NCBI RefSeq assembly: GCF_012911015.1 | Contig: NZ_WVVV01000005.1 | Location: 207,761-271,760, forward strand | Length of the DNA: 64,000 nucleotides | From: Chelativorans sp. ZYF759 | Lineage (GTDB): Bacteria > Pseudomonadota > Alphaproteobacteria > Rhizobiales > Rhizobiaceae | Direction: 5' to 3' | In this document: piece by piece, positions 1 to 64,000 of the stretch | Position numbering within the stretch: position 1 is the stretch's first letter | Layout: the number at the start of each line of letters is the position of its first letter | Notes under the pieces: model-generated | Told to the model about the DNA's origin: nothing | Database searches by the model: none | The model's input: only the letters and a program-made list of their open reading frames with translations | Program-made: the position numbers and the translations under genes

Positions 1-593
1 AGATCTCGGTGCCGCCGCGTGCGCTCGAGCCGGCCGGGCGCAAGCGCTACTGGCCGCTCTACGAGGCCGCCGCCCATTACGGTCTGCCGATCGGCATGCA
101 TTCGGCCGCCTTCGGCAGCCGGGCCAACACCGGCAGCGGCTGGACGTCCTTCTACATCGAGGAACACTTCGCCTTCTCCAACGCCAGCCAGACCGTGCTG
201 ACCAGCATGATCTTCGAAGGCGTCTTCGATGCCATTCCCGACCTCAAGCTCGTGCTGGTGGAAGGCGGCTTCGCCTGGCTGCCGCCGCTGATGTGGCGCA
301 TGGACCGGGAATGGGAGCGCATGCGCGGCGAGCTTCGCCACGTGAAGAAGCGGCCTTCCGAATATGTGAAGTCGAATGTCTGGCTGACCACGCAGCCGAT
401 CGAGGAGCCGGAAATCAACCGTCACCTCTATGACGTGCTGGAGTGGGTGGGTCACGATCGGCTGATGTTTTCGACCGACTATCCGCATTGGGATTTCGAT
501 CATCCCGAATATGCCTTCAAGGTGCCGATCGACCCGGCCCACAAGCAGGCCATGCTGAGGGACAACGCGATCGCGCTGTTCGGCCTGAAATGA
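1..593 (+). CDS. Amidohydrolase family protein (metal-dependent hydrolase), 5' truncated by the window edge
   Basis: Frame is open from the left edge, so the true start lies outside the window; an internal GTG at position 9 is only the first possible codon seen. About 194 residues of the C-terminal half of an amidohydrolase-2 (TIM-barrel, ACMSD-like) protein are present. Visible motifs are a barrel-strand HSAAFG, the LVEGGFAWLP segment, and the late FSTDYPHWDFDHP motif whose Asp is the usual metal or catalytic ligand of the family. The stop overlaps the ATG of the Rieske gene (aATGA), so the two are translationally coupled. The substrate cannot be told; decarboxylation or hydrolysis of a ring-derived acid is the family norm. 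Family assignment is firm, function open. Confidence 0.85.
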   Translation, partial: ISVPPRALEPAGRKRYWPLYEAAAHYGLPIGMHSAAFGSRANTGSGWTSFYIEEHFAFSNASQTVLTSMIFEGVFDAIPDLKLVLVEGGFAWLPPLMWRMDREWERMRGELRHVKKRPSEYVKSNVWLTTQPIEEPEINRHLYDVLEWVGHDRLMFSTDYPHWDFDHPEYAFKVPIDPAHKQAMLRDNAIALFGLK

Positions 594-1039
594 GCCAGGC
601 TGCAGCAGGGCGCCCCAGGCGTGAAACGGTCCGCCATGTGGTGTGCCGCGTCGACGAGATCGCGCCGGGCAAGGCCAGACGCGTCGAGATCGAGGGCAGG
701 GAGATCGCCATCTTCAACGTCAATGGCGAATTCGCCGCCATCGGCGACCGCTGCCCGCATGAAGGAGCCAGCCTGTGCAAGGGCCAGATCATGGGCCTCG
801 CCCAATCCGACGAGCCAGGGCAGTATCGCATGATCCGCCAGGGAGAGTTCGTGCGCTGCCCCTGGCACGGCTGGGAGTTTGATCTGAAGACCGGGCGGTC
901 GTGGTGTGATCCTGCGCGCACCCGGGTGAAAAGCTACGACGTTGCGGTCACAGACAGCGCGCAATTGCAGGAAGGCCCTTACCGCATCGACATCTACGAA
1001 GTGTCGCAGGAAGGCGACTATGTCGTCGTGTCGGTCTGA
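590..1039 (+). CDS. Rieske (2Fe-2S) domain protein
   Basis: 149-residue single-domain Rieske protein. The start ATG at 590 overlaps the upstream amidohydrolase stop. The cluster ligands are visible: C-P-H in RCPHEGASLC (about residues 55-60) and C-P-W-H in CPWHGWEFDLKTG (about residues 87-90). Soluble, with no signal peptide or membrane segment. Single-domain Rieske proteins serve as ferredoxins of oxygenases or as small Rieske-only subunits. Coupling to the amidohydrolase suggests a shared catabolic pathway, but no oxygenase catalytic subunit is visible in the window. A larger ORF continues upstream of 590 in this frame but would overlap the amidohydrolase, so it is not used. Confidence 0.85.
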   Translation: MSQAAAGRPRRETVRHVVCRVDEIAPGKARRVEIEGREIAIFNVNGEFAAIGDRCPHEGASLCKGQIMGLAQSDEPGQYRMIRQGEFVRCPWHGWEFDLKTGRSWCDPARTRVKSYDVAVTDSAQLQEGPYRIDIYEVSQEGDYVVVSV

Positions 1040-1048
1040 GCAGAGCGA

Positions 1049-1570
1049 ATGATCGAACCCGACTACGTCACCTTCATGGCGCGCTACAATCAAGAGATGA
1101 ACGGCCGCTGGCTGGCCGCGGCCGCCCGTCTCACCGACGCGCAAAGACGGGCCGACCGCGGCGCCTTCTTCGGTTCCATTCACGCGACCTTCAACCATCT
1201 GCTGTGGGCGGATCGCGTCTGGCTCTGGCGCCTGGCGGGAGCCAAGGAGCCGACCCATCCGCGCGAAAAGAGCACCAGCTTCGTCGAGGACTTCGAGGAA
1301 CTGGCCATCTTGCGTCGGCGCACCGACCGCGAGATCGTCGATTGGGCGGAGACGGTCACGGTGGACTTCCTCGCGACCCCCATCGTGTGGTTCGCGGGCA
1401 CGCCGCGTGAGTTCATTTCTCCCCAGGCGATGCGGGTGGTGCACATGTTCAACCACCAGACCCACCATCGCGGCCAGATCCATGCGCTTCTGACTGCTTT
1501 TGGCCAGGATACGGGGGCGACCGACCTCTGGACCGTCTGGGGTCAGGGCGACCCCATGGTCAGCGCATGA
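1049..1570 (+). CDS. DinB family protein
   Basis: 173 residues starting at ATG 1049, nine bases after the Rieske stop, so probably in the same transcript. The sequence fits the DinB/YfiT four-helix metal-binding fold: an early His in the FNHLLWADRVWLWRL helix and the late HQTHHRGQIHALLTAFG helix carry the expected His triad. Members are thiol-dependent S-transferases or damage-inducible proteins of poorly known function. Length is normal (150-180 residues). Substrate is unknown. The upstream neighbours hint at a detoxification or catabolic role, but this is inference. Confidence 0.85.
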   Translation: MIEPDYVTFMARYNQEMNGRWLAAAARLTDAQRRADRGAFFGSIHATFNHLLWADRVWLWRLAGAKEPTHPREKSTSFVEDFEELAILRRRTDREIVDWAETVTVDFLATPIVWFAGTPREFISPQAMRVVHMFNHQTHHRGQIHALLTAFGQDTGATDLWTVWGQGDPMVSA

Positions 1571-1605
1571 GCCGCGGCGCCTGATCGACCGACTCCGATC
1601 CCGGC

Positions 1606-1619
1606 TTGATCCCGGTCAA
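1606..1619 (+). promoter_or_regulatory. FNR/FixK-type box upstream of the universal stress gene
   Basis: TTGAT-CCCG-GTCAA fits the consensus TTGAY-N4-RTCAA of FNR, FnrL and FixK regulators. Its centre is about 90 bases upstream of the GTG start at 1702. If the box sits at -41.5, transcription would begin near 1654, and a weak -10-like TAGTCT lies at 1642-1647. Universal stress genes are frequent targets of such regulators in alphaproteobacteria, which supports the reading. Confidence 0.6.
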
Positions 1620-1701
1620 CGCCGCTGGAGCCGGGTCGTCCTAGTCTTGCGCACCGTTCCCACCGACAATGCCGTGCGGCGGAGCACAAGGAGACCGTGC
1701 T

Positions 1702-2526
1702 GTGAGCATCAAGACCGTCATGGTTCAGCTCGACGTCGACGAACCCGCCGAGAAGCGGCTGCGGAGTGGATTGGACCTCGCGGGTCGCTTCGAGGCCGGA
1801 CTCATCGCGTTTTGCGCCGCCGATTATCGCGTTCACCTTCCCTATGAAGGAGGGCGCGCCGTCGCGGAGGCCCAGCGCGGCCGCCGGGACGAGATCGCGG
1901 CGCGCCTGAAGCTGCTGCATCGGGAATTCGTCGATTTGGCAGGCGAAGGGGCAGGTGTCGTCTGGATGGGCCGGATCGGACATCCCACCGAACTTCTCGC
2001 GCTCCACGCCGCCGCGGCCGATCTGCTGGTGGTGGGAACACCGCGCATGGGCGAGGTCCTCCAGCGCGACCGGCGTGTCGATCTGGGAAGGCTGGTGGTG
2101 GCAGCGGGACGGCCCGTGCTCGTCCTCGGGGCGGACGAGGACGCGCCGGCCGCGCGAACGATCGTCGTGGCGTGGAAGAATGCGCGTGAGGCGCGGCGTG
2201 CCGTGGTCGACGCGCTGCCATTAATGGCTGCAGCGGATCGGGTCATCGTGGCCACGGTTCCGGAAGGTGACGAGACACGGGCTCGTGAAAGCTGTGCTGA
2301 GGCAGTGCGCCATCTTGCAGCGCATGGGATCAAGGCCGAGGAAGCGCTGCTTCAGGCAAGCAGCGCACCACCTGCGGTGGCCATTGCCAATCTGGCGCGC
2401 GACGTGGGAGCGGATCTCGTGGTCTCGGGAGCTTACGGACACAGCCGTCTTCGCGAGTGGGCCTTTGGTGGCGTCACTCGCTCGCTTCTCACCGACGGCT
2501 CCCTGAGCAGATTTCTGTCCAACTAG
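1702..2526 (+). CDS. Universal stress protein, tandem UspA domains
   Basis: 274 residues from a GTG at 1702, chosen because AAGGAG lies 8 bases upstream; an in-frame ATG at 1669 has no such site. Two UspA-like domains are present. The first has LLVVGTPRMGEV near residue 115. The second ends with LVVSGAYGHSRLREWAFGG, the G-x-G-H-S/R nucleotide-binding signature of the family. Cytoplasmic. Probably monocistronic and oxygen-regulated through the box at 1606-1619. Role: survival under low oxygen or general stress, by family analogy only. Confidence 0.88.
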   Translation: MSIKTVMVQLDVDEPAEKRLRSGLDLAGRFEAGLIAFCAADYRVHLPYEGGRAVAEAQRGRRDEIAARLKLLHREFVDLAGEGAGVVWMGRIGHPTELLALHAAAADLLVVGTPRMGEVLQRDRRVDLGRLVVAAGRPVLVLGADEDAPAARTIVVAWKNAREARRAVVDALPLMAAADRVIVATVPEGDETRARESCAEAVRHLAAHGIKAEEALLQASSAPPAVAIANLARDVGADLVVSGAYGHSRLREWAFGGVTRSLLTDGSLSRFLSN

Positions 2527-2593
2527 CTTGAGGCCGAGCTAAGTTCTGCCGTTTCTTCACCCATTCGCCGCTCGTTCGCGCACGTGAAGGCCT

Positions 2594-2605
2594 CTCCGAT
2601 CGGAG
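2594..2605. promoter_or_regulatory. 12-bp perfect palindrome upstream of gtsA
   Basis: CTCCGATCGGAG is self-complementary and lies about 140 bases before the start of the glucose-type binding protein, within the 209-base space after the universal stress gene. It could be an operator or a weak hairpin. No T-tract follows, so it is not a convincing terminator. No regulator gene sits next to it. Confidence 0.3.
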
Positions 2606-2735
2606 GCACCCGGCTCCATTCTCAAAACCATGTCAGCCTGGCTGTCTGATCAGGGTCAAGGCAGCCCTTCCAGGCATTTGAAACAGTGTCTTCGGGTCGG
2701 CCCTCGTGGCCGGATCTGTCTTGGGAAGGAGACGA

Positions 2736-3992
2736 ATGATGCGTAGTGCAAGAGGATTTCTATTGTCTGCCGGCGTCGCGATGATGCTGGCCGGCACATC
2801 GCATGTTCATGCCGGCGGAACCGTCGAGGTCCTGCACTGGTGGACCTCCGGCGGCGAAGCAAGGGCAGTCGGCGAACTGAAGCAGTCATTCGAGGATCAG
2901 GGCGGCACCTGGATCGATTCCCCGATCGCAGGCGGCGGCGGCGATGCTGCCATGACAGCGTTGCGCGCCCGCGTCGTGGCCGGCAATCCGCCGACTGCGG
3001 TCCAGCTCAAGGGCCCCGGCATCCAGGAATGGGCCGTCGAGGGCGCGGTCGCCGATGTCGAGGACGTCGCGGCGGCGGAAGGCTGGGACGACGTCCTGCC
3101 CCCGGCGCTGGCCGAGATCATGAAATTTGACGGCAAATACGTCGCCGCGCCGGTCAACATCCACCGCGTCGACTGGATCTGGGCAAACCCGGAACTCCTG
3201 GCGCAGGTCGACGCCGATGTGCCGACGAGCTGGGACGAGTTCAACACCACCGCCGAAAAGCTCATGGAAGCGGGCATCACGCCGCTCGCCCATGGCGGCC
3301 AGCCCTGGCAGGACGCGACCGTGTTCGAGGTTGTCGCCCTCGGCCTGGGCGGCGCCGATTTCTTCCGGGCCGCACTTGTCGAGCTGGACATGGATGCGCT
3401 CAACAGCGACACGATGATCCAGGTGTTCGACCAGATGCGCAAGATGCGCTCTTACGTCGATCCCGGGTTCTCAGGACGTGACTGGAACCTGGCCACTTCC
3501 ATGGTGATGAATGGCGAAGCCGCCTTCCAGATCATGGGCGACTGGGCCAAGGGTGAGTTTCTGGCCGGGGGCAAGGTTCCGGGAGAGGACTTTCTCTGTG
3601 CCCCCGCTCCGGGCAACGCCTTCATCCTGAATTCCGATTCTTTCGTCATGTTCAACGTGCGCGGCGATGACCGGATCGAGGGGCAGCAGGTTCTGGCCAG
3701 CCTGATCATGTCGCCGGAGTTCCAGGAGACCTTCAACCTCGCCAAGGGCTCCATTCCCGCCCGGGTCGATGTTTCCCTCGACGCTTTCGACATCTGCGCC
3801 CAGCGCTCGCATGACGATCTGACCGCCGCCATCGCGGCCGATACGCTCGTGCCCTCGATGGCCCATGAGATGGCGGTGTCGCGCTCTGTACGCGGTGAGT
3901 TTCTGGATGTCGTGACCGAGCATTTCAACAGCGACATGAGCTCGCAGGAAGCCGTCGACCGTCTCGTCGCCGCCATTCAGCGGGCGATGTAG
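2736..3992 (+). CDS. gtsA: Glucose/mannose-type ABC transporter substrate-binding protein
   Basis: 418 residues from ATG 2736, with GGGAAGGA just upstream; an in-frame ATG at 2739 is the alternative. The N-terminus is a signal peptide (MMRSARGFLLSAGVAMMLAG, cleavage near HVHA-GG). The mature start EVLHWWTSGGEARAVGELK and the segment VAGGGG-like GGGGDAAMTALRARVVAGNP match the glucose-binding GtsA/AglE group of family-1 binding proteins as I recall them. Function: periplasmic capture of glucose or a related hexose for the permeases downstream. A strong stem-loop (4016-4040) follows the stop. The linked glucokinase supports glucose as substrate; specificity remains inferred. Confidence 0.85.
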   Translation: MMRSARGFLLSAGVAMMLAGTSHVHAGGTVEVLHWWTSGGEARAVGELKQSFEDQGGTWIDSPIAGGGGDAAMTALRARVVAGNPPTAVQLKGPGIQEWAVEGAVADVEDVAAAEGWDDVLPPALAEIMKFDGKYVAAPVNIHRVDWIWANPELLAQVDADVPTSWDEFNTTAEKLMEAGITPLAHGGQPWQDATVFEVVALGLGGADFFRAALVELDMDALNSDTMIQVFDQMRKMRSYVDPGFSGRDWNLATSMVMNGEAAFQIMGDWAKGEFLAGGKVPGEDFLCAPAPGNAFILNSDSFVMFNVRGDDRIEGQQVLASLIMSPEFQETFNLAKGSIPARVDVSLDAFDICAQRSHDDLTAAIAADTLVPSMAHEMAVSRSVRGEFLDVVTEHFNSDMSSQEAVDRLVAAIQRAM

Positions 3993-4015
3993 CCAACCCG
4001 GCACGCTGTCCACGC

Positions 4016-4040
4016 CCGGGCCGCGCCAGACGCGGCCCGG
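4016..4040 (+). terminator. GC-rich stem-loop after gtsA (processing or attenuation hairpin)
   Basis: Ten perfectly paired bases (CCGGGCCGCG with CGCGGCCCGG) around a five-base CCAGA loop, 24 bases after the gtsA stop and before the permease start. No T-tract follows, so partial termination or 3'-end protection of the binding-protein message is more likely than full termination. Confidence 0.6.
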
Positions 4041-4067
4041 TACGGTTGTCCTTGGGGGAGAGAGCCC

Positions 4068-4970
4068 ATGTCCGGTCAAGCGAGCAGAGCGCTGGCATTT
4101 GTGCGGCGCGCCGATATCTGGCTGCCCAAGGTCGTCGTCGCGCCGTCCTTCGCCGCCAGCCTGTTCTTCGTCTACGGCTTCATCGCCTGGACGGTCTACA
4201 TCTCGTTCACCCGTTCGGGCATCCTGCCGCGCTATGAATGGGCGGGGTTCGTGCAATATGTGCGGCTGTGGAATACGCCGCGCTGGTACGTTGCGCTGGA
4301 GAACCTGCTGATATTCGGCGGCCTTTTCATGGTCGGCTGCCTCGTCATCGGCATCTTCCTGGCGATCCTGCTCGACCAGCGCATCCGCGCGGAAGGGGCG
4401 CTCAGGACCATCTATCTCTACCCGATGGCGCTGTCCTTCATCGTCACCGGAACGGCCTGGAAGTGGATCCTCAATCCAACTCTCGGGCTGGAGCGCGTGA
4501 TGATCGATCTCGGCTTCACCAATTTCCAGTTCGACTGGCTCGTCAATCGCGAGATGGCGATCTACACCGTGGTCATCGCCGGCGTGTGGCAATCGTCGGG
4601 CTATGTGATGGCCCTTTTCCTGGCCGGGCTTCGCTCGGTCGACGACGAGATCGTCAAGGCCGCGGCCATGGACGGCGCCGGTCCCTTCCGAACCTATGTC
4701 GGCATCATCCTGCCGATGCTGAGGCCGGTCTTCCTGTCGGCGATCATCGTGCTCGCCCATCTCGCCATCAAGAGTTTCGACCTCGTGATCGCCCTGACGG
4801 CCGGGGGGCCGGGTATCGCCACGGATCTGCCCGCCACCTTCATGTACGCCTATGCCTTCCAGCGCAGCGAACTCGGGCTGGCGGCGGCAAGCGCGGTGAT
4901 GATGCTCGTCACCATCATGGCGGTCGTGGTCCCCTATCTCTACTCGGAACTGAGGGCGAGCCGGAAATGA
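4068..4970 (+). CDS. gtsB: Glucose-type ABC transporter permease (MalF-like)
   Basis: 300 residues, ATG 4068 preceded by GGGGGAGAG. Six predicted membrane helices, the first near residues 28-50 (VVVAPSFAASLFFVYGFIAWTVYI). The EAA-type cytoplasmic loop is seen as DEIVKAAAMDGAGPFRTYVGIILPML (about residues 193-218), the docking site for the ATPase. Partner of the next permease in the heterodimeric inner-membrane channel. Its stop overlaps the next start (aATGA), a typical coupled permease pair. A long out-of-frame ORF on the same strand is a shadow. Confidence 0.9.
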   Translation: MSGQASRALAFVRRADIWLPKVVVAPSFAASLFFVYGFIAWTVYISFTRSGILPRYEWAGFVQYVRLWNTPRWYVALENLLIFGGLFMVGCLVIGIFLAILLDQRIRAEGALRTIYLYPMALSFIVTGTAWKWILNPTLGLERVMIDLGFTNFQFDWLVNREMAIYTVVIAGVWQSSGYVMALFLAGLRSVDDEIVKAAAMDGAGPFRTYVGIILPMLRPVFLSAIIVLAHLAIKSFDLVIALTAGGPGIATDLPATFMYAYAFQRSELGLAAASAVMMLVTIMAVVVPYLYSELRASRK

Positions 4971-5860
4971 GCGCGCGTCAGATCCACGGCATCGTCCGCG
5001 CCACGAGCCCGCTGAACACGTTCCTGCGGCTCCTGCTTTTCGCCATCCTCGGGCTCTTCGCGCTCTACTATCTCATGCCGCTCTTCGTCATGATCGCGAC
5101 CGCGCTGAAGCCGCTGGAGGAGATCAGGACCGGCACGCTGATCAGCCTGCCGCAGGAGCCGACGTTGGAGCCGGCGCTGCGCGCCTGGGATTCGGCCTGC
5201 GTCGGCGTGCGTTGCGAGGGGCTGAAGCCCTATGTCTGGAACTCCATGGCCATGGTCATTCCGGCCGTCATCATCTCGACCTTCCTCGGCGCGATCAACG
5301 GCTACGCGCTGACGAAATGGCGTTTTCGCGGCTCCGACCTGATCTTCGGACTCATGCTGTTCGGCGCCTTCATTCCGTTCCAGGTCGTCCTCCTGCCGAT
5401 GGCGCGCACGCTGGGCATCCTCGGCATGGCCGGCACCGTCCCCGGTCTTGTGCTGGTCCACACGATCTACGGACTGGCCTTCACGACGCTGTTCTTCCGC
5501 AACTTCTTCGTCGGCGTCTCGGACGGTATCGTGCAGGCGGCCAAGATCGACGGTGCCGGCTTCTTCGGCATCTTTTTCCGCCTCATGCTGCCCATGGCAC
5601 CGCCAGCGATCGTGGTCACGGTGATCTGGCAGTTCACCCAGATCTGGAACGACTTCCTATTCGGCGTCGCCTTCACCGTCGGCGACTCGAATCCGGTGAC
5701 CGTGGCGCTCAACAACCTCGTCGCCTCCTCCACCGGCGTGAAGGAATACAATGTGGACATGGCGGCCGCCATCATCGCCGCCGTGCCGACGCTGATCGTC
5801 TACGTATTCGCCGGCAAGTACTTCATCCGCGGCCTGGCGGCCGGTGCAGTGAAAGGTTGA
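4967..5860 (+). CDS. gtsC: Glucose-type ABC transporter permease (MalG-like)
   Basis: 297 residues from ATG 4967, overlapping the stop of the first permease by four bases. The longer ORF upstream in this frame is spurious. Membrane helices include LRLLLFAILGLFALYYLMPLF near residues 20-40. The periplasmic segment with CVGVRCEGLKPYVWNS resembles the Cys-containing insertion I associate with Pseudomonas GtsC. The EAA loop is DGIVQAAKIDGAGFFGIFFRLMLP. It completes the channel with the preceding permease and is followed three bases later by the ATPase gene. Confidence 0.9.
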   Translation: MSARQIHGIVRATSPLNTFLRLLLFAILGLFALYYLMPLFVMIATALKPLEEIRTGTLISLPQEPTLEPALRAWDSACVGVRCEGLKPYVWNSMAMVIPAVIISTFLGAINGYALTKWRFRGSDLIFGLMLFGAFIPFQVVLLPMARTLGILGMAGTVPGLVLVHTIYGLAFTTLFFRNFFVGVSDGIVQAAKIDGAGFFGIFFRLMLPMAPPAIVVTVIWQFTQIWNDFLFGVAFTVGDSNPVTVALNNLVASSTGVKEYNVDMAAAIIAAVPTLIVYVFAGKYFIRGLAAGAVKG

Positions 5861-5863
5861 TCC

Positions 5864-6982
5864 ATGGGCAAGGTCCGGCTCGACAATGTCTGGAAACGCT
5901 TTGGCTCCAACGAGGTGATCAAGGGCATCGACATGGAGATCGAGGACGGCGAATTCGTCGTCCTCGTCGGCCCCTCGGGCTGCGGCAAGTCCACCCTGCT
6001 CAACCTGGTGTCGGGTCTGGAAACGCTGTCGGACGGCGACGTCCATATCGGCGAGCGGAAGGTCAACGACATCGCGCCCAAGGACCGCGACATCGCCATG
6101 GTCTTCCAGTCCTACGCGCTCTACCCCACCAAGACCGTGGAGGAGAACATCACTTTCGGCATGGTGACGCGCCGGGTGCCGAAGGAGGAGCGCCAGAAGG
6201 CGCTGAAAGAGGTCACCGATCTCCTGCATATCGAAATGCTGCTCGACCGGAAGCCCGGGCAGCTTTCCGGCGGCCAGCGCCAGCGGGTCGCCATGGGCCG
6301 CGCGCTCGTGCGCGACCCGGAAGTCTTCCTGTTCGACGAGCCTCTGTCCAATCTCGACGCCAAGCTGCGTGTCGAGATGCGCACGGAAATCAAGAAACTG
6401 CATCAGCGGCTGGGCAAGACGATCATCTACGTCACGCACGACCAGGTCGAAGCCATGTCGCTGGCGACGCGCATCGCCGTGATGGATGCCGGCACGATCC
6501 GGCAGATCGCGCCGCCCGAAGAGATCTACGAGCGACCGGTCGATCTCTTCGTCGCAAGCTTCATCGGATCGCCGGCCATGGCGCTCGTCAAGGGCAAGGT
6601 GGTTCAGTCGGACGGGCTGAAGCTCGACGTGACGGATGAGGAGGGCACGGTGCTGTTTCCCATTCCAAGGGAACTGACTGCCACGGCCAAGAGCTTTCTC
6701 GGTCGCGAACTGATCCTCGGGCTGCGGCCCGAATCCATCGTCAAGGAAGGCGAGCAGCGCGGCGGAAGGCAGACCTTCGCGTTCGAACGCAGGATCGACG
6801 TGGTCGAGCCGACGGGCCCGGACACGCTGATCATCTTCACTCTCGGCGGCGTCGAGGCGATTGCCCGAGTCCATCCCGAAGACAAGGCTCCTGTCGACTC
6901 CATGTATCGCTTCGAGGTGGATATGGAACGCGCCAAGCTGTTTGATCCCGAGACCGGCAAACGTCTTTCGGCCAGCAGCTGA
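5864..6982 (+). CDS. ABC transporter ATP-binding protein (UgpC/MsmK/MalK type)
   Basis: 372 residues. Walker A GPSGCGKST (about residues 37-45), Q-loop MVFQSYALYP, signature LSGGQRQRVAMGRAL, Walker B VFLFDEPLSNLD, D-loop and H-loop VTHDQVEAMSLA are all intact. A C-terminal MOP/TOBE-type regulatory domain follows (about residues 240-372). It energises sugar import by the two permeases upstream. Three bases separate it from gtsC. Sugar ATPases of this type can serve several transporters, so wider use is possible. Confidence 0.92.
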   Translation: MGKVRLDNVWKRFGSNEVIKGIDMEIEDGEFVVLVGPSGCGKSTLLNLVSGLETLSDGDVHIGERKVNDIAPKDRDIAMVFQSYALYPTKTVEENITFGMVTRRVPKEERQKALKEVTDLLHIEMLLDRKPGQLSGGQRQRVAMGRALVRDPEVFLFDEPLSNLDAKLRVEMRTEIKKLHQRLGKTIIYVTHDQVEAMSLATRIAVMDAGTIRQIAPPEEIYERPVDLFVASFIGSPAMALVKGKVVQSDGLKLDVTDEEGTVLFPIPRELTATAKSFLGRELILGLRPESIVKEGEQRGGRQTFAFERRIDVVEPTGPDTLIIFTLGGVEAIARVHPEDKAPVDSMYRFEVDMERAKLFDPETGKRLSASS

Positions 6983-6999
6983 CTGGCGGGCGGTTTCAG

Positions 7000-7965
7000 G
7001 TGAAGAATTCAACGGCCAGCATGACGACGCGACAGGCACTGGTGGGCGACATCGGCGGGACCAATGCCCGCTTCGCTTTGGCAGACCCGGAGACGCTGTC
7101 CCTCGATCGGTTCGCTGCCTATCCTTGCCGCAATTTCTCTTCGCTCGAGGAAGCGCTGGGCGCCTATCTGAAGACGCTGCCTCGGGTGCCGGCCCGGGCC
7201 TGTCTTGGCGTCGCCGCGCCGCTGGGGGCCGAGCCGGTGCGGATGACCAATCTGAACTGGACCTTCACAGCCGACAGCCTGCGCGCGGCCAGCGGCATCG
7301 ACGACCTGCGGTTGATCAACGATTTCGAGGCGCAGGCGCGGGCGCTGCCGCATCTGCTACCCCAGGATCTGCACCGCATCGGCGGCGGAGAGCCCGCCGG
7401 GCTCATGCCCAAGGTGGTTCTCGGCCCGGGTACCGGCCTCGGCATGGCCGGACTGGTGCATGGCGGGGAGGGCTGGATTCCGGTGGCCAGCGAGGGCGGG
7501 CATATCGGGTTTGCCGCGGAAACCGACGAGGAGGTGGCGATTGCCAGGCGTATGGCGGCGTTGGTCAAACGCGTCTCCACCGAGAGGTTGGTCTCGGGTC
7601 CGGGACTCGCAGAGGTGTATGCCATCCTGGGCGACTTGAGAGGTTCTCCGCGCGATCCGGTCACGGTCGCCAGGCTTTTCGAGCTGGCGTCGGAGGGAGG
7701 CGACACCATTGCCTCCGACGCCGCGACCTATTTCGCCAGGTGGCTCGGCCGTTTTGCCGGGGACATGGCGCTCGCCTATGGTGCGGCTGGCGGCGTCTAC
7801 ATCGCCGGAGGCATCGCGCCACGAATACTGGCCCTGCTCGAGACCGGCCCGTTCTGGGAGTCGTTCTGCGACAAGGGCCGGTTGTCCGGTTTGCTTGAGG
7901 CAGTCCCGCTTCGGGTGGTCATTGCAGCTGATGCCGGCCTGCGTGGTGCCGCCGTGGCGCTTTGA
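7000..7965 (+). CDS. glk: Glucokinase
   Basis: 321 residues from GTG 7000, or 314 from ATG 7021 (MTTRQALVGDIGG); neither has a clear ribosome site and the shorter form fits the family equally well. ATP-binding GDIGGTNARFAL at the N-terminus, sugar-binding LINDFEAQA, LGPGTGLGMAGL and SEGGHIGFA are those of the bacterial glucokinase (Glk) family, not ROK. Reaction: ATP-dependent phosphorylation of glucose to glucose 6-phosphate. It lies 17 bases after the ABC ATPase, so imported sugar is phosphorylated by its own operon. Confidence 0.92.
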   Translation: MKNSTASMTTRQALVGDIGGTNARFALADPETLSLDRFAAYPCRNFSSLEEALGAYLKTLPRVPARACLGVAAPLGAEPVRMTNLNWTFTADSLRAASGIDDLRLINDFEAQARALPHLLPQDLHRIGGGEPAGLMPKVVLGPGTGLGMAGLVHGGEGWIPVASEGGHIGFAAETDEEVAIARRMAALVKRVSTERLVSGPGLAEVYAILGDLRGSPRDPVTVARLFELASEGGDTIASDAATYFARWLGRFAGDMALAYGAAGGVYIAGGIAPRILALLETGPFWESFCDKGRLSGLLEAVPLRVVIAADAGLRGAAVAL

Positions 7966-8089
7966 TGGGTGCCGCGACTGCAACAGCTTGCAGCCGCTGG
8001 TTGATGGCGCGTGGGTTTGTCGATAGGGTGAGCATTCAGCTTCTCGCACCGCGCGGCCTCGATTGCCGCACCTCCGGCGGACTGGAATC

Positions 8090-8254
8090 ATGGATAGGCG
8101 CATTGCCGAGCTCAATATCGAGCATCTCCGCAACAAGCTTGCGGAGGAGTGCGATGCCGAAATTCGCCAGGTCATGAATCGCCTGCTTGTGGAAGAGGAG
8201 GCAAAGCTTAGGGCTATCCTGAGGCGGCCTGCCAGCTCGAAGATTAGCGAATAA
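8090..8254 (+). CDS. Small charged helical protein, hypothetical
   Basis: A possible 54-residue protein (MDRRIAELNIEHLRNKLAEE...), almost entirely alpha-helical with alternating acidic and basic residues, ending EEEAKLRAILRRPASSKISE. The start at 8090 is chosen because the residues before it look non-coding; no clear ribosome site is present. No family recognised. Soluble. It stands alone between glk and the AhpD-like gene. It may be real (coherent heptad-like hydrophobic spacing) or chance. Confidence 0.35.
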   Translation: MDRRIAELNIEHLRNKLAEECDAEIRQVMNRLLVEEEAKLRAILRRPASSKISE

Positions 8255-8331
8255 GAGACATCCGCTTGTGCGCTGCCGGCGGATTTGAGAGGCTGCGGTC
8301 GACGTTCCCGTTTTCCGCCGTGCCGCTTGGC

Positions 8332-8345
8332 TTGACGCGGATCAA
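8332..8345 (+). promoter_or_regulatory. FNR/FixK-type box upstream of the AhpD-like/ppsA operon
   Basis: TTGAC-GCGG-ATCAA is a full match to TTGAY-N4-RTCAA. Its centre lies about 58 bases before the ATG at 8397; activation at -41.5 would give a start near 8380 and a short leader. The next two genes would then be a low-oxygen-induced unit. Confidence 0.65.
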
Positions 8346-8396
8346 TGCCGCGTGTCGCCGTTTCGGGCTTCCCTGTCACGAACCCGGGAGATGCAT

Positions 8397-8756
8397 ATGG
8401 CCAAGGACTTCACGCAACTCGACCAGACTGTGCGGAGCGATGGCCGCCTGCTGGCGACAGCCGCTCCCGACACGATGAAGGCCTTTGGTGCGCTGGGCCG
8501 GGCCGCCTATGCCAGCGGCGCGCTCGACACCAAGACCAAGGAACTGATCTCCTTTGCGCTCAGCGTCGCGGCCCGTTGCGACGGCTGCCTTGCCTATCAC
8601 GGTTCCCGGCTGGCCGAACTGGGCGCTAGCCGCGAAGAGGTGGTGGAGGCGATCGGTGTCGCCATCCAGATGGGCGGCGGTCCAGCGGTCGTCTATGCCG
8701 GCGAGGCGCTTCGCGCCTTCGACAGTTTCGCGACGGAACCGGCGGCAGCGGAGTGA
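8397..8756 (+). CDS. Carboxymuconolactone decarboxylase/AhpD-family protein
   Basis: 119 residues from ATG 8397 (CGGGAG six bases upstream; an ATG at 8391 is too close to that site). It carries the AhpD-type redox motif C-x2-C-x3-H in AARCDGCLAYHGSRLAELG, followed by the typical EVVEAIGVAIQMGGGPAVVYAGEAL helix. Such proteins are small all-helical peroxidase or decarboxylase relatives; the C-x2-C favours a thiol-redox activity. It precedes ppsA by five bases and shares its presumed FNR/FixK promoter. The physiological substrate is unknown. Confidence 0.88.
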   Translation: MAKDFTQLDQTVRSDGRLLATAAPDTMKAFGALGRAAYASGALDTKTKELISFALSVAARCDGCLAYHGSRLAELGASREEVVEAIGVAIQMGGGPAVVYAGEALRAFDSFATEPAAAE

Positions 8757-8761
8757 TCCCC

Positions 8762-11149
8762 ATGACCCTCGTGATCCGGTTTGATGACGTCCGCCGCGCC
8801 GATGTCGGCCAGGTGGGCGGCAAGAATTCCTCGCTCGGCGAGATGGTGCAGACCCTGGAGCCCAAGGGCATCCGCGTCCCACCCGGCTTCGCCACCACCG
8901 CGGAGGCCTATTGGCGCTTCATCGAGGCCAACGATCTCACGAAGCGGATGACCGGGCTGCTGGCTGAGCTTGACCGGGGCGAGGCCACGCTCCAGCAGAC
9001 AGGCCGCGAGATCCGGGAGGCGGTGCTCAAGGGACATTGGCCGGCCGAAACCGCGGAGGCCATCGCCGGCGCCTATCGCGCATTGTGCGCGCGCACCGGC
9101 AAGGCGGATGTGGATGTCGCCGTGCGTTCCAGCGCCACCGCCGAGGACCTGCCAGACGCCAGTTTTGCGGGCCAGCAGGAGACATTTCTCAATATTCGCG
9201 GCGAGAAGGCCCTGCTTGCGGCCTGCAAGCGCTGCATCGCGTCGCTGTTCACCGACCGCGCCATCAGCTACCGCATCGCCAAGGGATTCGACCACATGAA
9301 GGTGGCGCTCTCGGTCGGTGTGCAGCAGATGGTGCGCTCCGATCTCGGCGGCTCCGGCGTCATGTTTTCCATCGACACCGAGACCGGCTTCAAGGATGTC
9401 GTGGTCATCGACGCGGCCTGGGGGCTGGGCGAAAACGTCGTGCAGGGCGCGGTCGATCCGGATGAATACCAGGTCTTCAAGCCCCTGCTGGAAAAGGGCG
9501 ACCTGGTGCCCATCATCGGCAAGAAGCGCGGCGAGAAGGCGATCAAGATGATTTACGCCTCGGGCAGCGAGCCGACCCGCAACGTGCCCACCTCCAAGGC
9601 CGAGCGCGCGGGCTTCGTGCTGGGCGACGCCGAGATCCTGCAGCTTGCCCGCTGGGCCGTCGCCATCGAGGCGCATTATGGTTGCCCGATGGACATGGAA
9701 TGGGCCAGGGATGGCGAGACGGGCGAGATGTTCATCGTCCAGGCCCGACCCGAGACCGTCCAGTCCCAGCTTGGTGCGGGCGCGCTCAAGACCTACCATC
9801 TCGAAAACAAGGGCAGGAAGCTCGCGACGGGTCTGGCCATCGGCAGCGCGGTGGCGACGGGGCCGGTCTGCCTGATCGAAAACGCCCGCGATATCGACCA
9901 GTTCGTCGATGGAGCGATCCTGGTCACCGGCACGACCGATCCCGACTGGGTGCCGATCATGAAGCGCGCCAGCGCCATCGTCACCGACCATGGCGGGCGC
10001 ACCTCGCACGCGGCCATCGTCAGCCGCGAGCTCGGCCTGCCGGCCATCGTTGGCACCGGAGACGCCACGCGCATCCTGCACACAGAGCAGGAGGTCACCG
10101 TCTCCTGCGCGGAGGGCGACCAAGGTTTCGTCTATGAGGGAGTGGCCGATTTTTCGGTCGAGACGATCGACCTGACCCGGCTTCCGGAAACGAAGACCTC
10201 CATCATGCTCAACCTGGCCAATCCGGCTGCGGCACTGCGCTGGTGGCAATTGCCCGCCGACGGCGTCGGACTCGCACGGATGGAGTTTGTCGTCTCCAAC
10301 CATATCCGCGTGCACCCCATGGCACTGGTCCATTTCGACCGGCTGAAGGACGAGGCCGCACGCGCCGAGATCGTCGAGCTCACCGCAGGCTACGAGGACA
10401 AGACCGAGTTCTTCGTCGATCACCTCTCGCGCGGTCTCTCGCGCATCGCCGCCGCCGTGTGGCCGCGTCCGGCCATCGTGCGCATGAGCGACTTCAAGAC
10501 CAACGAATATGCCGGCCTTATCGGCGGCGCGGAATTCGAGCCTGCCGAGGAAAACCCGATGATCGGGTTCCGCGGCGCCTCGCGCTATTATTCGCCACGC
10601 TACCGCGAGGGCTTCGCGCTCGAATGCCGGGCCATCCGCCGGCTGCGCGAGGAAATGGGCTTTACCAATGTCGTCGTCATGATCCCCTTCTGCCGCTCGG
10701 TCACCGAGGCCGACCGCGTGCTGGAGGTGATGGCCGAGAACGGGCTGAAGCGCGGCGAGAACGGGCTCGAGGTCTACGTGATGTGCGAGGTGCCCTCCAA
10801 TGTCATCCTGGCCGCCGAATTCGCAAAACGCTTCGACGGCTTTTCCATCGGCTCCAACGATCTGACGCAGCTAACACTTGGCGTCGACCGGGATTCGGGC
10901 GAACTGGCCGACCTCTTCGACGAGCGCGATCCGGCAGTGAAGTGGATGATCGCCAGCGTTATCGAGGCGGCGAGGAAAGCCGGGGCCAAGATCGGCCTGT
11001 GCGGGCAGGCGCCCAGCGACCACCCGGAATTCGCCGCCTTCCTCGTCGAATGCGGGATCGATTCCATCTCGGTCAGCCCCGACAGCTTCGTGGCCGTCAA
11101 GCAGGAGGTGGCGAAGGCCGAAGAGGCGGCCTCCGAGCGCCCGGCATAG
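8762..11149 (+). CDS. ppsA: Phosphoenolpyruvate synthase
   Basis: 795 residues from ATG 8762 (GCGGAG eight bases upstream). Domains in order: N-terminal ATP-grasp with GGKNSSLGEM and RSSATAEDLPDASFAGQQET; swivelling phosphohistidine domain with GGRTSHAAIVSRELGLPAIVG (catalytic His at about residue 416); C-terminal PEP/pyruvate barrel with GSNDLTQLTLGVDRD and the catalytic Cys in GLCGQAPSDHPEF. Reaction: pyruvate + ATP to PEP + AMP + phosphate, a gluconeogenic step in the cytoplasm. Length is normal for PpsA. The FNR/FixK-type box upstream suggests low-oxygen induction, which would be unusual for a purely gluconeogenic enzyme. Confidence 0.95.
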   Translation: MTLVIRFDDVRRADVGQVGGKNSSLGEMVQTLEPKGIRVPPGFATTAEAYWRFIEANDLTKRMTGLLAELDRGEATLQQTGREIREAVLKGHWPAETAEAIAGAYRALCARTGKADVDVAVRSSATAEDLPDASFAGQQETFLNIRGEKALLAACKRCIASLFTDRAISYRIAKGFDHMKVALSVGVQQMVRSDLGGSGVMFSIDTETGFKDVVVIDAAWGLGENVVQGAVDPDEYQVFKPLLEKGDLVPIIGKKRGEKAIKMIYASGSEPTRNVPTSKAERAGFVLGDAEILQLARWAVAIEAHYGCPMDMEWARDGETGEMFIVQARPETVQSQLGAGALKTYHLENKGRKLATGLAIGSAVATGPVCLIENARDIDQFVDGAILVTGTTDPDWVPIMKRASAIVTDHGGRTSHAAIVSRELGLPAIVGTGDATRILHTEQEVTVSCAEGDQGFVYEGVADFSVETIDLTRLPETKTSIMLNLANPAAALRWWQLPADGVGLARMEFVVSNHIRVHPMALVHFDRLKDEAARAEIVELTAGYEDKTEFFVDHLSRGLSRIAAAVWPRPAIVRMSDFKTNEYAGLIGGAEFEPAEENPMIGFRGASRYYSPRYREGFALECRAIRRLREEMGFTNVVVMIPFCRSVTEADRVLEVMAENGLKRGENGLEVYVMCEVPSNVILAAEFAKRFDGFSIGSNDLTQLTLGVDRDSGELADLFDERDPAVKWMIASVIEAARKAGAKIGLCGQAPSDHPEFAAFLVECGIDSISVSPDSFVAVKQEVAKAEEAASERPA

Positions 11150-11216
11150 CGAAGGTTTCCCGGCGGGCCCGCGGGATGAGAGTCAGTCAGACCGCGCCCG
11201 CCATGGGCGTTTCCTC

Positions 11217-12026
11217 TCAGACAATGTCGGCCAGGCCGGCGGAGATCGCTGCCACCGTTTCACGAACCTTTTGCGAATAGACGTCGTGTCGCTCCTCGTC
11301 GTAGCGATAGATGGGTATGCTCAGGCTTACCCCGCCGACCGGCATGCCCGATCGGTCGACGATCGCGCCGCCGAAACACCTGATGTCGGGTTCGTTTTCC
11401 TCGTTGTCGTAGGAATAGCCACGCGTCCGCGTGCGCTCGATCTCGGCCAGAAGCGCGTCGACATTGGTGATGGTGTGCTGTGTGCGTGGGCGCATGTCGA
11501 GCGAGGACACGACCTGACGCAGGCGATCTACTGGCAGGGCCGCCAGATAGGCCTTTCCGACCGAGGTCGAATAGAGTTCCACCCGCGTCCCGATACGTGA
11601 TGTCATCCGGACGGTGCGGGGACTTTCGAGCTTGTCGATATAGACCATGCCGGTGCCGCTCGGCACCGCGAGGTGAACCGTCTCGCCCGTCGCATTGCGC
11701 AGGGCCTCGATGTAGTCGCGCGCCGCCGAGCGCAGGTCCGAAGTCTCCCAGCTCTTGGAGGCGAGATGGATCAGCCGGTGACCGAGCTGGTAGGTACCAT
11801 GGTCCCTGATCTCGGAGATCAGGCCCTCGGCCGCCAGCGCCGTGACGATGCGATAAACCGTGCCCCGCGGGTAGGGGAGGAGCTTCGTCAGCCGCACGAT
11901 GTCCAGCCTGCCCGGGTCGTCGGCGATCGCCTGCAGAACAACCATGAACTTCGAGAAGGACGCCGTGCCCTTCACCTGTTGCACACCGGCTTGCGTGCGG
12001 CTGCGCGGCTGGTCGTTTTCGGCCAT
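11217..12026 (-). CDS. IclR family transcriptional regulator
   Basis: 269 residues from ATG 12026 (MAENDQPRSRTQ); the frame is open much further upstream but only as an antisense shadow of the cupin and permease genes. N-terminal winged helix (about residues 20-85, with LLPYPRGTVYRIVTALAAEGL) and C-terminal IclR effector domain with VGKAYLAALP and GGVSLSIPIYRYD. Divergent from the cupin gene, with a strong 23-bp palindrome between them (12084-12106), its likely operator. It probably controls the cupin, ABC, SDR and alcohol dehydrogenase genes to the right; the effector is unknown. Confidence 0.92.
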   Translation of the reverse strand: MAENDQPRSRTQAGVQQVKGTASFSKFMVVLQAIADDPGRLDIVRLTKLLPYPRGTVYRIVTALAAEGLISEIRDHGTYQLGHRLIHLASKSWETSDLRSAARDYIEALRNATGETVHLAVPSGTGMVYIDKLESPRTVRMTSRIGTRVELYSTSVGKAYLAALPVDRLRQVVSSLDMRPRTQHTITNVDALLAEIERTRTRGYSYDNEENEPDIRCFGGAIVDRSGMPVGGVSLSIPIYRYDEERHDVYSQKVRETVAAISAGLADIV

Positions 12027-12083
12027 CAGGGTTCCTTCGATCCGAGCTTGACAAGCCCGAGGGGGCTGTCGATAATGTGGGCA

Positions 12084-12106
12084 AGTTGACCACAATGTGG
12101 ACAACT
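12084..12106. promoter_or_regulatory. Probable IclR-family operator
   Basis: A 23-bp imperfect palindrome: arms AGTTGACCACA and TGTGGACAACT around a central A, one mismatched pair in eleven. Outside it, TTGACCA and TGGTCAA (12086-12092, 12106-12112) also pair. AATGTGG recurs exactly 20 bp upstream (12074-12080 and 12094-12100), about two helical turns, suggesting a second weaker half-site. It lies in the divergent space between the IclR gene and the cupin gene. Confidence 0.7.
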
Positions 12107-12194
12107 GGTCAAATCCATCCTCTTTCGATTCATCTCTACACGGATGCGTCGGAGGGTCGCTAGTCCAGCGGGGTGGGGCTTTGGGAGGAGCACC

Positions 12195-12734
12195 ATGACC
12201 GACAAAAAGCCGCAGGCGGCCGCTGCGAGCGATAAGTGGCTTCCCTATCGGAAGCCGCAGCCGGCCGAGTCTCCGCCGGAACTCGTCATTCCCGACGCCA
12301 TCCCCAGGGACGAGCGCGTCTGGGTACCGGTGGAGGAGAATGTCTGGTTCCGTCCGCTTTTGATGTGCACCTCGCGCGGCTATTGGATGAACCTCCTCAA
12401 GGTCCGCAAATCCGGTGTCCTTTCCCGCCACAGACATCCCCAGCCGGTCCATGGCTACGTCATCAAGGGCGAGTGGCGCTATCTCGAGCATGACTGGGTC
12501 GCCCGCGAAGGTGGCTATGTCTACGAGGCGCCGGGCGAGACCCACACGCTGGTCGTCGACGAGCATGTCGAGGAGATGATCACGATGTTCCAGGTCAATG
12601 GCGCGATGATCTACGTCGATCCGGACGGCAATACCGTGGGCTATGACGACGTCTTCACCCGTATCGACAAATGCCGGGCGCACTACGCCGGCAACGGGCT
12701 CGGAAGCACATTCATCGACCAGTTCATCCGCTAG
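12195..12734 (+). CDS. Cupin protein, 2,4'-dihydroxyacetophenone dioxygenase-like
   Basis: 179 residues from ATG 12195 with GGGAGGAG directly upstream; the ORF extends further but the preceding residues look non-coding. The cupin core is visible: HRHPQPVHGYVIKGEWRYLEHDW supplies two His ligands and a Glu, and GETHTLVV the last His. This arrangement is seen in ChrR-type cupins and the 2,4'-dihydroxyacetophenone dioxygenase family, Fe-dependent enzymes cleaving a C-C bond. First gene of the putative IclR regulon. Actual substrate unknown; isomerase or sensor roles are possible alternatives. Confidence 0.85.
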   Translation: MTDKKPQAAAASDKWLPYRKPQPAESPPELVIPDAIPRDERVWVPVEENVWFRPLLMCTSRGYWMNLLKVRKSGVLSRHRHPQPVHGYVIKGEWRYLEHDWVAREGGYVYEAPGETHTLVVDEHVEEMITMFQVNGAMIYVDPDGNTVGYDDVFTRIDKCRAHYAGNGLGSTFIDQFIR

Positions 12735-12802
12735 CCGCGAGGAGGCGGGCGGCGTGAAGGACTTACCGGGGAGGGGAGAATGATGGGGAGGAAGCAGGTT
12801 CG

Positions 12803-12862
12803 ATGAAGCGAGCAGCCGCGTATCAGTTGACGCGAAACCGCGATGACGGCGCCCATGTCTGA
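12803..12862 (+). CDS. Possible 19-residue leader peptide before the permease gene
   Basis: ATG 12803 opens a 19-codon frame (MKRAAAYQLTRNRDDGAHV) with GGGGAGGAA about ten bases upstream; it ends at about 12862 and overlaps the permease start at 12843 in another frame. Another tiny frame (MMGRKQVR, from 12781) precedes and overlaps it by an ATGA. The good ribosome site belongs to these short frames rather than to the permease, so they could set up coupled translation. No family known; speculative. Confidence 0.25.
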   Translation: MKRAAAYQLTRNRDDGAHV

Positions 12863-13661
12863 GCAGGCGGTGACCTTTTCGCCGATGCCCTATCGGCGCA
12901 CCTGGCAGGCGGTCAAGTTCCTCACGCCGTTGTTGCTGCTGGTGGTGCTCTGGCAGCTGATCGTGACGCTCTTCAACGTCAATCCGCGCATCTTTCCCGA
13001 CGTGCCGACCGTGGTGCGCGCCGGCTGGGGCACGATTGCCGACGGGTCGCTGATCTCGCATGTCGGCGCCAGTCTCTGGCGGGTGTCGGTGGGGACCTTC
13101 ATAGGCATCGTCACGGCCGTGCCGCTCGGCATCGCCATGGGCGTCAGCCGCGGCGTGTCGGATTTTCTCAGCCCGCTGCTGCGCTTCTTTTCGGTGCTGG
13201 CCGGCATCGCCTGGATACCCATCGCCACGCTGTGGTTCGGCTACGGCTTCGGCGCGATCACCTTCGTCATCTTCAATGCCGTCTTCTTCATCGTCGCCTA
13301 CAACACGCTGCTGGGCGTCTCCACCATTCCGATGCCGCTGCGCCATGCCGCCGCCTCGCTGGGCGTCAGCCGCTGGCAGATGCTCACTCATGTCCTGCTG
13401 CCAGGCGCGCTGCCCAACATCGTGACCGGCATCCGCACCGGCATGGGGTTCGCCTGGCGCGGCCTGATCGCGGCCGAGATGATCGCCACCAATGTCGGCC
13501 TCGGCTACATGCTGTTCCTGGCCCGCGACTTCTACCGCACGGAAGTCATCGTCTTCGCCATGATCGTCATCGGCATCATCTGGCTGGTCCTCGACAGGCT
13601 TCTTCTTGCCCCGCTGGAGCGCTCCACCATCGAGCGCTGGGGAATGGTGCAGCGGTCATGA
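12843..13661 (+). CDS. ABC transporter permease (SsuC/TauC type), first
   Basis: 272 residues from ATG 12843 (or ATG 12855); neither has a good ribosome site of its own. Six predicted membrane helices, beginning VKFLTPLLLLVVLWQLIVTLF near residues 28-48. The EAA-type loop is PLRHAAASLGVSRWQMLTHVLLPGALPNIVTG. Members of this family move sulfonates, nitrate, cyanate, pyrimidines or aromatic acids. Its stop overlaps the start of a second, similar permease (cATGATG), so the channel is probably a heterodimer rather than the usual TauC homodimer. Confidence 0.9.
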   Translation: MTAPMSEQAVTFSPMPYRRTWQAVKFLTPLLLLVVLWQLIVTLFNVNPRIFPDVPTVVRAGWGTIADGSLISHVGASLWRVSVGTFIGIVTAVPLGIAMGVSRGVSDFLSPLLRFFSVLAGIAWIPIATLWFGYGFGAITFVIFNAVFFIVAYNTLLGVSTIPMPLRHAAASLGVSRWQMLTHVLLPGALPNIVTGIRTGMGFAWRGLIAAEMIATNVGLGYMLFLARDFYRTEVIVFAMIVIGIIWLVLDRLLLAPLERSTIERWGMVQRS

Positions 13662-14464
13662 TGGCGATCTACACCCTATGGGGCTATTATGCCCGCTGGA
13701 CTGCGCGCTGGCCGATGCTGGCGGCTTTCATCCCCTTCATTCCGCTGATCGCGATCTGGGCTTTCATCGTGTGGTTGGAGCTGTTTCCGCGGGTGTTCCT
13801 GCCCGGCCCGCTCGACGTGATCGGCAAGGCCTGGGAGCTGACCTACAAGGGCATTCTCGGCGATTATCTGATCGACAGCCTGTCCAGGCTTGCCGTGGGG
13901 GCGGCCGCCGGCATCGCCATCGCCATTCCGCTCGGCATCTTCATCGGCCTCAACAAGCGGGCGCATGAATTCAGCTGGCCGATCCTGCTCTTCTTCCAGG
14001 CCATCGGCGACATTGCCTGGCTGCCGATCCTGCTGGTGTGGTTCGGCTTCGGCCTGACCACCATGACCTTCGTCATTGTCTACACGGTGCTGTTCCCGAT
14101 CGTGCTCAACACGGTGCTGGGCATCCGTTCGGCTAAGCCCGACCTGCACCGGGCCGCGCAAAGTCTTGGCGCGCCGCGCGGCCGGATCCTGCTGGAGGTC
14201 ACGCTGCCGGGCGCGCTGCCCAACATCATCACGGGTCTGCGCAACGGGCTAGGCTATGGCTGGCGCGCGCTGATCGCAGCCGAAATCATCGTGGGCACCA
14301 GCGGCATCGGCTTTCTGATGTTCGACGCGCGGCGGGCGGGATCGGTCGACGAGATCGTGGTCGGAATGATCGTCCTCGGGATCCTCTGGTACATCGTGGA
14401 CAGTTGGCTTCTGGCGCCGATCGAGCGGGCAACCGGCGAACGGTGGGGATTGGTGACGAAATGA
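13658..14464 (+). CDS. ABC transporter permease (SsuC/TauC type), second
   Basis: 268 residues from ATG 13658 (ATG 13661 also possible), overlapping the first permease. The long upstream extension of this frame is a shadow. Membrane helices include WPMLAAFIPFIPLIAIWAFIVWL near residues 17-39. EAA loop: PDLHRAAQSLGAPRGRILLEVTLPGALPNIITG. Clearly a paralogue of the preceding gene. The stop overlaps the ATPase start (aATGA). Two different permeases in one TauABC-type operon suggests a specialised substrate. Confidence 0.9.
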   Translation: MMAIYTLWGYYARWTARWPMLAAFIPFIPLIAIWAFIVWLELFPRVFLPGPLDVIGKAWELTYKGILGDYLIDSLSRLAVGAAAGIAIAIPLGIFIGLNKRAHEFSWPILLFFQAIGDIAWLPILLVWFGFGLTTMTFVIVYTVLFPIVLNTVLGIRSAKPDLHRAAQSLGAPRGRILLEVTLPGALPNIITGLRNGLGYGWRALIAAEIIVGTSGIGFLMFDARRAGSVDEIVVGMIVLGILWYIVDSWLLAPIERATGERWGLVTK

Positions 14465-15219
14465 AAAGTCTGGCTCTCGAAAACCTGTCGAAAACCTATT
14501 TCGACCCGTATCGCGGCACACAGTTCACGGCCGTGAAGGATGTGTCGCTGAATGTCGAGGAGGGCGACTTCGTCGCCGTCGTCGGCCCTTCCGGCTGCGG
14601 CAAGTCGACAATCCTGAACATGATCGCCGGGTTTGTCCCGATCACCTCCGGGCGCATTCTGGTCGGCGGGCGCGAGGTCAAGGGGCCGGGGCCCGACCGC
14701 GGCGTGGTGTTCCAGTCCTTCGCGCTCTTTCCCTGGAAGACGGTGTCGGAGAACGTCACCTTCGGGCCCAAGATGCGCGGCGTCGGCAAGGCCGAGCGGG
14801 CGAAGATCGCGGAAGAATATCTGGCGCTGGCCGGGCTCTCGCATGCCGCCGACCGCTACCCCAACGAACTGTCCGGCGGCATGCAGCAACGTGTCGGCGT
14901 CGTTCGCGCGCTCGCCAACAACCCGGATGTTCTCCTGATGGACGAGCCTTTCGCCAGCGTTGACGCGCAGACCCGCATGACGCTGCAGGAGGAACTCACC
15001 CGCATCTGGGAGGAGAGGCGGCCGACGATCGTGTTCATCACCCACGATGTCTCGGAGGCGGTGTTTCTGGCCAACAAGGTGGTCGTCCTGTCGAAGGGCA
15101 ATGTGCTCGAGCAGGTCGACATCCCGCTGTCGCGCCCCCGGTCCTGGGACAGGCTGGTCGAGGACGATGATTTCAAGGCCCTTTCCAATCAGGTGCTGCA
15201 ACTGGTGCGTTCGGCATGA
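14461..15219 (+). CDS. ABC transporter ATP-binding protein (SsuB/TauB type)
   Basis: 252 residues from ATG 14461. Walker A GPSGCGKST (about residues 43-51), Q-loop VVFQSFALFPWKTV, signature ELSGGMQQRVGVVRAL, Walker B VLLMDEPFASVD and H-loop ITHDVSEAVFLA are intact. The FPWKTV segment is typical of the nitrate/sulfonate ATPase group. It energises the two permeases; its stop overlaps the start of the next small membrane protein (cATGA). Confidence 0.92.
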   Translation: MKSLALENLSKTYFDPYRGTQFTAVKDVSLNVEEGDFVAVVGPSGCGKSTILNMIAGFVPITSGRILVGGREVKGPGPDRGVVFQSFALFPWKTVSENVTFGPKMRGVGKAERAKIAEEYLALAGLSHAADRYPNELSGGMQQRVGVVRALANNPDVLLMDEPFASVDAQTRMTLQEELTRIWEERRPTIVFITHDVSEAVFLANKVVVLSKGNVLEQVDIPLSRPRSWDRLVEDDDFKALSNQVLQLVRSA

Positions 15220-15539
15220 GCATGATGCGGGACGCCATAGCCTCGCCGCGCACGAAGGTCGTACTCGCCGTCATCGCGGTGCTGGTCGGCTGGCAGGTCT
15301 GGCTGAGCGTTGCAGCCGCGGGCAAGATCGCCGACGGCATCCCGACCGATACAAGACGCGTGGATGTTCTGGTCACGCTCAATTTTCCACCGGAACGCTT
15401 TCACATTCAGAAGTTCCAGAAGATCGGAAGAGTCTCGGGAACGAGTGGGAATTCCGTGCAGGTGCGCGGAGTAAACCGGGCGGATCTTTCCACGCTCGCG
15501 CGGCCCTTCTGGGTCGCGAGGGTGGAGCCGCTCAATTGA
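15216..15539 (+). CDS. Membrane-anchored small protein inside the TauABC-type operon, unknown family
   Basis: 107 residues. ATG 15216 overlaps the ATPase stop by four bases and the binding-protein gene follows ten bases after its stop, so it is embedded in the operon. A single N-terminal membrane anchor (TKVVLAVIAVLVGWQVWLSV, about residues 13-32) precedes a roughly 70-residue, probably periplasmic domain rich in beta-like segments (RRVDVLVTLNF, GNSVQVRGV, FWVARVEPLN). No cysteines, no recognised motif. Position suggests an accessory subunit of the transporter, perhaps docking the binding protein; that is inference only. Confidence 0.75.
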   Translation: MSMMRDAIASPRTKVVLAVIAVLVGWQVWLSVAAAGKIADGIPTDTRRVDVLVTLNFPPERFHIQKFQKIGRVSGTSGNSVQVRGVNRADLSTLARPFWVARVEPLN

Positions 15540-15549
15540 GGAGGAAATC

Positions 15550-16614
15550 ATGATTGGACGACTGGTATTGGCCGTCGGTCTGGCGCTAGCGGTGCCCATC
15601 GCCGCAAGCGCACAGGACGACGACCTCATAGAACTGAATGCCGGTATGGTGTCTGCGATCGATCAGCTGGGACTGCCGATCGCACTCGAGCAGGGCTTCT
15701 TCGAGGAGCACGGGCTCGACGTCACGATCGCCAACCCCTACGCGACCGGCGTCGATGCGCTCAATGCCCTGCAGGCCGGGGAGGTAGATACGGTCCAGGT
15801 CGGCGTGCCCATGATCGGTGCCGTCGTTCGCGGTATGGAACTCGTCGCGCTTGCCAATTACAGCGGCAACGCAGCCCAGATGGGCTCGGACACCACCATG
15901 GCGCTCGTGGCACGGGAAGGCTCGGAGATTTCGGGCGACGATCTCTCCACGTTGCGCGGCAAGCGCGTTGCCGCGTCCTTCGGCACGATCAACCATCTCT
16001 ACGTTCTGGCGCTGATCGATGCCGCGGGTCTTGAGGTTGCCGATGTCGATCTCGTCAACACGCCTCCGCCGGACATGACTGTCGCCCTGCTTTCGGGCGG
16101 CATCGACGCCTTCGTCGGATGGGACCCCTGGCCCATCGTCGCGCAGAAGGACGTGCCCGGCGCCTATGAGGTCGTTCGCGGTGGCAATCATATCTCCTAT
16201 CTCGGCTTCAACGTCGCGATGCGGGATTGGGCCAACGAGAATGGCGAGATCCTGGAGAAATTCCTGGCCGCGCTGTCACAGGCGGACCAGTGGATGCGAC
16301 AGAATCCGGAGGATGCCGCACAGATCGCCACCCGCTGGATTCCGGGTCTTGACCCGGCAGTGGCCCTCGAAGCCATGGAGTACAACATCCAGCAGGCGGA
16401 TCGGCGCCTCTCGGCGAACAACTATGCTGCACTTCACGCAGCCGTCGAAACGCTTCATGGGCTCGGCTTCATCGACGGTACCTTCGATGTGAACGAGCAC
16501 ATCAATTCCGGGCCGATCGTCAACGTGATGGCCGATCATCCGGAACTGTTCTCCGATCTGCCGGAGATCCCGGCGGATGTCGCCATCGGCGAGGGCTATT
16601 CCTTCCAGCCGTAG
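15550..16614 (+). CDS. ABC transporter substrate-binding protein (NMT1/TauA/SsuA type)
   Basis: 354 residues from ATG 15550, with GAGGAGGAAA upstream. Signal peptide MIGRLVLAVGLALAVPIAASA, cleavage near ASA-QD. The mature N-terminus and AGEVDTVQVGVPMIGAVVRGMELV, GKRVAASFGTINHLY and IDAFVGWDPWP follow the NMT1/THI5-like fold that binds sulfonates, nitrate, pyrimidine precursors or aromatic acids. It delivers its ligand to the paired permeases. Unusually it is the last transporter gene rather than the first. A 12-bp stem-loop follows its stop. Confidence 0.88.
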   Translation: MIGRLVLAVGLALAVPIAASAQDDDLIELNAGMVSAIDQLGLPIALEQGFFEEHGLDVTIANPYATGVDALNALQAGEVDTVQVGVPMIGAVVRGMELVALANYSGNAAQMGSDTTMALVAREGSEISGDDLSTLRGKRVAASFGTINHLYVLALIDAAGLEVADVDLVNTPPPDMTVALLSGGIDAFVGWDPWPIVAQKDVPGAYEVVRGGNHISYLGFNVAMRDWANENGEILEKFLAALSQADQWMRQNPEDAAQIATRWIPGLDPAVALEAMEYNIQQADRRLSANNYAALHAAVETLHGLGFIDGTFDVNEHINSGPIVNVMADHPELFSDLPEIPADVAIGEGYSFQP

Positions 16615-16629
16615 TCGACCCCGAAAACC

Positions 16630-16659
16630 AGGTTCCGCCGCTTCCGGGCGGCGGGACCT
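16630..16659 (+). terminator. Stem-loop after the TauA-type binding-protein gene
   Basis: A 12-bp stem (AGGTTCCGCCGC with GCGGCGGGACCT, one G-U pair) with a six-base TTCCGG loop, 16 bases after the stop. There is no T-tract. It lies before the SDR genes of the same presumed operon, so it fits partial termination or message stabilisation. Confidence 0.55.
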
Positions 16660-16701
16660 CCAGCCTGTCGGACCTACCCAAACAGAAGAGCAAGAAGCAC
16701 C

Positions 16702-17481
16702 ATGGATCTTGGCATCAGAGGAAAAACGGCGATCGTATGCGGCGCGTCCCGGGGGTTGGGTCGCGGATCGGCCGAAAAGCTTGCCGAGGCAGGCGTGGAC
16801 ATTGTGCTCAACGCGCGTTCCCGACCGGAACTCGAGAAGGCCGCCGAAGAGATCGCGCAGGCCCATGGCGTGAAGGTCGTTGCGGTCGCCGCGGACGTGA
16901 CGACACCCGAAGGCCGTGACGAGCTCCTGGCAGCCTGTCCGGCGCCCGACATCCTGGTCAACAATGCCGGCGGCCCGCCGCCCGGCATGTGGCATGACTG
17001 GGGCGAGGCGGAATGGCAGGGCGCCATCCGCGCCAACATGCTGTCTCCGATCCATCTCATCACGGCGGTGCTGCCGGGCATGATCGAGCGCAAATGGGGC
17101 CGCATCGTCAACATCACATCGGGCTCCGTGAAGTCGCCCATTCCCGAGCTGGGCCTATCGGGTGCGGCGCGCTGCGGATTGACCGGCTTCGTGGCGGGGA
17201 CGTCGCGCCAGGTCGCCCGACATGGCGTCACCATCAACAATCTTTTGCCAGGCCAGCACGAGACGGCCCGCATCGAATCGCTGATGAACAATACCGCCCG
17301 CAACAAGGGGATCTCCGTTGAGGAGGCGCGCGCCGAGGCCTATGGCGCCAATCCGGCGGGGCGTTTCGGCACGACCGAGGAATTCGGCGCGACCTGCGCA
17401 TTCCTGTGCAGCGCCTATGCCGGCTACATCGTAGGCCAGAACATCCTCCTCGACGGCGGCGCGATCAACGCGACGCTTTAG
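16702..17481 (+). CDS. SDR-family protein lacking the usual Tyr-x3-Lys
   Basis: 259 residues. The Rossmann start is normal: GASRGLGRG (about residues 13-21), then NNAGG and the Ser-containing strand NITSGSVKSP. Where SDRs carry YxASK the sequence reads LGLSGAARCGLTGF, so the catalytic Tyr and Lys are replaced. The C-terminus (LLDGGAINATL) is conventional. Family-wide this points to an atypical SDR subgroup in which catalysis, if any, uses other residues. It lies in the IclR-linked cluster, 30 bases before a second, canonical SDR. Confidence 0.88.
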   Translation: MDLGIRGKTAIVCGASRGLGRGSAEKLAEAGVDIVLNARSRPELEKAAEEIAQAHGVKVVAVAADVTTPEGRDELLAACPAPDILVNNAGGPPPGMWHDWGEAEWQGAIRANMLSPIHLITAVLPGMIERKWGRIVNITSGSVKSPIPELGLSGAARCGLTGFVAGTSRQVARHGVTINNLLPGQHETARIESLMNNTARNKGISVEEARAEAYGANPAGRFGTTEEFGATCAFLCSAYAGYIVGQNILLDGGAINATL

Positions 17482-17511
17482 GCATCCCCCCAGCAAGGGC
17501 CGACCGACGAC

Positions 17512-18279
17512 ATGCACATCACCCCGACTCCGGCGCCCGATCCGCAATGGGCGATCCCCTTCTTCAAGGGCCGTTCCGCGCTCGTGGTCGGCGGATCGTC
17601 CGGCATCGGCGCCGCGATCGCGGCGGCCTTCCTGGAAGCCGGCGCCTCGGTCACCGTCACCGGGGCGACGGATGGCGAAATCGCGGCGAGCGACCTGCAA
17701 GGTCGCCCCGGCGCCACACTGCGCCAGCTCGATGTTCGCGACCGGACGGGCGTGGACGCGCTGGTATCGGCCCTGCCTGGCCTGGATGTCGTCGTGAACT
17801 GCGCCGGTATCATCCGGCGCGGCGACGAACTCGATCCCGATGTCTTCGCCTCGGTGGTCGACATCAATCTCAACGGTTCGATGCGGGTCTGCGCGGCGGC
17901 CCGGCCGCTGCTAGCGCAGTCCAGCCAGGGCGCCATCGTCAACTTGGCGTCGGTCCTGACCTTTCAGGGCGGCGGCCTGGTCCCCGGCTATTCGGCCAGC
18001 AAGGGGGGTATCGGCCAGATGACCAAGTCGCTGGCGATCGCCTATGCGGGTGACGGTGTCCGGGTCAATGCTGTCGCGCCGGGCTGGATCACGACCTCCC
18101 TGACGCAGGACTTGCAAGAAGATCCCGGGCGCAGCGAGGCCATTCTGGCGCGCACGGCGATGAAGCGATGGGGCCGGCCGGAAGACGTGGTGGGCGGGGT
18201 CCTGTTCCTGGCATCGCCGGCCGCCGCCTTCGTCACCGGCGTCATCCTGCCCATCGACGGCGGATACCTGATCACCTGA
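17512..18279 (+). CDS. SDR-family oxidoreductase
   Basis: 255 residues from ATG 17512. Canonical features: cofactor-binding GGSSGIGAA (about residues 26-34), NCAGI, catalytic Ser in NLASVL and the YSASK active site in VPGYSASKGGIGQ. The C-terminal PIDGGYLIT is typical. Likely a NAD(P)-dependent dehydrogenase or reductase of a hydroxy or keto intermediate. It follows the atypical SDR and precedes the iron alcohol dehydrogenase, so three oxidoreductases act in one pathway. Substrate unknown. Confidence 0.9.
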   Translation: MHITPTPAPDPQWAIPFFKGRSALVVGGSSGIGAAIAAAFLEAGASVTVTGATDGEIAASDLQGRPGATLRQLDVRDRTGVDALVSALPGLDVVVNCAGIIRRGDELDPDVFASVVDINLNGSMRVCAAARPLLAQSSQGAIVNLASVLTFQGGGLVPGYSASKGGIGQMTKSLAIAYAGDGVRVNAVAPGWITTSLTQDLQEDPGRSEAILARTAMKRWGRPEDVVGGVLFLASPAAAFVTGVILPIDGGYLIT

Positions 18280-18325
18280 CCCGGACGCGCCACCATTGCG
18301 GTCGCACGGAACCTGCGGAGCCTAC

Positions 18326-19450
18326 ATGCACATCATCAACTATCTGACGACGATCAATTTCGGAGCCGGGGCGTTGTCGTCGCTTGACGCGGCGATGTCG
18401 GAACTCGGGATATCGCGGCCCCTGATCGTCAGCGATCACGGCATCGCGGCGGCCGGCCTGCTTGAAAGGCTCGAGGCAATTGTCGGCAAGGACGCGCCCG
18501 TCTTTCTCGACGTGCCGACCAACCCCACCGAGGCGGCGCTGAAGGAGGCGCTCGCGCTCTACCGGTCGCAGGGCTGCGACGGCGTCATCGCCTTTGGCGG
18601 CGGCTCCCCCATCGATCTGGCCAAGGGCGTGGCCCTGCTGGCAACCCATCCGGGCGATCTGGAAAGCTATGCGGCGATACTGGGTGGCATCCCCCGCATC
18701 ACCGCGGCGGTGGCACCCCTCATCGCCATCCCCACCACCGCGGGCACCGGCTCGGAAGTCGGGCGCGCGGCCCTCATTACCCTCGACGATGAACGCAAGC
18801 TCGGCTTCATCAGCCCGCATCTGATCCCCAAGCGGGCCATCTGCGATCCCGAACTGACGCTCGGCCTGCCGCCGCAACTGACCGCGGCGACCGGCCTCGA
18901 CGCGCTCTCGCACTGCATCGAGACCTATCTGTCTCCGCGCGTGAACCCGCCCGCCGAGGCCATCGCGCTGGATGGCTTTGCCCGCATCTGGGCGGCCCTG
19001 CCCAGGGCCTATGCGGACGGGTCCGATCTCGATGCCCGCACCGAGCTGATGATGGGCGCGCTGGAGGGCGGGCTGACCTTCCAGAAGGGTCTTGGTGCGG
19101 TGCATGCGCTCAGCCACGCGCTCGGCGGCCTCAAGTCCCTGAAGCTCCATCACGGCACGCTGAACGCGATCCTGATGCCGCCCGTCCTGCGCTGGAACGC
19201 GGCTTCAGCGCCAGCCAAGATCGCGCGGCTCTCAGCTGCGATCGGGCTTAGCGACACAGGTGATCTGGCCGATGAACTGGACCGGCTGAACCGGACGCTT
19301 GGCATACCGGCAAGGCTGTCCGATCTGGGTGTCACCCGCGATGTAGTCGAGTGGACGTGCGAACGCGCGCTCGCCGACCACAGCCACCCGACCAATCCCC
19401 GCGACCTTACCCACGACGACTATAGATCGATTCTCGAGGGATTGTTGTAG
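18326..19450 (+). CDS. Iron-containing alcohol dehydrogenase
   Basis: 374 residues from ATG 18326 (TGCGGAG five bases upstream); an upstream in-frame start at 18296 is less likely. Group III Fe-ADH features: FGGGSPIDLAKGVALL nucleotide site, PTTAGTGSE, and the metal ligands in GLDALSHCIETYLSP, AVHALSHALGG and LHHGTLNAILMP. Related to maleylacetate reductases and 1,3-propanediol or 4-hydroxybutyrate dehydrogenases. Its last 44 bases overlap the 3' end of the convergent dppF-like gene. Last gene of the presumed IclR regulon. Confidence 0.9.
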   Translation: MHIINYLTTINFGAGALSSLDAAMSELGISRPLIVSDHGIAAAGLLERLEAIVGKDAPVFLDVPTNPTEAALKEALALYRSQGCDGVIAFGGGSPIDLAKGVALLATHPGDLESYAAILGGIPRITAAVAPLIAIPTTAGTGSEVGRAALITLDDERKLGFISPHLIPKRAICDPELTLGLPPQLTAATGLDALSHCIETYLSPRVNPPAEAIALDGFARIWAALPRAYADGSDLDARTELMMGALEGGLTFQKGLGAVHALSHALGGLKSLKLHHGTLNAILMPPVLRWNAASAPAKIARLSAAIGLSDTGDLADELDRLNRTLGIPARLSDLGVTRDVVEWTCERALADHSHPTNPRDLTHDDYRSILEGLL

Positions 19451-20471
19451 TCGTCGGGCGTGAGCCGCTCGCCGTCTGGACATCGTTGAGATGACAGGCC
19501 GATAGCCGGCCGGGCGCGATTGGGCGTAGGGCAGGGCGTTCGACCCGGCAGCGGTCGAAGACCTTCGGGCAACGCGTGTGGAAATGGCAGCCCGGCGGCG
19601 GGTTCATCGGCGAGGGGATTTCGCCGCGGATCGGGTGGAACTGCCTCTTCTCGGGCGAGATGCGCGGAACCTCGTCGAGCAGCGCCTGGGTGTAGGGGTG
19701 GTTGGCCCCGCTGAACAGGGCTTCCGTCGGCGCCACTTCGACGACGCGTCCCAGATAGAGGATGACCACACGATCCGAGAGGTGCTCCACGACGCCCAGA
19801 TCATGACTGATGAAAAGGTAGGTAAGGCCGAACTCCTTGCGCAGCCGCATGAAGAGATTGAGCACCTGGGCCTGGATCGACACGTCGAGCGCGGCGACGC
19901 TCTCGTCGCAGATCAGGAAATCGGGCTGCACGGCGAGCGCCCGCGCAATCCCGATGCGCTGGCGCTGGCCGCCGGAAAACTGGTGCGGATAGCGGTCGCG
20001 CACCGAAGGATCGAGACCCACCCGCTGCATCATCTCGTCGACATAGGGCCGCAGTTTTGATCTCGGGACGATCCCATGCACGGCGGGCGCCTCGCCGATA
20101 ATGTCCTTCACCCGCATGCGCGGGTTGAGCGAAGACATCGGGTCCTGGAAGATCATCTGGATCTTCAGCGCTGCCTTGCGCGATGCCGCGCGCCTGAGCT
20201 CCGTGATATCGCGGTCGCGATACAGTATGCGCCCCTCGCTCGGCTGAAGGAGCCCGGCAATCATCCGCCCGATGGTCGATTTGCCTGAGCCGGATTCCCC
20301 TACGAGCCCGACGACCTCGCCCTGGGCGATATCGAGATCGACGCCATCGACCGCGTGGACCTGCCACGCATGGACGCTCGAGCCCAGGCGGGCGGCGATC
20401 TTCTCCGCGAAATCGAGCTTTTTCTCGAAGCGCTTCGTCAGGCCCTGAAGCGAAAGGATGGGTTGGCTCAT
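19407..20471 (-). CDS. Oligopeptide-type ABC transporter ATP-binding protein (OppF/DppF)
   Basis: 354 residues from ATG 20471 (MSQPILSLQ), overlapping the stop of the OppD-like gene by four bases; the longer frame upstream is a shadow. Walker [10 protein letters not shown] (about residues 57-65), Q-loop MIFQDPMSSLNP, signature FSGGQRQRIGIARAL, Walker B LICDESVAALD (Ser in place of the usual Pro-Thr) and H-loop ISHDLGVVEHLSD. The C-terminal oligopeptide domain includes GCHFHTRCPKVFDRC, the Cys-rich motif of this family. The stop overlaps the convergent alcohol dehydrogenase. Last gene of the transport operon. Confidence 0.92.
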   Translation of the reverse strand: MSQPILSLQGLTKRFEKKLDFAEKIAARLGSSVHAWQVHAVDGVDLDIAQGEVVGLVGESGSGKSTIGRMIAGLLQPSEGRILYRDRDITELRRAASRKAALKIQMIFQDPMSSLNPRMRVKDIIGEAPAVHGIVPRSKLRPYVDEMMQRVGLDPSVRDRYPHQFSGGQRQRIGIARALAVQPDFLICDESVAALDVSIQAQVLNLFMRLRKEFGLTYLFISHDLGVVEHLSDRVVILYLGRVVEVAPTEALFSGANHPYTQALLDEVPRISPEKRQFHPIRGEIPSPMNPPPGCHFHTRCPKVFDRCRVERPALRPIAPGRLSACHLNDVQTASGSRPTTTTIPRESIYSRRG

Positions 20472-21454
20472 CCGGTCACCTCGAGCGGCTCGAGATGGGG
20501 GTTGCAGCAGCGCGCCTCCTGTCGGGGCTTCAGCAGCCGCATGGGTTGCGGCTGGCGGCATTGGTCCAGGGCGCGTGGGCAACGCGGCCGGAAGGCGCAG
20601 CCCTCAGGCAGGTCGAGAAGCGACGGTGTCATGCCAGGGATCTGCGCGAGTTCGGCGCCGCGCCGGTTGCGGCTGGGGACGGAGCCGATCAGCCCGACGG
20701 TGTAGGGATGCAGCGGAGCCGAAAGCACCTGCGGCGCCGGCCCGTCCTCGACGATGCGGCCGGCATACATGACGGCGATACGATCGGCGAGCGAGGAAAC
20801 GACCGCCAGGTCATGGGTGATCCAGATCAGCGCCATGCCGGTCTCGGTGGCCAGCTTCTGCACCTCGGCCAGGATCTGGGCCTGTATCGTGACATCGAGT
20901 GCGGTGGTCGGCTCATCGGCGATGATGAGATCGGGCGAATGCAGCAGCGCGATAGCGATCGCGACTCGCTGGCGCATGCCGCCGGAGAATTCATGCGGGT
21001 AGGCGTCGAGGCGTTCGTCCGGGGAGGGGATGCCGACCCGGCCGAGCGCGTCGCGCGCGCGCTGTCGTGCTTCGGCCTTCGACACCTTCTCATGCGCCCG
21101 CACGGCTTCGATCATCTGCGTCGAGACGCGCAGGACGGGATTGAGCGTCATCATGGGGTCCTGGAAGATCATCGCGATCTGGTGCCCGCGGACCGCGCGC
21201 AGTTCGTGTGACGTCAGTTCGGTCAGGTTGCGCCCGCGAAACATGATTTCCCCGCCGACGATCCGTCCCGGCGCATCCACCAGTCCGAGTATCGAGAGCC
21301 CCGTCACCGATTTGCCGGAACCGGATTCGCCGACGATGCCCAGCACCTCGCCGCGCCGGACGGAGAAGCTGACACCGTCGACGGCCGGCAGGACGCCGGC
21401 GCGGGTGAAGAAATGTGTCCTGAGGTCGCGGACCTCGATGACCGTATCGCTCAC
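20468..21454 (-). CDS. Oligopeptide-type ABC transporter ATP-binding protein (OppD/DppD)
   Basis: 328 residues from ATG 21454. Walker [11 protein letters not shown]-loop [16 protein letters not shown], signature [15 protein letters not shown], Walker [14 protein letters not shown]-loop [13 protein letters not shown]. The C-terminal oligopeptide domain contains [15 protein letters not shown]. It forms the ATPase heterodimer with the next gene. Two bases separate it from the DppC-like permease. Confidence 0.93.
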
Positions 21455-21455
21455 G

Positions 21456-22367
21456 CTATTTCCTTAGCCTCGGGTTGAGCACGTCGCGAAGCTGGTCGCC
21501 GACGAGGTTGATGGCCACGATCGTGATCAGCAGCGCGATGCCTGGGAAGAAGCTGATCCAGTAGCGGCCGGACAGCAGGTAGCTGTAACCGTTGGCGATG
21601 AGCAGCCCGAGCGAGGGCTCGGTTACCGGCACGCCGACGCCGAGGAAGGAGAGCGTTGCCTCCAGCGCGATCGCCTGGGCGATCTGCACGGTCGCGACGA
21701 CGATCAGCGGCGGCATGCAGTTGGGTAGAAGGTGACGGAACATGACCCGCCCATGCCCGAGCGATAGGCATTGCGCGGCCGAGATGTAGTCCCTTTGGCG
21801 TTCGACCAGCGCGTTGCCGCGCACCGTGCGCGCGTAATAGGCCCATTGCACGATCACCAGCGCGATGATGACCTTGTCCACGCCCTTGCCGAGAATGGCC
21901 AGCAGGATCAGCGCGATCAGGATCGCCGGGAAGGACAGCTGCATGTCGACGATGCGCATGATCAGCGTGTCGACCCAGCCACCGAAATAGGCTGCCGCCG
22001 TGCCCGTGGCGATGCCGATGGCGAGCGCCAGCAAGGTCGCGGTGCCCGCCACGATCAGGCTCATGCGAAGCCCGTACATGATGGCCGATAGCATGTCGCG
22101 TCCCTGAACGTCGGTGCCGAGCCAGTAGGTGCCGATGGTGAAGCTCTCCGACCCCGGCGGCAAGGTGCCGTCCATGATGTCGAGTTGGGAAAGGTCATAG
22201 GGGTTCTGGGGCGAGATCCAGGGCGCGAACAGCGCCACGAAGGCGACCAGCGCGAAGATGACGAGGCCGACGGCTGCCGTTCGGCTTTCGAAGAACTCTG
22301 CGATAATGCGCCTCAGCGGGCTCTCGGCGCCCCGGGGCTTCTGCGCAGGAAGGGTCTGATCGCTCAT
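21456..22367 (-). CDS. Oligopeptide-type ABC transporter permease (OppC/DppC)
   Basis: 303 residues from ATG 22367. N-terminal cytoplasmic segment, then a first membrane helix (AAVGLVIFALVAFVALFAPWIS), a periplasmic loop with GTYWLGTDVQGRDMLSAIMYG (the DxxGRD family motif) and further helices. The EAA-type loop is RDYISAAQCLSLGHGRVMFRHLLPN. Channel partner of the DppB-like permease, with which it overlaps by four bases (ATGA). Confidence 0.92.
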   Translation of the reverse strand: MSDQTLPAQKPRGAESPLRRIIAEFFESRTAAVGLVIFALVAFVALFAPWISPQNPYDLSQLDIMDGTLPPGSESFTIGTYWLGTDVQGRDMLSAIMYGLRMSLIVAGTATLLALAIGIATGTAAAYFGGWVDTLIMRIVDMQLSFPAILIALILLAILGKGVDKVIIALVIVQWAYYARTVRGNALVERQRDYISAAQCLSLGHGRVMFRHLLPNCMPPLIVVATVQIAQAIALEATLSFLGVGVPVTEPSLGLLIANGYSYLLSGRYWISFFPGIALLITIVAINLVGDQLRDVLNPRLRK

Positions 22368-23341
22368 TCGTTTCTCATGCCGGCACGCACGCGCGGATCG
22401 AGCCCCGAATAGACCAGGTCAACGGTGAGGTTGATGAAGACGAAGATGAAGACGGTGAGCATGACGTAGCCCACGATCACCGGCCGATCGAGGAGGTTGA
22501 TGGAATCGATCAGCAGCTTGCCCATGCCGGGCCAGGAAAAAACCGTCTCGGTGACGACCGCGAAGGCAATCATGGAGCCGAGCTCGAGCCCGAGCACCGT
22601 GACGACGGGGATCATGATGTTCTTCAGGACATGCACCGTGATCACCCGGCGCTCGCTCAGGCCCTTGGCGCGGGCAAATTTGACGTAATCCAGGAGCAGT
22701 ACCTCGCGGGTGCCCGCACGCGCCAGGCGGATGACCAGCGCCATCTTGAACAAGGCGAGATTGACCGCCGGCAGGATGAGGTGGCGAAGCCCTTCCCAGG
22801 TCAGGAAACTGACCCGGATGCCGAGCACTTCGGTGGTCGGGCCACGGCCGCCCGCCGGCAGCCAGCCCAGCAGCACGGCGAAGATCAGGATCAGCATCAG
22901 ACCCTGCCAGAAATTGGGCAGGCTGAAGCCGAGGATCGATCCTCCCATGATGGACTTGCCTAGGACCGTATCGGGCTTGAGCCCCGCGATCACGCCGAGC
23001 GGGATGCCGAAGACGATGGCGATCACCAGCGCCACGAAGGCCAGTTCCAGCGTCGCGGGCAGCCGTTGCAGGATGATCTCCATGGCCGGCTGCCCGTAGA
23101 CGAAGGACCGCCCGAAATCGCCCTGGAGCAGATTGCCGAAATAGATGAAGAACTGCTCCCAGAGCGGGCGGTCGAGACCCAGCCGCTGCATGGTGGCGTC
23201 GATCTCCCGCTGCGTGGCCTCGGGATTGATCAGGATGTCCACCGGGTTGCCGATGGCATAGACGCCGATGAAGACCAGGATCGCCATGACGATGATGGCG
23301 ATCAGGCTCTGGCCCAGCCGGCGCAGGAAATAGACGAGCAT
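22364..23341 (-). CDS. Oligopeptide-type ABC transporter permease (OppB/DppB)
   Basis: 325 residues from ATG 23341 (MLVYFLRRLGQSLIAII), the classic start of DppB-type permeases; residues further upstream in the frame come from the intergenic stem-loop region. Six membrane helices predicted. EAA-type loop: YVKFARAKGLSERRVITVHVLKN. It ends LVYSGLDPRVRAG, as family members do. Inner-membrane channel subunit for peptides or related solutes. Confidence 0.92.
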   Translation of the reverse strand: MLVYFLRRLGQSLIAIIVMAILVFIGVYAIGNPVDILINPEATQREIDATMQRLGLDRPLWEQFFIYFGNLLQGDFGRSFVYGQPAMEIILQRLPATLELAFVALVIAIVFGIPLGVIAGLKPDTVLGKSIMGGSILGFSLPNFWQGLMLILIFAVLLGWLPAGGRGPTTEVLGIRVSFLTWEGLRHLILPAVNLALFKMALVIRLARAGTREVLLLDYVKFARAKGLSERRVITVHVLKNIMIPVVTVLGLELGSMIAFAVVTETVFSWPGMGKLLIDSINLLDRPVIVGYVMLTVFIFVFINLTVDLVYSGLDPRVRAGMRNE

Positions 23342-23369
23342 GGCGCGCTGCCCAGCCTGAGGGTTTGAT

Positions 23370-23405
23370 GGCCGGCTTGCGGACGCGAACGCCCGCAAGC
23401 CGGCC
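23370..23405 (-). terminator. Strong stem-loop between the binding-protein and dppB-like genes
   Basis: Thirteen perfectly paired bases (GGCCGGCTTGCGG with CCGCAAGCCGGCC) around a ten-base loop, immediately after the binding-protein stop at 23412 on the minus strand. There is no T-tract. Probably separates a high level of binding-protein message from the permease and ATPase message. Confidence 0.65.
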
Positions 23406-23411
23406 TTTGGC

Positions 23412-25028
23412 TCAGTTGGCCGGCACCACTTCGTAGGCCAGCGTGTACTGGTCGGCACGCGCCTCGTAGTCGAGGTCGTCGCGCATCGCCCAGGTCGTCA
23501 GCTCGTAATGGATGGGGATGATGCCGTAGCTGTCCATCACCACGCGGCTCGCCTCCTGAAGCAGCGCCTCGCGTGCCTCCTCGTCGACCGTCTGCAGCGC
23601 TTCGATCAGAAGATCGTCCATCTGCGAATTGGAGTGCCGGGCGAAGTTCGTGCCGCCCAGACCAGCATCCGGGTTGCGCGTGGCAACCAGCGCTCCCAGC
23701 GGCGACGACATCTCACCCGTGCCCGCGCCCCAGCCGGCCAGGAATGCCGAGAAGGCGAAGCCGTTGCGGTCGGAGATGAAGGCGGAGAAGGTCTTGGCGT
23801 CGACATCCGTCTGTACGCCAATGCGGCTCCACATCTGTGCGACGGCCTGAGCGATCTGGCCGTCATTGATGTAGCGGTCGTTTGGCGTGCCGAGCGTGAT
23901 CTGGAAACCGTCCTCGTAGCCGGCTTCCGCCAGCAATTCACGCGCGGCCGCCTCGTCGAACGGGATCGCTTCGCGGTCGGCATTGGTACCGAACATGGGC
24001 GGCGGCAGGAGTTCGCCGGCAGGCTCGGAATAGCCCAGCATGATGCGGTCTCGGATCGCCTCGCGATTGATGGCCTTCGCCAGCGCCTCGCGAACCTTGG
24101 CGTCCTGCAGCGGGTTGGCGTCGCCGGAGATGCCCGGCGTCGGCGCCTCGCCCTGGTCGAGCGCGATGTAGATGACGCGGTTCGACAGGCCGGATGAGAC
24201 CTTGAAGCCGCTGCTCTCGATGCGTTCGATGTCCTGGGTCGGCGGGTTCTCGATCATGTCGACGTCGCCCGCCAGAAGCGCGGCCACGCGGGCGCCTGGA
24301 TTGGTGATCGGGCGAAGCACGATCTCTTCCCATGCGCCCTCTTCACCCCAGTAATCGGGGTTGCGTTCGAGCACGATCCTGTCGCCGCGCACAAAGGAAC
24401 TCAGCACATAGGGTCCCGTTCCGATCGCGAAGTCGGGGTCGGTGAACGCCTGCGATTCCGGCGTGTCGCCCAGACCCGAACAGCCCTCTGCATCGAAGGC
24501 CACCTCGTCCTCGGCACCGCTCGCCGACGCCGAGATGATGGTGAAGGTCGACAAATGGTTGGGCAGGAGCGGCGCCGGCCCGTCCGTGGTGATCCGGATG
24601 GTGTGGTCGTCGACGATCTCCATACCGGCAATGGCGTTGGTGTAGAGCGTGAAGGGGGACGGCGCGTCCGGCACGGTTGGGATGCGGCAGACCGTGTACA
24701 CCACGTCGCGGGCGGTGAAGGGATCGCCATTGGAGAAGGACACTCCTTCGCGCAAGCCGATCTCCCAGGTCGTATCGTCGAGCGGCTCCCATGTCTCGGC
24801 CAGGCCGGGCGCGAGCAATTGCTGGGCGTCCTGCTCGATCAGCGCGCTGAAGATGTGTTTGGCAAGCGCGTTGTTGGGACCAAGATTGTGATAGTGCGGA
24901 TCCGCAGACGTGGGTTCCGCTGATAGTCCGATGGTGAGTGTATCTGCCGCAGCGGAAGCACTCATGGCCGCAAATACCGCAAACGTCGCAGGCATCAGCG
25001 CACCACGGATGGACCTATTGATGGACAT
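23412..25028 (-). CDS. ABC transporter substrate-binding protein, family 5 (OppA/DppA)
   Basis: 538 residues from ATG 25028. Signal peptide MSINRSIRGALMPATFAVFAAMSASAAA, cleavage near AAA-D. Family-5 features: GLSAEPTSADPHYHNLGPNNALAKHIF at the mature N-terminus, LAETWEPLDDTTWEIGLREGVSFSNGDPFTARDVVYT, and VREALAKAINREAI. It binds peptides or other organic solutes in the periplasm. First gene of the minus-strand operon; divergent from the LysR gene, which likely controls it. Confidence 0.92.
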   Translation of the reverse strand: MSINRSIRGALMPATFAVFAAMSASAAADTLTIGLSAEPTSADPHYHNLGPNNALAKHIFSALIEQDAQQLLAPGLAETWEPLDDTTWEIGLREGVSFSNGDPFTARDVVYTVCRIPTVPDAPSPFTLYTNAIAGMEIVDDHTIRITTDGPAPLLPNHLSTFTIISASASGAEDEVAFDAEGCSGLGDTPESQAFTDPDFAIGTGPYVLSSFVRGDRIVLERNPDYWGEEGAWEEIVLRPITNPGARVAALLAGDVDMIENPPTQDIERIESSGFKVSSGLSNRVIYIALDQGEAPTPGISGDANPLQDAKVREALAKAINREAIRDRIMLGYSEPAGELLPPPMFGTNADREAIPFDEAAARELLAEAGYEDGFQITLGTPNDRYINDGQIAQAVAQMWSRIGVQTDVDAKTFSAFISDRNGFAFSAFLAGWGAGTGEMSSPLGALVATRNPDAGLGGTNFARHSNSQMDDLLIEALQTVDEEAREALLQEASRVVMDSYGIIPIHYELTTWAMRDDLDYEARADQYTLAYEVVPAN

Positions 25029-25185
25029 GTTCCCGTGTCCTCCTGTTTTGCCGGATTATTGTTATGTTCCCATTTGTCGGATTGCCGCGCCATTCCACAA
25101 GCTGGCAACCTTCCCTCGAACGTTATTATGCGCTATCTGAATTGTGAAGGGGAAACTTCATAACATTAAGGCATAGTAGTATCAC
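25029..25185. promoter_or_regulatory. Divergent promoter region between the peptide-type operon and lysR-argE
   Basis: 157 bases, AT-richer than the surroundings. It contains an inverted repeat TGAAG-GGGAAA-CTTCA (25145-25160), 26 bases before the lysR start, and several T-N11-A arrangements, none unique enough to call. LysR regulators commonly bind such shared spaces, repressing their own gene and activating the divergent one. Confidence 0.45.
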
Positions 25186-26130
25186 ATGGCCGCTGCGGAA
25201 GACCTGTCGCCCGGTTCGATAACGCTTCGAGAACTCGAGATTCTGCGCGCCCTGGTCGCCACGGGAAAGACGACGGCGGCAGCCCACCGTCTTTCCATCT
25301 CACAGCCTGCCGTCAGCCGCGCCCTGTCGAGGCTGGAACGGCGGCTCGACCGGCAACTCTTCTTCCGCGATGCGGGGCGGCTCATGCCGACCTCGGAAGC
25401 GCTCGCCATCGATGCCGAGCTGGAGCCTGCCTTTGCTGCGCTGGCCAGGATCAGGGAGCGGGCCGATCAGCGCACCATTCAGCCCTCGACGCTTCGCGTG
25501 GCGGCACCGCCCACCATCGCGCACCGCTTCCTGCCGGGTCCGCTGGCGGCCTATGCCAGGCTCCACGCGCAAATGCGCATCAGTCTCGACGTCCTGTCGA
25601 GCGACGTCCTCGTCACCCAGGTTGCCGAAGGCCGCATCGATCTGGCCTTCGCGGATGTCGATACCGCGCATGCCGGGGTTCGCGTCGAACCCTATTTGAC
25701 CACGGAGGCGGTCTGCCTGCTTCCGCAAGGCCACCCGCTGTGTCAGCGCAAGGAGATCACGCCTGCCGATCTCGTGAACCAGCCTTTCATCGCGCTGACC
25801 CGACGCCATTCCGCGCGCATTGCGATCGACGCGGTTTTTTCGGAGGCCGGCATGACATGCCGACCGGCGATCGAGACATCGACCGCGGTTTCGGCCGCCG
25901 AGTTCGTTCGCGAGGGGCTGGGCGTCACGCTGCTCAACCCTTTCCCCGTCGCCGGCAGGCTGGGTAGGGATGTCGTGGTTCGTCCTTTCCGGCCTTCGAT
26001 TCGTTTCGCGGCCTCCTTTCTCCTTCCTTCGTCGGTGCCGGTGGCGCCGGCCGCCTTGGGTTTCATGGCGCATGTGCGCAGCGGCACCACACCCTTTTCG
26101 TTCAGCCTTTCCCAGCCGGAGACCGCATGA
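25186..26130 (+). CDS. LysR family transcriptional regulator
   Basis: 314 residues from ATG 25186. N-terminal winged helix (about residues 10-70: LRELEILRALVATGKTTAAAH, SISQPAVSRALSRLERRL) followed by a LysR substrate-binding domain (about 95-300; FLPGPLAAYARLHAQMRISL, QVAEGRIDLAFADVDT). Its stop overlaps the argE-like start by four bases, so regulator and deacylase are translationally coupled. The divergent peptide-type ABC operon is the likely target. The effector may be the transported substrate or its cleavage product. Confidence 0.93.
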   Translation: MAAAEDLSPGSITLRELEILRALVATGKTTAAAHRLSISQPAVSRALSRLERRLDRQLFFRDAGRLMPTSEALAIDAELEPAFAALARIRERADQRTIQPSTLRVAAPPTIAHRFLPGPLAAYARLHAQMRISLDVLSSDVLVTQVAEGRIDLAFADVDTAHAGVRVEPYLTTEAVCLLPQGHPLCQRKEITPADLVNQPFIALTRRHSARIAIDAVFSEAGMTCRPAIETSTAVSAAEFVREGLGVTLLNPFPVAGRLGRDVVVRPFRPSIRFAASFLLPSSVPVAPAALGFMAHVRSGTTPFSFSLSQPETA

Positions 26131-27296
26131 CTGCCCGTCCGCACGCCCGCACCGTCGAGATCCTCTCGCGCCTGGTCGGTTTCGACACGACCAGCCGCAA
26201 TTCGAACCTTGAGCTGATCGACTATGCAGACGCAATTCTTGCTTCGTGCGGTGCCCGTACCGAGCGGACCTATGACGAGACGGGCAGCAAGGCCAATCTT
26301 TGGGCCACGATTGGTCCCGAAAACGAGCCCGGCATCGTCCTGTCGGGCCATACCGACACGGTTCCGGTCGACGGACAGGCCTGGTCGACGGACCCCTTCC
26401 AGCTTGTCGAGCGCGACGGCCGCTTCTATGGGCGGGGCGCCTGCGACATGAAGGGTTTCGTGGCCGTCGCGCTTGCGGCGGCACATGACATGGCGGGGAG
26501 GGACCTTGCCCGCCCCGTCCATTTCGCCTTCTCCTATGACGAGGAGGTCGGCTGTATCGGCGTCCGCGGGCTGCTTGCCCAACTGGCGCTGAAGCCCCGG
26601 CTCCCGTTGGCGTGCATCGTCGGCGAGCCGACCATGATGGAGGTGGCCATCGGCCACAAGGCCAAGCGCAGCCTGAAGATTACGGTGGAGGGAACGTCGG
26701 GCCACTCCTCGCGCGCGCCGGAATTCGTCAATGCCGTGGAACACGCCGCGCGGATCGTCGTGAAGATGCGCGAGATCGGTCGGCGGCTGGCGGCCGGCAC
26801 GGGTCTGGACGAGCTTTACGACATAGCCCACACCACCGCCCATGTCGGGACGATGCAGGGCGGCACCGCGCTCAACATCGTACCGGATCGCTGTGAGATC
26901 ACATGTGAATTCCGGGTCCTGCCGCAGGAAGACGCCGACGCCCTGGTCGGCGAGATCACCGACTTCATCCGCCGGGAGGTCGAGCCGGAAATGAAAGCTT
27001 CCGCTCCTGGCGCAGGCGTAGCCATCGAGTTGACGGCTGCCTTTCCGGGGCTCGACATGCCCGCCGATCATCCGCTTGTCGGACAGGTCAAGCGCGCCGC
27101 CGGGAGAAACGGGCACCAGAAGGTCGCTTACGGGACCGAAGCCGGGCTCTTCCACGAACTGGGCATTCCGACCGTCGTCTGCGGCCCGGGCTCCATCGCG
27201 CAGGCCCACAAGCCGGACGAGTTCATTGCCGCGGAACAACTCGCCGCATGCGAGCACTTTCTTTCAGAACTGCTGCGGACTGCCGACCCCTCTTAG
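26127..27296 (+). CDS. argE: M20-family deacylase, acetylornithine deacetylase-like
   Basis: 389 residues from ATG 26127. Metal-binding and catalytic motifs of M20/ArgE: SGHTDTVPVDGQAWSTDPF (first His and adjacent Asp), RGACDMKGFVAVAL (bridging Asp), SYDEEVGCIGVRGLL (Glu pair), CIVGEPT and the late AQAHKPDEF His. Hydrolyses N-acyl amino acids or small peptides in the cytoplasm. The link to a LysR regulator and a peptide-type importer suggests it processes an imported N-acylated compound rather than serving arginine synthesis; the symbol reflects family only. Confidence 0.85.
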   Translation: MTARPHARTVEILSRLVGFDTTSRNSNLELIDYADAILASCGARTERTYDETGSKANLWATIGPENEPGIVLSGHTDTVPVDGQAWSTDPFQLVERDGRFYGRGACDMKGFVAVALAAAHDMAGRDLARPVHFAFSYDEEVGCIGVRGLLAQLALKPRLPLACIVGEPTMMEVAIGHKAKRSLKITVEGTSGHSSRAPEFVNAVEHAARIVVKMREIGRRLAAGTGLDELYDIAHTTAHVGTMQGGTALNIVPDRCEITCEFRVLPQEDADALVGEITDFIRREVEPEMKASAPGAGVAIELTAAFPGLDMPADHPLVGQVKRAAGRNGHQKVAYGTEAGLFHELGIPTVVCGPGSIAQAHKPDEFIAAEQLAACEHFLSELLRTADPS

Positions 27297-27305
27297 CACA
27301 TGCGG

Positions 27306-29618
27306 TCACAGCAGCTTGTCCAGCGTGATCGGCAGGTCGCGCACACGTCTGCCGGTCGCGTTGAAGACCGCGTTGGCGATGGCGGCGGCAACGCCGGTGA
27401 TGCCGATCTCGCCGATGCCGCGCGCGCCGAGCGGCGAACGCGGGTCGGGAACGCCTGTCCACATCACGTCGATATCGGGTACGTCGAGATGCGAGGGGAT
27501 GTGATAGTCGGCCAGCGTCGCGTTCATGATCCTGCCGCTGCGTTCGTCAAACAGCGTTTCCTCGGTCAGCGCGAGCCCGATCCCCATGATCATGCCGCCC
27601 TTGAACTGGCTCGTCGCGGTCTTGGGGTTGAGGATGGCGCCGCAGTCGAACGAACCCAGCATCCGTGACACGCGGACCTCGCCGGTGACCTCGCTGACCC
27701 GCACCTCGCAGAAATTCGCCGACAGGCTGTGCATCGCGAATTTCAGCATTTCGAGCGGCGCGCTGCCTGCTGCGGACACGGATATCTCATCGCGCGACGC
27801 GCGGGCCAGAATCTGCTGGAAACTCTCGGTTCGCGATGGGTCCTCAATGCTCACCAGCTTCTGATCGATCATGCGCACCTCACCGGCCCGAAGTCCTGCC
27901 AGCGGGCTCGAATTGCCGGCGAGACGCAGCAATTCGCCCGAAAGCTTCTCGGCGGCGGCCGCAATCGCCGCGGCGATCGAGACGGTCTGCGAGGAGCCGC
28001 CGGCCATGGGCGTCGTCGGCAGGGCTGAATCGCCCATCTCGAAGACGATGGCTTCCATCGGCAGGCCGAGACGGTCCGCTGCATGCTGGATCTGGACCGT
28101 GGAGGTACCCATCCCCATGTCCTGCGCGGAGCACGACACGATGGCCCTGCCTTCGCGCGTCAGCCGGATACTGGCGCTGGCGCCCGGCATGCGGGCATAG
28201 GGGAAGCTGCCGGTCGCGCATCCCATGCCGATCAGCCATTCGCCGTCCCGCTGCGTGCCGGGTGTCGCCTGGCGCCGCGCCCAGCCGAAACGTTCGGCAC
28301 CCTCCCGATAGGCCTGCACCAGGGCGCGCTGCGAAAAGGGCGTCCCGGAAAGCGGGTGCGTCTCGGGCTCGTTGCGCAGGCGCAGTTCGATCGGATCGAT
28401 TCCCATCTCGTGCGCGAGCTCATCGATGGCGCTTTCCAGCGCGAAGGTCCCGACCGATTCCCCGGGCGCACGCATATAGGTGTTGGGGACGATGTCGAGA
28501 TCGAGATGGTGCTGCACGAACGCGTAGCTTTTCGAACGATAGAGGGCGCGCCCGGTGAGGGTGTATTGTTCGGGACAGGCGGAATAAGGCGGCATCACCG
28601 AATGGCCCGTGTGAATGAGAGCAGTGAGATTGCCGCCCGCGTCGGCCGCCAGCGCCACGCGCTGCTCGGTGGGGGTGCGCCCTCCTACGATGCGGTAGAC
28701 GCCGTCGCGGCTGAGGACGAGGCGAACGGGGCGGCCGGCGATGCGTGCCGCGGCGACCGCCACGACCTGGTGGTCCCACATCCCCTTGCCGCCGAACCCG
28801 CCGCCGACAAAAGGTGACAGCACGCGAACCTGCTCTTTCTTCAGTCCGAAGAGCTTCGCCAGCGCGGCGGCGCTTCCCGAAATCATCTGGCTGGCATCAT
28901 GGACCTCCAGCGTGTCGCCGTCCCATGCCACCGTGACGGCATGGAGTTCGATGGCGTTGTGGTTGTGTCCGGGCGTGCGGTAGATGTTGTCGACCTGAAA
29001 GGGCGACTGCGCGAGTTCGTACTCTGCATTGCCGACTACCGTATGGTTCTTCTCTATCAGAACCGAGGCAGGGGTCCTGGCCGTGGCTTTCGCGGCCTCG
29101 AAATGGGTTCGGGCCCCTGCGGTCTCGTAATCGATTTGGATCAGCGAGGCGGCATGGTCGGCCTGTTCCTGCGTTTCCGCCAGCACCAGCGCCACCACCT
29201 GACCATTGTAGCGGATTTCCGTGTCCTGCATGATCGGCAGGGCGCTTGCGCCGACCGCTCCCAGATTGGTGACGCTGACCAGCGGGATGATATCGAGCCG
29301 CGGCATGTTGCGGTGCGTCATCACCAGGATGACGCCCGGGGCTGCCTCCGCCGCGCTCGTATCGAGGTGCCTCATACGCCCGCGCGTGATCGGGCTGTGG
29401 AGAAGCGAGGCATAACACATGTTTTCCATCGCCACTTCGGCTGCGAAACGTGCCTGACCGCCCACCTTGATTGGGCCATCCAGCCGCGACACCTGGCGCC
29501 CCACCGCGCCGCGCCGCATGATCAGCGGATCGGGCGTGCCGCCCGGCAGCCAACGCTCAGGCACCCAGCCCAGCACCGTCTTGACCGAGTCGATGACGAC
29601 GTTCTGCATTCTGCTCAT
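27306..29618 (-). CDS. paoC: Molybdopterin-binding subunit of a PaoC-like aldehyde oxidoreductase
   Basis: 770 residues from ATG 29618. Xanthine dehydrogenase family: N-terminal a/b hammerhead (KVGGQARFAAEVAMENMCYASL), Mo-cofactor motifs FVGGGFGGKGMWDHQVVAVAAA, YMRAPGESVGTFALESAIDELA, QDMGMGTSTVQIQ, and the catalytic Glu in GARGIGEIGITG near the C-terminus. No signal peptide seen. With the two smaller subunits it would oxidise aldehydes or N-heterocycles. Its stop lies ten bases from that of the convergent argE-like gene. Confidence 0.88.
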   Translation of the reverse strand: MSRMQNVVIDSVKTVLGWVPERWLPGGTPDPLIMRRGAVGRQVSRLDGPIKVGGQARFAAEVAMENMCYASLLHSPITRGRMRHLDTSAAEAAPGVILVMTHRNMPRLDIIPLVSVTNLGAVGASALPIMQDTEIRYNGQVVALVLAETQEQADHAASLIQIDYETAGARTHFEAAKATARTPASVLIEKNHTVVGNAEYELAQSPFQVDNIYRTPGHNHNAIELHAVTVAWDGDTLEVHDASQMISGSAAALAKLFGLKKEQVRVLSPFVGGGFGGKGMWDHQVVAVAAARIAGRPVRLVLSRDGVYRIVGGRTPTEQRVALAADAGGNLTALIHTGHSVMPPYSACPEQYTLTGRALYRSKSYAFVQHHLDLDIVPNTYMRAPGESVGTFALESAIDELAHEMGIDPIELRLRNEPETHPLSGTPFSQRALVQAYREGAERFGWARRQATPGTQRDGEWLIGMGCATGSFPYARMPGASASIRLTREGRAIVSCSAQDMGMGTSTVQIQHAADRLGLPMEAIVFEMGDSALPTTPMAGGSSQTVSIAAAIAAAAEKLSGELLRLAGNSSPLAGLRAGEVRMIDQKLVSIEDPSRTESFQQILARASRDEISVSAAGSAPLEMLKFAMHSLSANFCEVRVSEVTGEVRVSRMLGSFDCGAILNPKTATSQFKGGMIMGIGLALTEETLFDERSGRIMNATLADYHIPSHLDVPDIDVMWTGVPDPRSPLGARGIGEIGITGVAAAIANAVFNATGRRVRDLPITLDKLL

Positions 29619-30601
29619 GATCTGTCTCCGGTCAGTTCGAGAAGAACGGCCGCTGTGGTGCGCTTGAGAAGTTCGACCTTGAAGGCGTTGCCGGCGGCAG
29701 GACGCGCGACGGCGAGTTCGGCGTCCATGGCGGCCGCCATCGCTTCAGGCGTCGCGGGGCCGCCGCGCAGCGCCGCTTCGGCCTGCAGGGCGCGCCATGG
29801 TCTGGGCGCGATGCCGCCGAATGCCAGCCTGATGTCCTCGATCGTGCCGTCTTGCATCGAGACGCCCGCCGCGACCGACACCAGCGCAAACGCATAGCTC
29901 GCGCGGTCGCGCACCTTGCGATAGGCGGAGCGTTGCCCCATCGCCGATGCAGGTATCTCGACGGCGGTGATGAGTTCGCCGATTTCCATCGTGGTCTCAA
30001 GATGAGGGCTGTCGCCCGGCAGCCGGTAGAAATCCGCCAGCGGGACGATGCGTGTGCCCGCACTGCCCGCAAGATGGATCTGGGCATCGAGCGCCATCAG
30101 GGCCACGCACATATCCGAGGGATGTGTCGCGATGCAGCCCGGCGATCCGCCCAGGATCGCATGATAGCGGTTGAATCCCTCCAGCGCGTCACAGCCGCTC
30201 CCGGGCTGTCGTTTGTTGCAGCGCGAAGCGGCGGGATCGTTGAAATAGGCGCAGCGGGTGCGCTGCAGCAGATTGCCGGCCACCGTCGCCATGTTGCGGA
30301 TCTGGGCCGACGCGCCGGCAAGGATCGCGCGCGACAGCATCGGATAATGGGCACGCACCAGCGGGTGCGCGGCGACAGCACTGTTGCGGGCGGCCGCGCC
30401 GATGAGCAGGCCACCACCTTCCATCTCGATGATCTCCGAGGACAGTGCGGTCACATCGACCAATGTCGTCGGGTGCTCCACGCCTTTTCGCATCAGGTCG
30501 ACGAGATTGGTTCCGCCACCCAGAAGCTTGTGGCCCTTGAGGGCGGCGAGCGCGCTGGCATCCATGCTGGACGCCGGGCGTCTGTAGGAAAAAGGCGTCA
30601 T
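29615..30601 (-). CDS. paoB: FAD-binding subunit of a PaoB-like aldehyde oxidoreductase, with extra Fe-S insertion
   Basis: 328 residues from ATG 30601, overlapping the 2Fe-2S gene by four bases; the upstream extension of the frame is a shadow. FAD-binding LLGGGTNLVDLMRKGVEHP and LAGASAQIRNMATVAGNLLQ are typical. The insertion TRCAYFNDPAASRCNKRQPGSGCDA followed by GSPGCIATHPSD holds the four cysteines that bind the [4Fe-4S] cluster in E. coli PaoB. This separates it from xanthine dehydrogenases and points to a PaoABC-type aldehyde oxidoreductase. Confidence 0.88.
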   Translation of the reverse strand: MTPFSYRRPASSMDASALAALKGHKLLGGGTNLVDLMRKGVEHPTTLVDVTALSSEIIEMEGGGLLIGAAARNSAVAAHPLVRAHYPMLSRAILAGASAQIRNMATVAGNLLQRTRCAYFNDPAASRCNKRQPGSGCDALEGFNRYHAILGGSPGCIATHPSDMCVALMALDAQIHLAGSAGTRIVPLADFYRLPGDSPHLETTMEIGELITAVEIPASAMGQRSAYRKVRDRASYAFALVSVAAGVSMQDGTIEDIRLAFGGIAPRPWRALQAEAALRGGPATPEAMAAAMDAELAVARPAAGNAFKVELLKRTTAAVLLELTGDRS

Positions 30602-31101
30602 GCCACATCCTCCTTCGCGACCTGGAGAATGGCCTCGACGATCCCGTTGTGCGCACCGCAACGGCACAGATTGCCGCTCATGCGTTCGCGGACTTCCTCG
30701 GGCGAGAGGATTGCGCGTTCGCCGAGGTCGGCTGTCACATAGCTGGGCATGCCGTCGGCCACCCCACGCAGCATCGCGGCAGCGGCGCAGATCTGGCCGG
30801 GCGTGCAGTAGCCGCACTGAAAGCCGTCATGTTCGATGAAGGCGCTTTGCAGCGGATGCGGAGACCCCTCGGACGACAGCCCTTCGATCGTGGTGACGGC
30901 TCGGCCGTCCGCCTGCACCGCCAGCGTCAGGCATGACAGCACCCTCTCGCCATCGATGAGGACCGTACAGGCGCCGCAGGCGCCCTGGTTGCAGCCGATC
31001 TTGGTGCCGGTCAGGTGAAGCTGCTCTCGCAGCAGATCGGCCAGGGAGACCCGCGGGTCGTCCGGTATGGCCACCTCGTTGCCGTTGATGCGTATCGCCA
31101 T
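30598..31101 (-). CDS. paoA: 2Fe-2S subunit of a PaoA-like aldehyde oxidoreductase
   Basis: 167 residues. Plant-type ferredoxin cluster C-N-Q-G-A-C-G-A-C with a later Cys (VLSCL), and the helical second cluster in FQCGYCTPGQI and GNLCRCGAHNGI. Unlike E. coli PaoA there is no twin-arginine leader; the protein begins directly with MAIRINGNEV, so the complex is predicted cytoplasmic. First gene after the MarR gene, 71 bases downstream, with a strong palindrome in between. No paoD/xdhC-type chaperone follows. Confidence 0.88.
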   Translation of the reverse strand: MAIRINGNEVAIPDDPRVSLADLLREQLHLTGTKIGCNQGACGACTVLIDGERVLSCLTLAVQADGRAVTTIEGLSSEGSPHPLQSAFIEHDGFQCGYCTPGQICAAAAMLRGVADGMPSYVTADLGERAILSPEEVRERMSGNLCRCGAHNGIVEAILQVAKEDVA

Positions 31102-31151
31102 CGTCTTATCCCGCTGCGCGTTTTGCGGATCGGTCGACCCTGCGCATCAAG

Positions 31152-31172
31152 ATAATACGAATATCGTATTAT
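31152..31172. promoter_or_regulatory. Probable MarR operator upstream of the paoABC-like genes
   Basis: A 21-bp AT-rich palindrome: perfect nine-base arms ATAATACGA and TCGTATTAT around ATA, lying immediately after the marR stop and before the 2Fe-2S gene. A second, wider inverted repeat GCATCAA/TTGATGC (31144-31150, 31184-31190) flanks it. Size and symmetry fit a MarR dimer site. Confidence 0.65.
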
Positions 31173-31601
31173 TCAATAATCGTTTGATGCAATTTTCGTC
31201 ATCATGGCCACGAGGCTGTCCCGCTCCTCGGGCGAAAGCGGTTCGAGCATCAACTTGAACATCTCCAAATAGGCCTGCCTGTGGGCCGCGACATAGGTTT
31301 CGCCTGCGGCTGTCAGCTTCAGTGCGACCGCGCGCCGGTCGTCCTCGGGGCGCTCTCTTGCGAGCAGTCCGCGCTTGGCCATGCGGTCGGTTGCCGAAGA
31401 GATCGTCGTGGTCGCCACGCCGAGAAAGCGCGCAACATCGGTCGGTCCGCAACCGGGATGCTTCTCCACATAGAGCAATATCTGCTTATCGATCTCGGCG
31501 AGGGGTTTCCCGGAGGCGGCATCGGTCAGCTTGAACCGGCGCGCGAAAACTTCCAGCGCCGCGCCGAGATCGGCAATCTGTTTATCGGTGGGTGTTGTCA
31601 T
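31173..31601 (-). CDS. MarR family transcriptional regulator
   Basis: 142 residues. Winged helix-turn-helix of MarR type: LYVEKHPGCGPTDVARFLGVATTTISSATDRMAKRGLLARERPEDDRRAVALKLTAAGETYVA, with the DDRR wing. Dimerisation helices at both ends. Located just upstream of the paoABC-like genes on the same strand, separated by the palindrome at 31152-31172. A role as aldehyde- or aromatic-responsive repressor of that operon is inferred. Confidence 0.9.
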   Translation of the reverse strand: MTTPTDKQIADLGAALEVFARRFKLTDAASGKPLAEIDKQILLYVEKHPGCGPTDVARFLGVATTTISSATDRMAKRGLLARERPEDDRRAVALKLTAAGETYVAAHRQAYLEMFKLMLEPLSPEERDSLVAMMTKIASNDY

Positions 31602-32031
31602 GGGCGCACAATAGGTCTGTCGGTCGTTCGTTACCAGATCGTCGGTGCCGCACGCGTCGCCGGATCCACCACATGATCATGGATCTGCCAAAGCAGTACG
31701 AAACCCAACCCGGAGCCGGCGGGGTTGGCTCGTCCGGGGCAGCGTCGAGCGCCCTGGTTTGGCTTGCGGAGCGTTTCTTGAACGATGGCGTCGTCGGGGG
31801 GCAACTCTGGGGATGAGCCGCGCAGTGAAAGGGGAGACGAACGAAGGCGGCGGCTCGCTGCATGGCTGCCATGCACAGGAGATGTTGCATTGCAGCAACC
31901 TATTCGGCTATATCGCCTCACCTCGCTTGGACCCGGTGTAATTCCGGGTGGCTATTCCGGCCGCCGATCCGCCGGACAATCCATCTCAGCCGCCTTCTTG
32001 CCGCGCTCCTCCCCGCGCCGGCTGCGGCTCC
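31602..32031. other. 430-base intergenic region between marR and sulP
   Basis: Divergent space. Several open frames cross it, but none has a credible start, composition or family match. A short inverted repeat ACCCGG-TGTAATT-CCGGGT lies at 31931-31949, about 80 bases before the sulP start. Otherwise no clear promoter or gene was seen. Confidence 0.4.
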
Positions 32032-33531
32032 ATGACCTGGATTCTCATGAATTTTCTCTCGACCTACCGCGCACAGTGGTTCGGCAATGTGCGCGGCGAC
32101 CTGCTTGCCGGCCTTGTCGTCGCCCTTGCGCTCATTCCCGAGGCCATCGCCTTCTCCATCATTGCGGGCGTCGATCCACGGGTCGGGCTCTATGCTTCCT
32201 TTTCCATCGCGGTGCTGATTGCCTTCGTGGGCGGAAGGCCCGGCATGATCTCGGCGGCTACAGCCGCGACGGCCGTGCTCATGGTCACGCTGGTTCGCGA
32301 CCACGGGCTCGAATATCTGCTCGCGGCCACGGTGCTGGCCGGGCTTATCCAGATCGTGGCAGGCCTGCTCAAGCTCGGCCGTGTGATGCGCTTTGTCTCG
32401 CGTTCGGTGATGACAGGCTTCGTCAACGCGCTCGCCATCCTCATCTTCATGGCGCAGATCCCCGAACTCGTTGGTGTGCCGAGCCTGACCTATGTCATGG
32501 TCGCCGCGGGGCTCGCCATCATCTATCTGCTGCCACGCCTGACCAAGGCGATCCCCTCGCCACTGGTGGCGATCGTGCTCTTGACGGCAGTGGCGATGTT
32601 CTTCGGTTTCGACCTGCGCACGGTGGGCGACATGGGCGAATTGCCAGACACGCTGCCGGTTTTCCTCATCCCCGACATCCCGCTGAATCTCGAGACGCTG
32701 ATGATCATCCTGCCCTATTCGCTGGCGGTGGCGGTGGTGGGCCTGCTGGAGTCGCTGATGACGGCGCAGATCGTGGACGATCTCACCGACACGCCCTCGG
32801 ATCGCAACCAGGAATGCGTCGGCCAGGGCATCGCCAACACGGCGACCGGCTTCATCGGCGGCATGGCCGGCTGCGCGATGATCGGCCAGTCCATCATCAA
32901 CGTGAAATCGGGCGGTCGCGGGCGGCTGTCCGCATTCGCTGCCGGCGTGTTTCTGCTTTTCATGATCCTGGTGCTGGGTGATCTCGTCAGCCAGATCCCG
33001 ATGGCTGCCCTCGTCGCCGTGATGATCATGGTGTCGATCGGCACCTTTTCCTGGTCGTCGATCAAGAACCTGAAGGACCACCCGCGCTCCTCCTCGATCG
33101 TCATGCTGGCCACGGTGGCGGGCGTCATCATCACCCACAATCTGGCGGTCGGCGTTTTGATCGGCGTGCTCTTGTCGGGCATCTTCTTCGCCTGGAAAAT
33201 CGCGCAACTCTTCCGCATCTCGTCCAGTCTGAGCGCGGACGGTCGTCATCGGACCTATCTCGTGGAAGGCCAGCTCTTCTTCGCGTCGTCGGAGGACTTC
33301 ATGGCCGCCTTCGACTTCAAGGAGGTGCTGGAGAAGGTGACGATCGATGTCAGCCGCGCCCATATCTGGGACATTTCCAGCGTGGCGGCACTCGACATGG
33401 CGATCCTCAAATTCCGCCGCGACGGCGCGGAGGTCGAGATCGTCGGCCTCAACCAGGCGAGCGAGACCATCGTCGACCGGCTCGCCGTACACGACAAGCC
33501 GGGCGCGCTCGAGAAGCTGATGGGGCACTGA
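32032..33531 (+). CDS. SulP family anion transporter with STAS domain
   Basis: 499 residues from ATG 32032 (494 from ATG 32047); a GTG at 31948 would add residues that look non-coding. Ten or more membrane helices beginning [33 protein letters not shown] (the SulP signature), then a C-terminal STAS domain (about residues 395-499) with the [17 protein letters not shown] nucleotide-type loop. Carries sulfate, bicarbonate or other anions; specificity cannot be read. A universal stress gene follows 67 bases later, a pairing also seen in bicarbonate-type SulP loci. Confidence 0.9.
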
Positions 33532-33598
33532 AGATGCGGATATTCTTGCATTGCCCCCCATCCGGCAGGGCGGCTAGTCTTCTGACGGGAGGAATTTC

Positions 33599-34453
33599 AT
33601 GACCAACAGCATTCTCGCCCTCATCGACGGCTCCATCTATGCGCGCAGCGTGTGCGAGCATGCGGGCTGGCTGGCGACCCGGCTCAATTCGGGCGTCGAA
33701 CTCCTGCACGTGCTCGGCCGGCGCGAGACAGCAAGCGCCTCCGACCTGTCGGGCTCGATCGCCCTCGGTGCCCGCACGGCGCTGCTGGAGGAGCTGAGCA
33801 GCCTCGATGAACAACGTGCGCGTCTGGCCCAGAAGAAGGGCCGCGCGATCCTGGAAGATGCGGAGACCATCCTGCGTGCGGCGGGCGTCGAAACGGTAGC
33901 GCCCCGCCTGCGCAACGGCGATCTCATCGAAGCGGTCGCCGAGGCCGAGAAGGCAGCAAGCTTCGTCGTCATCGGCAAGCGCGGCGAGGCAGCCGATTTC
34001 GCGAGGCTGCATCTCGGCTCCAATCTGGAGCGCATCGCCCGCTCCTCTAGCAAGCCCGTTTTGGTCGCCTCGCGCGCATTCCGGCCGATCGCCAAGGTCC
34101 TGATCGCCTTCGACGGCGGCCCCAGCGCAATGAAGGCGGTCGATCAAGTGGCCCGCTCACCGCTCTTCGTCGGGCTTGAGATCAAGCTCCTGACGGTCGG
34201 CACCGATAACGCGGAAGCGCGGCGGCGCCTCGAAGACGCCCTGGCCACGCTGCGGGCCGGCGGGCATGAGGCGACGTTCGACATCGTGGCCGGCCAGCCC
34301 GAATCCACCATTGCCGGCATCGTCGAACGCGATGGCATCGACCTGCTCGTCATGGGCGCTTATGGCCACTCGCGCATCCGCGCCATGATCATCGGGTCGA
34401 CGACCGCCGAGATGATACGCTCCTGCAAGGTGCCGATCCTGCTGTTCAGGTAA
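33599..34453 (+). CDS. Universal stress protein, tandem UspA domains
   Basis: 284 residues from ATG 33599 with GGGAGGAA upstream. Domain 1 starts NSILALIDGSIYARSVCEHAGWLA and contains VVIGKRG; domain 2 starts KVLIAFDGGPSAMKAVDQVA and ends LLVMGAYGHSRIRAMIIGSTTAEMIRSCKVPILLF, with the G-x2-G-H-S signature and nucleotide-binding G. Same tandem architecture as the protein at 1702-2526. Probably cotranscribed with the SulP gene. Confidence 0.9.
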   Translation: MTNSILALIDGSIYARSVCEHAGWLATRLNSGVELLHVLGRRETASASDLSGSIALGARTALLEELSSLDEQRARLAQKKGRAILEDAETILRAAGVETVAPRLRNGDLIEAVAEAEKAASFVVIGKRGEAADFARLHLGSNLERIARSSSKPVLVASRAFRPIAKVLIAFDGGPSAMKAVDQVARSPLFVGLEIKLLTVGTDNAEARRRLEDALATLRAGGHEATFDIVAGQPESTIAGIVERDGIDLLVMGAYGHSRIRAMIIGSTTAEMIRSCKVPILLFR

Positions 34454-34589
34454 AATTGCCCGCGAGGGAGTTTGCGCCTGAAGTGGGATGACACGAGGGA
34501 GTTGAGCAGGCGAATCTCCACCTGCGCCTGCGCCAGGTGCGGGTTGTCGGTTCCGGGTAAGAAAAGCCAGCCCTTCTCCTTCGGAATTC

Positions 34590-34865
34590 TCAGTCGCGGC
34601 CATAGACCTTTCGCAATTCGTCCTTGGCTTCCTCAAGGATTTTCCTGCGTTCGGCGGGTAGATTGGAGCCTCCGCGGTTGATGTAGAAAGTCAGCATCGA
34701 CATCGCCGAGCGATAGGGATCGGATTTGCGACGGTTGCTCTTCTCGGCAGAACGTTTCAGTGAAAGGGCGATGTCGTGCGCATCATCCTTGGCGAAAACG
34801 CCTTCTTCGAGGTCCATCGCGTCGCTGTTTTCCGTCACGTCCTGCGACCATTTCTGCTGGGCCAT
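34590..34865 (-). CDS. DUF3175 family protein
   Basis: 91 residues from ATG 34865 (MAQQKWSQDVTENSDAMDLE); an upstream ATG in frame adds six residues. The WSQDVTENSDAMDLEEGVF start and the SLKRSAEKSNRRKSDPYRSAMSMLTFYINRGG core match DUF3175 as I know it, a short basic family of unknown function in proteobacteria. Soluble and helical. The next gene on the same strand starts 15 bases before it, so they share a transcript. Family genes often sit in stress or desiccation islands. Confidence 0.8.
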   Translation of the reverse strand: MAQQKWSQDVTENSDAMDLEEGVFAKDDAHDIALSLKRSAEKSNRRKSDPYRSAMSMLTFYINRGGSNLPAERRKILEEAKDELRKVYGRD

Positions 34866-34879
34866 CGTTGCCTCCAGGC

Positions 34880-35143
34880 TCACTCATCTTCCGGCCGGCC
34901 GTTTTCGCCGAGGAGATCACGCTGGATCAGCCTCTCCTCGGCCTCGTCGGGCAGCGCCTCGTCGATGGCAGCAGGAAAATTATCGTCCTCTTCCTCCGGC
35001 AGCCCGTTCGTGCGTTTCCAACGCTCGTCGACCTCTTCCGTATCCAGGCTCGGAGATTGCTCGGCCATCGGTTGGCCCTCCAGGCTGGCTTCGCGTGGCT
35101 CGGCAGAGCCGGGGGAATGTGGCTTTATGTTGTGCTCAGACAT
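34880..35143 (-). CDS. Small highly acidic protein, unknown
   Basis: 87 residues (MSEHNIKPHSPGSAEPREAS...), rich in Glu and Asp, apparently disordered, with TEEVDERWKRTNGLPEEEDDNFPAA near the middle. No family recognised. It lies directly upstream of the DUF3175 gene on the same strand, 14 bases apart. Composition suggests a hydrophilin-like or small stress protein; no activity can be assigned. Confidence 0.65.
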   Translation of the reverse strand: MSEHNIKPHSPGSAEPREASLEGQPMAEQSPSLDTEEVDERWKRTNGLPEEEDDNFPAAIDEALPDEAEERLIQRDLLGENGRPEDE

Positions 35144-35230
35144 CCGGGTTGCTCCGTTTTTTGAACTCCAACATGAGAACGGAACGAGAGTTCCGGCGCT
35201 TTGACCGATCGCCGTTCCGCGTCGGCCGAT

Positions 35231-35992
35231 TCACGGCAGAACAATCTCAATAGTGGCCACGAGCGGAAGATGGTCGGATGCGCGACGGGCAAGCCTGCTT
35301 CGATCGACTTCTGACTGACCGACTGCAAGGCCACGGACAAAAATGTGGTCGATCCGAAGCAGCGGAAACCAGGCGGGGAATGTGGCTCGCTTCCTGCTCG
35401 ACGTTGCCGTCTGAACCTCCGTAAAATGCCGGTCGAGCAGCTTGAAGGGAGCCGAAGATGGTCCCGCATTGAAATCGCCCATGAGGATGGCGAGAGAATC
35501 CGCCATATCGCGATGCCCCAACCATGTCGGCCCCAACAGCGTCTCGACCTGACGTACCCGTTCGCTCGGGCGCAGGCCGAGATGGGTGTTAAAGACGTTC
35601 AACTCTTCATCGCCAATCGTCACGGCGACCCAGAGCGCGCCTCTTTGCTCGCCGGTGGAAGGCAAGGGGCCAGCCTTGATCAGCCGGGAGGGTAGGGTGG
35701 TGAGTATGGCATCGCCATAACGCTCCTCCGCAACATGCAGGGCAGGATGAAAATGCGACGTCATCTTGAGGTGCATGGCAATTGCCTGCGCCTGATCGAC
35801 GCCGCCGCTTCGCCTGCGCACCACATCGACTTCCTGCAACCCGACAATATGCGGTTTGTGATGCGCGATGACCTCTGCGATGCGGGCCGGATCGCATATC
35901 CCGTCCCTCCCGCGGCAATTGCGCACATTGTAGGTCATAACGCGCAAACGCCGTGAAGCCGGGGCGTTCTGCGGGGCGGTTTTTTCGCGCAT
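35231..35992 (-). CDS. ybhP: Endonuclease/exonuclease/phosphatase family protein, YbhP-like
   Basis: 253 residues from ATG 35992 (MREKTAPQN); the upstream ATG at 36001 is possible. EEP fold motifs: RVMTYNVRNCRGRDG, IVGLQEVDVVRRRSG (metal Glu), NVFNTHLGLRPSERVRQVETL, ILMGDFNAGPSS, RIDHIFVRG and ASDHLPLVATI (final Asp-His). A soluble metal-dependent phosphodiesterase; no signal peptide. In E. coli ybhP, clsB (ybhO) and ybhN form one operon, and homologues of the other two are immediate neighbours here, on split strands. Confidence 0.85.
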   Translation of the reverse strand: MREKTAPQNAPASRRLRVMTYNVRNCRGRDGICDPARIAEVIAHHKPHIVGLQEVDVVRRRSGGVDQAQAIAMHLKMTSHFHPALHVAEERYGDAILTTLPSRLIKAGPLPSTGEQRGALWVAVTIGDEELNVFNTHLGLRPSERVRQVETLLGPTWLGHRDMADSLAILMGDFNAGPSSAPFKLLDRHFTEVQTATSSRKRATFPAWFPLLRIDHIFVRGLAVGQSEVDRSRLARRASDHLPLVATIEIVLP

Positions 35993-36054
35993 GAAAATCA
36001 ACCAAATGTCGGCTCGATCGTTCCTTCAAACGGACATTCGCGCAGCGAGCACCG

Positions 36055-36987
36055 ATGACCGCCCCGAAGATTCTCATCCGCCTGGCCATCGCAATAATTC
36101 TGGCCGGCGCCGGCTACATGATTTACCGCGCCGTCGGGGAGTATTCGCTCGACGAAGTGATGGCGTCGCTTCGTGCCATCCCCGTCGCGCACATTGCCGG
36201 CGCGCTTGGCTTTGCCGCACTGTCCTATCTATGCCTGACCTGCTTCGACTTCCTGGCGCTCCACTACGCTGGAAAGCCGCTTACCTATCGCCGGGCCGCG
36301 CTCGCGTCCTTCTGCAGCCTATCCATCGGACACAATGTGGGCGTGGCCGCGCTCAGCAGCGGGGCCATACGTTATCGCTTCTACTCGCGCTGGGGACTTA
36401 GGGCAGGCGACGTCGCCAAGGTGATCATCTTTTCGGGGCTGACGGTTGGATTGGGACTGGTGACGCTTGGCGGTATCGGGCTGATGCTCTATCCGGCCGA
36501 CGCGGAGGGCCTGCTCGGGTTGGAGCGGCCGGCAATCATGGGGATCGGTATTACCTGCCTGACCGCGCCGGTTCTTTACCTCGCCCTATGCCAGTTCGTG
36601 CGCCATCCGCTTCACATCCGCAAATGGTCGATCCAGCTTCCGACGTCTCGGCTCGCCGTGCCGCAGATCGTTGTGGGAACCGCCAATTTCGGATGTGTCG
36701 CAGGGTGCCTGCACCAGCTCATGAGCGCATTCGAAGAGTTGGCTTATCTCAAAGTGGCAGCGATCTATGTTGTTGGCAACGCGACCGCCCTCATGAGCCA
36801 TGTGCCCGGCGGACTTGGCGTGCTCGAAGCCACCGTCCTCTATCTGGTTCCCGGGGCCGGCTCTCTAGCCGCGCTGGTGGCGTTCCGCGTGATCTATTTC
36901 TTCGTGCCACTCGCCTTTGGGCTGCCGCTCTTCCTCGGCAGCGAATATGTGCTGAGACGGAGGCATTCAGGCCATCCAACCGAATAG
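36055..36987 (+). CDS. ybhN: YbhN-like membrane protein (UPF0104/LPG-synthase transmembrane family)
   Basis: 310 residues. Eight or so membrane helices starting ILIRLAIAIILAGAGYMIYRAVG; the family core is seen in TYRRAALASFCSLSIGHNVGVAALSSGAIRYRFYSRWGL and MSHVPGGLGVLEATVLYLVPG. Homologous to the flippase-like transmembrane half of MprF-type proteins, without the synthase domain. The linkage with a ClsB-like enzyme suggests a role in phospholipid handling. The last 21 bases overlap the 3' end of the convergent clsB-like gene. Confidence 0.87.
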   Translation: MTAPKILIRLAIAIILAGAGYMIYRAVGEYSLDEVMASLRAIPVAHIAGALGFAALSYLCLTCFDFLALHYAGKPLTYRRAALASFCSLSIGHNVGVAALSSGAIRYRFYSRWGLRAGDVAKVIIFSGLTVGLGLVTLGGIGLMLYPADAEGLLGLERPAIMGIGITCLTAPVLYLALCQFVRHPLHIRKWSIQLPTSRLAVPQIVVGTANFGCVAGCLHQLMSAFEELAYLKVAAIYVVGNATALMSHVPGGLGVLEATVLYLVPGAGSLAALVAFRVIYFFVPLAFGLPLFLGSEYVLRRRHSGHPTE

Positions 36988-38439
36988 ACGGCCGGCGGCC
37001 TGCTTCCACCGTTTGCGCCACCGTTGGAGCGGCCAGTAAGGCTTCCTGGCGTCGAGTATGGCAGTGCCGGGCAAAGAGCCGACTTCCCGGGGCCCAGGCC
37101 TGACCTCATAGGAGCGCAGGCAGCGCGCGTTGACGTTCAAACGGTCAACGGCTGCGATGAGCGAGCCGGCCTGCTCATGAGCCATGGCAACTTCCTCCGC
37201 GGTGCAGTCCAGATGCTCGGCCAGCAGGGTGTCGCGGAAACGCTTCACGACGTCCCTCTCATGCGCGGAGCGGGCCTCGATCACCACATCGCATTCGGTG
37301 TCCATGCCTTCGGAGCGATTGGCGAGGTTTGAAGACCCGATGCGCAGCAGCCGGTCGTCGATCACCATGACCTTGGAGTGGATGAGCAATTCATGCTCGC
37401 CGCCTTCCTCCGTCGGGAGCATGGCGTACATCATCCGCAGACGGCCGTGCTTGTCGGCCGCCCGTAATTGCCGGATCACACGGTTTCGGTTGTGGGCCAT
37501 GACGTACTGCTCGAAGATGCCGCGCGAGCTTTTGGTGACCACGATCACCATTTCGGGCCCCTCGGCTTCCCGCAGCCGCTTCGCAAGCGCTTTCCCCACT
37601 TCGTAGGAGGAGAGATACTGCGTCTCGATATAAAGGCGCTCGCGCGCCTTCTCGATGCCATCAAGCGTCAGCTTGATGGCTTCTTCGGCGCCTTTGCGGA
37701 AGAGGGTCCGAGGCTCGGTGCGCGAGATGCCCAGCCGGCAATGCTCGAGATCGGTTTTCAGCCCCCCTGGCCAGCAGTCCACTCTCTCCTCTGCGATCGG
37801 GATCCAAGTGTCGTTGGCCTTGTGCCAGCGACGCCGCACCAGCTCGGCAATGTGGGTTACGGCGGGTCCGCAGAAGGCCATGTGGACATCATGTACAGGC
37901 GGGTAGGGAGCGCCGTCAGGTTTGGTGCGGGCCGGCTGTTCGACGAGATGCTCGCGGGTGTCCCAGCGCCCCTCGGTCAGGTCGATGCCGCCCACGAAGG
38001 CCAGCGAATCGTCGATCAGGACGATCTTCTGATGATGCGCCGCCCGCAAGGGATGGCTTGTATCGAAGCACAGGGTGATGCGCGGATGGTCAGCCCATTT
38101 CGGTCCCACATAAAGGCCGACCCGCTTCTGGGAATAGGCGGGACCCATGCCCCAGACGTGGATCCGGATGTCGAGGTCCGCGTTCGCCTCAACCAATTGC
38201 CGCAGATAGTCGCCGAGCAGCGGGGAGTCTTCGTCGAGCGGACGCAGCCGGATATCGCCGCTGAAATCCCATCCCAGGATCCAGATGCTGCGCTGCGCCC
38301 GGGAAAGGGCAATCTTCAGGTTTCGGAAATAGGGCTCGGCGTCGATGAGAAATGCGACCTTTTCGGCCTCCGACAGTCGCCAGACATTACTGCTTTCCTC
38401 AAGAAGCGAGGCTTCGGATGTAAGAGCCGAGGAGCTCAT
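36967..38439 (-). CDS. clsB: Phospholipase D-family cardiolipin synthase-like protein (ClsB-like)
   Basis: 490 residues from ATG 38439, with AAGGAG six bases upstream; the ATG further out is less well placed. Two HKD motifs: AHHQKIVLIDDSLAFVGG (about residue 145) and LIHSKVMVIDDRLLRIGSSN (about residue 375). This is the paired HxK-x4-D arrangement of phospholipase D-type phosphatidyltransferases. It probably makes cardiolipin or cleaves phospholipids at the membrane. The C-terminus converges on and overlaps ybhN. Confidence 0.88.
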   Translation of the reverse strand: MSSSALTSEASLLEESSNVWRLSEAEKVAFLIDAEPYFRNLKIALSRAQRSIWILGWDFSGDIRLRPLDEDSPLLGDYLRQLVEANADLDIRIHVWGMGPAYSQKRVGLYVGPKWADHPRITLCFDTSHPLRAAHHQKIVLIDDSLAFVGGIDLTEGRWDTREHLVEQPARTKPDGAPYPPVHDVHMAFCGPAVTHIAELVRRRWHKANDTWIPIAEERVDCWPGGLKTDLEHCRLGISRTEPRTLFRKGAEEAIKLTLDGIEKARERLYIETQYLSSYEVGKALAKRLREAEGPEMVIVVTKSSRGIFEQYVMAHNRNRVIRQLRAADKHGRLRMMYAMLPTEEGGEHELLIHSKVMVIDDRLLRIGSSNLANRSEGMDTECDVVIEARSAHERDVVKRFRDTLLAEHLDCTAEEVAMAHEQAGSLIAAVDRLNVNARCLRSYEVRPGPREVGSLPGTAILDARKPYWPLQRWRKRWKQAAGRLFGWMA

Positions 38440-38607
38440 GCGCATCTCCTTCACTCATGCATTCGCGCGCCAATCAAACTCGTCAGCGGCCCCGGCGGTT
38501 CCTCGCGCATCTCACGACGCGACCGCGGGGTGAGGGTCGCGCCGGAAGCGGACGGGCCAGCGGAATTTGCCGCCGTGATTTCCGTCCGCCTCGTCGCGGG
38601 ACATCTG

Positions 38608-39216
38608 TCAGCGCCAAGCGGCAAGGATTTCATCGACCGAGGCGAGTTCGACCTGTTCGCCGAAGCGCGACGCAAAGATGGTCATGGCTGCATCATGGGT
38701 CTCATCGGCCGAGCCGCATACGGCATCGGCAGCGACCACGACCCGGTAACCGCGATCGATCGCCCCCATCACCGTGGTGAGAACGCACACATCGGTCTCG
38801 CCACCGGACACGATCAGCGTATTGGCCGACGAACTGGCCAGAAGGCGGTCCAGCCGGCCTTCGGTCCACGGCGAATAGACCCTCTTGTCGACGACAGTGG
38901 CCGGCGGCACCAGGCGCGCGAGCGAGGGGACAAGCTCAACCTGCAAGGGGTCGAGCCGCGCCAGGGTCATCATGTCCCACTTCCTGTAATATCGCTTCCA
39001 GGTGCCGACGGCCTCGTCCGCGTCTCGTGCCGGTACAAAGCGAGTAAATACGGTCCGCGGTGCATGCGCTTCCGTCAGCGCCTCGATCATCGGAAGCCGC
39101 TGCTCCATCCAGGGTGTGCCCCAGGGCGAGGCCGGCAGGAAGATCGTCTGCATGTCGACACAGATGTGAAGGCAATCGGTGCCGAGCGGACCGTGGAGGA
39201 GACCTGTGCGATGCAT
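38608..39216 (-). CDS. Isochorismatase-family cysteine hydrolase
   Basis: 202 residues. Catalytic triad of the family is visible: Asp in ICVDMQTIFL, Lys in VVDKRVYSPW and Cys in GGETDVCVLTTVMGAIDRGY with the preceding cis-peptide-type residues. Hydrolyses small amides or related substrates (nicotinamide, N-carbamoyl compounds, isochorismate); none can be chosen. No signal peptide. It stands between the clsB-like gene and the DUF2243 gene, each transcribed separately. Confidence 0.88.
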   Translation of the reverse strand: MHRTGLLHGPLGTDCLHICVDMQTIFLPASPWGTPWMEQRLPMIEALTEAHAPRTVFTRFVPARDADEAVGTWKRYYRKWDMMTLARLDPLQVELVPSLARLVPPATVVDKRVYSPWTEGRLDRLLASSSANTLIVSGGETDVCVLTTVMGAIDRGYRVVVAADAVCGSADETHDAAMTIFASRFGEQVELASVDEILAAWR

Positions 39217-39488
39217 GGGGGGCAGGCCTTGTCAGCGATGAAGTTCGTGGAGCTGCAGGGGAAATTCGGTCGCACGCGCGGCGCAAGTCTCGACGCGCGC
39301 CTGCGTCCCGCGCTCGATGCGACGGTCGACCGCGGAGGCGGTGGATGGGAGAAATCCCTGCTCAGTTGCCGGAAGCATGGCGTAGCCTTTCCTTACCGAG
39401 GGGCCAAACCAGCAGTGCGGATCAAGGTTCCCGTCGCCCCTTGAAGGCCGAGGGAACGATTTCGCGCGTCTCGTGGTTGGGCAGGCAG

Positions 39489-40310
39489 ATGGAGGTGACG
39501 CCAGTGATTCCTGGGACCGGCAGCCGCTCGGCCGTTTCGCCATTCTCCGGCTCATATCGCTGGTCGGGCTATGCGCTTGGCTTTGCCATTGGCGGCTTCT
39601 TCGATGGCATCCTTCTGCATCAAATTCTTCAGTGGCACCACCTGCTGTCCGCTCTCGATGGCGCGCCCTATTCCGACCTCCGCTTCCAGATTCTTGCTGA
39701 CGGAGTCTTTCACGCGCTGATGTATGCGGTGGGCGGCGTGGGCCTGTGGCTGCTGTGGCGGTCGCGGTCCGAGTTCGGCCGCACGGGAGCCGACAGGCTG
39801 TTATACTCCAATGCGCTTATCGGCTTTGGCGCGTGGCACGTCATCGATGCCGTGGCCTCACACTGGCTGCTGGGCATCCACCGCATCCGAATGGATTCCG
39901 AATTTCCGCTGCTCTGGGACCTCATCTGGGTCGTTGCCTTCGGCCTGGTTCCGCTGCTCATCGGCTGGCTGATCAGGCCCGACAGCGACGATGCCGGCCT
40001 TCTCAAGGCAGGCGGGCCGGCGAGCCTGGCTGCACTCGCCATCGTCGGTGGCGTGGGCGCTGCGCTGCCTCCCGGGGATGTCGACAATGCGCCCTTGATC
40101 GTGGTCTTTGCCCCCGGCACGACGGCGTCGGACGCCTTTGCCGCCATGGCGAGCGTCGACGGGCGTCTGGTCTGGTCCGATGCGACTGACCAGGTCTGGG
40201 CCATCGACGTTCCCCCCGGCAGGAACACCGCCGGTCTCTACGGCAGGGGTGCCCTTCTCGTCAGCAACTCGCTGGTGCCGCTCGGCTGCCTCGACTGGTT
40301 CCGCAGCTGA
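39489..40310 (+). CDS. DUF2243 membrane protein
   Basis: 273 residues from ATG 39489; the frame is open further left but as an antisense shadow of the hydrolase gene. The conserved start GYALGFAIGGFFDGILLHQILQWHHLLS and the following four or so membrane helices (FHALMYAVGGVGLWLLW, LLWDLIWVVAFGLVPLLIGWLI) mark DUF2243, a His-containing membrane family of unknown role. Here a C-terminal extension of about 85 residues (from AGGPASLAAL) is present, possibly a periplasmic domain and not typical of the shortest members. Confidence 0.8.
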   Translation: MEVTPVIPGTGSRSAVSPFSGSYRWSGYALGFAIGGFFDGILLHQILQWHHLLSALDGAPYSDLRFQILADGVFHALMYAVGGVGLWLLWRSRSEFGRTGADRLLYSNALIGFGAWHVIDAVASHWLLGIHRIRMDSEFPLLWDLIWVVAFGLVPLLIGWLIRPDSDDAGLLKAGGPASLAALAIVGGVGAALPPGDVDNAPLIVVFAPGTTASDAFAAMASVDGRLVWSDATDQVWAIDVPPGRNTAGLYGRGALLVSNSLVPLGCLDWFRS

Positions 40311-40420
40311 TCGCGATGCGGGCCGCAAAGATGGACGTGGCCGCTTGGCATGTCGATCGTAAGCAGGGCTGCACGCGACGCGTGCTCCTCTCGGCCCTGA
40401 AGCCCGCTCCACGCCGGCGC

Positions 40421-41311
40421 TCAGGTCAGATAGCGTCTGGGAAAGGTGGAGACCGCGTGGGAAGCCACCGCGACCCCGTGTGCGAGCGCTGCATGCGGCG
40501 ACGCCCCCGCGACGTGGGCTGCAAGAAAGGCCGCATTGAAGCTGTCGCCCGCGCCGACGGTGTCGATCACCTCCACCTGTGGGGCCGACGCGGTGTGGCG
40601 AACCCCGTCTCTGATGCATATCGCACCCGCAGGTCCGCGTTTGACCACCAGCGTCGCACCCTTCGGCAGGCGCCCGGCCAGGGCATTCACGTCGGCGCCC
40701 CGGGCAAGGGCGGTAACCTCCTCCTCGTTCAAGAGTGCATGGTCGGTCAGAGCCAGCCATTCGGCAAACATCGCGTGCAGCTCTGCCGCCCATCCTTGCG
40801 GCGGCCAGCCGGGGTCGATCGCCGTCGCCCATCCACGCGCCCTCAGCCCGGCCAGGATCCCAGCCGTCGCATCGCGAATGGCCGGCATCAGCAGGTTGCC
40901 GGACAAGAGAGCGACCGCGCCGGGCCGTGGGGCGGCAGGAACCCGGCTCATCAGGACGTCGGGCGATGCGCGTTGGAGATGACCGGGCGTCGTGAAAAAG
41001 GCGCGGTCGCCGCCCTTGTGGACGATGCCGACCGTGGTCGTGGTCATGCCGGGATCGTCGATCCAGTCGCAGCAGGCGGAAGCGAACTCACCGCGAAGCC
41101 AGACACCGTTCGGATCGTCTCCGGTCGAGGCAATGAGGAGGTGCGGCTCTCGCAGGCCGGTAAGTGCCAGCGCTGTGTTCCCGGCCGAGCCCCCTGCGCG
41201 CATCTCGGCGCGCTCGACCTCGACTTCGGTGCCAATGGCAGGCCAGCAGTCCACCGGACCCATGACGAGGTCGACATTGACGTTGCCCAGAACGAGGATC
41301 GGCGCGGTCAT
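40421..41311 (-). CDS. PfkB-family sugar kinase
   Basis: 296 residues from ATG 41311. PfkB signatures: N-terminal LGNVNVDLVMG and GGSAGNTALALTGL (substrate-side Gly-Gly), and C-terminal DTVGAGDSFNAAFLAAHVAG with the catalytic Asp and anion hole. ATP-dependent phosphorylation of a sugar or polyol. Last gene of the LacI-linked ribose-type ABC operon, so it probably phosphorylates the imported sugar or a product of the Gfo/Idh/MocA enzyme. Confidence 0.9.
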   Translation of the reverse strand: MTAPILVLGNVNVDLVMGPVDCWPAIGTEVEVERAEMRAGGSAGNTALALTGLREPHLLIASTGDDPNGVWLRGEFASACCDWIDDPGMTTTTVGIVHKGGDRAFFTTPGHLQRASPDVLMSRVPAAPRPGAVALLSGNLLMPAIRDATAGILAGLRARGWATAIDPGWPPQGWAAELHAMFAEWLALTDHALLNEEEVTALARGADVNALAGRLPKGATLVVKRGPAGAICIRDGVRHTASAPQVEVIDTVGAGDSFNAAFLAAHVAGASPHAALAHGVAVASHAVSTFPRRYLT

Positions 41312-41437
41312 GCGGCCTCCCTGCGCAGACGCCCGGCGATCGTCTTCGCCTCCCGGCGGGGGGTGTGGAGACTGGCCGGCAGGTCTGCCTTCTGCCTTCG
41401 CCTCCCTTCCTGCACAAGGTCGAGAATGGCCACAGGC

Positions 41438-42676
41438 TCAACGCGGGCGGGCGACGACGGGGACATAATCTTCCAGCTCGGGCTCGGGGAAACGGATGGT
41501 GCGTCCCAGTTCCGACGACATGTAGAGGCCCATCAGCATTTCGACCACGGCGAGGCCGTCATGGAACGTCTCGATCGGCGTCTCGCCCGTTCGAAAACTT
41601 TCCACCATGTGGCGGTTCTCGTCGGTGTAGCCATAGATGCCGGCCTCGTCTTCGAGCACCGGCATGAGGCCCTGCTCGGCATTCTGCTTCTCGACGAGGT
41701 CTTCACCTTCCGAACCGGTCACGGCACGTGACATGAAGACCTTGAGGCCGGTTGCAAGCGAGTTGAACTCCATCGAATATTCCGGCCCCAGCAGTTCGAG
41801 CTGGATACGCAGGCCGGCACCGACATAGGCCCACGAGGTCGTCGCCTCGATCATCAACTGGTTGCCGTCCTCGTCTTCCAGTTCGATAGTGCCGCGCGCG
41901 AAATCCTCCGACGGGCGGTTGCGATAGTCGACCTCGGCCCCGAACCGCGACTTCAGGTCCTCGGCGTAGGCGGGCCTCGTCCACTTGAGATTCGCGACAG
42001 TGCCATTCACAGCCTTGACCTTGAGCGAATTGCGCGGCGCGCCGGGGGCCGTCAGAAGGTGTCGTGCGACTTCCACGGAGTGGCACATCATGTCCGACAG
42101 CACGCCGCCGCCCTGCCTCTCGCCCTGCCAGAACCACGGCTCGTGCGGGCCGGAATGCTCCTCCGCGGCGCGTGCCAGATAGGGCCGTCCGGTGGTCGAG
42201 GCGGCGCGCCGCCAGATGATCTCCTTGCCGCGCAGGACCGGCGTACAGAACACCTGGTTTTCCAGATAGCCATGGTTGAGGCCAGCGTCCTCGACAAGGC
42301 GCACCATCTCGCGTGCTTCGGCCACGGTCCGCGCCAGTGGTTTCTCGCAGGCGACGGCAAAGACCTTGCTGCGGCCGGCCTTCTTCGCCGCGTGCAGCGC
42401 CTTCATCACGTCGAGACGCGTATCGTTGGGCGACAGGATCCAGATGGCGTCGACATCGTCGGCCTCGAGCAGGGACTCCAGCGTCTCGTGGGTCCTGCAG
42501 GCACCGAGCCCTTGCTCGGTCACGGCATCGGCGAAACGCTGCCGCTTCTCCGCGCTGCGGCTGTAGACGCCCGTGACGTCGACATTGCGCACACCCACCA
42601 TCGACTTCAGATGGAAATGCGCAATGAACCCCGATCCCACGAAGCCCACCCGCAAGCGCTCCCTCGTTTCGACCAT
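41438..42676 (-). CDS. Gfo/Idh/MocA family oxidoreductase
   Basis: 412 residues from ATG 42676. N-terminal Rossmann fold VGFVGSGFIAHFHLKSM, then the ACEKPLARTVAEA motif with the conserved catalytic-region Lys, and a C-terminal alpha/beta domain with GGGVLSDMMCHSVEVARHLL. NAD(P)-dependent oxidation of a sugar, inositol or sugar acid. It lies 11 bases after the lacI gene and 126 bases before the PfkB kinase. The substrate is presumably the sugar imported by the ABC system next door. Confidence 0.9.
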   Translation of the reverse strand: MVETRERLRVGFVGSGFIAHFHLKSMVGVRNVDVTGVYSRSAEKRQRFADAVTEQGLGACRTHETLESLLEADDVDAIWILSPNDTRLDVMKALHAAKKAGRSKVFAVACEKPLARTVAEAREMVRLVEDAGLNHGYLENQVFCTPVLRGKEIIWRRAASTTGRPYLARAAEEHSGPHEPWFWQGERQGGGVLSDMMCHSVEVARHLLTAPGAPRNSLKVKAVNGTVANLKWTRPAYAEDLKSRFGAEVDYRNRPSEDFARGTIELEDEDGNQLMIEATTSWAYVGAGLRIQLELLGPEYSMEFNSLATGLKVFMSRAVTGSEGEDLVEKQNAEQGLMPVLEDEAGIYGYTDENRHMVESFRTGETPIETFHDGLAVVEMLMGLYMSSELGRTIRFPEPELEDYVPVVARPR

Positions 42677-42687
42677 TCAGCTTCTCC

Positions 42688-43707
42688 CTAGTTTGGCTTT
42701 GCGACGGGACCTGTCGTCCCGCGGATCTTGAGTTCGGTCGGCATCACGATCGGATCGAGCGCCACCTTGCCACCTGCGATGAGTTCCAGGAGCATGGACA
42801 TGGATTCGCGACCGATATCGGCGCGCGGCTGGCTGACCGTCGTCAGGGGCGGAAAGATCGCCTCGCTCAGATAGATGTCGTCAAAGCCGACGACGGAGAC
42901 GTCATCCGGTACAGCGCGACCGCGACGGTGCAGTTCGTGAACGGCGCCGAAGGCCGATTCGTCATTGGCACAGAAGATCGCCGTCGGTGGTTCCGGCAGA
43001 TCGAGAAGCCGGCCACACAGGACCTGACCCGTGTGAAGTTGGTAGTCGCCAAGCTGTTCGTAACCGTCTGGCACCGGCAGCTTTGCGCCCGCCATCGCCG
43101 CGCGCCAGCCGTCGCGGCGCAATGTGGACATCCCTTCGGGCAAAGGGCCGGTGATGTGGGCTATCCGCCGATGACCAAGCTCGATCAGGTGACGGACCGC
43201 GTCCTGTGCGGCAGCGAAATTGTCGATCTGGACATGCGGAAGGCCGGAATCCTCGATCGTTTCCAGCGCCACGACAACGGGCAATCCTCCCACCAGGCCC
43301 TCGGCCTCCAGCCTTGCCGGCAGTTTGCCGGTCATCAGGATCATGCCGTCGGCGTGGCCGTCGCGCAGCATGTCGAAATACTCGCTCTCGCGATCCGGAT
43401 CGTTTTCCGTGTTGCCCATGAGCACCGAGTAGCCCGCCTCGCGTGCGGCCTGCTCCACGCCTTTCATGACCTCCAGATAGAACGGGTTGCCGATGTCGCG
43501 CACGACCATCAGCACGGACATGGAGCGTTGGGTGCGCAGGTTCCGGGCGCTGACATTGGGGCGGTAATTGAGCTCGCGCGCGACGTCGAGGATGCGCGAC
43601 AGCGTCGGTTCGGCAACCAGGCCGCTGCCCGACAGTGCGCGCGACACGGTGGCAGGCGATACGCCCAACCGCTTGGCGACGTCCTTGATCCTCGGCCGTT
43701 CGTTCAT
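42688..43707 (-). CDS. LacI family transcriptional regulator
   Basis: 339 residues from ATG 43707, overlapping the permease stop by four bases; the longer frame upstream is spurious. Helix-turn-helix plus hinge helix IKDVAKRLGVSPATVSRALSGSG and NYRPNVSARNLRTQRS, then a periplasmic-binding-like effector domain (GHRRIAHITGP, VVGFDDIYLSEAIFPPLTTVSQP). A sugar-responsive repressor inside the operon it probably controls; the likely operator is the palindrome upstream of the binding-protein gene (48288-48301). Confidence 0.93.
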   Translation of the reverse strand: MNERPRIKDVAKRLGVSPATVSRALSGSGLVAEPTLSRILDVARELNYRPNVSARNLRTQRSMSVLMVVRDIGNPFYLEVMKGVEQAAREAGYSVLMGNTENDPDRESEYFDMLRDGHADGMILMTGKLPARLEAEGLVGGLPVVVALETIEDSGLPHVQIDNFAAAQDAVRHLIELGHRRIAHITGPLPEGMSTLRRDGWRAAMAGAKLPVPDGYEQLGDYQLHTGQVLCGRLLDLPEPPTAIFCANDESAFGAVHELHRRGRAVPDDVSVVGFDDIYLSEAIFPPLTTVSQPRADIGRESMSMLLELIAGGKVALDPIVMPTELKIRGTTGPVAKPN

Positions 43708-44660
43708 GCCCGCATCGCCTGGCCGCGGCCGTAGAAAAGCATCAGCAGCAGAAGCGTGGCGCCAAAAATCATCTGGCGACCGGATTCGTCGATGTTGATA
43801 GTCGTCAGGATGCCGGTCAGCACCGTCAGCATCATCGCCCCGGCCATGGTGCCGGTGTAGCCGCCCTTGCCGCCGGCAAGCGACGTGCCACCGAAGACGA
43901 CTGCGATGATCGATGGCAGCATGTATTGCTCGCCGACATTGGCGAAAGACGAGCCGGAATAGCCGAGCAGGCAGATGCCGGCGATCGCGGCGAAGACGCC
44001 CGAAAGAACGAACAGCGAGACGCGGATCGTGGCCACCGGCACGCCGGCCATCCGCGCCGCCTGCTCGTTGGAGCCGATCGCATAGATGCGATAGCCGTAG
44101 ACCGTGCGCGAGAGCAGGAATGCCAGCAGCAATCCAATCGCCACCCACAGCCAGATGATGCCCGGCAGGCCGAACAGGAACGGTTGGGTGACGAACTGCG
44201 ACAGGCCGGGCGCCGCCCGCCCGGAGGGAATGCCCTGGCGGATGACGACCAGCAGCCCCTGCAGCACGCCCAGCATCCCGAGCGTCATGACCAGCGGCGG
44301 AATGCGCAGCAGCGTGACGCCAAGGCCGTTGAGCAGGCCGAAGAAGGCTCCGGTTGCCACGCAGCCGAGAATGGCCAGCGCGATGCCGCTGTCGGCACCG
44401 TTCATCAGATTGCCGGCGATGATGGCGGACAGGGACACGACGCCCCCGACCGACAGATCTATGCCCTCCCTGCCGCCCAGTATCACGAGGTTCTGTCCGG
44501 CCGCCACGATGCCGAGCAATGCCGCCACGATCAGCAGCCGCATGATCTGGGTGGGCGAGGCGAAACCGGGTGACAGCAGTTCGCCGGCCGCCAGGAGGAG
44601 GACGATCAGCACCAGCGCGACGACGAGCGGCCGTTTGGCAATTTCGGCAAGCATGCTCAT
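43704..44660 (-). CDS. Ribose-type ABC transporter permease (RbsC-like), second
   Basis: 318 residues from ATG 44660 (MSMLAEIAKRPLVVALVLIV), overlapping the stop of the preceding permease (ATGA). Family features: GREGIDLSVGGVVSLSAIIAG, IPPLVMTLGMLGVLQGL, VYAIGSNEQAARMAG-like YRIYAIGSNEQAARMAGVPV, and AVVFGGTSLAGGKGGYTGTMAGAM. Multi-spanning inner-membrane subunit. Two RbsC-type permeases suggest a heterodimeric channel. Confidence 0.92.
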   Translation of the reverse strand: MSMLAEIAKRPLVVALVLIVLLLAAGELLSPGFASPTQIMRLLIVAALLGIVAAGQNLVILGGREGIDLSVGGVVSLSAIIAGNLMNGADSGIALAILGCVATGAFFGLLNGLGVTLLRIPPLVMTLGMLGVLQGLLVVIRQGIPSGRAAPGLSQFVTQPFLFGLPGIIWLWVAIGLLLAFLLSRTVYGYRIYAIGSNEQAARMAGVPVATIRVSLFVLSGVFAAIAGICLLGYSGSSFANVGEQYMLPSIIAVVFGGTSLAGGKGGYTGTMAGAMMLTVLTGILTTINIDESGRQMIFGATLLLLMLFYGRGQAMRA

Positions 44661-45646
44661 GAGCGCGCCCTCCGACCGATCAGGATGCCGGCGACGAGGG
44701 CGATCAGGATGGCCAGACCCTGCACCAGATTCTGCCACTCCGACGGCGTGCCGACGAAATAGACCAGCGAGTTGATCAGCCCGATGATCAGTGCCCCGAA
44801 CACTGAGCCGACCACCGTGCCATGGCCGCCGGCGAGCGCCGAGCCGCCGAGCACCACCGCGGCCACCGAGAACAGCGTCATCTTGCCGCCCACCAGCGGG
44901 TCGCCGCTGGCAGTGTCGCCCGTAATGCAGAACGCGGCCAGAGCGGCGAACAGGCCGCAGAGCGCATAGCCGCGCATGCGGATCGCGGTGACCGGCAGCC
45001 CGCTCTGATAGGCGCCCTGCACATCGTCGCCCACGGCCAGAAGCTGGATTGCCAGACGGGTGCGCGCAATCAGATAGAGCATGATGGCGAGGACGACGAC
45101 CGCCCAGAAGACGAAGGGAACCTCGAGGATGCGCCCGCCATAGGCCCGCCAGAAGGTCGCCGGCGCAGGCGTTCCGGCCACCGGCATGACCCAGAGCGCC
45201 AGCCCGGTGAAGAAGATCGACGTGGCAAAGGTGGCCACTATCGCCTGCAGGCGGAAGACGGCGACGACGACGCCGTTGACGATGCCGCAGGCGAGCCCGA
45301 CACCAAGGCCGATGACCATCGCCGCGAGGACGGTGATCGTGTCCCCACCCATCGCGGACATGAAGGCGACGATGACGACGTTGACCAGCGACACGATCGC
45401 GCCGACCGAGAGGTCGATGTCGCCGGCGTAGATGACATAGGTCTGCGCGACCGCGAGAAGCATCAATGCCAGGTAGGTCTTCGCCAGCCCGGTCAGCCCC
45501 ACGAGGCCAACACTGCGTGGCTGCCACAGCCCGTTGAGCGCCAGAAGCACCAGCATGATGACGAGCGCCGGCAGGAACGGATAGCGTTCGATGAAGCGTT
45601 TGATCGAGCCGGGATTGCGCGGCGGCTGGGCTACGGCATCGACCAT
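44657..45646 (-). CDS. Ribose-type ABC transporter permease (RbsC-like), first
   Basis: 329 residues from ATG 45646, sharing one base with the ATPase stop. Motifs: YAGDIDLSVGAIVSLVNVVIVAFM, IVATFATSIFFTGLALWVMPVAG, and AAVVLGGSALAGGHGTVVGSVFGALIIGL. Multi-spanning inner-membrane subunit of the sugar importer, with a normal length for the family. Coupled to the second permease downstream. Confidence 0.92.
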   Translation of the reverse strand: MVDAVAQPPRNPGSIKRFIERYPFLPALVIMLVLLALNGLWQPRSVGLVGLTGLAKTYLALMLLAVAQTYVIYAGDIDLSVGAIVSLVNVVIVAFMSAMGGDTITVLAAMVIGLGVGLACGIVNGVVVAVFRLQAIVATFATSIFFTGLALWVMPVAGTPAPATFWRAYGGRILEVPFVFWAVVVLAIMLYLIARTRLAIQLLAVGDDVQGAYQSGLPVTAIRMRGYALCGLFAALAAFCITGDTASGDPLVGGKMTLFSVAAVVLGGSALAGGHGTVVGSVFGALIIGLINSLVYFVGTPSEWQNLVQGLAILIALVAGILIGRRARS

Positions 45647-47142
45647 CAGGCGGCCTCGTATGCAGCTTCATAGAGGTGGAAACGCGTCCGATCGGTTCCC
45701 GTCAGTTCGCGCGTCACGCGACCGGCATTGAAGACGAGGATGCGGTCGGCATTGGCCAGGAGCTCGACGTCTTCGGACGAATAAAGGATGATCGCCATAC
45801 CCTCTTGGGCCAGCTTTCGCACCAGCGCGAAGAGATCCGCCTTCGCCGACAGATCGATGCCTTTGGTCGGATCATCGAGCAACAGCACCTGCGGCCGATC
45901 GATCAGCCAGCGTGCGATGACGATCTTTTGCTGGTTCCCGCCCGACAGCGAGCCGATCGGGTGCGAGAAGCCGGCGAACTTGGTGTTCAGTGCCGCGAGC
46001 GCCGGCGTCGCCTTGGCGCGCAAGGTGCTGGCGCTTGCGAGCTTCAGCCGGTTGCGGAGGAAATGGATCGGCGTCACGTTTTCGAGGATTGTCCGGCCCT
46101 GGATGATGCCGTCGCGGCCGCGGTCACCCGAGACATAGGCAATGCCTGCGCGGATGGCCACGCGCGGGTTTGCGGGCACGAAGGGCTGGCCGTCAAGCGC
46201 AATGTCGCCCGCAGCGGCCGGCGCCGCGCCGAAGAGGGCGCGCAGCACGGCTGACTGACCCTGCCCGTGCAGGCCACCGAACCCGAGGATCTCGCCCTGC
46301 CGCAGATCGAACGAAACCTCCGAGAAACCCTTGCCCGACAAGCCGCGGAGCGACAGCGCCACAGCCCCGGGGGATGCGGCGGCCTCCGCCTGCGCGGGTA
46401 CGACCAGAGAGGTCTCTTCGCCGACCATCATGCGGACCACCTCCGCCGGACTGGTATCGGCGATGCGCGTGGTGCCGACGGTGCGCCCGTCACGCAGCAC
46501 GGTGACCCGGTCGCCGATCGCAAATATCTCGTCCATGCGGTGCGATATGAAGACGATCGCGCGCCCTTCGCCCTTGAGACGGCGGAGTATCTCGAAAAAG
46601 CGGTCAACCTGGGTGCGGTCAAGGGCCGATGTGGGTTCGTCGAAGATGAGCACCGGCGCTTCCGTGGCCAGCGTCTTCATGATTTCCACCAGCTGGCGCT
46701 GGTCGGCGCGCAGCACGTCCACTGTCGTGTTCGCGGCGAAATCCTCGCCGGTGACCCCGTCGAAAAGCGCAATGTAACGCGCCGCGCGAGCCGACAACGC
46801 CTTGCGGTCGACGAACGGCCCTGTCATCGGCAGGTCCGGCAGGCAGATATTCTCCTCGACCGTGCGTCGAGCCGCGAGGCTCAGTTCCTGATAGAAGATG
46901 CCGATGCCCAGCGCCTTGGCCGCGCGCGGCCCGCTGACGGCAACCGGCGCGCCGTCCAGCACCACCTTTCCCTTGTCCGGCTTCACCGAACCGGCCACGA
47001 TCTTGCAAAGAGTGCTCTTGCCCGATCCGTTCGAGCCGATGAGCACATGCACCTCGCCCGCCTCGAGATCGAGGTCGCCGTGACTGAGCGCCACCGTGGC
47101 GCCGTAAGCCTTGCTCACGCCGCTGATACTGAGCTTCGCCAT
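45646..47142 (-). CDS. Ribose-type ABC transporter ATP-binding protein (RbsA-like)
   Basis: 498 residues from ATG 47142 (MAKLSISGVSKAYGAT), length typical of RbsA with two fused ABC domains. Domain 1: Walker A GSNGSGKST (about residues 35-43), VLRADQRQLVEIMKTL in place of the classic signature, Walker B VLIFDEPTSALD. Domain 2: degenerate Walker A GGLHGQGQSAVLRALFG, signature LSGGNQQKIVIARWL, Walker B VLLLDDPTKGID. Such asymmetry is normal for this family. The frame upstream of 47142 is an antisense shadow. Confidence 0.93.
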   Translation of the reverse strand: MAKLSISGVSKAYGATVALSHGDLDLEAGEVHVLIGSNGSGKSTLCKIVAGSVKPDKGKVVLDGAPVAVSGPRAAKALGIGIFYQELSLAARRTVEENICLPDLPMTGPFVDRKALSARAARYIALFDGVTGEDFAANTTVDVLRADQRQLVEIMKTLATEAPVLIFDEPTSALDRTQVDRFFEILRRLKGEGRAIVFISHRMDEIFAIGDRVTVLRDGRTVGTTRIADTSPAEVVRMMVGEETSLVVPAQAEAAASPGAVALSLRGLSGKGFSEVSFDLRQGEILGFGGLHGQGQSAVLRALFGAAPAAAGDIALDGQPFVPANPRVAIRAGIAYVSGDRGRDGIIQGRTILENVTPIHFLRNRLKLASASTLRAKATPALAALNTKFAGFSHPIGSLSGGNQQKIVIARWLIDRPQVLLLDDPTKGIDLSAKADLFALVRKLAQEGMAIILYSSEDVELLANADRILVFNAGRVTRELTGTDRTRFHLYEAAYEAA

Positions 47143-47167
47143 GTCGGGAATATCCCACAGAGCCTGG

Positions 47168-47199
47168 TCTGGAGGCGGGGACAAGGCCCCGCCTCCAGA
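47168..47199 (-). terminator. Strong stem-loop between the rbsB-like and rbsA-like genes
   Basis: Thirteen perfectly paired bases (TCTGGAGGCGGGG with CCCCGCCTCCAGA) around a six-base loop, 15 bases after the binding-protein stop on the minus strand. No T-tract. Likely a 3'-end stabiliser or attenuator giving more binding protein than permease. Confidence 0.65.
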
Positions 47200-47213
47200 T
47201 CGGGAGGAACGAT

Positions 47214-48239
47214 CTACTCGAAAAGCGCCTCGGCGTCGTCGATCGAAAGCACGCTCGTGTAGGAATAATGCCCCGGCTGGCCTTCGACCTGGGCCGCGGC
47301 CTCCGCCAGGTTTTCGGAACTGATGAACGGGATCGGCAGATACATGGCGTTGCCATACTGGCCCGCCGTCGCCGGCTCCTTCAGTTCTCTGCCCTCGAGC
47401 ATGAACACGGCGACATTGAGTGCCGAAGCCATGACGCCGGGAGGGTTCACGGTGGCGCCGGAGTTGAGGTTCTCCGAGGTCCACAGATCGATGAAGTCCT
47501 TGCGGATCTCGCCGGTGGCCGCGATCTGGTCGGCCTTGCCCGCGTCCATGATCGAGCGCCAGGCGCCGGCGGCCATGCCGTCCTGCACCCACACGCCGTT
47601 GATGTCCGGGTTGGTGGCCAGGATGTTCTGCATGGCCTGCTGGCCCTGCGCCTGGTCCCAGTTGGCGTTGACCTCGTTCACGACCTCGATGCCGGGATGC
47701 TGCTCGAACACCGAGCGGTAGCCCGCCACGCGCATTTCGTTGGCCGGGTGACCGGCCACGCCGTTGATGGCAACGACCTTGCCTTCCCCGCCCAATGCCT
47801 CTGCCAGCCATTCGGCGCCGGCGGCACCCCATGCGGTCTGGTCGATGCCGATATAGATCGCGTCGGGCGACGATACTTCGGCGTCGGTCGAAATCACGAG
47901 GATCCCGGCTTCCTTGGCCTGCGCGAAGACGGGGTCAAAGGCCGTCGGGCTGTTGGGGTTGATGATGATGGCGTCGACACCCTCGCTGATGAAGTTGCGC
48001 ACATGGGCGATCTGGCCGGGCACGTCGACATTGGCGCTCTGCACCACGACTTGGACGTTGTGGCCCCTGTCGGACCAGGCCGCAGCGGCGGCCTGCGCCT
48101 CGTCGATCATCTGCGTGCGCCACTCCGAGCCGACCCAGCCATTGGACAGGCCGATCTTGAAGTCTGCGGCGAAAACCGCCGAGGTCGAAATGGCGGCCGA
48201 AGCGACGCCCGCAAGCGCCAGTAGTGCAAATTTCTTCAC
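47214..48239 (-). CDS. Sugar ABC transporter substrate-binding protein (RbsB-like)
   Basis: 341 residues from ATG 48239. Signal peptide MKKFALLALAGVASAAISTS, cleavage near VFA-AD. Periplasmic-binding type 1 fold: FKIGLSNGWVGSEWRTQM, GQIAHVRNFISEGVDAIIINPNSPTAFDPVFAQAKEAGI, VISTDAEVSSPDAIYIGIDQ. First gene of the operon: binding protein, ATPase, two permeases, LacI, Gfo/Idh/MocA, PfkB. The ligand is probably a sugar or polyol processed by the last two enzymes. Confidence 0.92.
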   Translation of the reverse strand: MKKFALLALAGVASAAISTSAVFAADFKIGLSNGWVGSEWRTQMIDEAQAAAAAWSDRGHNVQVVVQSANVDVPGQIAHVRNFISEGVDAIIINPNSPTAFDPVFAQAKEAGILVISTDAEVSSPDAIYIGIDQTAWGAAGAEWLAEALGGEGKVVAINGVAGHPANEMRVAGYRSVFEQHPGIEVVNEVNANWDQAQGQQAMQNILATNPDINGVWVQDGMAAGAWRSIMDAGKADQIAATGEIRKDFIDLWTSENLNSGATVNPPGVMASALNVAVFMLEGRELKEPATAGQYGNAMYLPIPFISSENLAEAAAQVEGQPGHYSYTSVLSIDDAEALFE

Positions 48240-48265
48240 AGGTCTTCCTCCCTTGGTAAAGCTTG

Positions 48266-48301
48266 TAAATCGACTTTAGGACGAAGATGAAATCGATTTC
48301 A
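48266..48301. promoter_or_regulatory. Probable LacI-family operators upstream of the ribose-type operon
   Basis: TGAAATCGATTTCA (48288-48301) is a perfect 14-bp palindrome with the central CG typical of LacI-family sites. A related imperfect copy TAAATCGACTTTA lies at 48266-48278; their AAATCGA cores are 23 bp apart, about two helical turns. Both are within 65 bases of the binding-protein start. Confidence 0.7.
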
Positions 48302-48636
48302 AGCCGGAAATGATGCGGTCTGCGGAAGGGCCTCCTGTCAGGTGTCCGCCCCCGTGCGGCCGAAGGATGCCAGTTCGGCTGAACTTTCAATGGCTGAGGA
48401 AGATCGCGAAGACCGACCCGTTCCTCACAGCGTTCTTTTCGGCGTCGACGAAGTCCCGATTCCAGGTGGCGCGACCCGCGCCCGCCGCCCGTCCGGCACT
48501 TTCGGCAACCTGATCTGGAACGCGTCGGCGACCTGATCTGCAAATGGCAACCGATCCTGATCGAGCCAGATACGGCCCCGGTCCACGGGCCTTGCGCGGG
48601 CGCTGCCCTTCGCCGTCATCTGTTGGCTCTGAAAAT

Positions 48637-48672
48637 GATACACCGAGTGCTACACGGCGCGATACACCGTCA
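48637..48672. repeat. Three tandem 12-bp repeats, array 1
   Basis: GATACACCGAGT, GCTACACGGCGC and GATACACCGTCA run head to tail with a 12-bp period and a shared TACAC core. A similar array lies 210 bases to the right. Confidence 0.55.
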
Positions 48673-48743
48673 CTGTGGGCCATCTCCGGTCTCCCGATTC
48701 GGGGCGGGAGGCGTTCCGATTGCCGGGAATGGCAGGCAAAGAA

Positions 48744-48776
48744 CTGGCGGAGAGTGCCCTACGGGCTGGCGGAGAG
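48744..48776. repeat. Direct repeat resembling tRNA-Ser 3' ends
   Basis: CTGGCGGAGAG occurs twice with a 22-bp period. The complement CTCTCCGCCAG, preceded on the complementary strand by GAGTCCCCC, resembles the acceptor end of a serine tRNA, the usual target of tyrosine integrases. No complete tRNA can be folded here. Confidence 0.45.
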
Positions 48777-48846
48777 GGGGGACTCTACCCCGCAATCGGG
48801 CAAAACAAGGCTTTTCCGGCCATTCAGCGCAAAGGCCCGGCATCAG

Positions 48847-48882
48847 CGATACTTTCCACGATACCTACCACGATACACAACG
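48847..48882. repeat. Three tandem 12-bp repeats, array 2
   Basis: CGATACTTTCCA, CGATACCTACCA and CGATACACAACG are consecutive with a CGATAC core and a 12-bp period. They could be arm-type sites of a lost integrase. Confidence 0.55.
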
Positions 48883-49351
48883 TTTGAGAGCCCCGCTTCT
48901 GCAGCAGGTTCCAATGCGCGTGGCTCCGGATGTGCCGGGCAACCCGGTGAGTACTTCAAGGGCTTGAAGAGCGTAGACAAGATGCTGGTAAAAGAGGATT
49001 CTGATAGCGCTGGCTAAGAGGGTTCTCAGTGAGTGAATTACCGTCCAATTCAATGCTCTGGTAATCGAGTGGCTGGGGGACCTGGATTCCCGGCCAGAAG
49101 AAGGGCGCTTCCCGGCTAGATCTTTGAGATCGCTGGGAATTTCAGTCGGACGAAGCGGTCTTGCCACATTTCGTGCATCACCTGTGTGCCCAGATCCGAG
49201 GGCGACGTCAAGAGCCCGGTCTGGTGCCGGAGTGCCTGTCAGGAGAGACCAATTGATGCCATGGCGACACACGAGAAATTATGGGATGGCACGCCCTCCT
49301 CGGGCGCCCTGCTACAATGCGGGGTGTCGATCGCGGAGAGGAGAGCGAACC

Positions 49352-50381
49352 ATGAGCATTTTCGTTTTGGGCGTGGACCTTGGCAAGACGTTCTGCAGCC
49401 TGGTTGGACTTGATGAGGAGGGCGCGGTGGTGCTGCGGCGCACGATCCGGCGGAGCGGATTGTTGAAGACGATAGAGAAACTGGAGCCGAAAGTGGCCGC
49501 GATGGAGGCGTGCTGTGGTGCGCACTTCTTCGGTCGCCAGTGTCAGGCGCACGGCATCGAGGTCCGGCTGATGCCTTCGGTCTACGTGAAGCCCTATGTG
49601 AAGACGAACAAGAGCGATGATCGGGATGCCGAGGCGATCGCGGAAGCCGCGACCCGGCCGACCATGCGTTTCGTGCCGCTGAAGAGCCAGGAACAGCTGG
49701 ACCTGCAATCGGTGCATCGGCTGCGCGATCGCCTCGTCGGCGAGCGGACCGGTCTCATCAACCAGTTGCGCGCCTTCCTGTTCGCGCGGCATCTCAATCC
49801 CGAAGAAGAAGGCCAGCCTTGCCCACTACATGGGCGAGATTGAAGCGGGAGTGGCACCGGAGGGGATATCGAACCTGGTTCGTTCTGTCCTGCTCGACAT
49901 GTGGCGGGACTGGCAGCGCCTGGATGAACGCATCGCACAATCCGAGGCGACTATCGCGCAGGCCTGCCGCAACGACGAACGAATGAAGCAGCTCATGACA
50001 GTGCCTGGCATCGGGCCACTCACCGCCTCGGCCCTGGTTGCCGCGATCGGTGACGGCAGCGCGTTTGCGAAGGGCCGCGACCTGTCGGCCTGGCTGGGGC
50101 TTGTTCCGCGCCAGTCGAGCACTGGCGGCAGGACCAGACTGCTTGGCCTCTCCAAGAGAGGCAATGTTTACCTGCGCAAGCTGTTCATGCATGGCGCGCG
50201 GTCGGTCCTGCGCACGTCCCCAGCGCCGTTGCAAGCTTGGCTGGAGGGCCTGCGTGGCAGGATGCATGTGAACAAGGTGGTGGCGGCGCTGGCCAATCGG
50301 CTGGCGCGTATTGCCTGGGCGATCCTGAACAGCGGGCAACCTTTTGCAGCCAGGCAGCCCAGGGCAGCGGCGACGGCTTAA
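49352..50381 (+). pseudogene. IS110-family transposase, frameshifted
   Basis: Start ATG 49352 with GGAGAGGAGAG upstream. The N-terminal DEDD RuvC-like part is in one frame (VLGVDLGKTFCSL, TNKSDDRDAEAIAEAATRPTMRFVPLKS). The Tnp20 part is in another, with PGIGPLTASALVAAIGDGS and the catalytic-Ser region VPRQSSTGGRTRLLGLSKRG. The break is near 49785-49795: restoring the expected FLFARGI reading needs two bases (GC) in a CGCGCG run, so a two-base deletion is the simplest cause. A sequencing error is possible. Element ends are not visible; IS110 elements lack clear inverted repeats and carry a bridge RNA in non-coding flanks. Confidence 0.85.
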
Positions 50382-50879
50382 CGAACCGGCGGCAACTACG
50401 ACCGCCAACGAAATCTGCGAGCGGAAGGGAGGATAGCCAGTCGATCGGCGCCTGGAAGAACCTGAGGGAAATGAAGGCCGTCCGCGGCCGAGGAAATTAT
50501 GAGGATCCAGGCGCGCGAATCTCCACCGTGGTCAAAGGGCGAGCCCTTACGCAAAGACCGGATACATTGATGCAGACTGCAACAGCCATTCGACATTCAT
50601 CTTGCAGACGGAGGGCGGGCCATACATCATTTCCCGCAGTGGTCGGATGGGTTGACGCCAACCTCCAAACCGGGGTGGTTTCCTGCTTGACACTTCGGAT
50701 TTTGGCGGAGTTCCGCAAGCTTGTCCGCAAACGATCGAGTTGCGACAGTCGACGCCGACGCTCGGCAAAGCCTTCAAACGGCCCCGCTCTCTCGAAGCGT
50801 CTCCTTGATTAGTTTGAAGGCTGTTTTGCCCGGTCGGCCTGCGCAATAGAGGTGTAAGCTGGAACCAGATCGTGGACCA
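50382..50879. other. Degenerate region right of the IS110 transposase
   Basis: About 500 bases with no convincing gene. A peptide reading RGVSWNQIVDQMGCSRATVAT (about 50848-50910, in a frame with stops before it) resembles the C-terminal helix-turn-helix of a serine recombinase. The right end of the IS element probably lies within this stretch but cannot be placed. Confidence 0.35.
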
Positions 50880-51176
50880 GATGGGCTGTTCGCGGGCGAC
50901 GGTAGCGACGCAAGCCCTGTGGGCATGGTACATGCGCCTGGCTCCCTGTTCGACAAGCGGCTGCTTGCCACGATGCAGCGCGGTAGTTTCGTGGCCGACG
51001 CGATTACAGAACCCCTCCAGACGCGCCTTCTCGCTGATGCAGCGGCACTCGGGCTGGCAATAATTGGTGGCCGTGCCATGACTGGCGGTCAGTTCGAACT
51101 GCTCGGCCGGTTCCTGGGTGTGTTCAATGATCCGCGTGACCCGCAGCAGGACATAGCGTCGCGCTGGGCGACTTGA
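50880..51176 (+). pseudogene. Shikimate dehydrogenase-like 3' fragment
   Basis: The frame reads DASPVGMVHAPGSLFDKRLL and then FVADAITEPLQTRLLADAAALGLAIIGGRAMTGGQFELLGRFLGVF to a stop at 51176. This matches the C-terminal third of AroE-type shikimate/quinate dehydrogenases (N-A-T/S-P-x-G-M motif, then the D-x2-Y/T-x-P-x2-T-x-LL and GG-x-M helix). The N-terminal two thirds is missing, replaced by the degenerate mobile-element sequence. Non-functional remnant, presumably cut by insertion or deletion. Confidence 0.6.
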
Positions 51177-51215
51177 GTAACCGGCAGGAACTGCGATCGG
51201 CACTGGGCGAGAACG

Positions 51216-51701
51216 TCAGCGCCGCTTCTCCTCTGCGTCACCGACGCCAAGCTCGTGGATCAACGGCAGAACCACATCGCTGCGAATTTCGAGGGTGGCA
51301 ACGGTTACCGGAAGTCGGAACCGTCGCGGGCCAGCACTGCCGGGATTGAGAAAGAGAACGCCTTCGATCGTTTCGACGCCCGCACGATGGGAGTGGCCCG
51401 AGATCACCATATCTATTCCGTCGCCCAAGTTATCGCCCGCCAACTGTTTGCGGTCGTGAACCACGAAAATGCTCCGGCCGAAGAGATTAAGCCTTAGCGT
51501 CTCGGGAAACCTTGAAGCCCAATCCGCCACATCGACATTGCCGCGGATGGCTGTGACCGGTGCGATGGCTTCAAGCCGGTCAATGATTTCCGGGCTGCCG
51601 ATGTCACCCGCATGGATAATGTGTTCGACGCCGCCAAGCAGCTCGACCGCTTGCTCGCGCAAGAGGCCGTGTGTGTCTGAGATGATGCCGATGATGGACA
51701 T
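51216..51701 (-). CDS. Metallophosphoesterase (YfcE/MJ0936-type phosphodiesterase)
   Basis: 161 residues from ATG 51701 (MSIIGIISDTHGLLREQA). All five metal motifs are present: ISDTHG, IIHAGDIGS, IRGNVD, FVVHD (His-Asp) and SGHSHRAGVE. Length is standard. A soluble Mn/Ni-type phosphodiesterase with activity on model or cyclic substrates. Intact despite the degenerate neighbours. The broken HNH gene ends two bases upstream on the same strand, so the two formed one transcript. Confidence 0.92.
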   Translation of the reverse strand: MSIIGIISDTHGLLREQAVELLGGVEHIIHAGDIGSPEIIDRLEAIAPVTAIRGNVDVADWASRFPETLRLNLFGRSIFVVHDRKQLAGDNLGDGIDMVISGHSHRAGVETIEGVLFLNPGSAGPRRFRLPVTVATLEIRSDVVLPLIHELGVGDAEEKRR

Positions 51702-51703
51702 GA

Positions 51704-52630
51704 CTAGCCGAGATAACGGTTCTCTCGGTGCCATGCGAGCGCTTCAGCCGAGGGGAGCGCTTCAATTGAGCGCGGCGGCCGGACCCAGGTGCCGTGGAAA
51801 TCGTAATAGTGCCGACCATTGTCGAAATCGTCCTTCAATCGATGGCTGACTTCGAAGCGCTTGTCAGGCGAGACGGTCACATAGCCGAGATCGAACAAAC
51901 GGTGGATGTCGGTTCTCAGCAGCAAACCGTTCGAAGGGTCGTGATCCCCTCCAGCATGGAAGGAGTGAATGTGGGCGGCATCGAGTATAGGCAGCGTCTT
52001 TTCGCCCGAGACAGCGCAGCGCCGTTCGTAGCTGTCGGTAACGCTCAGTCGGAACGCGCCCTGTCCCAGGCGCGGCTTGATAAGGGTAGGGTTGCCATAC
52101 CGTACGACGTCGGTTTCGATAATGGTCGATCTGCCTGCCTGCATCCGGTCAGCAACCGCTTGCCAAAGGTGTAGTCCATCACGGTCCTCTACCGAGAACC
52201 GCTTGCCTGTGACGATGTTAGGCGACCAGCTTTCAGGGACCGGCACCCACATGTCACGCGGCCAAAAGAATGGCTGTGTCAGGATCCGGCAGCCAATGAC
52301 TGGCTCATGACGGTCGTCGAGTACGGCCGGATCACGCCGGTAGTGAGCGATTCGCGCCCGCATCTCTCACCGGGTCGTCACACCGTTCTTCTGTTCGAGC
52401 GCCTCCCAGGCAAGTGAAAGTGGCGCGAGTGACGCGTGGCTAAACACGCCGCCGCCGACGATGAAGTTGTTGGGCGAGTGGAGCTTGAAGAGAAAGAGTT
52501 CGCCAGGCTGCAGTGCCTTGAACCGTGTGTTGCCGCTTGGCTGCCAGAAATTGACCTCATCGTGCGGCGCTGAAGCAGCCAACATGTCGAACCACGCCTT
52601 GTCGGTGACCGCTACAAACAGCCGAACCAT
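51704..52630 (-). pseudogene. PUA-like/HNH endonuclease interrupted by one in-frame TGA
   Basis: One reading frame of 309 codons contains a single internal stop (TGA at 52369-52367, codon 88). The N-terminal part (VRLFVAVTDKAWFDMLAAS, NFWQPSGNTRFKALQPGELFLFKLHSPNNFIVGGG) resembles a small PUA/EVE-like modified-base reader. The C-terminal part has the HNH-type core RRCAVSGEKTLPILDAAHIHSFHAGGDHDPSNGLLLRTDIHRLFD. Reading across the stop (KNGVTTR-stop-EMRARIAHYRR) fits a continuous protein, so this is a recent nonsense change or sequencing error. Intact relatives look like modification-dependent restriction enzymes. The downstream part could restart at ATG 52363. Confidence 0.75.
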
Positions 52631-52864
52631 TCGTGGTCCTTATCTGAGTCCCTCTGTGGAGAGCCTAGCCCACCCAGAACTCAAGTGCGAGCGTGGCAGG
52701 CGGTAGCGAACGCTTCGCCAATCGGCCGTGATTGTGAAGATAGCCTACTTCGCTCAAAGCTGAGAAGACCTCGCGGTAGCCAGCAGGTTTTCGGGAAGCG
52801 GATTTATCCACGTCCTCAAAATGGGAGTCATCATGGTCGTATCCCAGACAAGCGGAGACCAGAG
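52631..52864. other. Intergenic region right of the HNH gene
   Basis: No gene or repeat recognised in this stretch, which separates the HNH gene (leftward) from the putative two-helix ORF and the convergent MaoC-like gene. Confidence 0.3.
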
Positions 52865-53452
52865 ATGCTGACCATGGAAATGCTGTTCATCGCAGTCGTC
52901 ATTCTGACGATCACGAGCGCCGCGGCCGCCGTCGCCCTGTCATCGGACGAGACCATGCAACGCGTCGTAGTCGTGCGCCTGGTTCGTATCGCTTTTCTTG
53001 GTGCCTGCGCAATCGTCATGCTGCTGCTCCAAGAAGCCCCTCCAAATTGCGGGTCTGCATCACGGGTCTTTTGCCTCGAGCGCTCCTTGGAGGGCGTTTT
53101 GTGTCAGATAGAACAGCCACTCGCCGACCAGTGTAGGGGTCCCGTCCTCCCTTTCCAGCGCTACGTCCTGCTTGATGATGACACCTTCGGAGCGAGGCCG
53201 GATCTCGCTGATGCGGATGCGGGCACGGAAGGACGCGCCGACGGGAAGCGGTGCGACGAAGCGCAACCGGTCGAATCCGTAGTTGAGGATGTGATTGGGA
53301 TCGAACCCGCCGAACCCGCGAACCGTTTCGCCATGAAGACGGGTAAGATTGGCAACCTGAAGAAAGCCGGGCACGATGGTTCCGGCATAGGGTCCTTCGC
53401 GGGCCGCCCGTTCGGGGTCGAGATGGATCCATTCGCCTTCGCCATCGCCTGA
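52865..53452 (+). CDS. Doubtful ORF beginning with two membrane helices
   Basis: ATG 52865 has GGAG seven bases upstream and opens MLTMEMLFIAVVILTITSAAAA and IAFLGACAIVMLLLQ, two credible membrane helices (about residues 3-23 and 42-57). After about 60 residues the frame enters the antisense of the MaoC-like gene and stays open only as a shadow to 53452. Either a small membrane protein that has lost its stop, or chance. Low confidence in any product. Confidence 0.2.
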   Translation: MLTMEMLFIAVVILTITSAAAAVALSSDETMQRVVVVRLVRIAFLGACAIVMLLLQEAPPNCGSASRVFCLERSLEGVLCQIEQPLADQCRGPVLPFQRYVLLDDDTFGARPDLADADAGTEGRADGKRCDEAQPVESVVEDVIGIEPAEPANRFAMKTGKIGNLKKAGHDGSGIGSFAGRPFGVEMDPFAFAIA

Positions 53453-53575
53453 AACAACGGCGTAGTGGTTGACTGTTTCCTGATCGATGACGCGCCAGGG
53501 CGAGACGTACTCCTGCCCGAGTAGTGCGTTCAGCTTTTCCGACGCAAAATGGTCCAGCGCTCCGCGTTCCGACAT
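53060..53575 (-). CDS. MaoC/NodN-like dehydratase
   Basis: 171 residues from ATG 53575, with GAGGAG seven bases upstream; an ATG at 53596 is less well placed. Hot-dog fold of the NodN branch: DQETVNHYAVVSGDGEGEWIHLDPERAA with the catalytic Asp-His region, GTIVPGFLQVANLTRL, ILNYGFDRLRFVAPLPVGA. Hydratase of an enoyl-CoA or related thioester. The TetR gene precedes it on the same strand, 29 bases apart; with the divergent hydratase and ligase genes it suggests CoA-thioester catabolism. Confidence 0.85.
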   Translation of the reverse strand: MSERGALDHFASEKLNALLGQEYVSPWRVIDQETVNHYAVVSGDGEGEWIHLDPERAAREGPYAGTIVPGFLQVANLTRLHGETVRGFGGFDPNHILNYGFDRLRFVAPLPVGASFRARIRISEIRPRSEGVIIKQDVALEREDGTPTLVGEWLFYLTQNALQGALEAKDP

Positions 53576-53604
53576 CGGTCTCTCCTCGATTGTCATCTGC
53601 TGTC

Positions 53605-54279
53605 TCAGTCCGCCACCACGCGCGTCCAGATCGCAGTTAGCCCATTAGCCAAGCGGCCAGGCTCGTCGGCCCAGTGGTGCAGGCTCGGCGTCCGTGCTGT
53701 GAAGATGTTGCTCAGCAGCTCGTCGGCCATCGCTACGAGTGCGCGTGCGCGCAGAACCTTCTCGTCGCGCGGCAGTGGGCCAGGCATGTTCGCTGCGATT
53801 ATCTGCGACCACCGGTGGTTCGAGGCGTCATGCCACAAGGCGAATTCCGGGCGCTCGCGACCAAGTGCGGACTGCCCTGCGAGAAAGGGGGCGTTACGCG
53901 CGTACAGCGCAATGTAGAAGGCGTTGGTTACGCGGATGCGCTCTTCGAGGCTTCGTCCGCGCAGGCGTGGCCGGACGCGATAAACGGCGGCCCAGAACAT
54001 ACGGTAGACGACCACCGCGATCCGCGAGCGATCCGGGTAGTAGAGATAGAATGTGCCGCGGGCCATGCCGATGGCGGCGCAGATGCCGTCAACCGTCAGG
54101 CCCTCATATCCCTTGGAAGCCAGTTCCCGTGCGGCCGAGGCGAGAATTTTCGCCCTCGTACGTGCCCGCTTCGGACGCCCGCGCATATTCACCGCTCGTC
54201 GCGCCAGCAGTTCCACAAATTCGAAAGCCGCAGCCTCCGGCGGCTCGTCCAAACTCATTATCTGTGGTTGCCCATCCAT
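53605..54279 (-). CDS. TetR family transcriptional regulator
   Basis: 224 residues from ATG 54279 (MDGQPQIMSLDEPP); ATG 54258 is an alternative, and the frame beyond 54279 is a shadow of the ATPase gene. TetR helix-turn-helix: TRAKILASAARELASKGYEGLTVDGICAAIGMARGTFYLYYPDRSRI (about residues 47-93). The C-terminal ligand domain has no recognised subfamily. Divergent from the PotA-like gene, with a large palindrome between (54308-54337). Likely represses both directions. Confidence 0.9.
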   Translation of the reverse strand: MDGQPQIMSLDEPPEAAAFEFVELLARRAVNMRGRPKRARTRAKILASAARELASKGYEGLTVDGICAAIGMARGTFYLYYPDRSRIAVVVYRMFWAAVYRVRPRLRGRSLEERIRVTNAFYIALYARNAPFLAGQSALGRERPEFALWHDASNHRWSQIIAANMPGPLPRDEKVLRARALVAMADELLSNIFTARTPSLHHWADEPGRLANGLTAIWTRVVAD

Positions 54280-54287
54280 AAATCGGA

Positions 54288-54337
54288 CATTGACGGGATA
54301 AAGAAATGACGTCAATGTCATTAATGACGGTAACGTC
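54288..54337. promoter_or_regulatory. Probable TetR operator array
   Basis: A 30-bp imperfect palindrome at 54308-54337: perfect core GTCATTAATGAC flanked symmetrically by GACGT and ACGTC. To its left CATTGACG (54288-54295) pairs with CGTCAATG (54310-54317). TGACG motifs recur at 54291, 54307 and 54325. The site overlaps an upstream in-frame ATG (54306) of the PotA-like gene, which argues for ATG 54351 as the real start. Confidence 0.7.
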
Positions 54338-54350
54338 GGAAATAGGTGCG

Positions 54351-55385
54351 ATGACGCAGGGAAGAGCCCCGATCCGATTCCAGAACGTATCGCGCGCCTT
54401 CGGTAGCGTGGTGGCACTGGACGATTTTTGCCTGGACGTGAAGGCGGGGGAGTTCGTGACCCTCCTCGGCCCAAGCGGTTCTGGCAAGACCACCGCCCTC
54501 AACATCGTCGCGGGCTTTGATCGCGCCACCTCGGGCGAAGTTTTCATCGGTGAGCGCGCCGTCGGAGCGTTGCCACCGGAACGGCGCAATGTCGGCATGG
54601 TCTTCCAGAGCTTCGCGCTCTTTCCGCACATGAGCGTGTTTGAGAACGTCGCTTTTCCCCTCCGCATGCGCAAGGTCGCAGCCTACGAAGTCAGAGCCCG
54701 CGTGGAGCGAACGCTCGAGATGGTCCAGCTCGGCGGCTACGCCGGCCGGCGCCCTGGCGCGCTGTCGGGCGGGCAGCGACAGCGCGTGGCGCTGGCGCGC
54801 GCCGTCGTGGCCGAGCCGCCGGTTCTCCTGATGGACGAAAGTCTCTCGGCGCTCGATCTCAAGCTGCGCGAGGACCTTCAGGAGGAGGTTCGCAGGTTGC
54901 ACCGTACGCTTGGCACCACAATCATTTTCGTGACGCATGATCAGGGCGAGGCACTCGTTCTATCCGACCGAATCGCCCTTATGAACCACGGCCGGCTTTG
55001 CCAACTTGATACGCCCACCACTCTCTATGACCGGCCTGCCAGCCGTTTCGTGGCAGATTTCATAGGGCGGACCAACATCGTGCCGATCGATGCTGGTGAT
55101 CACGCAGCCGCCATTGGCCTTTCCAATGCGCCCGACGGAGCGGTTGCGCTGAGCCTCCGCCCCGAGAAGCTTCGCCGGCAGCCTCCCGCGTTCGGCGGTG
55201 GGTTCGAAGCCATTGTTCAGGACGTCACCTTTAAGGGGGCGGCAACCGAGTTCCGGCTGCAGACCGCGAGCGGACTGTCACTGCGCATGTCGGAGGCGAG
55301 AGCGACGGCACTCGCCCTTCCTGAAATCGGGCAAACCGTGCGGCTCAATGTCGTGCCGGAAGATGCGACGCCGCTCTACGAATGA
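54351..55385 (+). CDS. ABC transporter ATP-binding protein (PotA-like)
   Basis: 344 residues from ATG 54351, chosen over ATG 54306 because the latter lies beside the operator. Walker A GPSGSGKTT (about residues 38-46), Q-loop MVFQSFALFPHMSV, signature LSGGQRQRVALARAV, Walker B VLLMDESLSALD (Ser for the usual Pro), H-loop VTHDQGEALVLSD, and a C-terminal TOBE-type domain. Family members import polyamines, iron or small organic acids. Followed 22 bases later by the binding-protein gene. Confidence 0.92.
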   Translation: MTQGRAPIRFQNVSRAFGSVVALDDFCLDVKAGEFVTLLGPSGSGKTTALNIVAGFDRATSGEVFIGERAVGALPPERRNVGMVFQSFALFPHMSVFENVAFPLRMRKVAAYEVRARVERTLEMVQLGGYAGRRPGALSGGQRQRVALARAVVAEPPVLLMDESLSALDLKLREDLQEEVRRLHRTLGTTIIFVTHDQGEALVLSDRIALMNHGRLCQLDTPTTLYDRPASRFVADFIGRTNIVPIDAGDHAAAIGLSNAPDGAVALSLRPEKLRRQPPAFGGGFEAIVQDVTFKGAATEFRLQTASGLSLRMSEARATALALPEIGQTVRLNVVPEDATPLYE

Positions 55386-55407
55386 ACCAACTAATGGGAG
55401 AAATGCT

Positions 55408-56469
55408 ATGAAAGGTCTGACGAGAAGAAGCCTGCTTGCAGCTACCGCCACCCTGCCGCTGTTTGCCGTTGCAGCTACCGCGCAGAGTAGCGAGCTGACC
55501 TATGCGGGATCCGGCGGCGGGTTGGCCCAGGTCATGGACATTCTGTTCGACAAACCATTCGAGGCGGAGACCGGCATCCGGATCAGGGCGATTGCGACGA
55601 CCGACCGAATTTCAGCGATGCGGGCGATGATGCAGGCTGGTAACCCGATCTGGGATGTGGCCGAGTTGACGCCCGTCGAATATGCGACCGCCTCAATCGA
55701 AGGCTGGCTCGAGCCGATCGATTGGTCGGTAGCCGATCCGGACAACCTCCTTCCGGAGGAAGCCAAGCTCGAGGATGCCGGCGTCGCGGCGACCTTTTCG
55801 ACGATCCTGGCGCAGCGCACCGACATGTTGCCCGAGGGGCAGCAGATGGCCTCCTGGGCTGATTTCTGGGACGTGGAGGCCTTCCCCGGCCCACGCGCCC
55901 TCCAGGATTCGGTAATGGAGAACCTGGAATTCGCACTAATCGCCGACGGCGTGTCGCCGCGGGAGGTCTACAACGTCTTGTCGACCGAGGAAGGCGTAGA
56001 CCGTGCCTTTGACAAGCTCGACGAAATCAAGCCGCACGTTGCCGCTTGGTGGTCGGCAGGGGCGCAGCCGGTCCAGATGCTGGCTGATGGCGAAGTCGCC
56101 TTTACGACTGCCTGGAACGGCCGCATTACCCAGCTTAGACAGGATGGCATTCCGGTAGAGACCATGTGGAATGGAGGCGCCCTGAAGCCCTCCTATGTCG
56201 GCATCCTGAAGGGCACACAGCACAAGACCGAGGCCGAGCAGTACATCCACTTCATGATCGGCGATCCTGAGCGCAGTGCCGAATTCGCTGCGATGGTTGC
56301 TTACCCAGGCATGGTGCAGGGCCTCTACGATCATCTCGATCCGGAGGTCGGACGCGAACTGCCGACCCATCCGGACAACATGGCCAGCCAGTTCGTGGTG
56401 GACGCCGTGTTCTGGGCCAGGAACATGGATGCGCTTCAGGAGCGTTGGCAGGAATGGCTTCTAGACTGA
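55408..56469 (+). CDS. ABC transporter substrate-binding protein (PotD-like)
   Basis: 353 residues from ATG 55408, with GGGAGAAA upstream. Signal peptide MKGLTRRSLLAATATLPLFA with an RR pair compatible with Tat or Sec export, cleavage near AQS-SE. The mature part (LTYAGSGGGLAQVMDILFDKPFEAETGI, AFTTAWNGRITQLRQDGI, YVGILKGTQHKTEAEQYIHFM) fits the spermidine/putrescine-type family. Ligand unknown; the CoA enzymes downstream make a carboxylated compound likely. A stem-loop follows the stop. Confidence 0.88.
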   Translation: MKGLTRRSLLAATATLPLFAVAATAQSSELTYAGSGGGLAQVMDILFDKPFEAETGIRIRAIATTDRISAMRAMMQAGNPIWDVAELTPVEYATASIEGWLEPIDWSVADPDNLLPEEAKLEDAGVAATFSTILAQRTDMLPEGQQMASWADFWDVEAFPGPRALQDSVMENLEFALIADGVSPREVYNVLSTEEGVDRAFDKLDEIKPHVAAWWSAGAQPVQMLADGEVAFTTAWNGRITQLRQDGIPVETMWNGGALKPSYVGILKGTQHKTEAEQYIHFMIGDPERSAEFAAMVAYPGMVQGLYDHLDPEVGRELPTHPDNMASQFVVDAVFWARNMDALQERWQEWLLD

Positions 56470-56478
56470 AACCGCTCT

Positions 56479-56502
56479 AGCGGCGGCGCATCGCGCGCCG
56501 CT
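56479..56502 (+). terminator. Stem-loop after the PotD-like gene
   Basis: AGCGGCGGCGC pairs with GCGCGCCGCT around an ATC loop with one bulged G, nine bases after the stop. No T-tract. Same placement as after the other four binding-protein genes of the window. Confidence 0.5.
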
Positions 56503-56526
56503 GCCGTCTACCTCAATCGGATTTGA

Positions 56527-57360
56527 ATGATGCGCTTCGGCGAACGCCTAACCCTTCTGCCCGCAGCTCTACTCGTGCTCGCGATGTTCGCGGTGCCGGT
56601 TGCGTTCGTCTTTGCCGAGGCGATCTTTACCCCCGGGTTTTCGCTCGCCCATTTTGACCGCTTCTTTTCGCGACCTGTCTATCTCTCCGTCTACCTCAAC
56701 ACGCTTGTGGTGTCGGCGGTGGTCGCTTCAATCTGCCTGGTGATTGGCTATCCGATGGCGCTGTTTATCGTGAGCCAACCGCCGGCGCGGCGGCCGCTGC
56801 TACTGTTCCTCGTCCTCGTGCCGCTGTGGATGAGCATCCTCGTGCGCACCTATGCCTGGATGGTAGTCCTTGGCAGGGAAGGCATCATCAACGGCGCCCT
56901 GCAATGGGCAGGCCTGACAGACGGCCCGCTGACATTGATGTTCACCACCGGGGCCGTCTTTGTTGCCATGGTCCAGATCCTGCTCCCGATCATGGTCATC
57001 ACCTGCTACTCAATCATGACGGAGATCGATCCCACGCTGGTGCGCGCGGCGCGCATCTGCGGGGCCAGCGGCCTCGCTGCTTTTCGCAAGGTCTTCTTAC
57101 CGCTCAGCATGGAAGGCGCCATCACTGGCTGGTCGGTAATCTTCATTCTGTCGATGGGCTTCTTCATCGTGCCGGCGCTGGTCGGCGGTCGACGTGATGT
57201 CCTTCTCGGCAACATGATCGTCAACCAGGTTGGACAGGCGAACTGGGGCTTTGCCGGGGCGCTGGCCATCATTTTGCTGGTCTCGACGATCGTGCTGCTA
57301 GGGCTGGTGCGCCTCGTCATGGGACGCTTTGTCTATTCACCGCGCGAGGCGCAGGCATGA
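56527..57360 (+). CDS. ABC transporter permease (PotB-like)
   Basis: 277 residues from ATG 56527. Six membrane helices, the first LLPAALLVLAMFAVPVAFVFAEAIF; EAA-type loop PTLVRAARICGASGLAAFRKVFLPLSMEGAITG. The LWMSILVRTYAWMVVLGREGIIN segment is typical of PotB. Its stop overlaps the PotC-like start (gcATGA). Confidence 0.92.
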   Translation: MMRFGERLTLLPAALLVLAMFAVPVAFVFAEAIFTPGFSLAHFDRFFSRPVYLSVYLNTLVVSAVVASICLVIGYPMALFIVSQPPARRPLLLFLVLVPLWMSILVRTYAWMVVLGREGIINGALQWAGLTDGPLTLMFTTGAVFVAMVQILLPIMVITCYSIMTEIDPTLVRAARICGASGLAAFRKVFLPLSMEGAITGWSVIFILSMGFFIVPALVGGRRDVLLGNMIVNQVGQANWGFAGALAIILLVSTIVLLGLVRLVMGRFVYSPREAQA

Positions 57361-58151
57361 GGTCTCCGACTCGCATTCTCGCCGGCTTGCTTTTCGCGCT
57401 GGCAGTGCTCTTCCTCTTCTTTCCAATCCTGATTGTCGCGCCGATGTCGTTCAGCGGGGACCGCTTCCTCGGCTTCCCGCCGCGGAGCTGGGGGTTGACC
57501 TGGTATCAGACCTATTTCTCCGATCCTGGCTGGCTCGCCGCCACGTGGCGTTCGCTGCGGATCGCGTCGCTCGCCAGCCTCATCGCCACCCTTGTTGGAA
57601 CCGCGAGCGTTGTCGGCCTCGCCAGACTCTCGGGCCGCTGGCGGGCTGGTGTCACGGGTATGCTGCTGGCGCCGGCCATCGTGCCCAACGTAATCATCGC
57701 ACTCGGTGTCTTCATGCTCGCGCTGCGCTTCGGCACGACCGACAGCGAGGTGACGCTTATCCTCGCGCATTCCGCGATTGGGCTGCCTTTCGTCGTGATG
57801 ATCGTCGGCGCTGCTTACCGACAGACCGACCCGATGCTGGAGAAGGCAGCGCGCGTCTTTGGCGCAGGTCCGCTGCGTGCCTTCTGGACGGCGACAGTAC
57901 CGCCGCTTGCGCCCGGCATCCTCGCCGCCTTCATCTTCGCCTTCTTCGTATCCTTCGATGAACTCGTCATAGCCCTGTTTCTGATGGGCGGATCTGAGAC
58001 GTTACCGGTTCGGATCTGGAACGATCTCCGCTTCGAGATCAACCCGACCATCGCCGCTATCTCGACCTTCTTCGTCGTCGTAACCGTTCTCGCCATGACA
58101 CTGGCGGAAGTCCTGCGCATCCGCGCCACAAGAAGACAGGGAAGCAATTGA
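57357..58151 (+). CDS. ABC transporter permease (PotC-like)
   Basis: 264 residues from ATG 57357. Six membrane helices starting ILAGLLFALAVLFLFFPILIVAPMSFSG; EAA-type loop PMLEKAARVFGAGPLRAFWTATVPPLAPGILAA. The FVSFDELVIALFL segment is a PotC hallmark. The stop shares one base with the enoyl-CoA hydratase start, coupling transport and catabolism. Confidence 0.92.
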   Translation: MRSPTRILAGLLFALAVLFLFFPILIVAPMSFSGDRFLGFPPRSWGLTWYQTYFSDPGWLAATWRSLRIASLASLIATLVGTASVVGLARLSGRWRAGVTGMLLAPAIVPNVIIALGVFMLALRFGTTDSEVTLILAHSAIGLPFVVMIVGAAYRQTDPMLEKAARVFGAGPLRAFWTATVPPLAPGILAAFIFAFFVSFDELVIALFLMGGSETLPVRIWNDLRFEINPTIAAISTFFVVVTVLAMTLAEVLRIRATRRQGSN

Positions 58152-58927
58152 TGTTCAGATACGAGAAGTCTGAGGGAATCGGGATTATCACACTCGACAA
58201 CCCGCCGGTCAACGTCCTTACGCCGGAACTGCATGAGGAACTCTACAGCATCCTAAAGGATTTCTACTCCGATCCGGAGGTTCGCTGCGGCATCTGGACA
58301 GGCGCGGGCGACCGCGCTTTCTGCGCCGGCGACGATGTGAAGACGGTCCGGCCCGAAAGGACGACGCCTGAGATCGTAGACCGTCACCTCACGCCGCGAC
58401 GTGAGGGCGATGCGGCGGAGTATCCCGGATGGGAACAGGAGATCCTGTCGCTGAAGCGCACAAAGCCGATAATCGCTGCGGTCAACGGCGCCTGCATGGG
58501 CCAAGGCATGATCTATCTGCTCCTTCTGACGGATCTGCGGATCGCTGCGCCGAATGCGCGTTTCGGGATGCCCGAGATCGCATACGGGATGCCCGGGGCA
58601 GGCGGCGTCACGCGCCTGGGGCGCCAGATCCCCCAGACGGCGGCACTGTGGCTGGCACTCACTGGCGAGGCAATTGGCGCAGAGGAGGCCAGGCGCTGTT
58701 TCCTTGTCAACGAGGTGGTGGAACTCGATCGCTTGATGGACCGTGCCCGAGAGATTGCGGTCCGCATTGCGGCGCTGCCACCGCGCGCGGTGCGCGTCGA
58801 GATGGAGACATTCTACCGCTCTCTCGACCTCAGCCGCGACGATGCCATGGCTCTTTCCAGCCACATGTACCAACTCGTCCGGGCGACCTTCGACAAGACG
58901 CCCCCGCTTGCTTCGAGGGAGAAGTGA
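58151..58927 (+). CDS. Enoyl-CoA hydratase/isomerase family protein
   Basis: 258 residues from ATG 58151 with AGGGAAG upstream. Crotonase fold: N-terminal GIGIITLDNPPVNVLTPEL, oxyanion-hole motifs GDRAFCAGDDVKT and KPIIAAVNGACMGQGM, then FGMPEIAYGMPGAGGVTRLGR, where the catalytic Glu position is occupied (MPEI). Acts on a CoA thioester, presumably formed by the ligase three bases downstream. Linked to a MaoC-like dehydratase on the other strand. Confidence 0.9.
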   Translation: MFRYEKSEGIGIITLDNPPVNVLTPELHEELYSILKDFYSDPEVRCGIWTGAGDRAFCAGDDVKTVRPERTTPEIVDRHLTPRREGDAAEYPGWEQEILSLKRTKPIIAAVNGACMGQGMIYLLLLTDLRIAAPNARFGMPEIAYGMPGAGGVTRLGRQIPQTAALWLALTGEAIGAEEARRCFLVNEVVELDRLMDRAREIAVRIAALPPRAVRVEMETFYRSLDLSRDDAMALSSHMYQLVRATFDKTPPLASREK

Positions 58928-58929
58928 AG

Positions 58930-60561
58930 ATGGCCCGCGATCCCGGCATTGTCGAAATGCAGGAAGCCGAGCGCAGACTCGCGGCGACCGACTTTCCCTC
59001 CTCGATCGGTGCTTTCGTCGCTGAGCGCGCCGCCGCGATGGGCGACGCGCCGGCCGCCGTCTGGTTCGAGACCAGCGAAACGCTGAGCTATGCCGATCTC
59101 CACCGTCGCTCCGACGCGCTGGCAGCCAGCCTTCTGGCACGCGGTATCCGCAAAGGCGCACATGTCGCGCTGATGATGCCCAACGGCCCGGAGTTCGTGC
59201 TCTCCTGGTTCGCGCTGGCCAAGCTGGGCGCGGTGCTGGTGCCGACGAACACCGCCTATACGAGTTCGGAACTCGACTACCTGCTAAACCAATCCGATGC
59301 CCAGGCGCTGATCGTCGATGCCTCGTTGCTCCCCGCTCTCGAGGGAATGGCGAAGCGGCCATCATGCCTCGACGATGCCCGCGTCTTCGTCCGCGGTGGA
59401 GGCGCTCCCTATGTGTCGCTCGACGAGATGCTTGATGAAGAGAGGGAATGGAAAGCCCCTTGGCCGGTCGTGGCGACAGACCTGGCCAGTCTTCAATACA
59501 CTTCAGGCACAACCGGCTTTCCCAAAGGCTGCATGCTGACGCACGACTATTGGCTGCTTCTTGCGTTCGCAGCCGCGGTCGGTATGGGCAGTGATAAGGT
59601 CAAGCGATCGCTCCTGTGGGCACCCTTCTTCTACATGGATCCGCAGTGGCAGCTCCTCATGACGATGCAGCTCGGCGCCACTGCATATGTGGCCAGAAGA
59701 ATGAGCCTTTCACGGTTCTTCGACTGGGTACGGGACCTCGAGATCAACTACACCTATTTCCCCGAGGCGGCGTTGAAGACCCTGAAGCCGAGCCCGGCCG
59801 ACAAACAGATGTCGCTCCGCTACATTAACGCGTTTGGATGGTCTCCAGCTTCGGCGAAGGAGGCGGAGGAGCGCTTCGGAGTGGTTGCCCGCGATTCCTT
59901 CGGCATGACCGAGATTGGCGCAGGCATGATGGTGCCGATTTCCGCCACCCACAAGCTGGACAAGCGCACCTGCGGAATAGCCGCGCCCTTCCGTGAAACG
60001 CGCGTGGTCCGGGAGGACGGAAGTCTTTGCGCGAATGGTGAGGCGGGCGAGCTTCATGTCCGGGGCCGCAGTATTTTGCTTGGCTACTACAAGCGCCCAG
60101 ACGCCAACGCCGACAGTTTCGATGGCGATTGGTTCAGGACAGGCGACCTCTTTATCCAGGACGAAGATGGCTATCTGAGCATCGTTGGCCGTATTAAGGA
60201 CATGGTGCGCCGCTCAAGCGAGAACATATCAGCGCGCGAGGTCGAGGCCGTGCTGGAAGAATTCGATGGGGTCGAGGAGGCAGCTGTCGTTCCGGTGCCG
60301 GATCCACTGCGCAAAGAAGAGGTCAAGGCCTATCTGAAGCTGAAAGTTGGCGTGGATCGAAACGCATTCTCACTAGACCACCTGTTCGGACATTGTCGGC
60401 AGAGGCTGGCCGCCTTTAAGGTGCCGCGCTATGTCGCCTTCATTGACGACTATCCCCGTACTCCCTCGCACAAGATCGCCAAGCAAAAGCTGATCGCCGC
60501 CACGGACGACTTACGAAAAGACAGCTATGACAGGGTCGAGAAAATCTGGCACCAGGCCTGA
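58930..60561 (+). CDS. Acyl-CoA ligase (AMP-binding enzyme), crotonobetaine/carnitine-CoA ligase-like
   Basis: 543 residues from ATG 58930; GAGGGAGAAG upstream. Adenylation motifs: QYTSGTTGFPKGCMLTHDYW (P-loop, about residues 185-205), DSFGMTEIGAGM, GELHVRGRSILLGYYKRPDA, WFRTGDLFIQDEDGYLSIVGR, and the C-terminal catalytic Lys in YPRTPSHKIAKQKL. Forms an acyl-AMP and then the CoA thioester of a carboxylic acid. Resemblance to CaiC-type ligases is an impression only. Last gene of the PotABC-type operon; CCAGGC/GCCTGG pairs around its stop (60552-60569). Confidence 0.92.
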   Translation: MARDPGIVEMQEAERRLAATDFPSSIGAFVAERAAAMGDAPAAVWFETSETLSYADLHRRSDALAASLLARGIRKGAHVALMMPNGPEFVLSWFALAKLGAVLVPTNTAYTSSELDYLLNQSDAQALIVDASLLPALEGMAKRPSCLDDARVFVRGGGAPYVSLDEMLDEEREWKAPWPVVATDLASLQYTSGTTGFPKGCMLTHDYWLLLAFAAAVGMGSDKVKRSLLWAPFFYMDPQWQLLMTMQLGATAYVARRMSLSRFFDWVRDLEINYTYFPEAALKTLKPSPADKQMSLRYINAFGWSPASAKEAEERFGVVARDSFGMTEIGAGMMVPISATHKLDKRTCGIAAPFRETRVVREDGSLCANGEAGELHVRGRSILLGYYKRPDANADSFDGDWFRTGDLFIQDEDGYLSIVGRIKDMVRRSSENISAREVEAVLEEFDGVEEAAVVPVPDPLRKEEVKAYLKLKVGVDRNAFSLDHLFGHCRQRLAAFKVPRYVAFIDDYPRTPSHKIAKQKLIAATDDLRKDSYDRVEKIWHQA

Positions 60562-60877
60562 AAGCCTGGGACAAACTCTGATGATCTCTTAGGCTGGCAG
60601 CTGTCGATTGCCGCATTGCCTTGATCGACGTTGAGTATCTGGCGCTGCCCTCGCTCGTAGCTGCGCAGAACGTTAACCGACCAACGGCTCTAAAGTGTAC
60701 CGGCGTATGGCCGAAACTGCTGACCGATTGTCCTCCTGCAATATGCAGAGGCTTGGCGCTGGTATCTGAGACCCGGTTCACACAGTCGCGGTCTCGTCAT
60801 CGAGGGGAGAGCTACACTTCAAAACGGGATAGGCTGACTCCCCGCGGCGCGGGCCGAACAAAATCGAGGCGGAGGTA
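60562..60877. other. 316-base intergenic region
   Basis: After the CCAGGC-CTGAAA-GCCTGG hairpin (60552-60569) that spans the ligase stop, nothing recognisable was seen before the lytic transglycosylase start. The right end should hold that gene's promoter, but no clear -35/-10 pair can be called. Confidence 0.4.
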
Positions 60878-61771
60878 ATGGATACAGGCCTGTCAATCCT
60901 TGCCAGCCTCGTGCGGACCGTCGACGATTTCTTCTTGGCGTCCATCCGCGCTGGGCTGCTTGTCCTGTTGATTATCTCGTCCCCGGCGCTGGCTGAAGCG
61001 AGCGAACAGCCAATAATTCATCGGATATGCGCCCTGGTCGCGCTTCATGCCGACCAGAACGGGTTGCCACGCGACTTCCTGGCACGTCTGATCTGGAAGG
61101 AAAGTCGGTTCAACCCCAACGCCGTCAGTCCCAAGGGGGCGGAAGGAATCGCCCAGTTCATGCCCACCACAGCCGCAATGCGTGGGCTCGATGACGCGTT
61201 CGATATCGAGCAAGCGATTCCGACTTCGGCGGCCTACCTTGCCGAGCTGCGACAGAAATACGGGAATCTGGGCCTGGCAGCTGCCGCCTATAATGCAGGT
61301 GAGGGCCGCATCTCGCGCTGGCTGGACCAGGGCGGTTTTCTGCCTTTGGAAACGGAGAACTATGTCCTCGGCATTCTAGGCGAGCCGGCCGACATCTTTG
61401 TGGACCGGACACACCGTGCCAGCGTGCAGCCACTCGACCCTGGCCAGCCGTTCCCAGCCGCCTGTCGTGCCCTCCCGATCAGCGGGGCGGCCACCGTGGC
61501 AATGGCGAGCGTGCCGGTGAAACCTTGGGGCGTGCAGGTCGCGGGCCACTTCCGCCGCGATGTGGCAATCAGGCAATGGGAAAGGCTGAGGGCCAGCCAT
61601 CCGTCGCTACTTGCCGATCATGAGCCGGTGGTCAGCAATGTCCGCTCGGCAAGGGGGCGCAGGGGCATTCATGCCGTGCGCATCGGCGCAAGCGATCAGG
61701 CCGAAGCAGATCGCATCTGCGATAGGCTGCGTGGTGCAGGAGCCGCATGCATCGTGCTTCGGAACCGGTAA
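60878..61771 (+). CDS. Lytic transglycosylase with C-terminal SPOR-like domain
   Basis: 297 residues from ATG 60878 (GGCGGAGG upstream). A hydrophobic segment at about residues 26-43 (AGLLVLLIISSPALAEA) is a signal peptide with an unusually long n-region or a membrane anchor. SLT domain: IWKESRFNPNAVSPKGAEGIAQFMPTTAAMRG with the catalytic Glu (KES), then LAAAAYNAGEGRISRWL. The last 80 residues (WGVQVAGHFRRDVAIRQWERLRA ... RIGASDQAEADRICDRLR) look like a SPOR peptidoglycan-binding domain. Cleaves peptidoglycan in the periplasm, perhaps at the septum or an envelope machine. Confidence 0.9.
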   Translation: MDTGLSILASLVRTVDDFFLASIRAGLLVLLIISSPALAEASEQPIIHRICALVALHADQNGLPRDFLARLIWKESRFNPNAVSPKGAEGIAQFMPTTAAMRGLDDAFDIEQAIPTSAAYLAELRQKYGNLGLAAAAYNAGEGRISRWLDQGGFLPLETENYVLGILGEPADIFVDRTHRASVQPLDPGQPFPAACRALPISGAATVAMASVPVKPWGVQVAGHFRRDVAIRQWERLRASHPSLLADHEPVVSNVRSARGRRGIHAVRIGASDQAEADRICDRLRGAGAACIVLRNR

Positions 61772-61924
61772 GGCCGACAAGAGCTACTGGTGACAATACC
61801 ACATTGGCTCGAGGGTCTTCTGGCTCGCCGGCATGAGGCGCGGCTTAACGAAGAGGTGACCAGAGGGAGACGTGACGATCGAGCAACTCAAGGCGGCAGC
61901 ATTCGGCAATCGGTAACGATACGC

Positions 61925-62338
61925 ATGTACCGTCATCGGGTGAAGGAACTTGGACCAACGCTCGAAGATCTGCACGCCGAGATCGGCAGGACCCTTGTGA
62001 TCTGGGGGTGGCTCGAGGGCGAAATGATCGACGCCAAGACCAACTGGCGTCATGCCGCCCCTGAAGCAGCTACTGAGCCTTTGAGAATGTTCCTCATCGA
62101 CCTCGCCGAGCCTCGTGGTGTGCGAAATGCCATTGCGCACGGGCTCGCGTCTTGCCATAGCGATCCATGGTCGGCTGACTACGAGTCCTACGCTATCTGC
62201 AGTACGCTCGACGGCGGCCTGAGGAAGTTAACGTTAAGCGATCTGCGTCGAACGCAGCAGCAGCTTGATCGCCTTCGTAACGTGCTGCGGACAATTGACA
62301 CGCTCCCAGTCCCCGCCAAATCTCGACGAAGATACTGA
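61925..62338 (+). CDS. Small HEPN-like protein, hypothetical
   Basis: 137 residues from ATG 61925; the frame is open back to 61790 but the extra residues are low-quality. All-helical, with EIGRTLVIWGWLEGEMIDAK in the first helix and RGVRNAIAHGLASCHSDPW later. The R-N-A-I-A-H segment is the R-x4-H motif of HEPN-fold proteins (often RNases or toxin partners). Without a detected partner gene an RNase role is only a possibility; many short HEPN-like proteins are of unknown function. Confidence 0.55.
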   Translation: MYRHRVKELGPTLEDLHAEIGRTLVIWGWLEGEMIDAKTNWRHAAPEAATEPLRMFLIDLAEPRGVRNAIAHGLASCHSDPWSADYESYAICSTLDGGLRKLTLSDLRRTQQQLDRLRNVLRTIDTLPVPAKSRRRY

Positions 62339-62504
62339 GGCCGCTTTGCGCGCAATCCCGGCCGTTCAGTTGGTTTTTGAGAATCTCCGAAAGCCGACAT
62401 TCGTTCCGCGCATGCAGCGGCGACGTTGCCCAAGGGGCCGCTACTGTCCGAGTGCCAATCGCGGTCATGTTTGTGTTGTCGGATGGGCAAGCGTTCACCC
62501 TCGT

Positions 62505-64000
62505 TCAGAGCCAAAAGCTGATCAGAGCCACAACTCCAATCAAGGCGGCTGCGAGCGTCACGGGAGTACCCAGCCGTATGAAGTCAGTGAAGCGGTAGCC
62601 TCCCAGGCTCATGACGATCATGTTGTTGTGGTGGCCGAACGGCGTGAGGAAATCGAGGGAAACGCCCAGAGCAATGGCAAGTAGAAACGGTTCAGGCGGC
62701 AGTCCCGCAGCATTTGCCAGGCCGATCGCGATCGGACCCAGCACGATGGCTGTGGAAGCATTGTTCACGAAGGGCGTGATGATCACCGCGAGCGCTAGCA
62801 TGGCGCCGACGAGCGTGACATCACCGGCCGGCAGGATTGAGAGGAGCCCATCGGCAATAACCCTGGCAGTACCCGTCGTCTCCACCGCCTCACCAATAGG
62901 AATCATGGCTGCCAGCATGAGTAGAACGGGCCACGGCAGTTCCGAAAGTCCTTCACGCAGATTCAGCCAGCCGGCGAGCGCCAGCCCGACGACCACCGCG
63001 CCAAAGGCAAGCTGGGGGGAGGCAAAGCCGAAGGCGGCGAGTGCCACGCCGCCCAGAAAAACTCCGAGCGGTCGCCAGTCGGCCGGCCCCCGAGGGTCTG
63101 GGCCAAGACTTTCCAGCGCCAACATTTCGGTGTCATCCAGGGCTTCGCGCCGTTCCTGAGCATCGCCTTCGAGATATAGAACGTCGCCGATCGAAAGCTG
63201 AAGGTCGTCGAGCGTTCCTTCGATCCGGGGCGACTGGAGCGCGACAGCGCGGACGACGATGCCGCGCGACGAGAGCTGTTCCAGCATTCCTATTCTCGAT
63301 CCGACGACTGTGCTTTCAGGCATGACAACAGCCTGACGCGCCAGCGTTCCAGGCGATGCGCTCCGATGTCGGAGGGCACCGTGCTCTATCAATCGCGACA
63401 ATTCCATATGGTCGATCTCGGCGAGGACCCGATCCCCAGGCGCCATTGTCGCGACCCTTGGCATGAACAGACGTTGTCCGGCACGAGCGACTGAATGGAC
63501 GATGAAGGGCAGCTCGGCCAAGGGCTTATCGGCAAGGCTGGAGTTCTGAGGCACTTCAACCTCGGTGAAGATGCTCCGAGATGGCGAGGACGGCTCCTCC
63601 GAACTTTCGCCGGACATCGGCAGGACCCGCGGCGCCCAGATGCAGATCGCCAACAATCCTGCCAGGGCGGTGGGCAGGCCGGCATAGGCAAAGTCGAAGA
63701 AAGCCAAGCCACGGCCGGTCGCCGCTTCGAGCTGCTGGCCGACGATCAAATTGGCGGGTGTCCCGACAACAGAACACATGCCCCCCAGCAGGGCGGCGAA
63801 GGCAATGGGCATGAGACCGAGTTGGGGGTTGAGATGGCTGGCGCGGCACACGCTGAAGACCACAGGGATCATCAACGCAAGTGCGCCGATGTTGTTCATG
63901 AACACAGATAGCGTCGCGGTGACGCCACACATCAAGGAGAGCAAGGCGGTTGGTCGCAGATGCAGCGCGACAATGCGTTCGGCCATTTGTTCGAGGAGGC
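62505..64000 (-). CDS. SLC13/DASS-family anion transporter with TrkA_C domains, 5' truncated
   Basis: The frame is open through the right edge (LLEQMAERIVALHLRPTALL), so the start lies outside the window; at least 498 codons are present. Multi-spanning N-half with FMNNIGALALMIPV and GTPANLIVGQQLEAATGRGL (SLC13 signature), a central soluble part with two TrkA_C-like (RCK_C) domains (VVMPESTVVGSRIGMLEQLSSRG, LQLSIGDVLYLEGDAQ), and a second membrane half with FVNNASTAIVLGPIAIGLA and SLDFLTPFGHHNN. Typical of bacterial SLC13 permeases for sulfate or dicarboxylates. Confidence 0.88.
   Translation of the reverse strand, partial: LLEQMAERIVALHLRPTALLSLMCGVTATLSVFMNNIGALALMIPVVFSVCRASHLNPQLGLMPIAFAALLGGMCSVVGTPANLIVGQQLEAATGRGLAFFDFAYAGLPTALAGLLAICIWAPRVLPMSGESSEEPSSPSRSIFTEVEVPQNSSLADKPLAELPFIVHSVARAGQRLFMPRVATMAPGDRVLAEIDHMELSRLIEHGALRHRSASPGTLARQAVVMPESTVVGSRIGMLEQLSSRGIVVRAVALQSPRIEGTLDDLQLSIGDVLYLEGDAQERREALDDTEMLALESLGPDPRGPADWRPLGVFLGGVALAAFGFASPQLAFGAVVVGLALAGWLNLREGLSELPWPVLLMLAAMIPIGEAVETTGTARVIADGLLSILPAGDVTLVGAMLALAVIITPFVNNASTAIVLGPIAIGLANAAGLPPEPFLLAIALGVSLDFLTPFGHHNNMIVMSLGGYRFTDFIRLGTPVTLAAALIGVVALISFWL

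Follow-up and report, generated by a model that had tools for sequence, protein, structure and literature searches.

A PUA/EVE-like-HNH restriction endonuclease gene carrying one internal nonsense codon in Chelativorans sp. ZYF759

We identified a gene for a PUA/EVE-like-HNH restriction endonuclease, interrupted by a single internal nonsense codon (a pseudogene or a mis-read base), on the minus strand (51704..52630) of a 64,000-nucleotide stretch of the Chelativorans sp. ZYF759 genome, to which we refer as the window. Very probably, this is a gene of the modification-dependent (type IV-like) PUA/EVE-HNH restriction endonucleases that was inactivated very recently by one nonsense mutation. It is a case of ordinary defence-gene loss within a known restriction family, freshly inactivated or mis-sequenced.

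Reading frame and internal stop codon

The minus-strand frame starts with an ATG at 52630, ends with a TAG at 51706-51704 and reads through as 308 residues with one internal stop, being otherwise colinear with its relatives. Codon 87 is followed by TGA as codon 88 (52367..52369, minus strand), a single GAG codon and then an ATG at 52363. The first open piece (52367..52630, minus strand), which comprises 87 codons and the TGA, covers the first half of the predicted PUA-superfamily sensor domain and has no Pfam match on its own, while the second (51704..52363, minus strand; 219 aa from ATG 52363) covers the remainder of that domain, the linker and the HNH domain. Of the 309 codons of the gene frame, 2 are stops, the internal and the terminal one, and the other five frames of the same stretch have 5 to 16. 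Since the read-through product aligns along its whole length, at 80% identity, with that of an intact gene of Chelatococcus asaccharovorans, the frame is not open by chance. The coordinates and codons thus bear out what a first-pass annotation had read from the letters, namely that a PUA/EVE-like part and an HNH part share one frame split solely by TGA at codon 88.

A single uninterrupted ORF is expected of a PUA/EVE-HNH enzyme and is seen in all 23 full-length relatives described below, but not in the window gene. Because of the TGA at codon 88, we classed the window copy as a broken member rather than as an active enzyme.

Predicted sensor domain and HNH nuclease

In the C-terminal half, Pfam detected an HNH_2 domain (1.7e-10) at read-through residues 205-253 (51872..52018, minus strand), in agreement with the nuclease proposed in the first-pass annotation, and H220, N234, H243 and D247 are retained; the C-terminal HNH domain with its catalytic residues that typifies the class is therefore present. 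The best PADLOC HNH model matched residues 179-306 (2.1e-17). The only solved relative found by sequence was VcaM4I (6yex), at 1.8e-6 for the HNH half and at 1.8e-13 for the profile, over 154-266. The HNH region (residues 191-304) also resembles the phosphorothioated-DNA restriction endonuclease NF045808 (1.4e-14); the likeness is to this region only, its 53.9 bits falling short of the cut-off of 180 and the sensor part being unmatched.

No Pfam match was found in the first half of the read-through protein. We built an AlphaFold2 model on 8 sequences (mean pLDDT 63.5). Averaged in blocks of 10 residues, the pLDDT of the first 160 residues was 58-90, mostly at least 74, and residues 168-237 and 301-308 were under 50. 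According to this model and VIA-align, residues 1-166 (52133..52630, minus strand) form a PUA-superfamily (ASCH/EVE/YTH-like) domain, as expected at the N-terminus of a PUA/EVE-HNH protein. The top match in the fold comparison was the ASCH domain of Zymomonas mobilis (5guq, 5gus, 5y6b and 5y6c; Z 12.7, rmsd 3.2 over 138 residues), which is 5% identical to the window sensor and whose solved chains, of about 140 residues, are hence without an HNH part. The EVE domain of VcaM4I (6yex_A) followed with a middling Z of 8.3 (rmsd 3.4 over 125 residues; model 2..166 against chain 1..153), the EVE entry 2eve with 8.3, THYN1 with 7.9 and YTH domains with about 7-8, values at which, by the tool's own warning, a match may reflect a common arrangement only. 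As a Z near 8 is ambiguous, the assignment to the PUA superfamily draws chiefly on the ASCH matches, together with the numerous related domains listed. When a profile of the sensor (9 rows) was compared with solved chains, no EVE chain was matched by sequence, and the sole match was a chance-level Cas12p (E 0.5). The PUA/EVE-like domain suggested by the first-pass annotation is therefore supported at the level of the modelled superfamily, alignable to the VcaM4I EVE sensor; its subclass, EVE or ASCH-like, and its ligand are uncertain, since ASCH outranks EVE and the VcaM4I match is middling.

VcaM4I, an EVE-HNH endonuclease from Vibrio campbellii, is the known system most like the window family in its layout, with an N-terminal PUA-superfamily sensor, a linker and a C-terminal HNH domain in about 309 residues. 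It differs in that the two sensor domains have no sequence match, that its D250 corresponds to His 243 of the window protein (numbering counted by hand) and that its gene is free of the stop. Its flipped-base pocket consists of P24, W82 and Y130, while W29, P31 and W75 are invariant in the window family, no residue-level correspondence being implied. EVE-HNH enzymes are presented as modification-dependent (type IV) enzymes, either by prediction or from tests, in passages of PMC7897488, PMC7641849 and PMC12707154, and those of PMC7897488 report that the linker helix of VcaM4I is auto-inhibitory, as the fragment 148-309 transformed like controls whereas 179-309, the HNH domain alone, was highly toxic. 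By analogy with VcaM4I, the intact form would use its PUA-superfamily domain to read a modified base, probably a modified cytosine, in incoming DNA, and the linker helix would restrain the HNH dimer until binding of that base releases the nuclease. In the window genome, translation from ATG 52630 would end after 87 residues, giving half a sensor domain and no enzyme.

Intact relatives

The 23 full-length relatives, which are 31-80% identical to the window protein, each encode sensor and HNH together in a single uninterrupted frame. They came from genomes of the same order (4 from 397), class (6 from 385) and family (4 from 394), own genome excluded, from a species-genome collection (1, Chelatococcus asaccharovorans), from plasmids (2, drawn from the best 20 of 284 matching records) and from viral contigs (6 of 7 loci). 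The near-duplicates L042/L043 and L103/L104 were each counted separately. Left out of the counts were HNH-only matches, which we took as other HNH families, the distant or partial matches G341, G039, G099, G965 and G1038, which were not placed in the subfamily, and the viral locus L045 (query residues 4-265, 32%). The viral contigs yielded no close relative to a single-protein query and the 7 loci to a profile query. Ten records of the phage collection matched, none with a coverage of 80% of the query; the 8 listed of these 10 align to residues 167-303 only.

Nine residues are invariant in 23/23 relatives: T9, W13, W29, P31 and W75 in the sensor half, and H220, N234, H243 and D247 in the HNH half. 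On the other hand, column 88, at which the window has its stop, holds ten residue types among the 23, with Cys in none of them. The intact orthologue that is 80% identical belongs to C. asaccharovorans DSM 6462 (L033) and is full length and encoded by one gene without an internal stop.

Broken relatives

Eight other relatives are damaged, all checked by one script, which together with the window makes 9 broken copies against 23 intact ones, a rough ratio, as the searches favour long matches and the collections sampled differ. On a plasmid of Deinococcus sp. NW-56 (L036:4001-4939), the gene is full length with a lone stop, TAA at codon 13; the gene call of that record begins downstream of the TAA, which masks the damage. 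The copy on a plasmid of Bradyrhizobium sp. 62B (L035) contains one stop and changes frame near residue 195, and that on a plasmid of Deinococcus sp. QL22 (L115) retains residues 189-308 in two frames. The remaining five are N-terminal remnants: the first 114 residues on a plasmid of S. terangae (L038; the genome match G1130 has nearly the same coordinates, and the two were counted once), the first 83 in L007 (G187), two frames with one stop and nothing beyond about residue 165 in L008 (G015), the first 90 in L053 (G463; 2-101 by profile) and the first 46 on a plasmid of Rhizobium ruizarguesonis (L125). The idea that a tRNA gene marks the end of the broken copy in G463 did not hold up.

Since these eight relatives are damaged in different ways, loss is common in the family, and the window locus is one more, very fresh case of modification-dependent restriction genes being readily lost. 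The 23 intact and 9 broken copies, window included, would allow asking at what rate such defence genes decay, and the intact relatives, with a sensor that has no sequence match to that of VcaM4I, are better study objects than the window copy.

Age of the stop codon

Among the other sequences, 61 columns are near-invariant (conservation of 95% or more), and the window protein departs from them at only one. As the conserved residues are kept on both sides of it, the stop is either recent or a sequencing error. Taking one event over 141 nonsynonymous sites, the one-sided 95% upper bound on the time since loss is about 0.034 neutral substitutions per site. The very recent loss that the first-pass annotation had put forward is in line with these figures, by which an age greater than this bound is disfavoured.

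Between the window and C. asaccharovorans, dN is 0.146 and dS is saturated. Among 8 close sequences, where columns were scored if the other seven agree, changes were counted at 4/128 for the window, 2/126 for the C. asaccharovorans copy and 6/130 for L110. Relative-rate tests of the window against the C. asaccharovorans copy with 22 outgroups, which are not independent of each other, gave p values from 0.007 to 1.0, and five were <0.05, all toward faster change in the window. Scored at columns on which L033, L004 and L034 are in agreement, the window is changed at 2/48 before the stop and 7/118 after it; L033, tested likewise, is changed at 2/48 before the stop position and 2/113 after it. The tests for relaxed selection thus gave mixed results, and selection on the window copy may perhaps have been slightly relaxed.

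Alternative readings of the stop

It is unlikely that the TGA was introduced by mistake in base calling or assembly and that the gene encodes an intact PUA/EVE-HNH restriction enzyme. The lesion is a lone one in a 91-contig draft genome, the catalytic residues are retained with just the one change in 61 near-invariant columns, and the remaining frame is nearly as preserved as those of intact relatives, all of which would fit a mis-read base. Assembled contigs seldom contain single-base substitution errors, however, and genes in the neighbourhood are also broken, while the eight damaged relatives point to loss as a common fate. The TGA could be recoded, by selenocysteine or by suppressor read-through, as the frame continues open before and after it and the Rfam model for tRNA-Sec exceeded its cut-off of 47, with 48.7 bits, at a single site of the genome. 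That site is a tRNA-Ser(TGA) according to ARAGORN, though, and the model is not specific, given that it matched 14/14 control genomes (5 of them over the cut-off). SelA had no match in the own genome, in a search whose controls did find it in E. coli and M. jannaschii, and the variability of column 88, with Cys in 0/23 relatives, also argues against recoding. Selenocysteine is thus disfavoured, and we give recoding of any kind the slightest of chances.

The first-pass annotation had also raised expression as two polypeptides. These would be an N-terminal piece of 87 residues and, from a restart at ATG 52363, a piece of 219 residues, either cooperating or with the second acting alone. Both pieces are open, and an ATG one codon past the TGA is at a spacing that permits termination-reinitiation. 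Against this, the stop bisects one predicted fold (residues 1-166) near its middle and at a variable column, leaving both pieces short of a complete sensor. Residue 90, the proposed restart Met, is Met in 17/23 intact relatives and is hence not an added start. By eye, a Shine-Dalgarno-like AAGGA lies immediately 5′ of ATG 52630, while ATG 52363 has only a weak GGTGAG 5′, at a spacing too short for that start. Relatives with sensor and nuclease as separate genes numbered 0 among the 23, so the pattern of homologues always encoded by two genes, for which we looked, was not seen. As more distant halves would appear only as partial matches, we checked the five N-terminal remnants (L007, L008, L038, L053 and L125), and no C-terminal half was found in the 3-8 kb covered at each locus. 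Moreover, a restart product would keep the linker with the HNH domain and, by analogy with the non-toxic VcaM4I 148-309 in the passages of PMC7897488, would be expected to be silent. Two purposeful polypeptides are consequently very unlikely, and it is similarly hard to credit, indeed slightly harder, that the stop is maintained and that a linker-plus-HNH protein, restarted at ATG 52363 and with its nuclease freed from base recognition, has another job, with the half sensor as decoy or partner. A reversible, phase-like inactivation, the third possibility in the first-pass annotation, would also agree with a lone lesion. No repeat tract was found at the stop: the single tandem array detected (53302-53324) is outside the gene, no inverted repeats were found at the stop, and 48500-53700 has two imperfect pairs of 17-18 bases (82-83%) with arms about 3.4-4.0 kb apart. 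As slippage cannot revert a nonsense substitution, we regard this as highly improbable. Recent inactivation by a nonsense mutation is the reading that we retain.

Gene neighbourhoods

We compared 20 relative loci, and in 7 of them the PUA/EVE-HNH gene has a second HNH gene, of about 300 aa, directly beside it. The second gene is on the same strand in L103 (5934-6857), L104 (5925-6851), L105 (5769-6767), L107 (5933-6871) and L041 (5923-6855), in two frames in the C. asaccharovorans locus (L033:6965-7901), where it follows the intact orthologue, and on the opposite strand in L114 (4035-4934). For L104 and L033, the presence of HNH_2 was confirmed; L109 has a frame of 214 aa following the gene, possibly another second HNH gene, which was left out of the count. 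The PUA/EVE-HNH gene of L104 is preceded by toxin-antitoxin genes with AbiEi and AbiEii domains (L104:2997-4788), with similar genes in L103:3006-4797, and an AbiEii-family gene is annotated near the L034 gene (L034:1-513). In the viral contigs L039 (2644-5279) and L042 (3349-5921), the PUA/EVE-HNH gene is divergent to a ParB/DNA-methyltransferase gene; phage primase-like genes are nearby in both, and a terminase in L042. The gene in these two contigs is a restriction enzyme borne by phages or prophages.

In the window, the place of the second HNH gene is occupied by a yfcE-like metallophosphoesterase gene (51216..51701, minus strand; Pfam Metallophos_2 3.2e-37, TIGR00040 3.2e-24), which is open throughout and is probably unrelated to the HNH gene. 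Its chosen start, at 51701, is 2 bases past the end of the HNH gene, the listed ORF reaching 51734, and relatives at E 1e-30 were present in 5/61 genomes, own included. Further along lie an 85-aa C-terminal remnant of shikimate dehydrogenase (aroE; 50919..51176, plus strand), with an NCBIfam match (PRK12549, 5e-7, profile 204-258 of 286) and no Pfam match at E 0.01, and a frameshifted IS110-family transposase gene (49124..50381, plus strand), with PF01548 in 49124-49840 and PF02371 in 49830-50378 in different frames. The stretch at 49.1-52.6 kb looks like a small decaying patch. The IS110 transposase has three partial relatives, with 68-84% identity, elsewhere in the genome.
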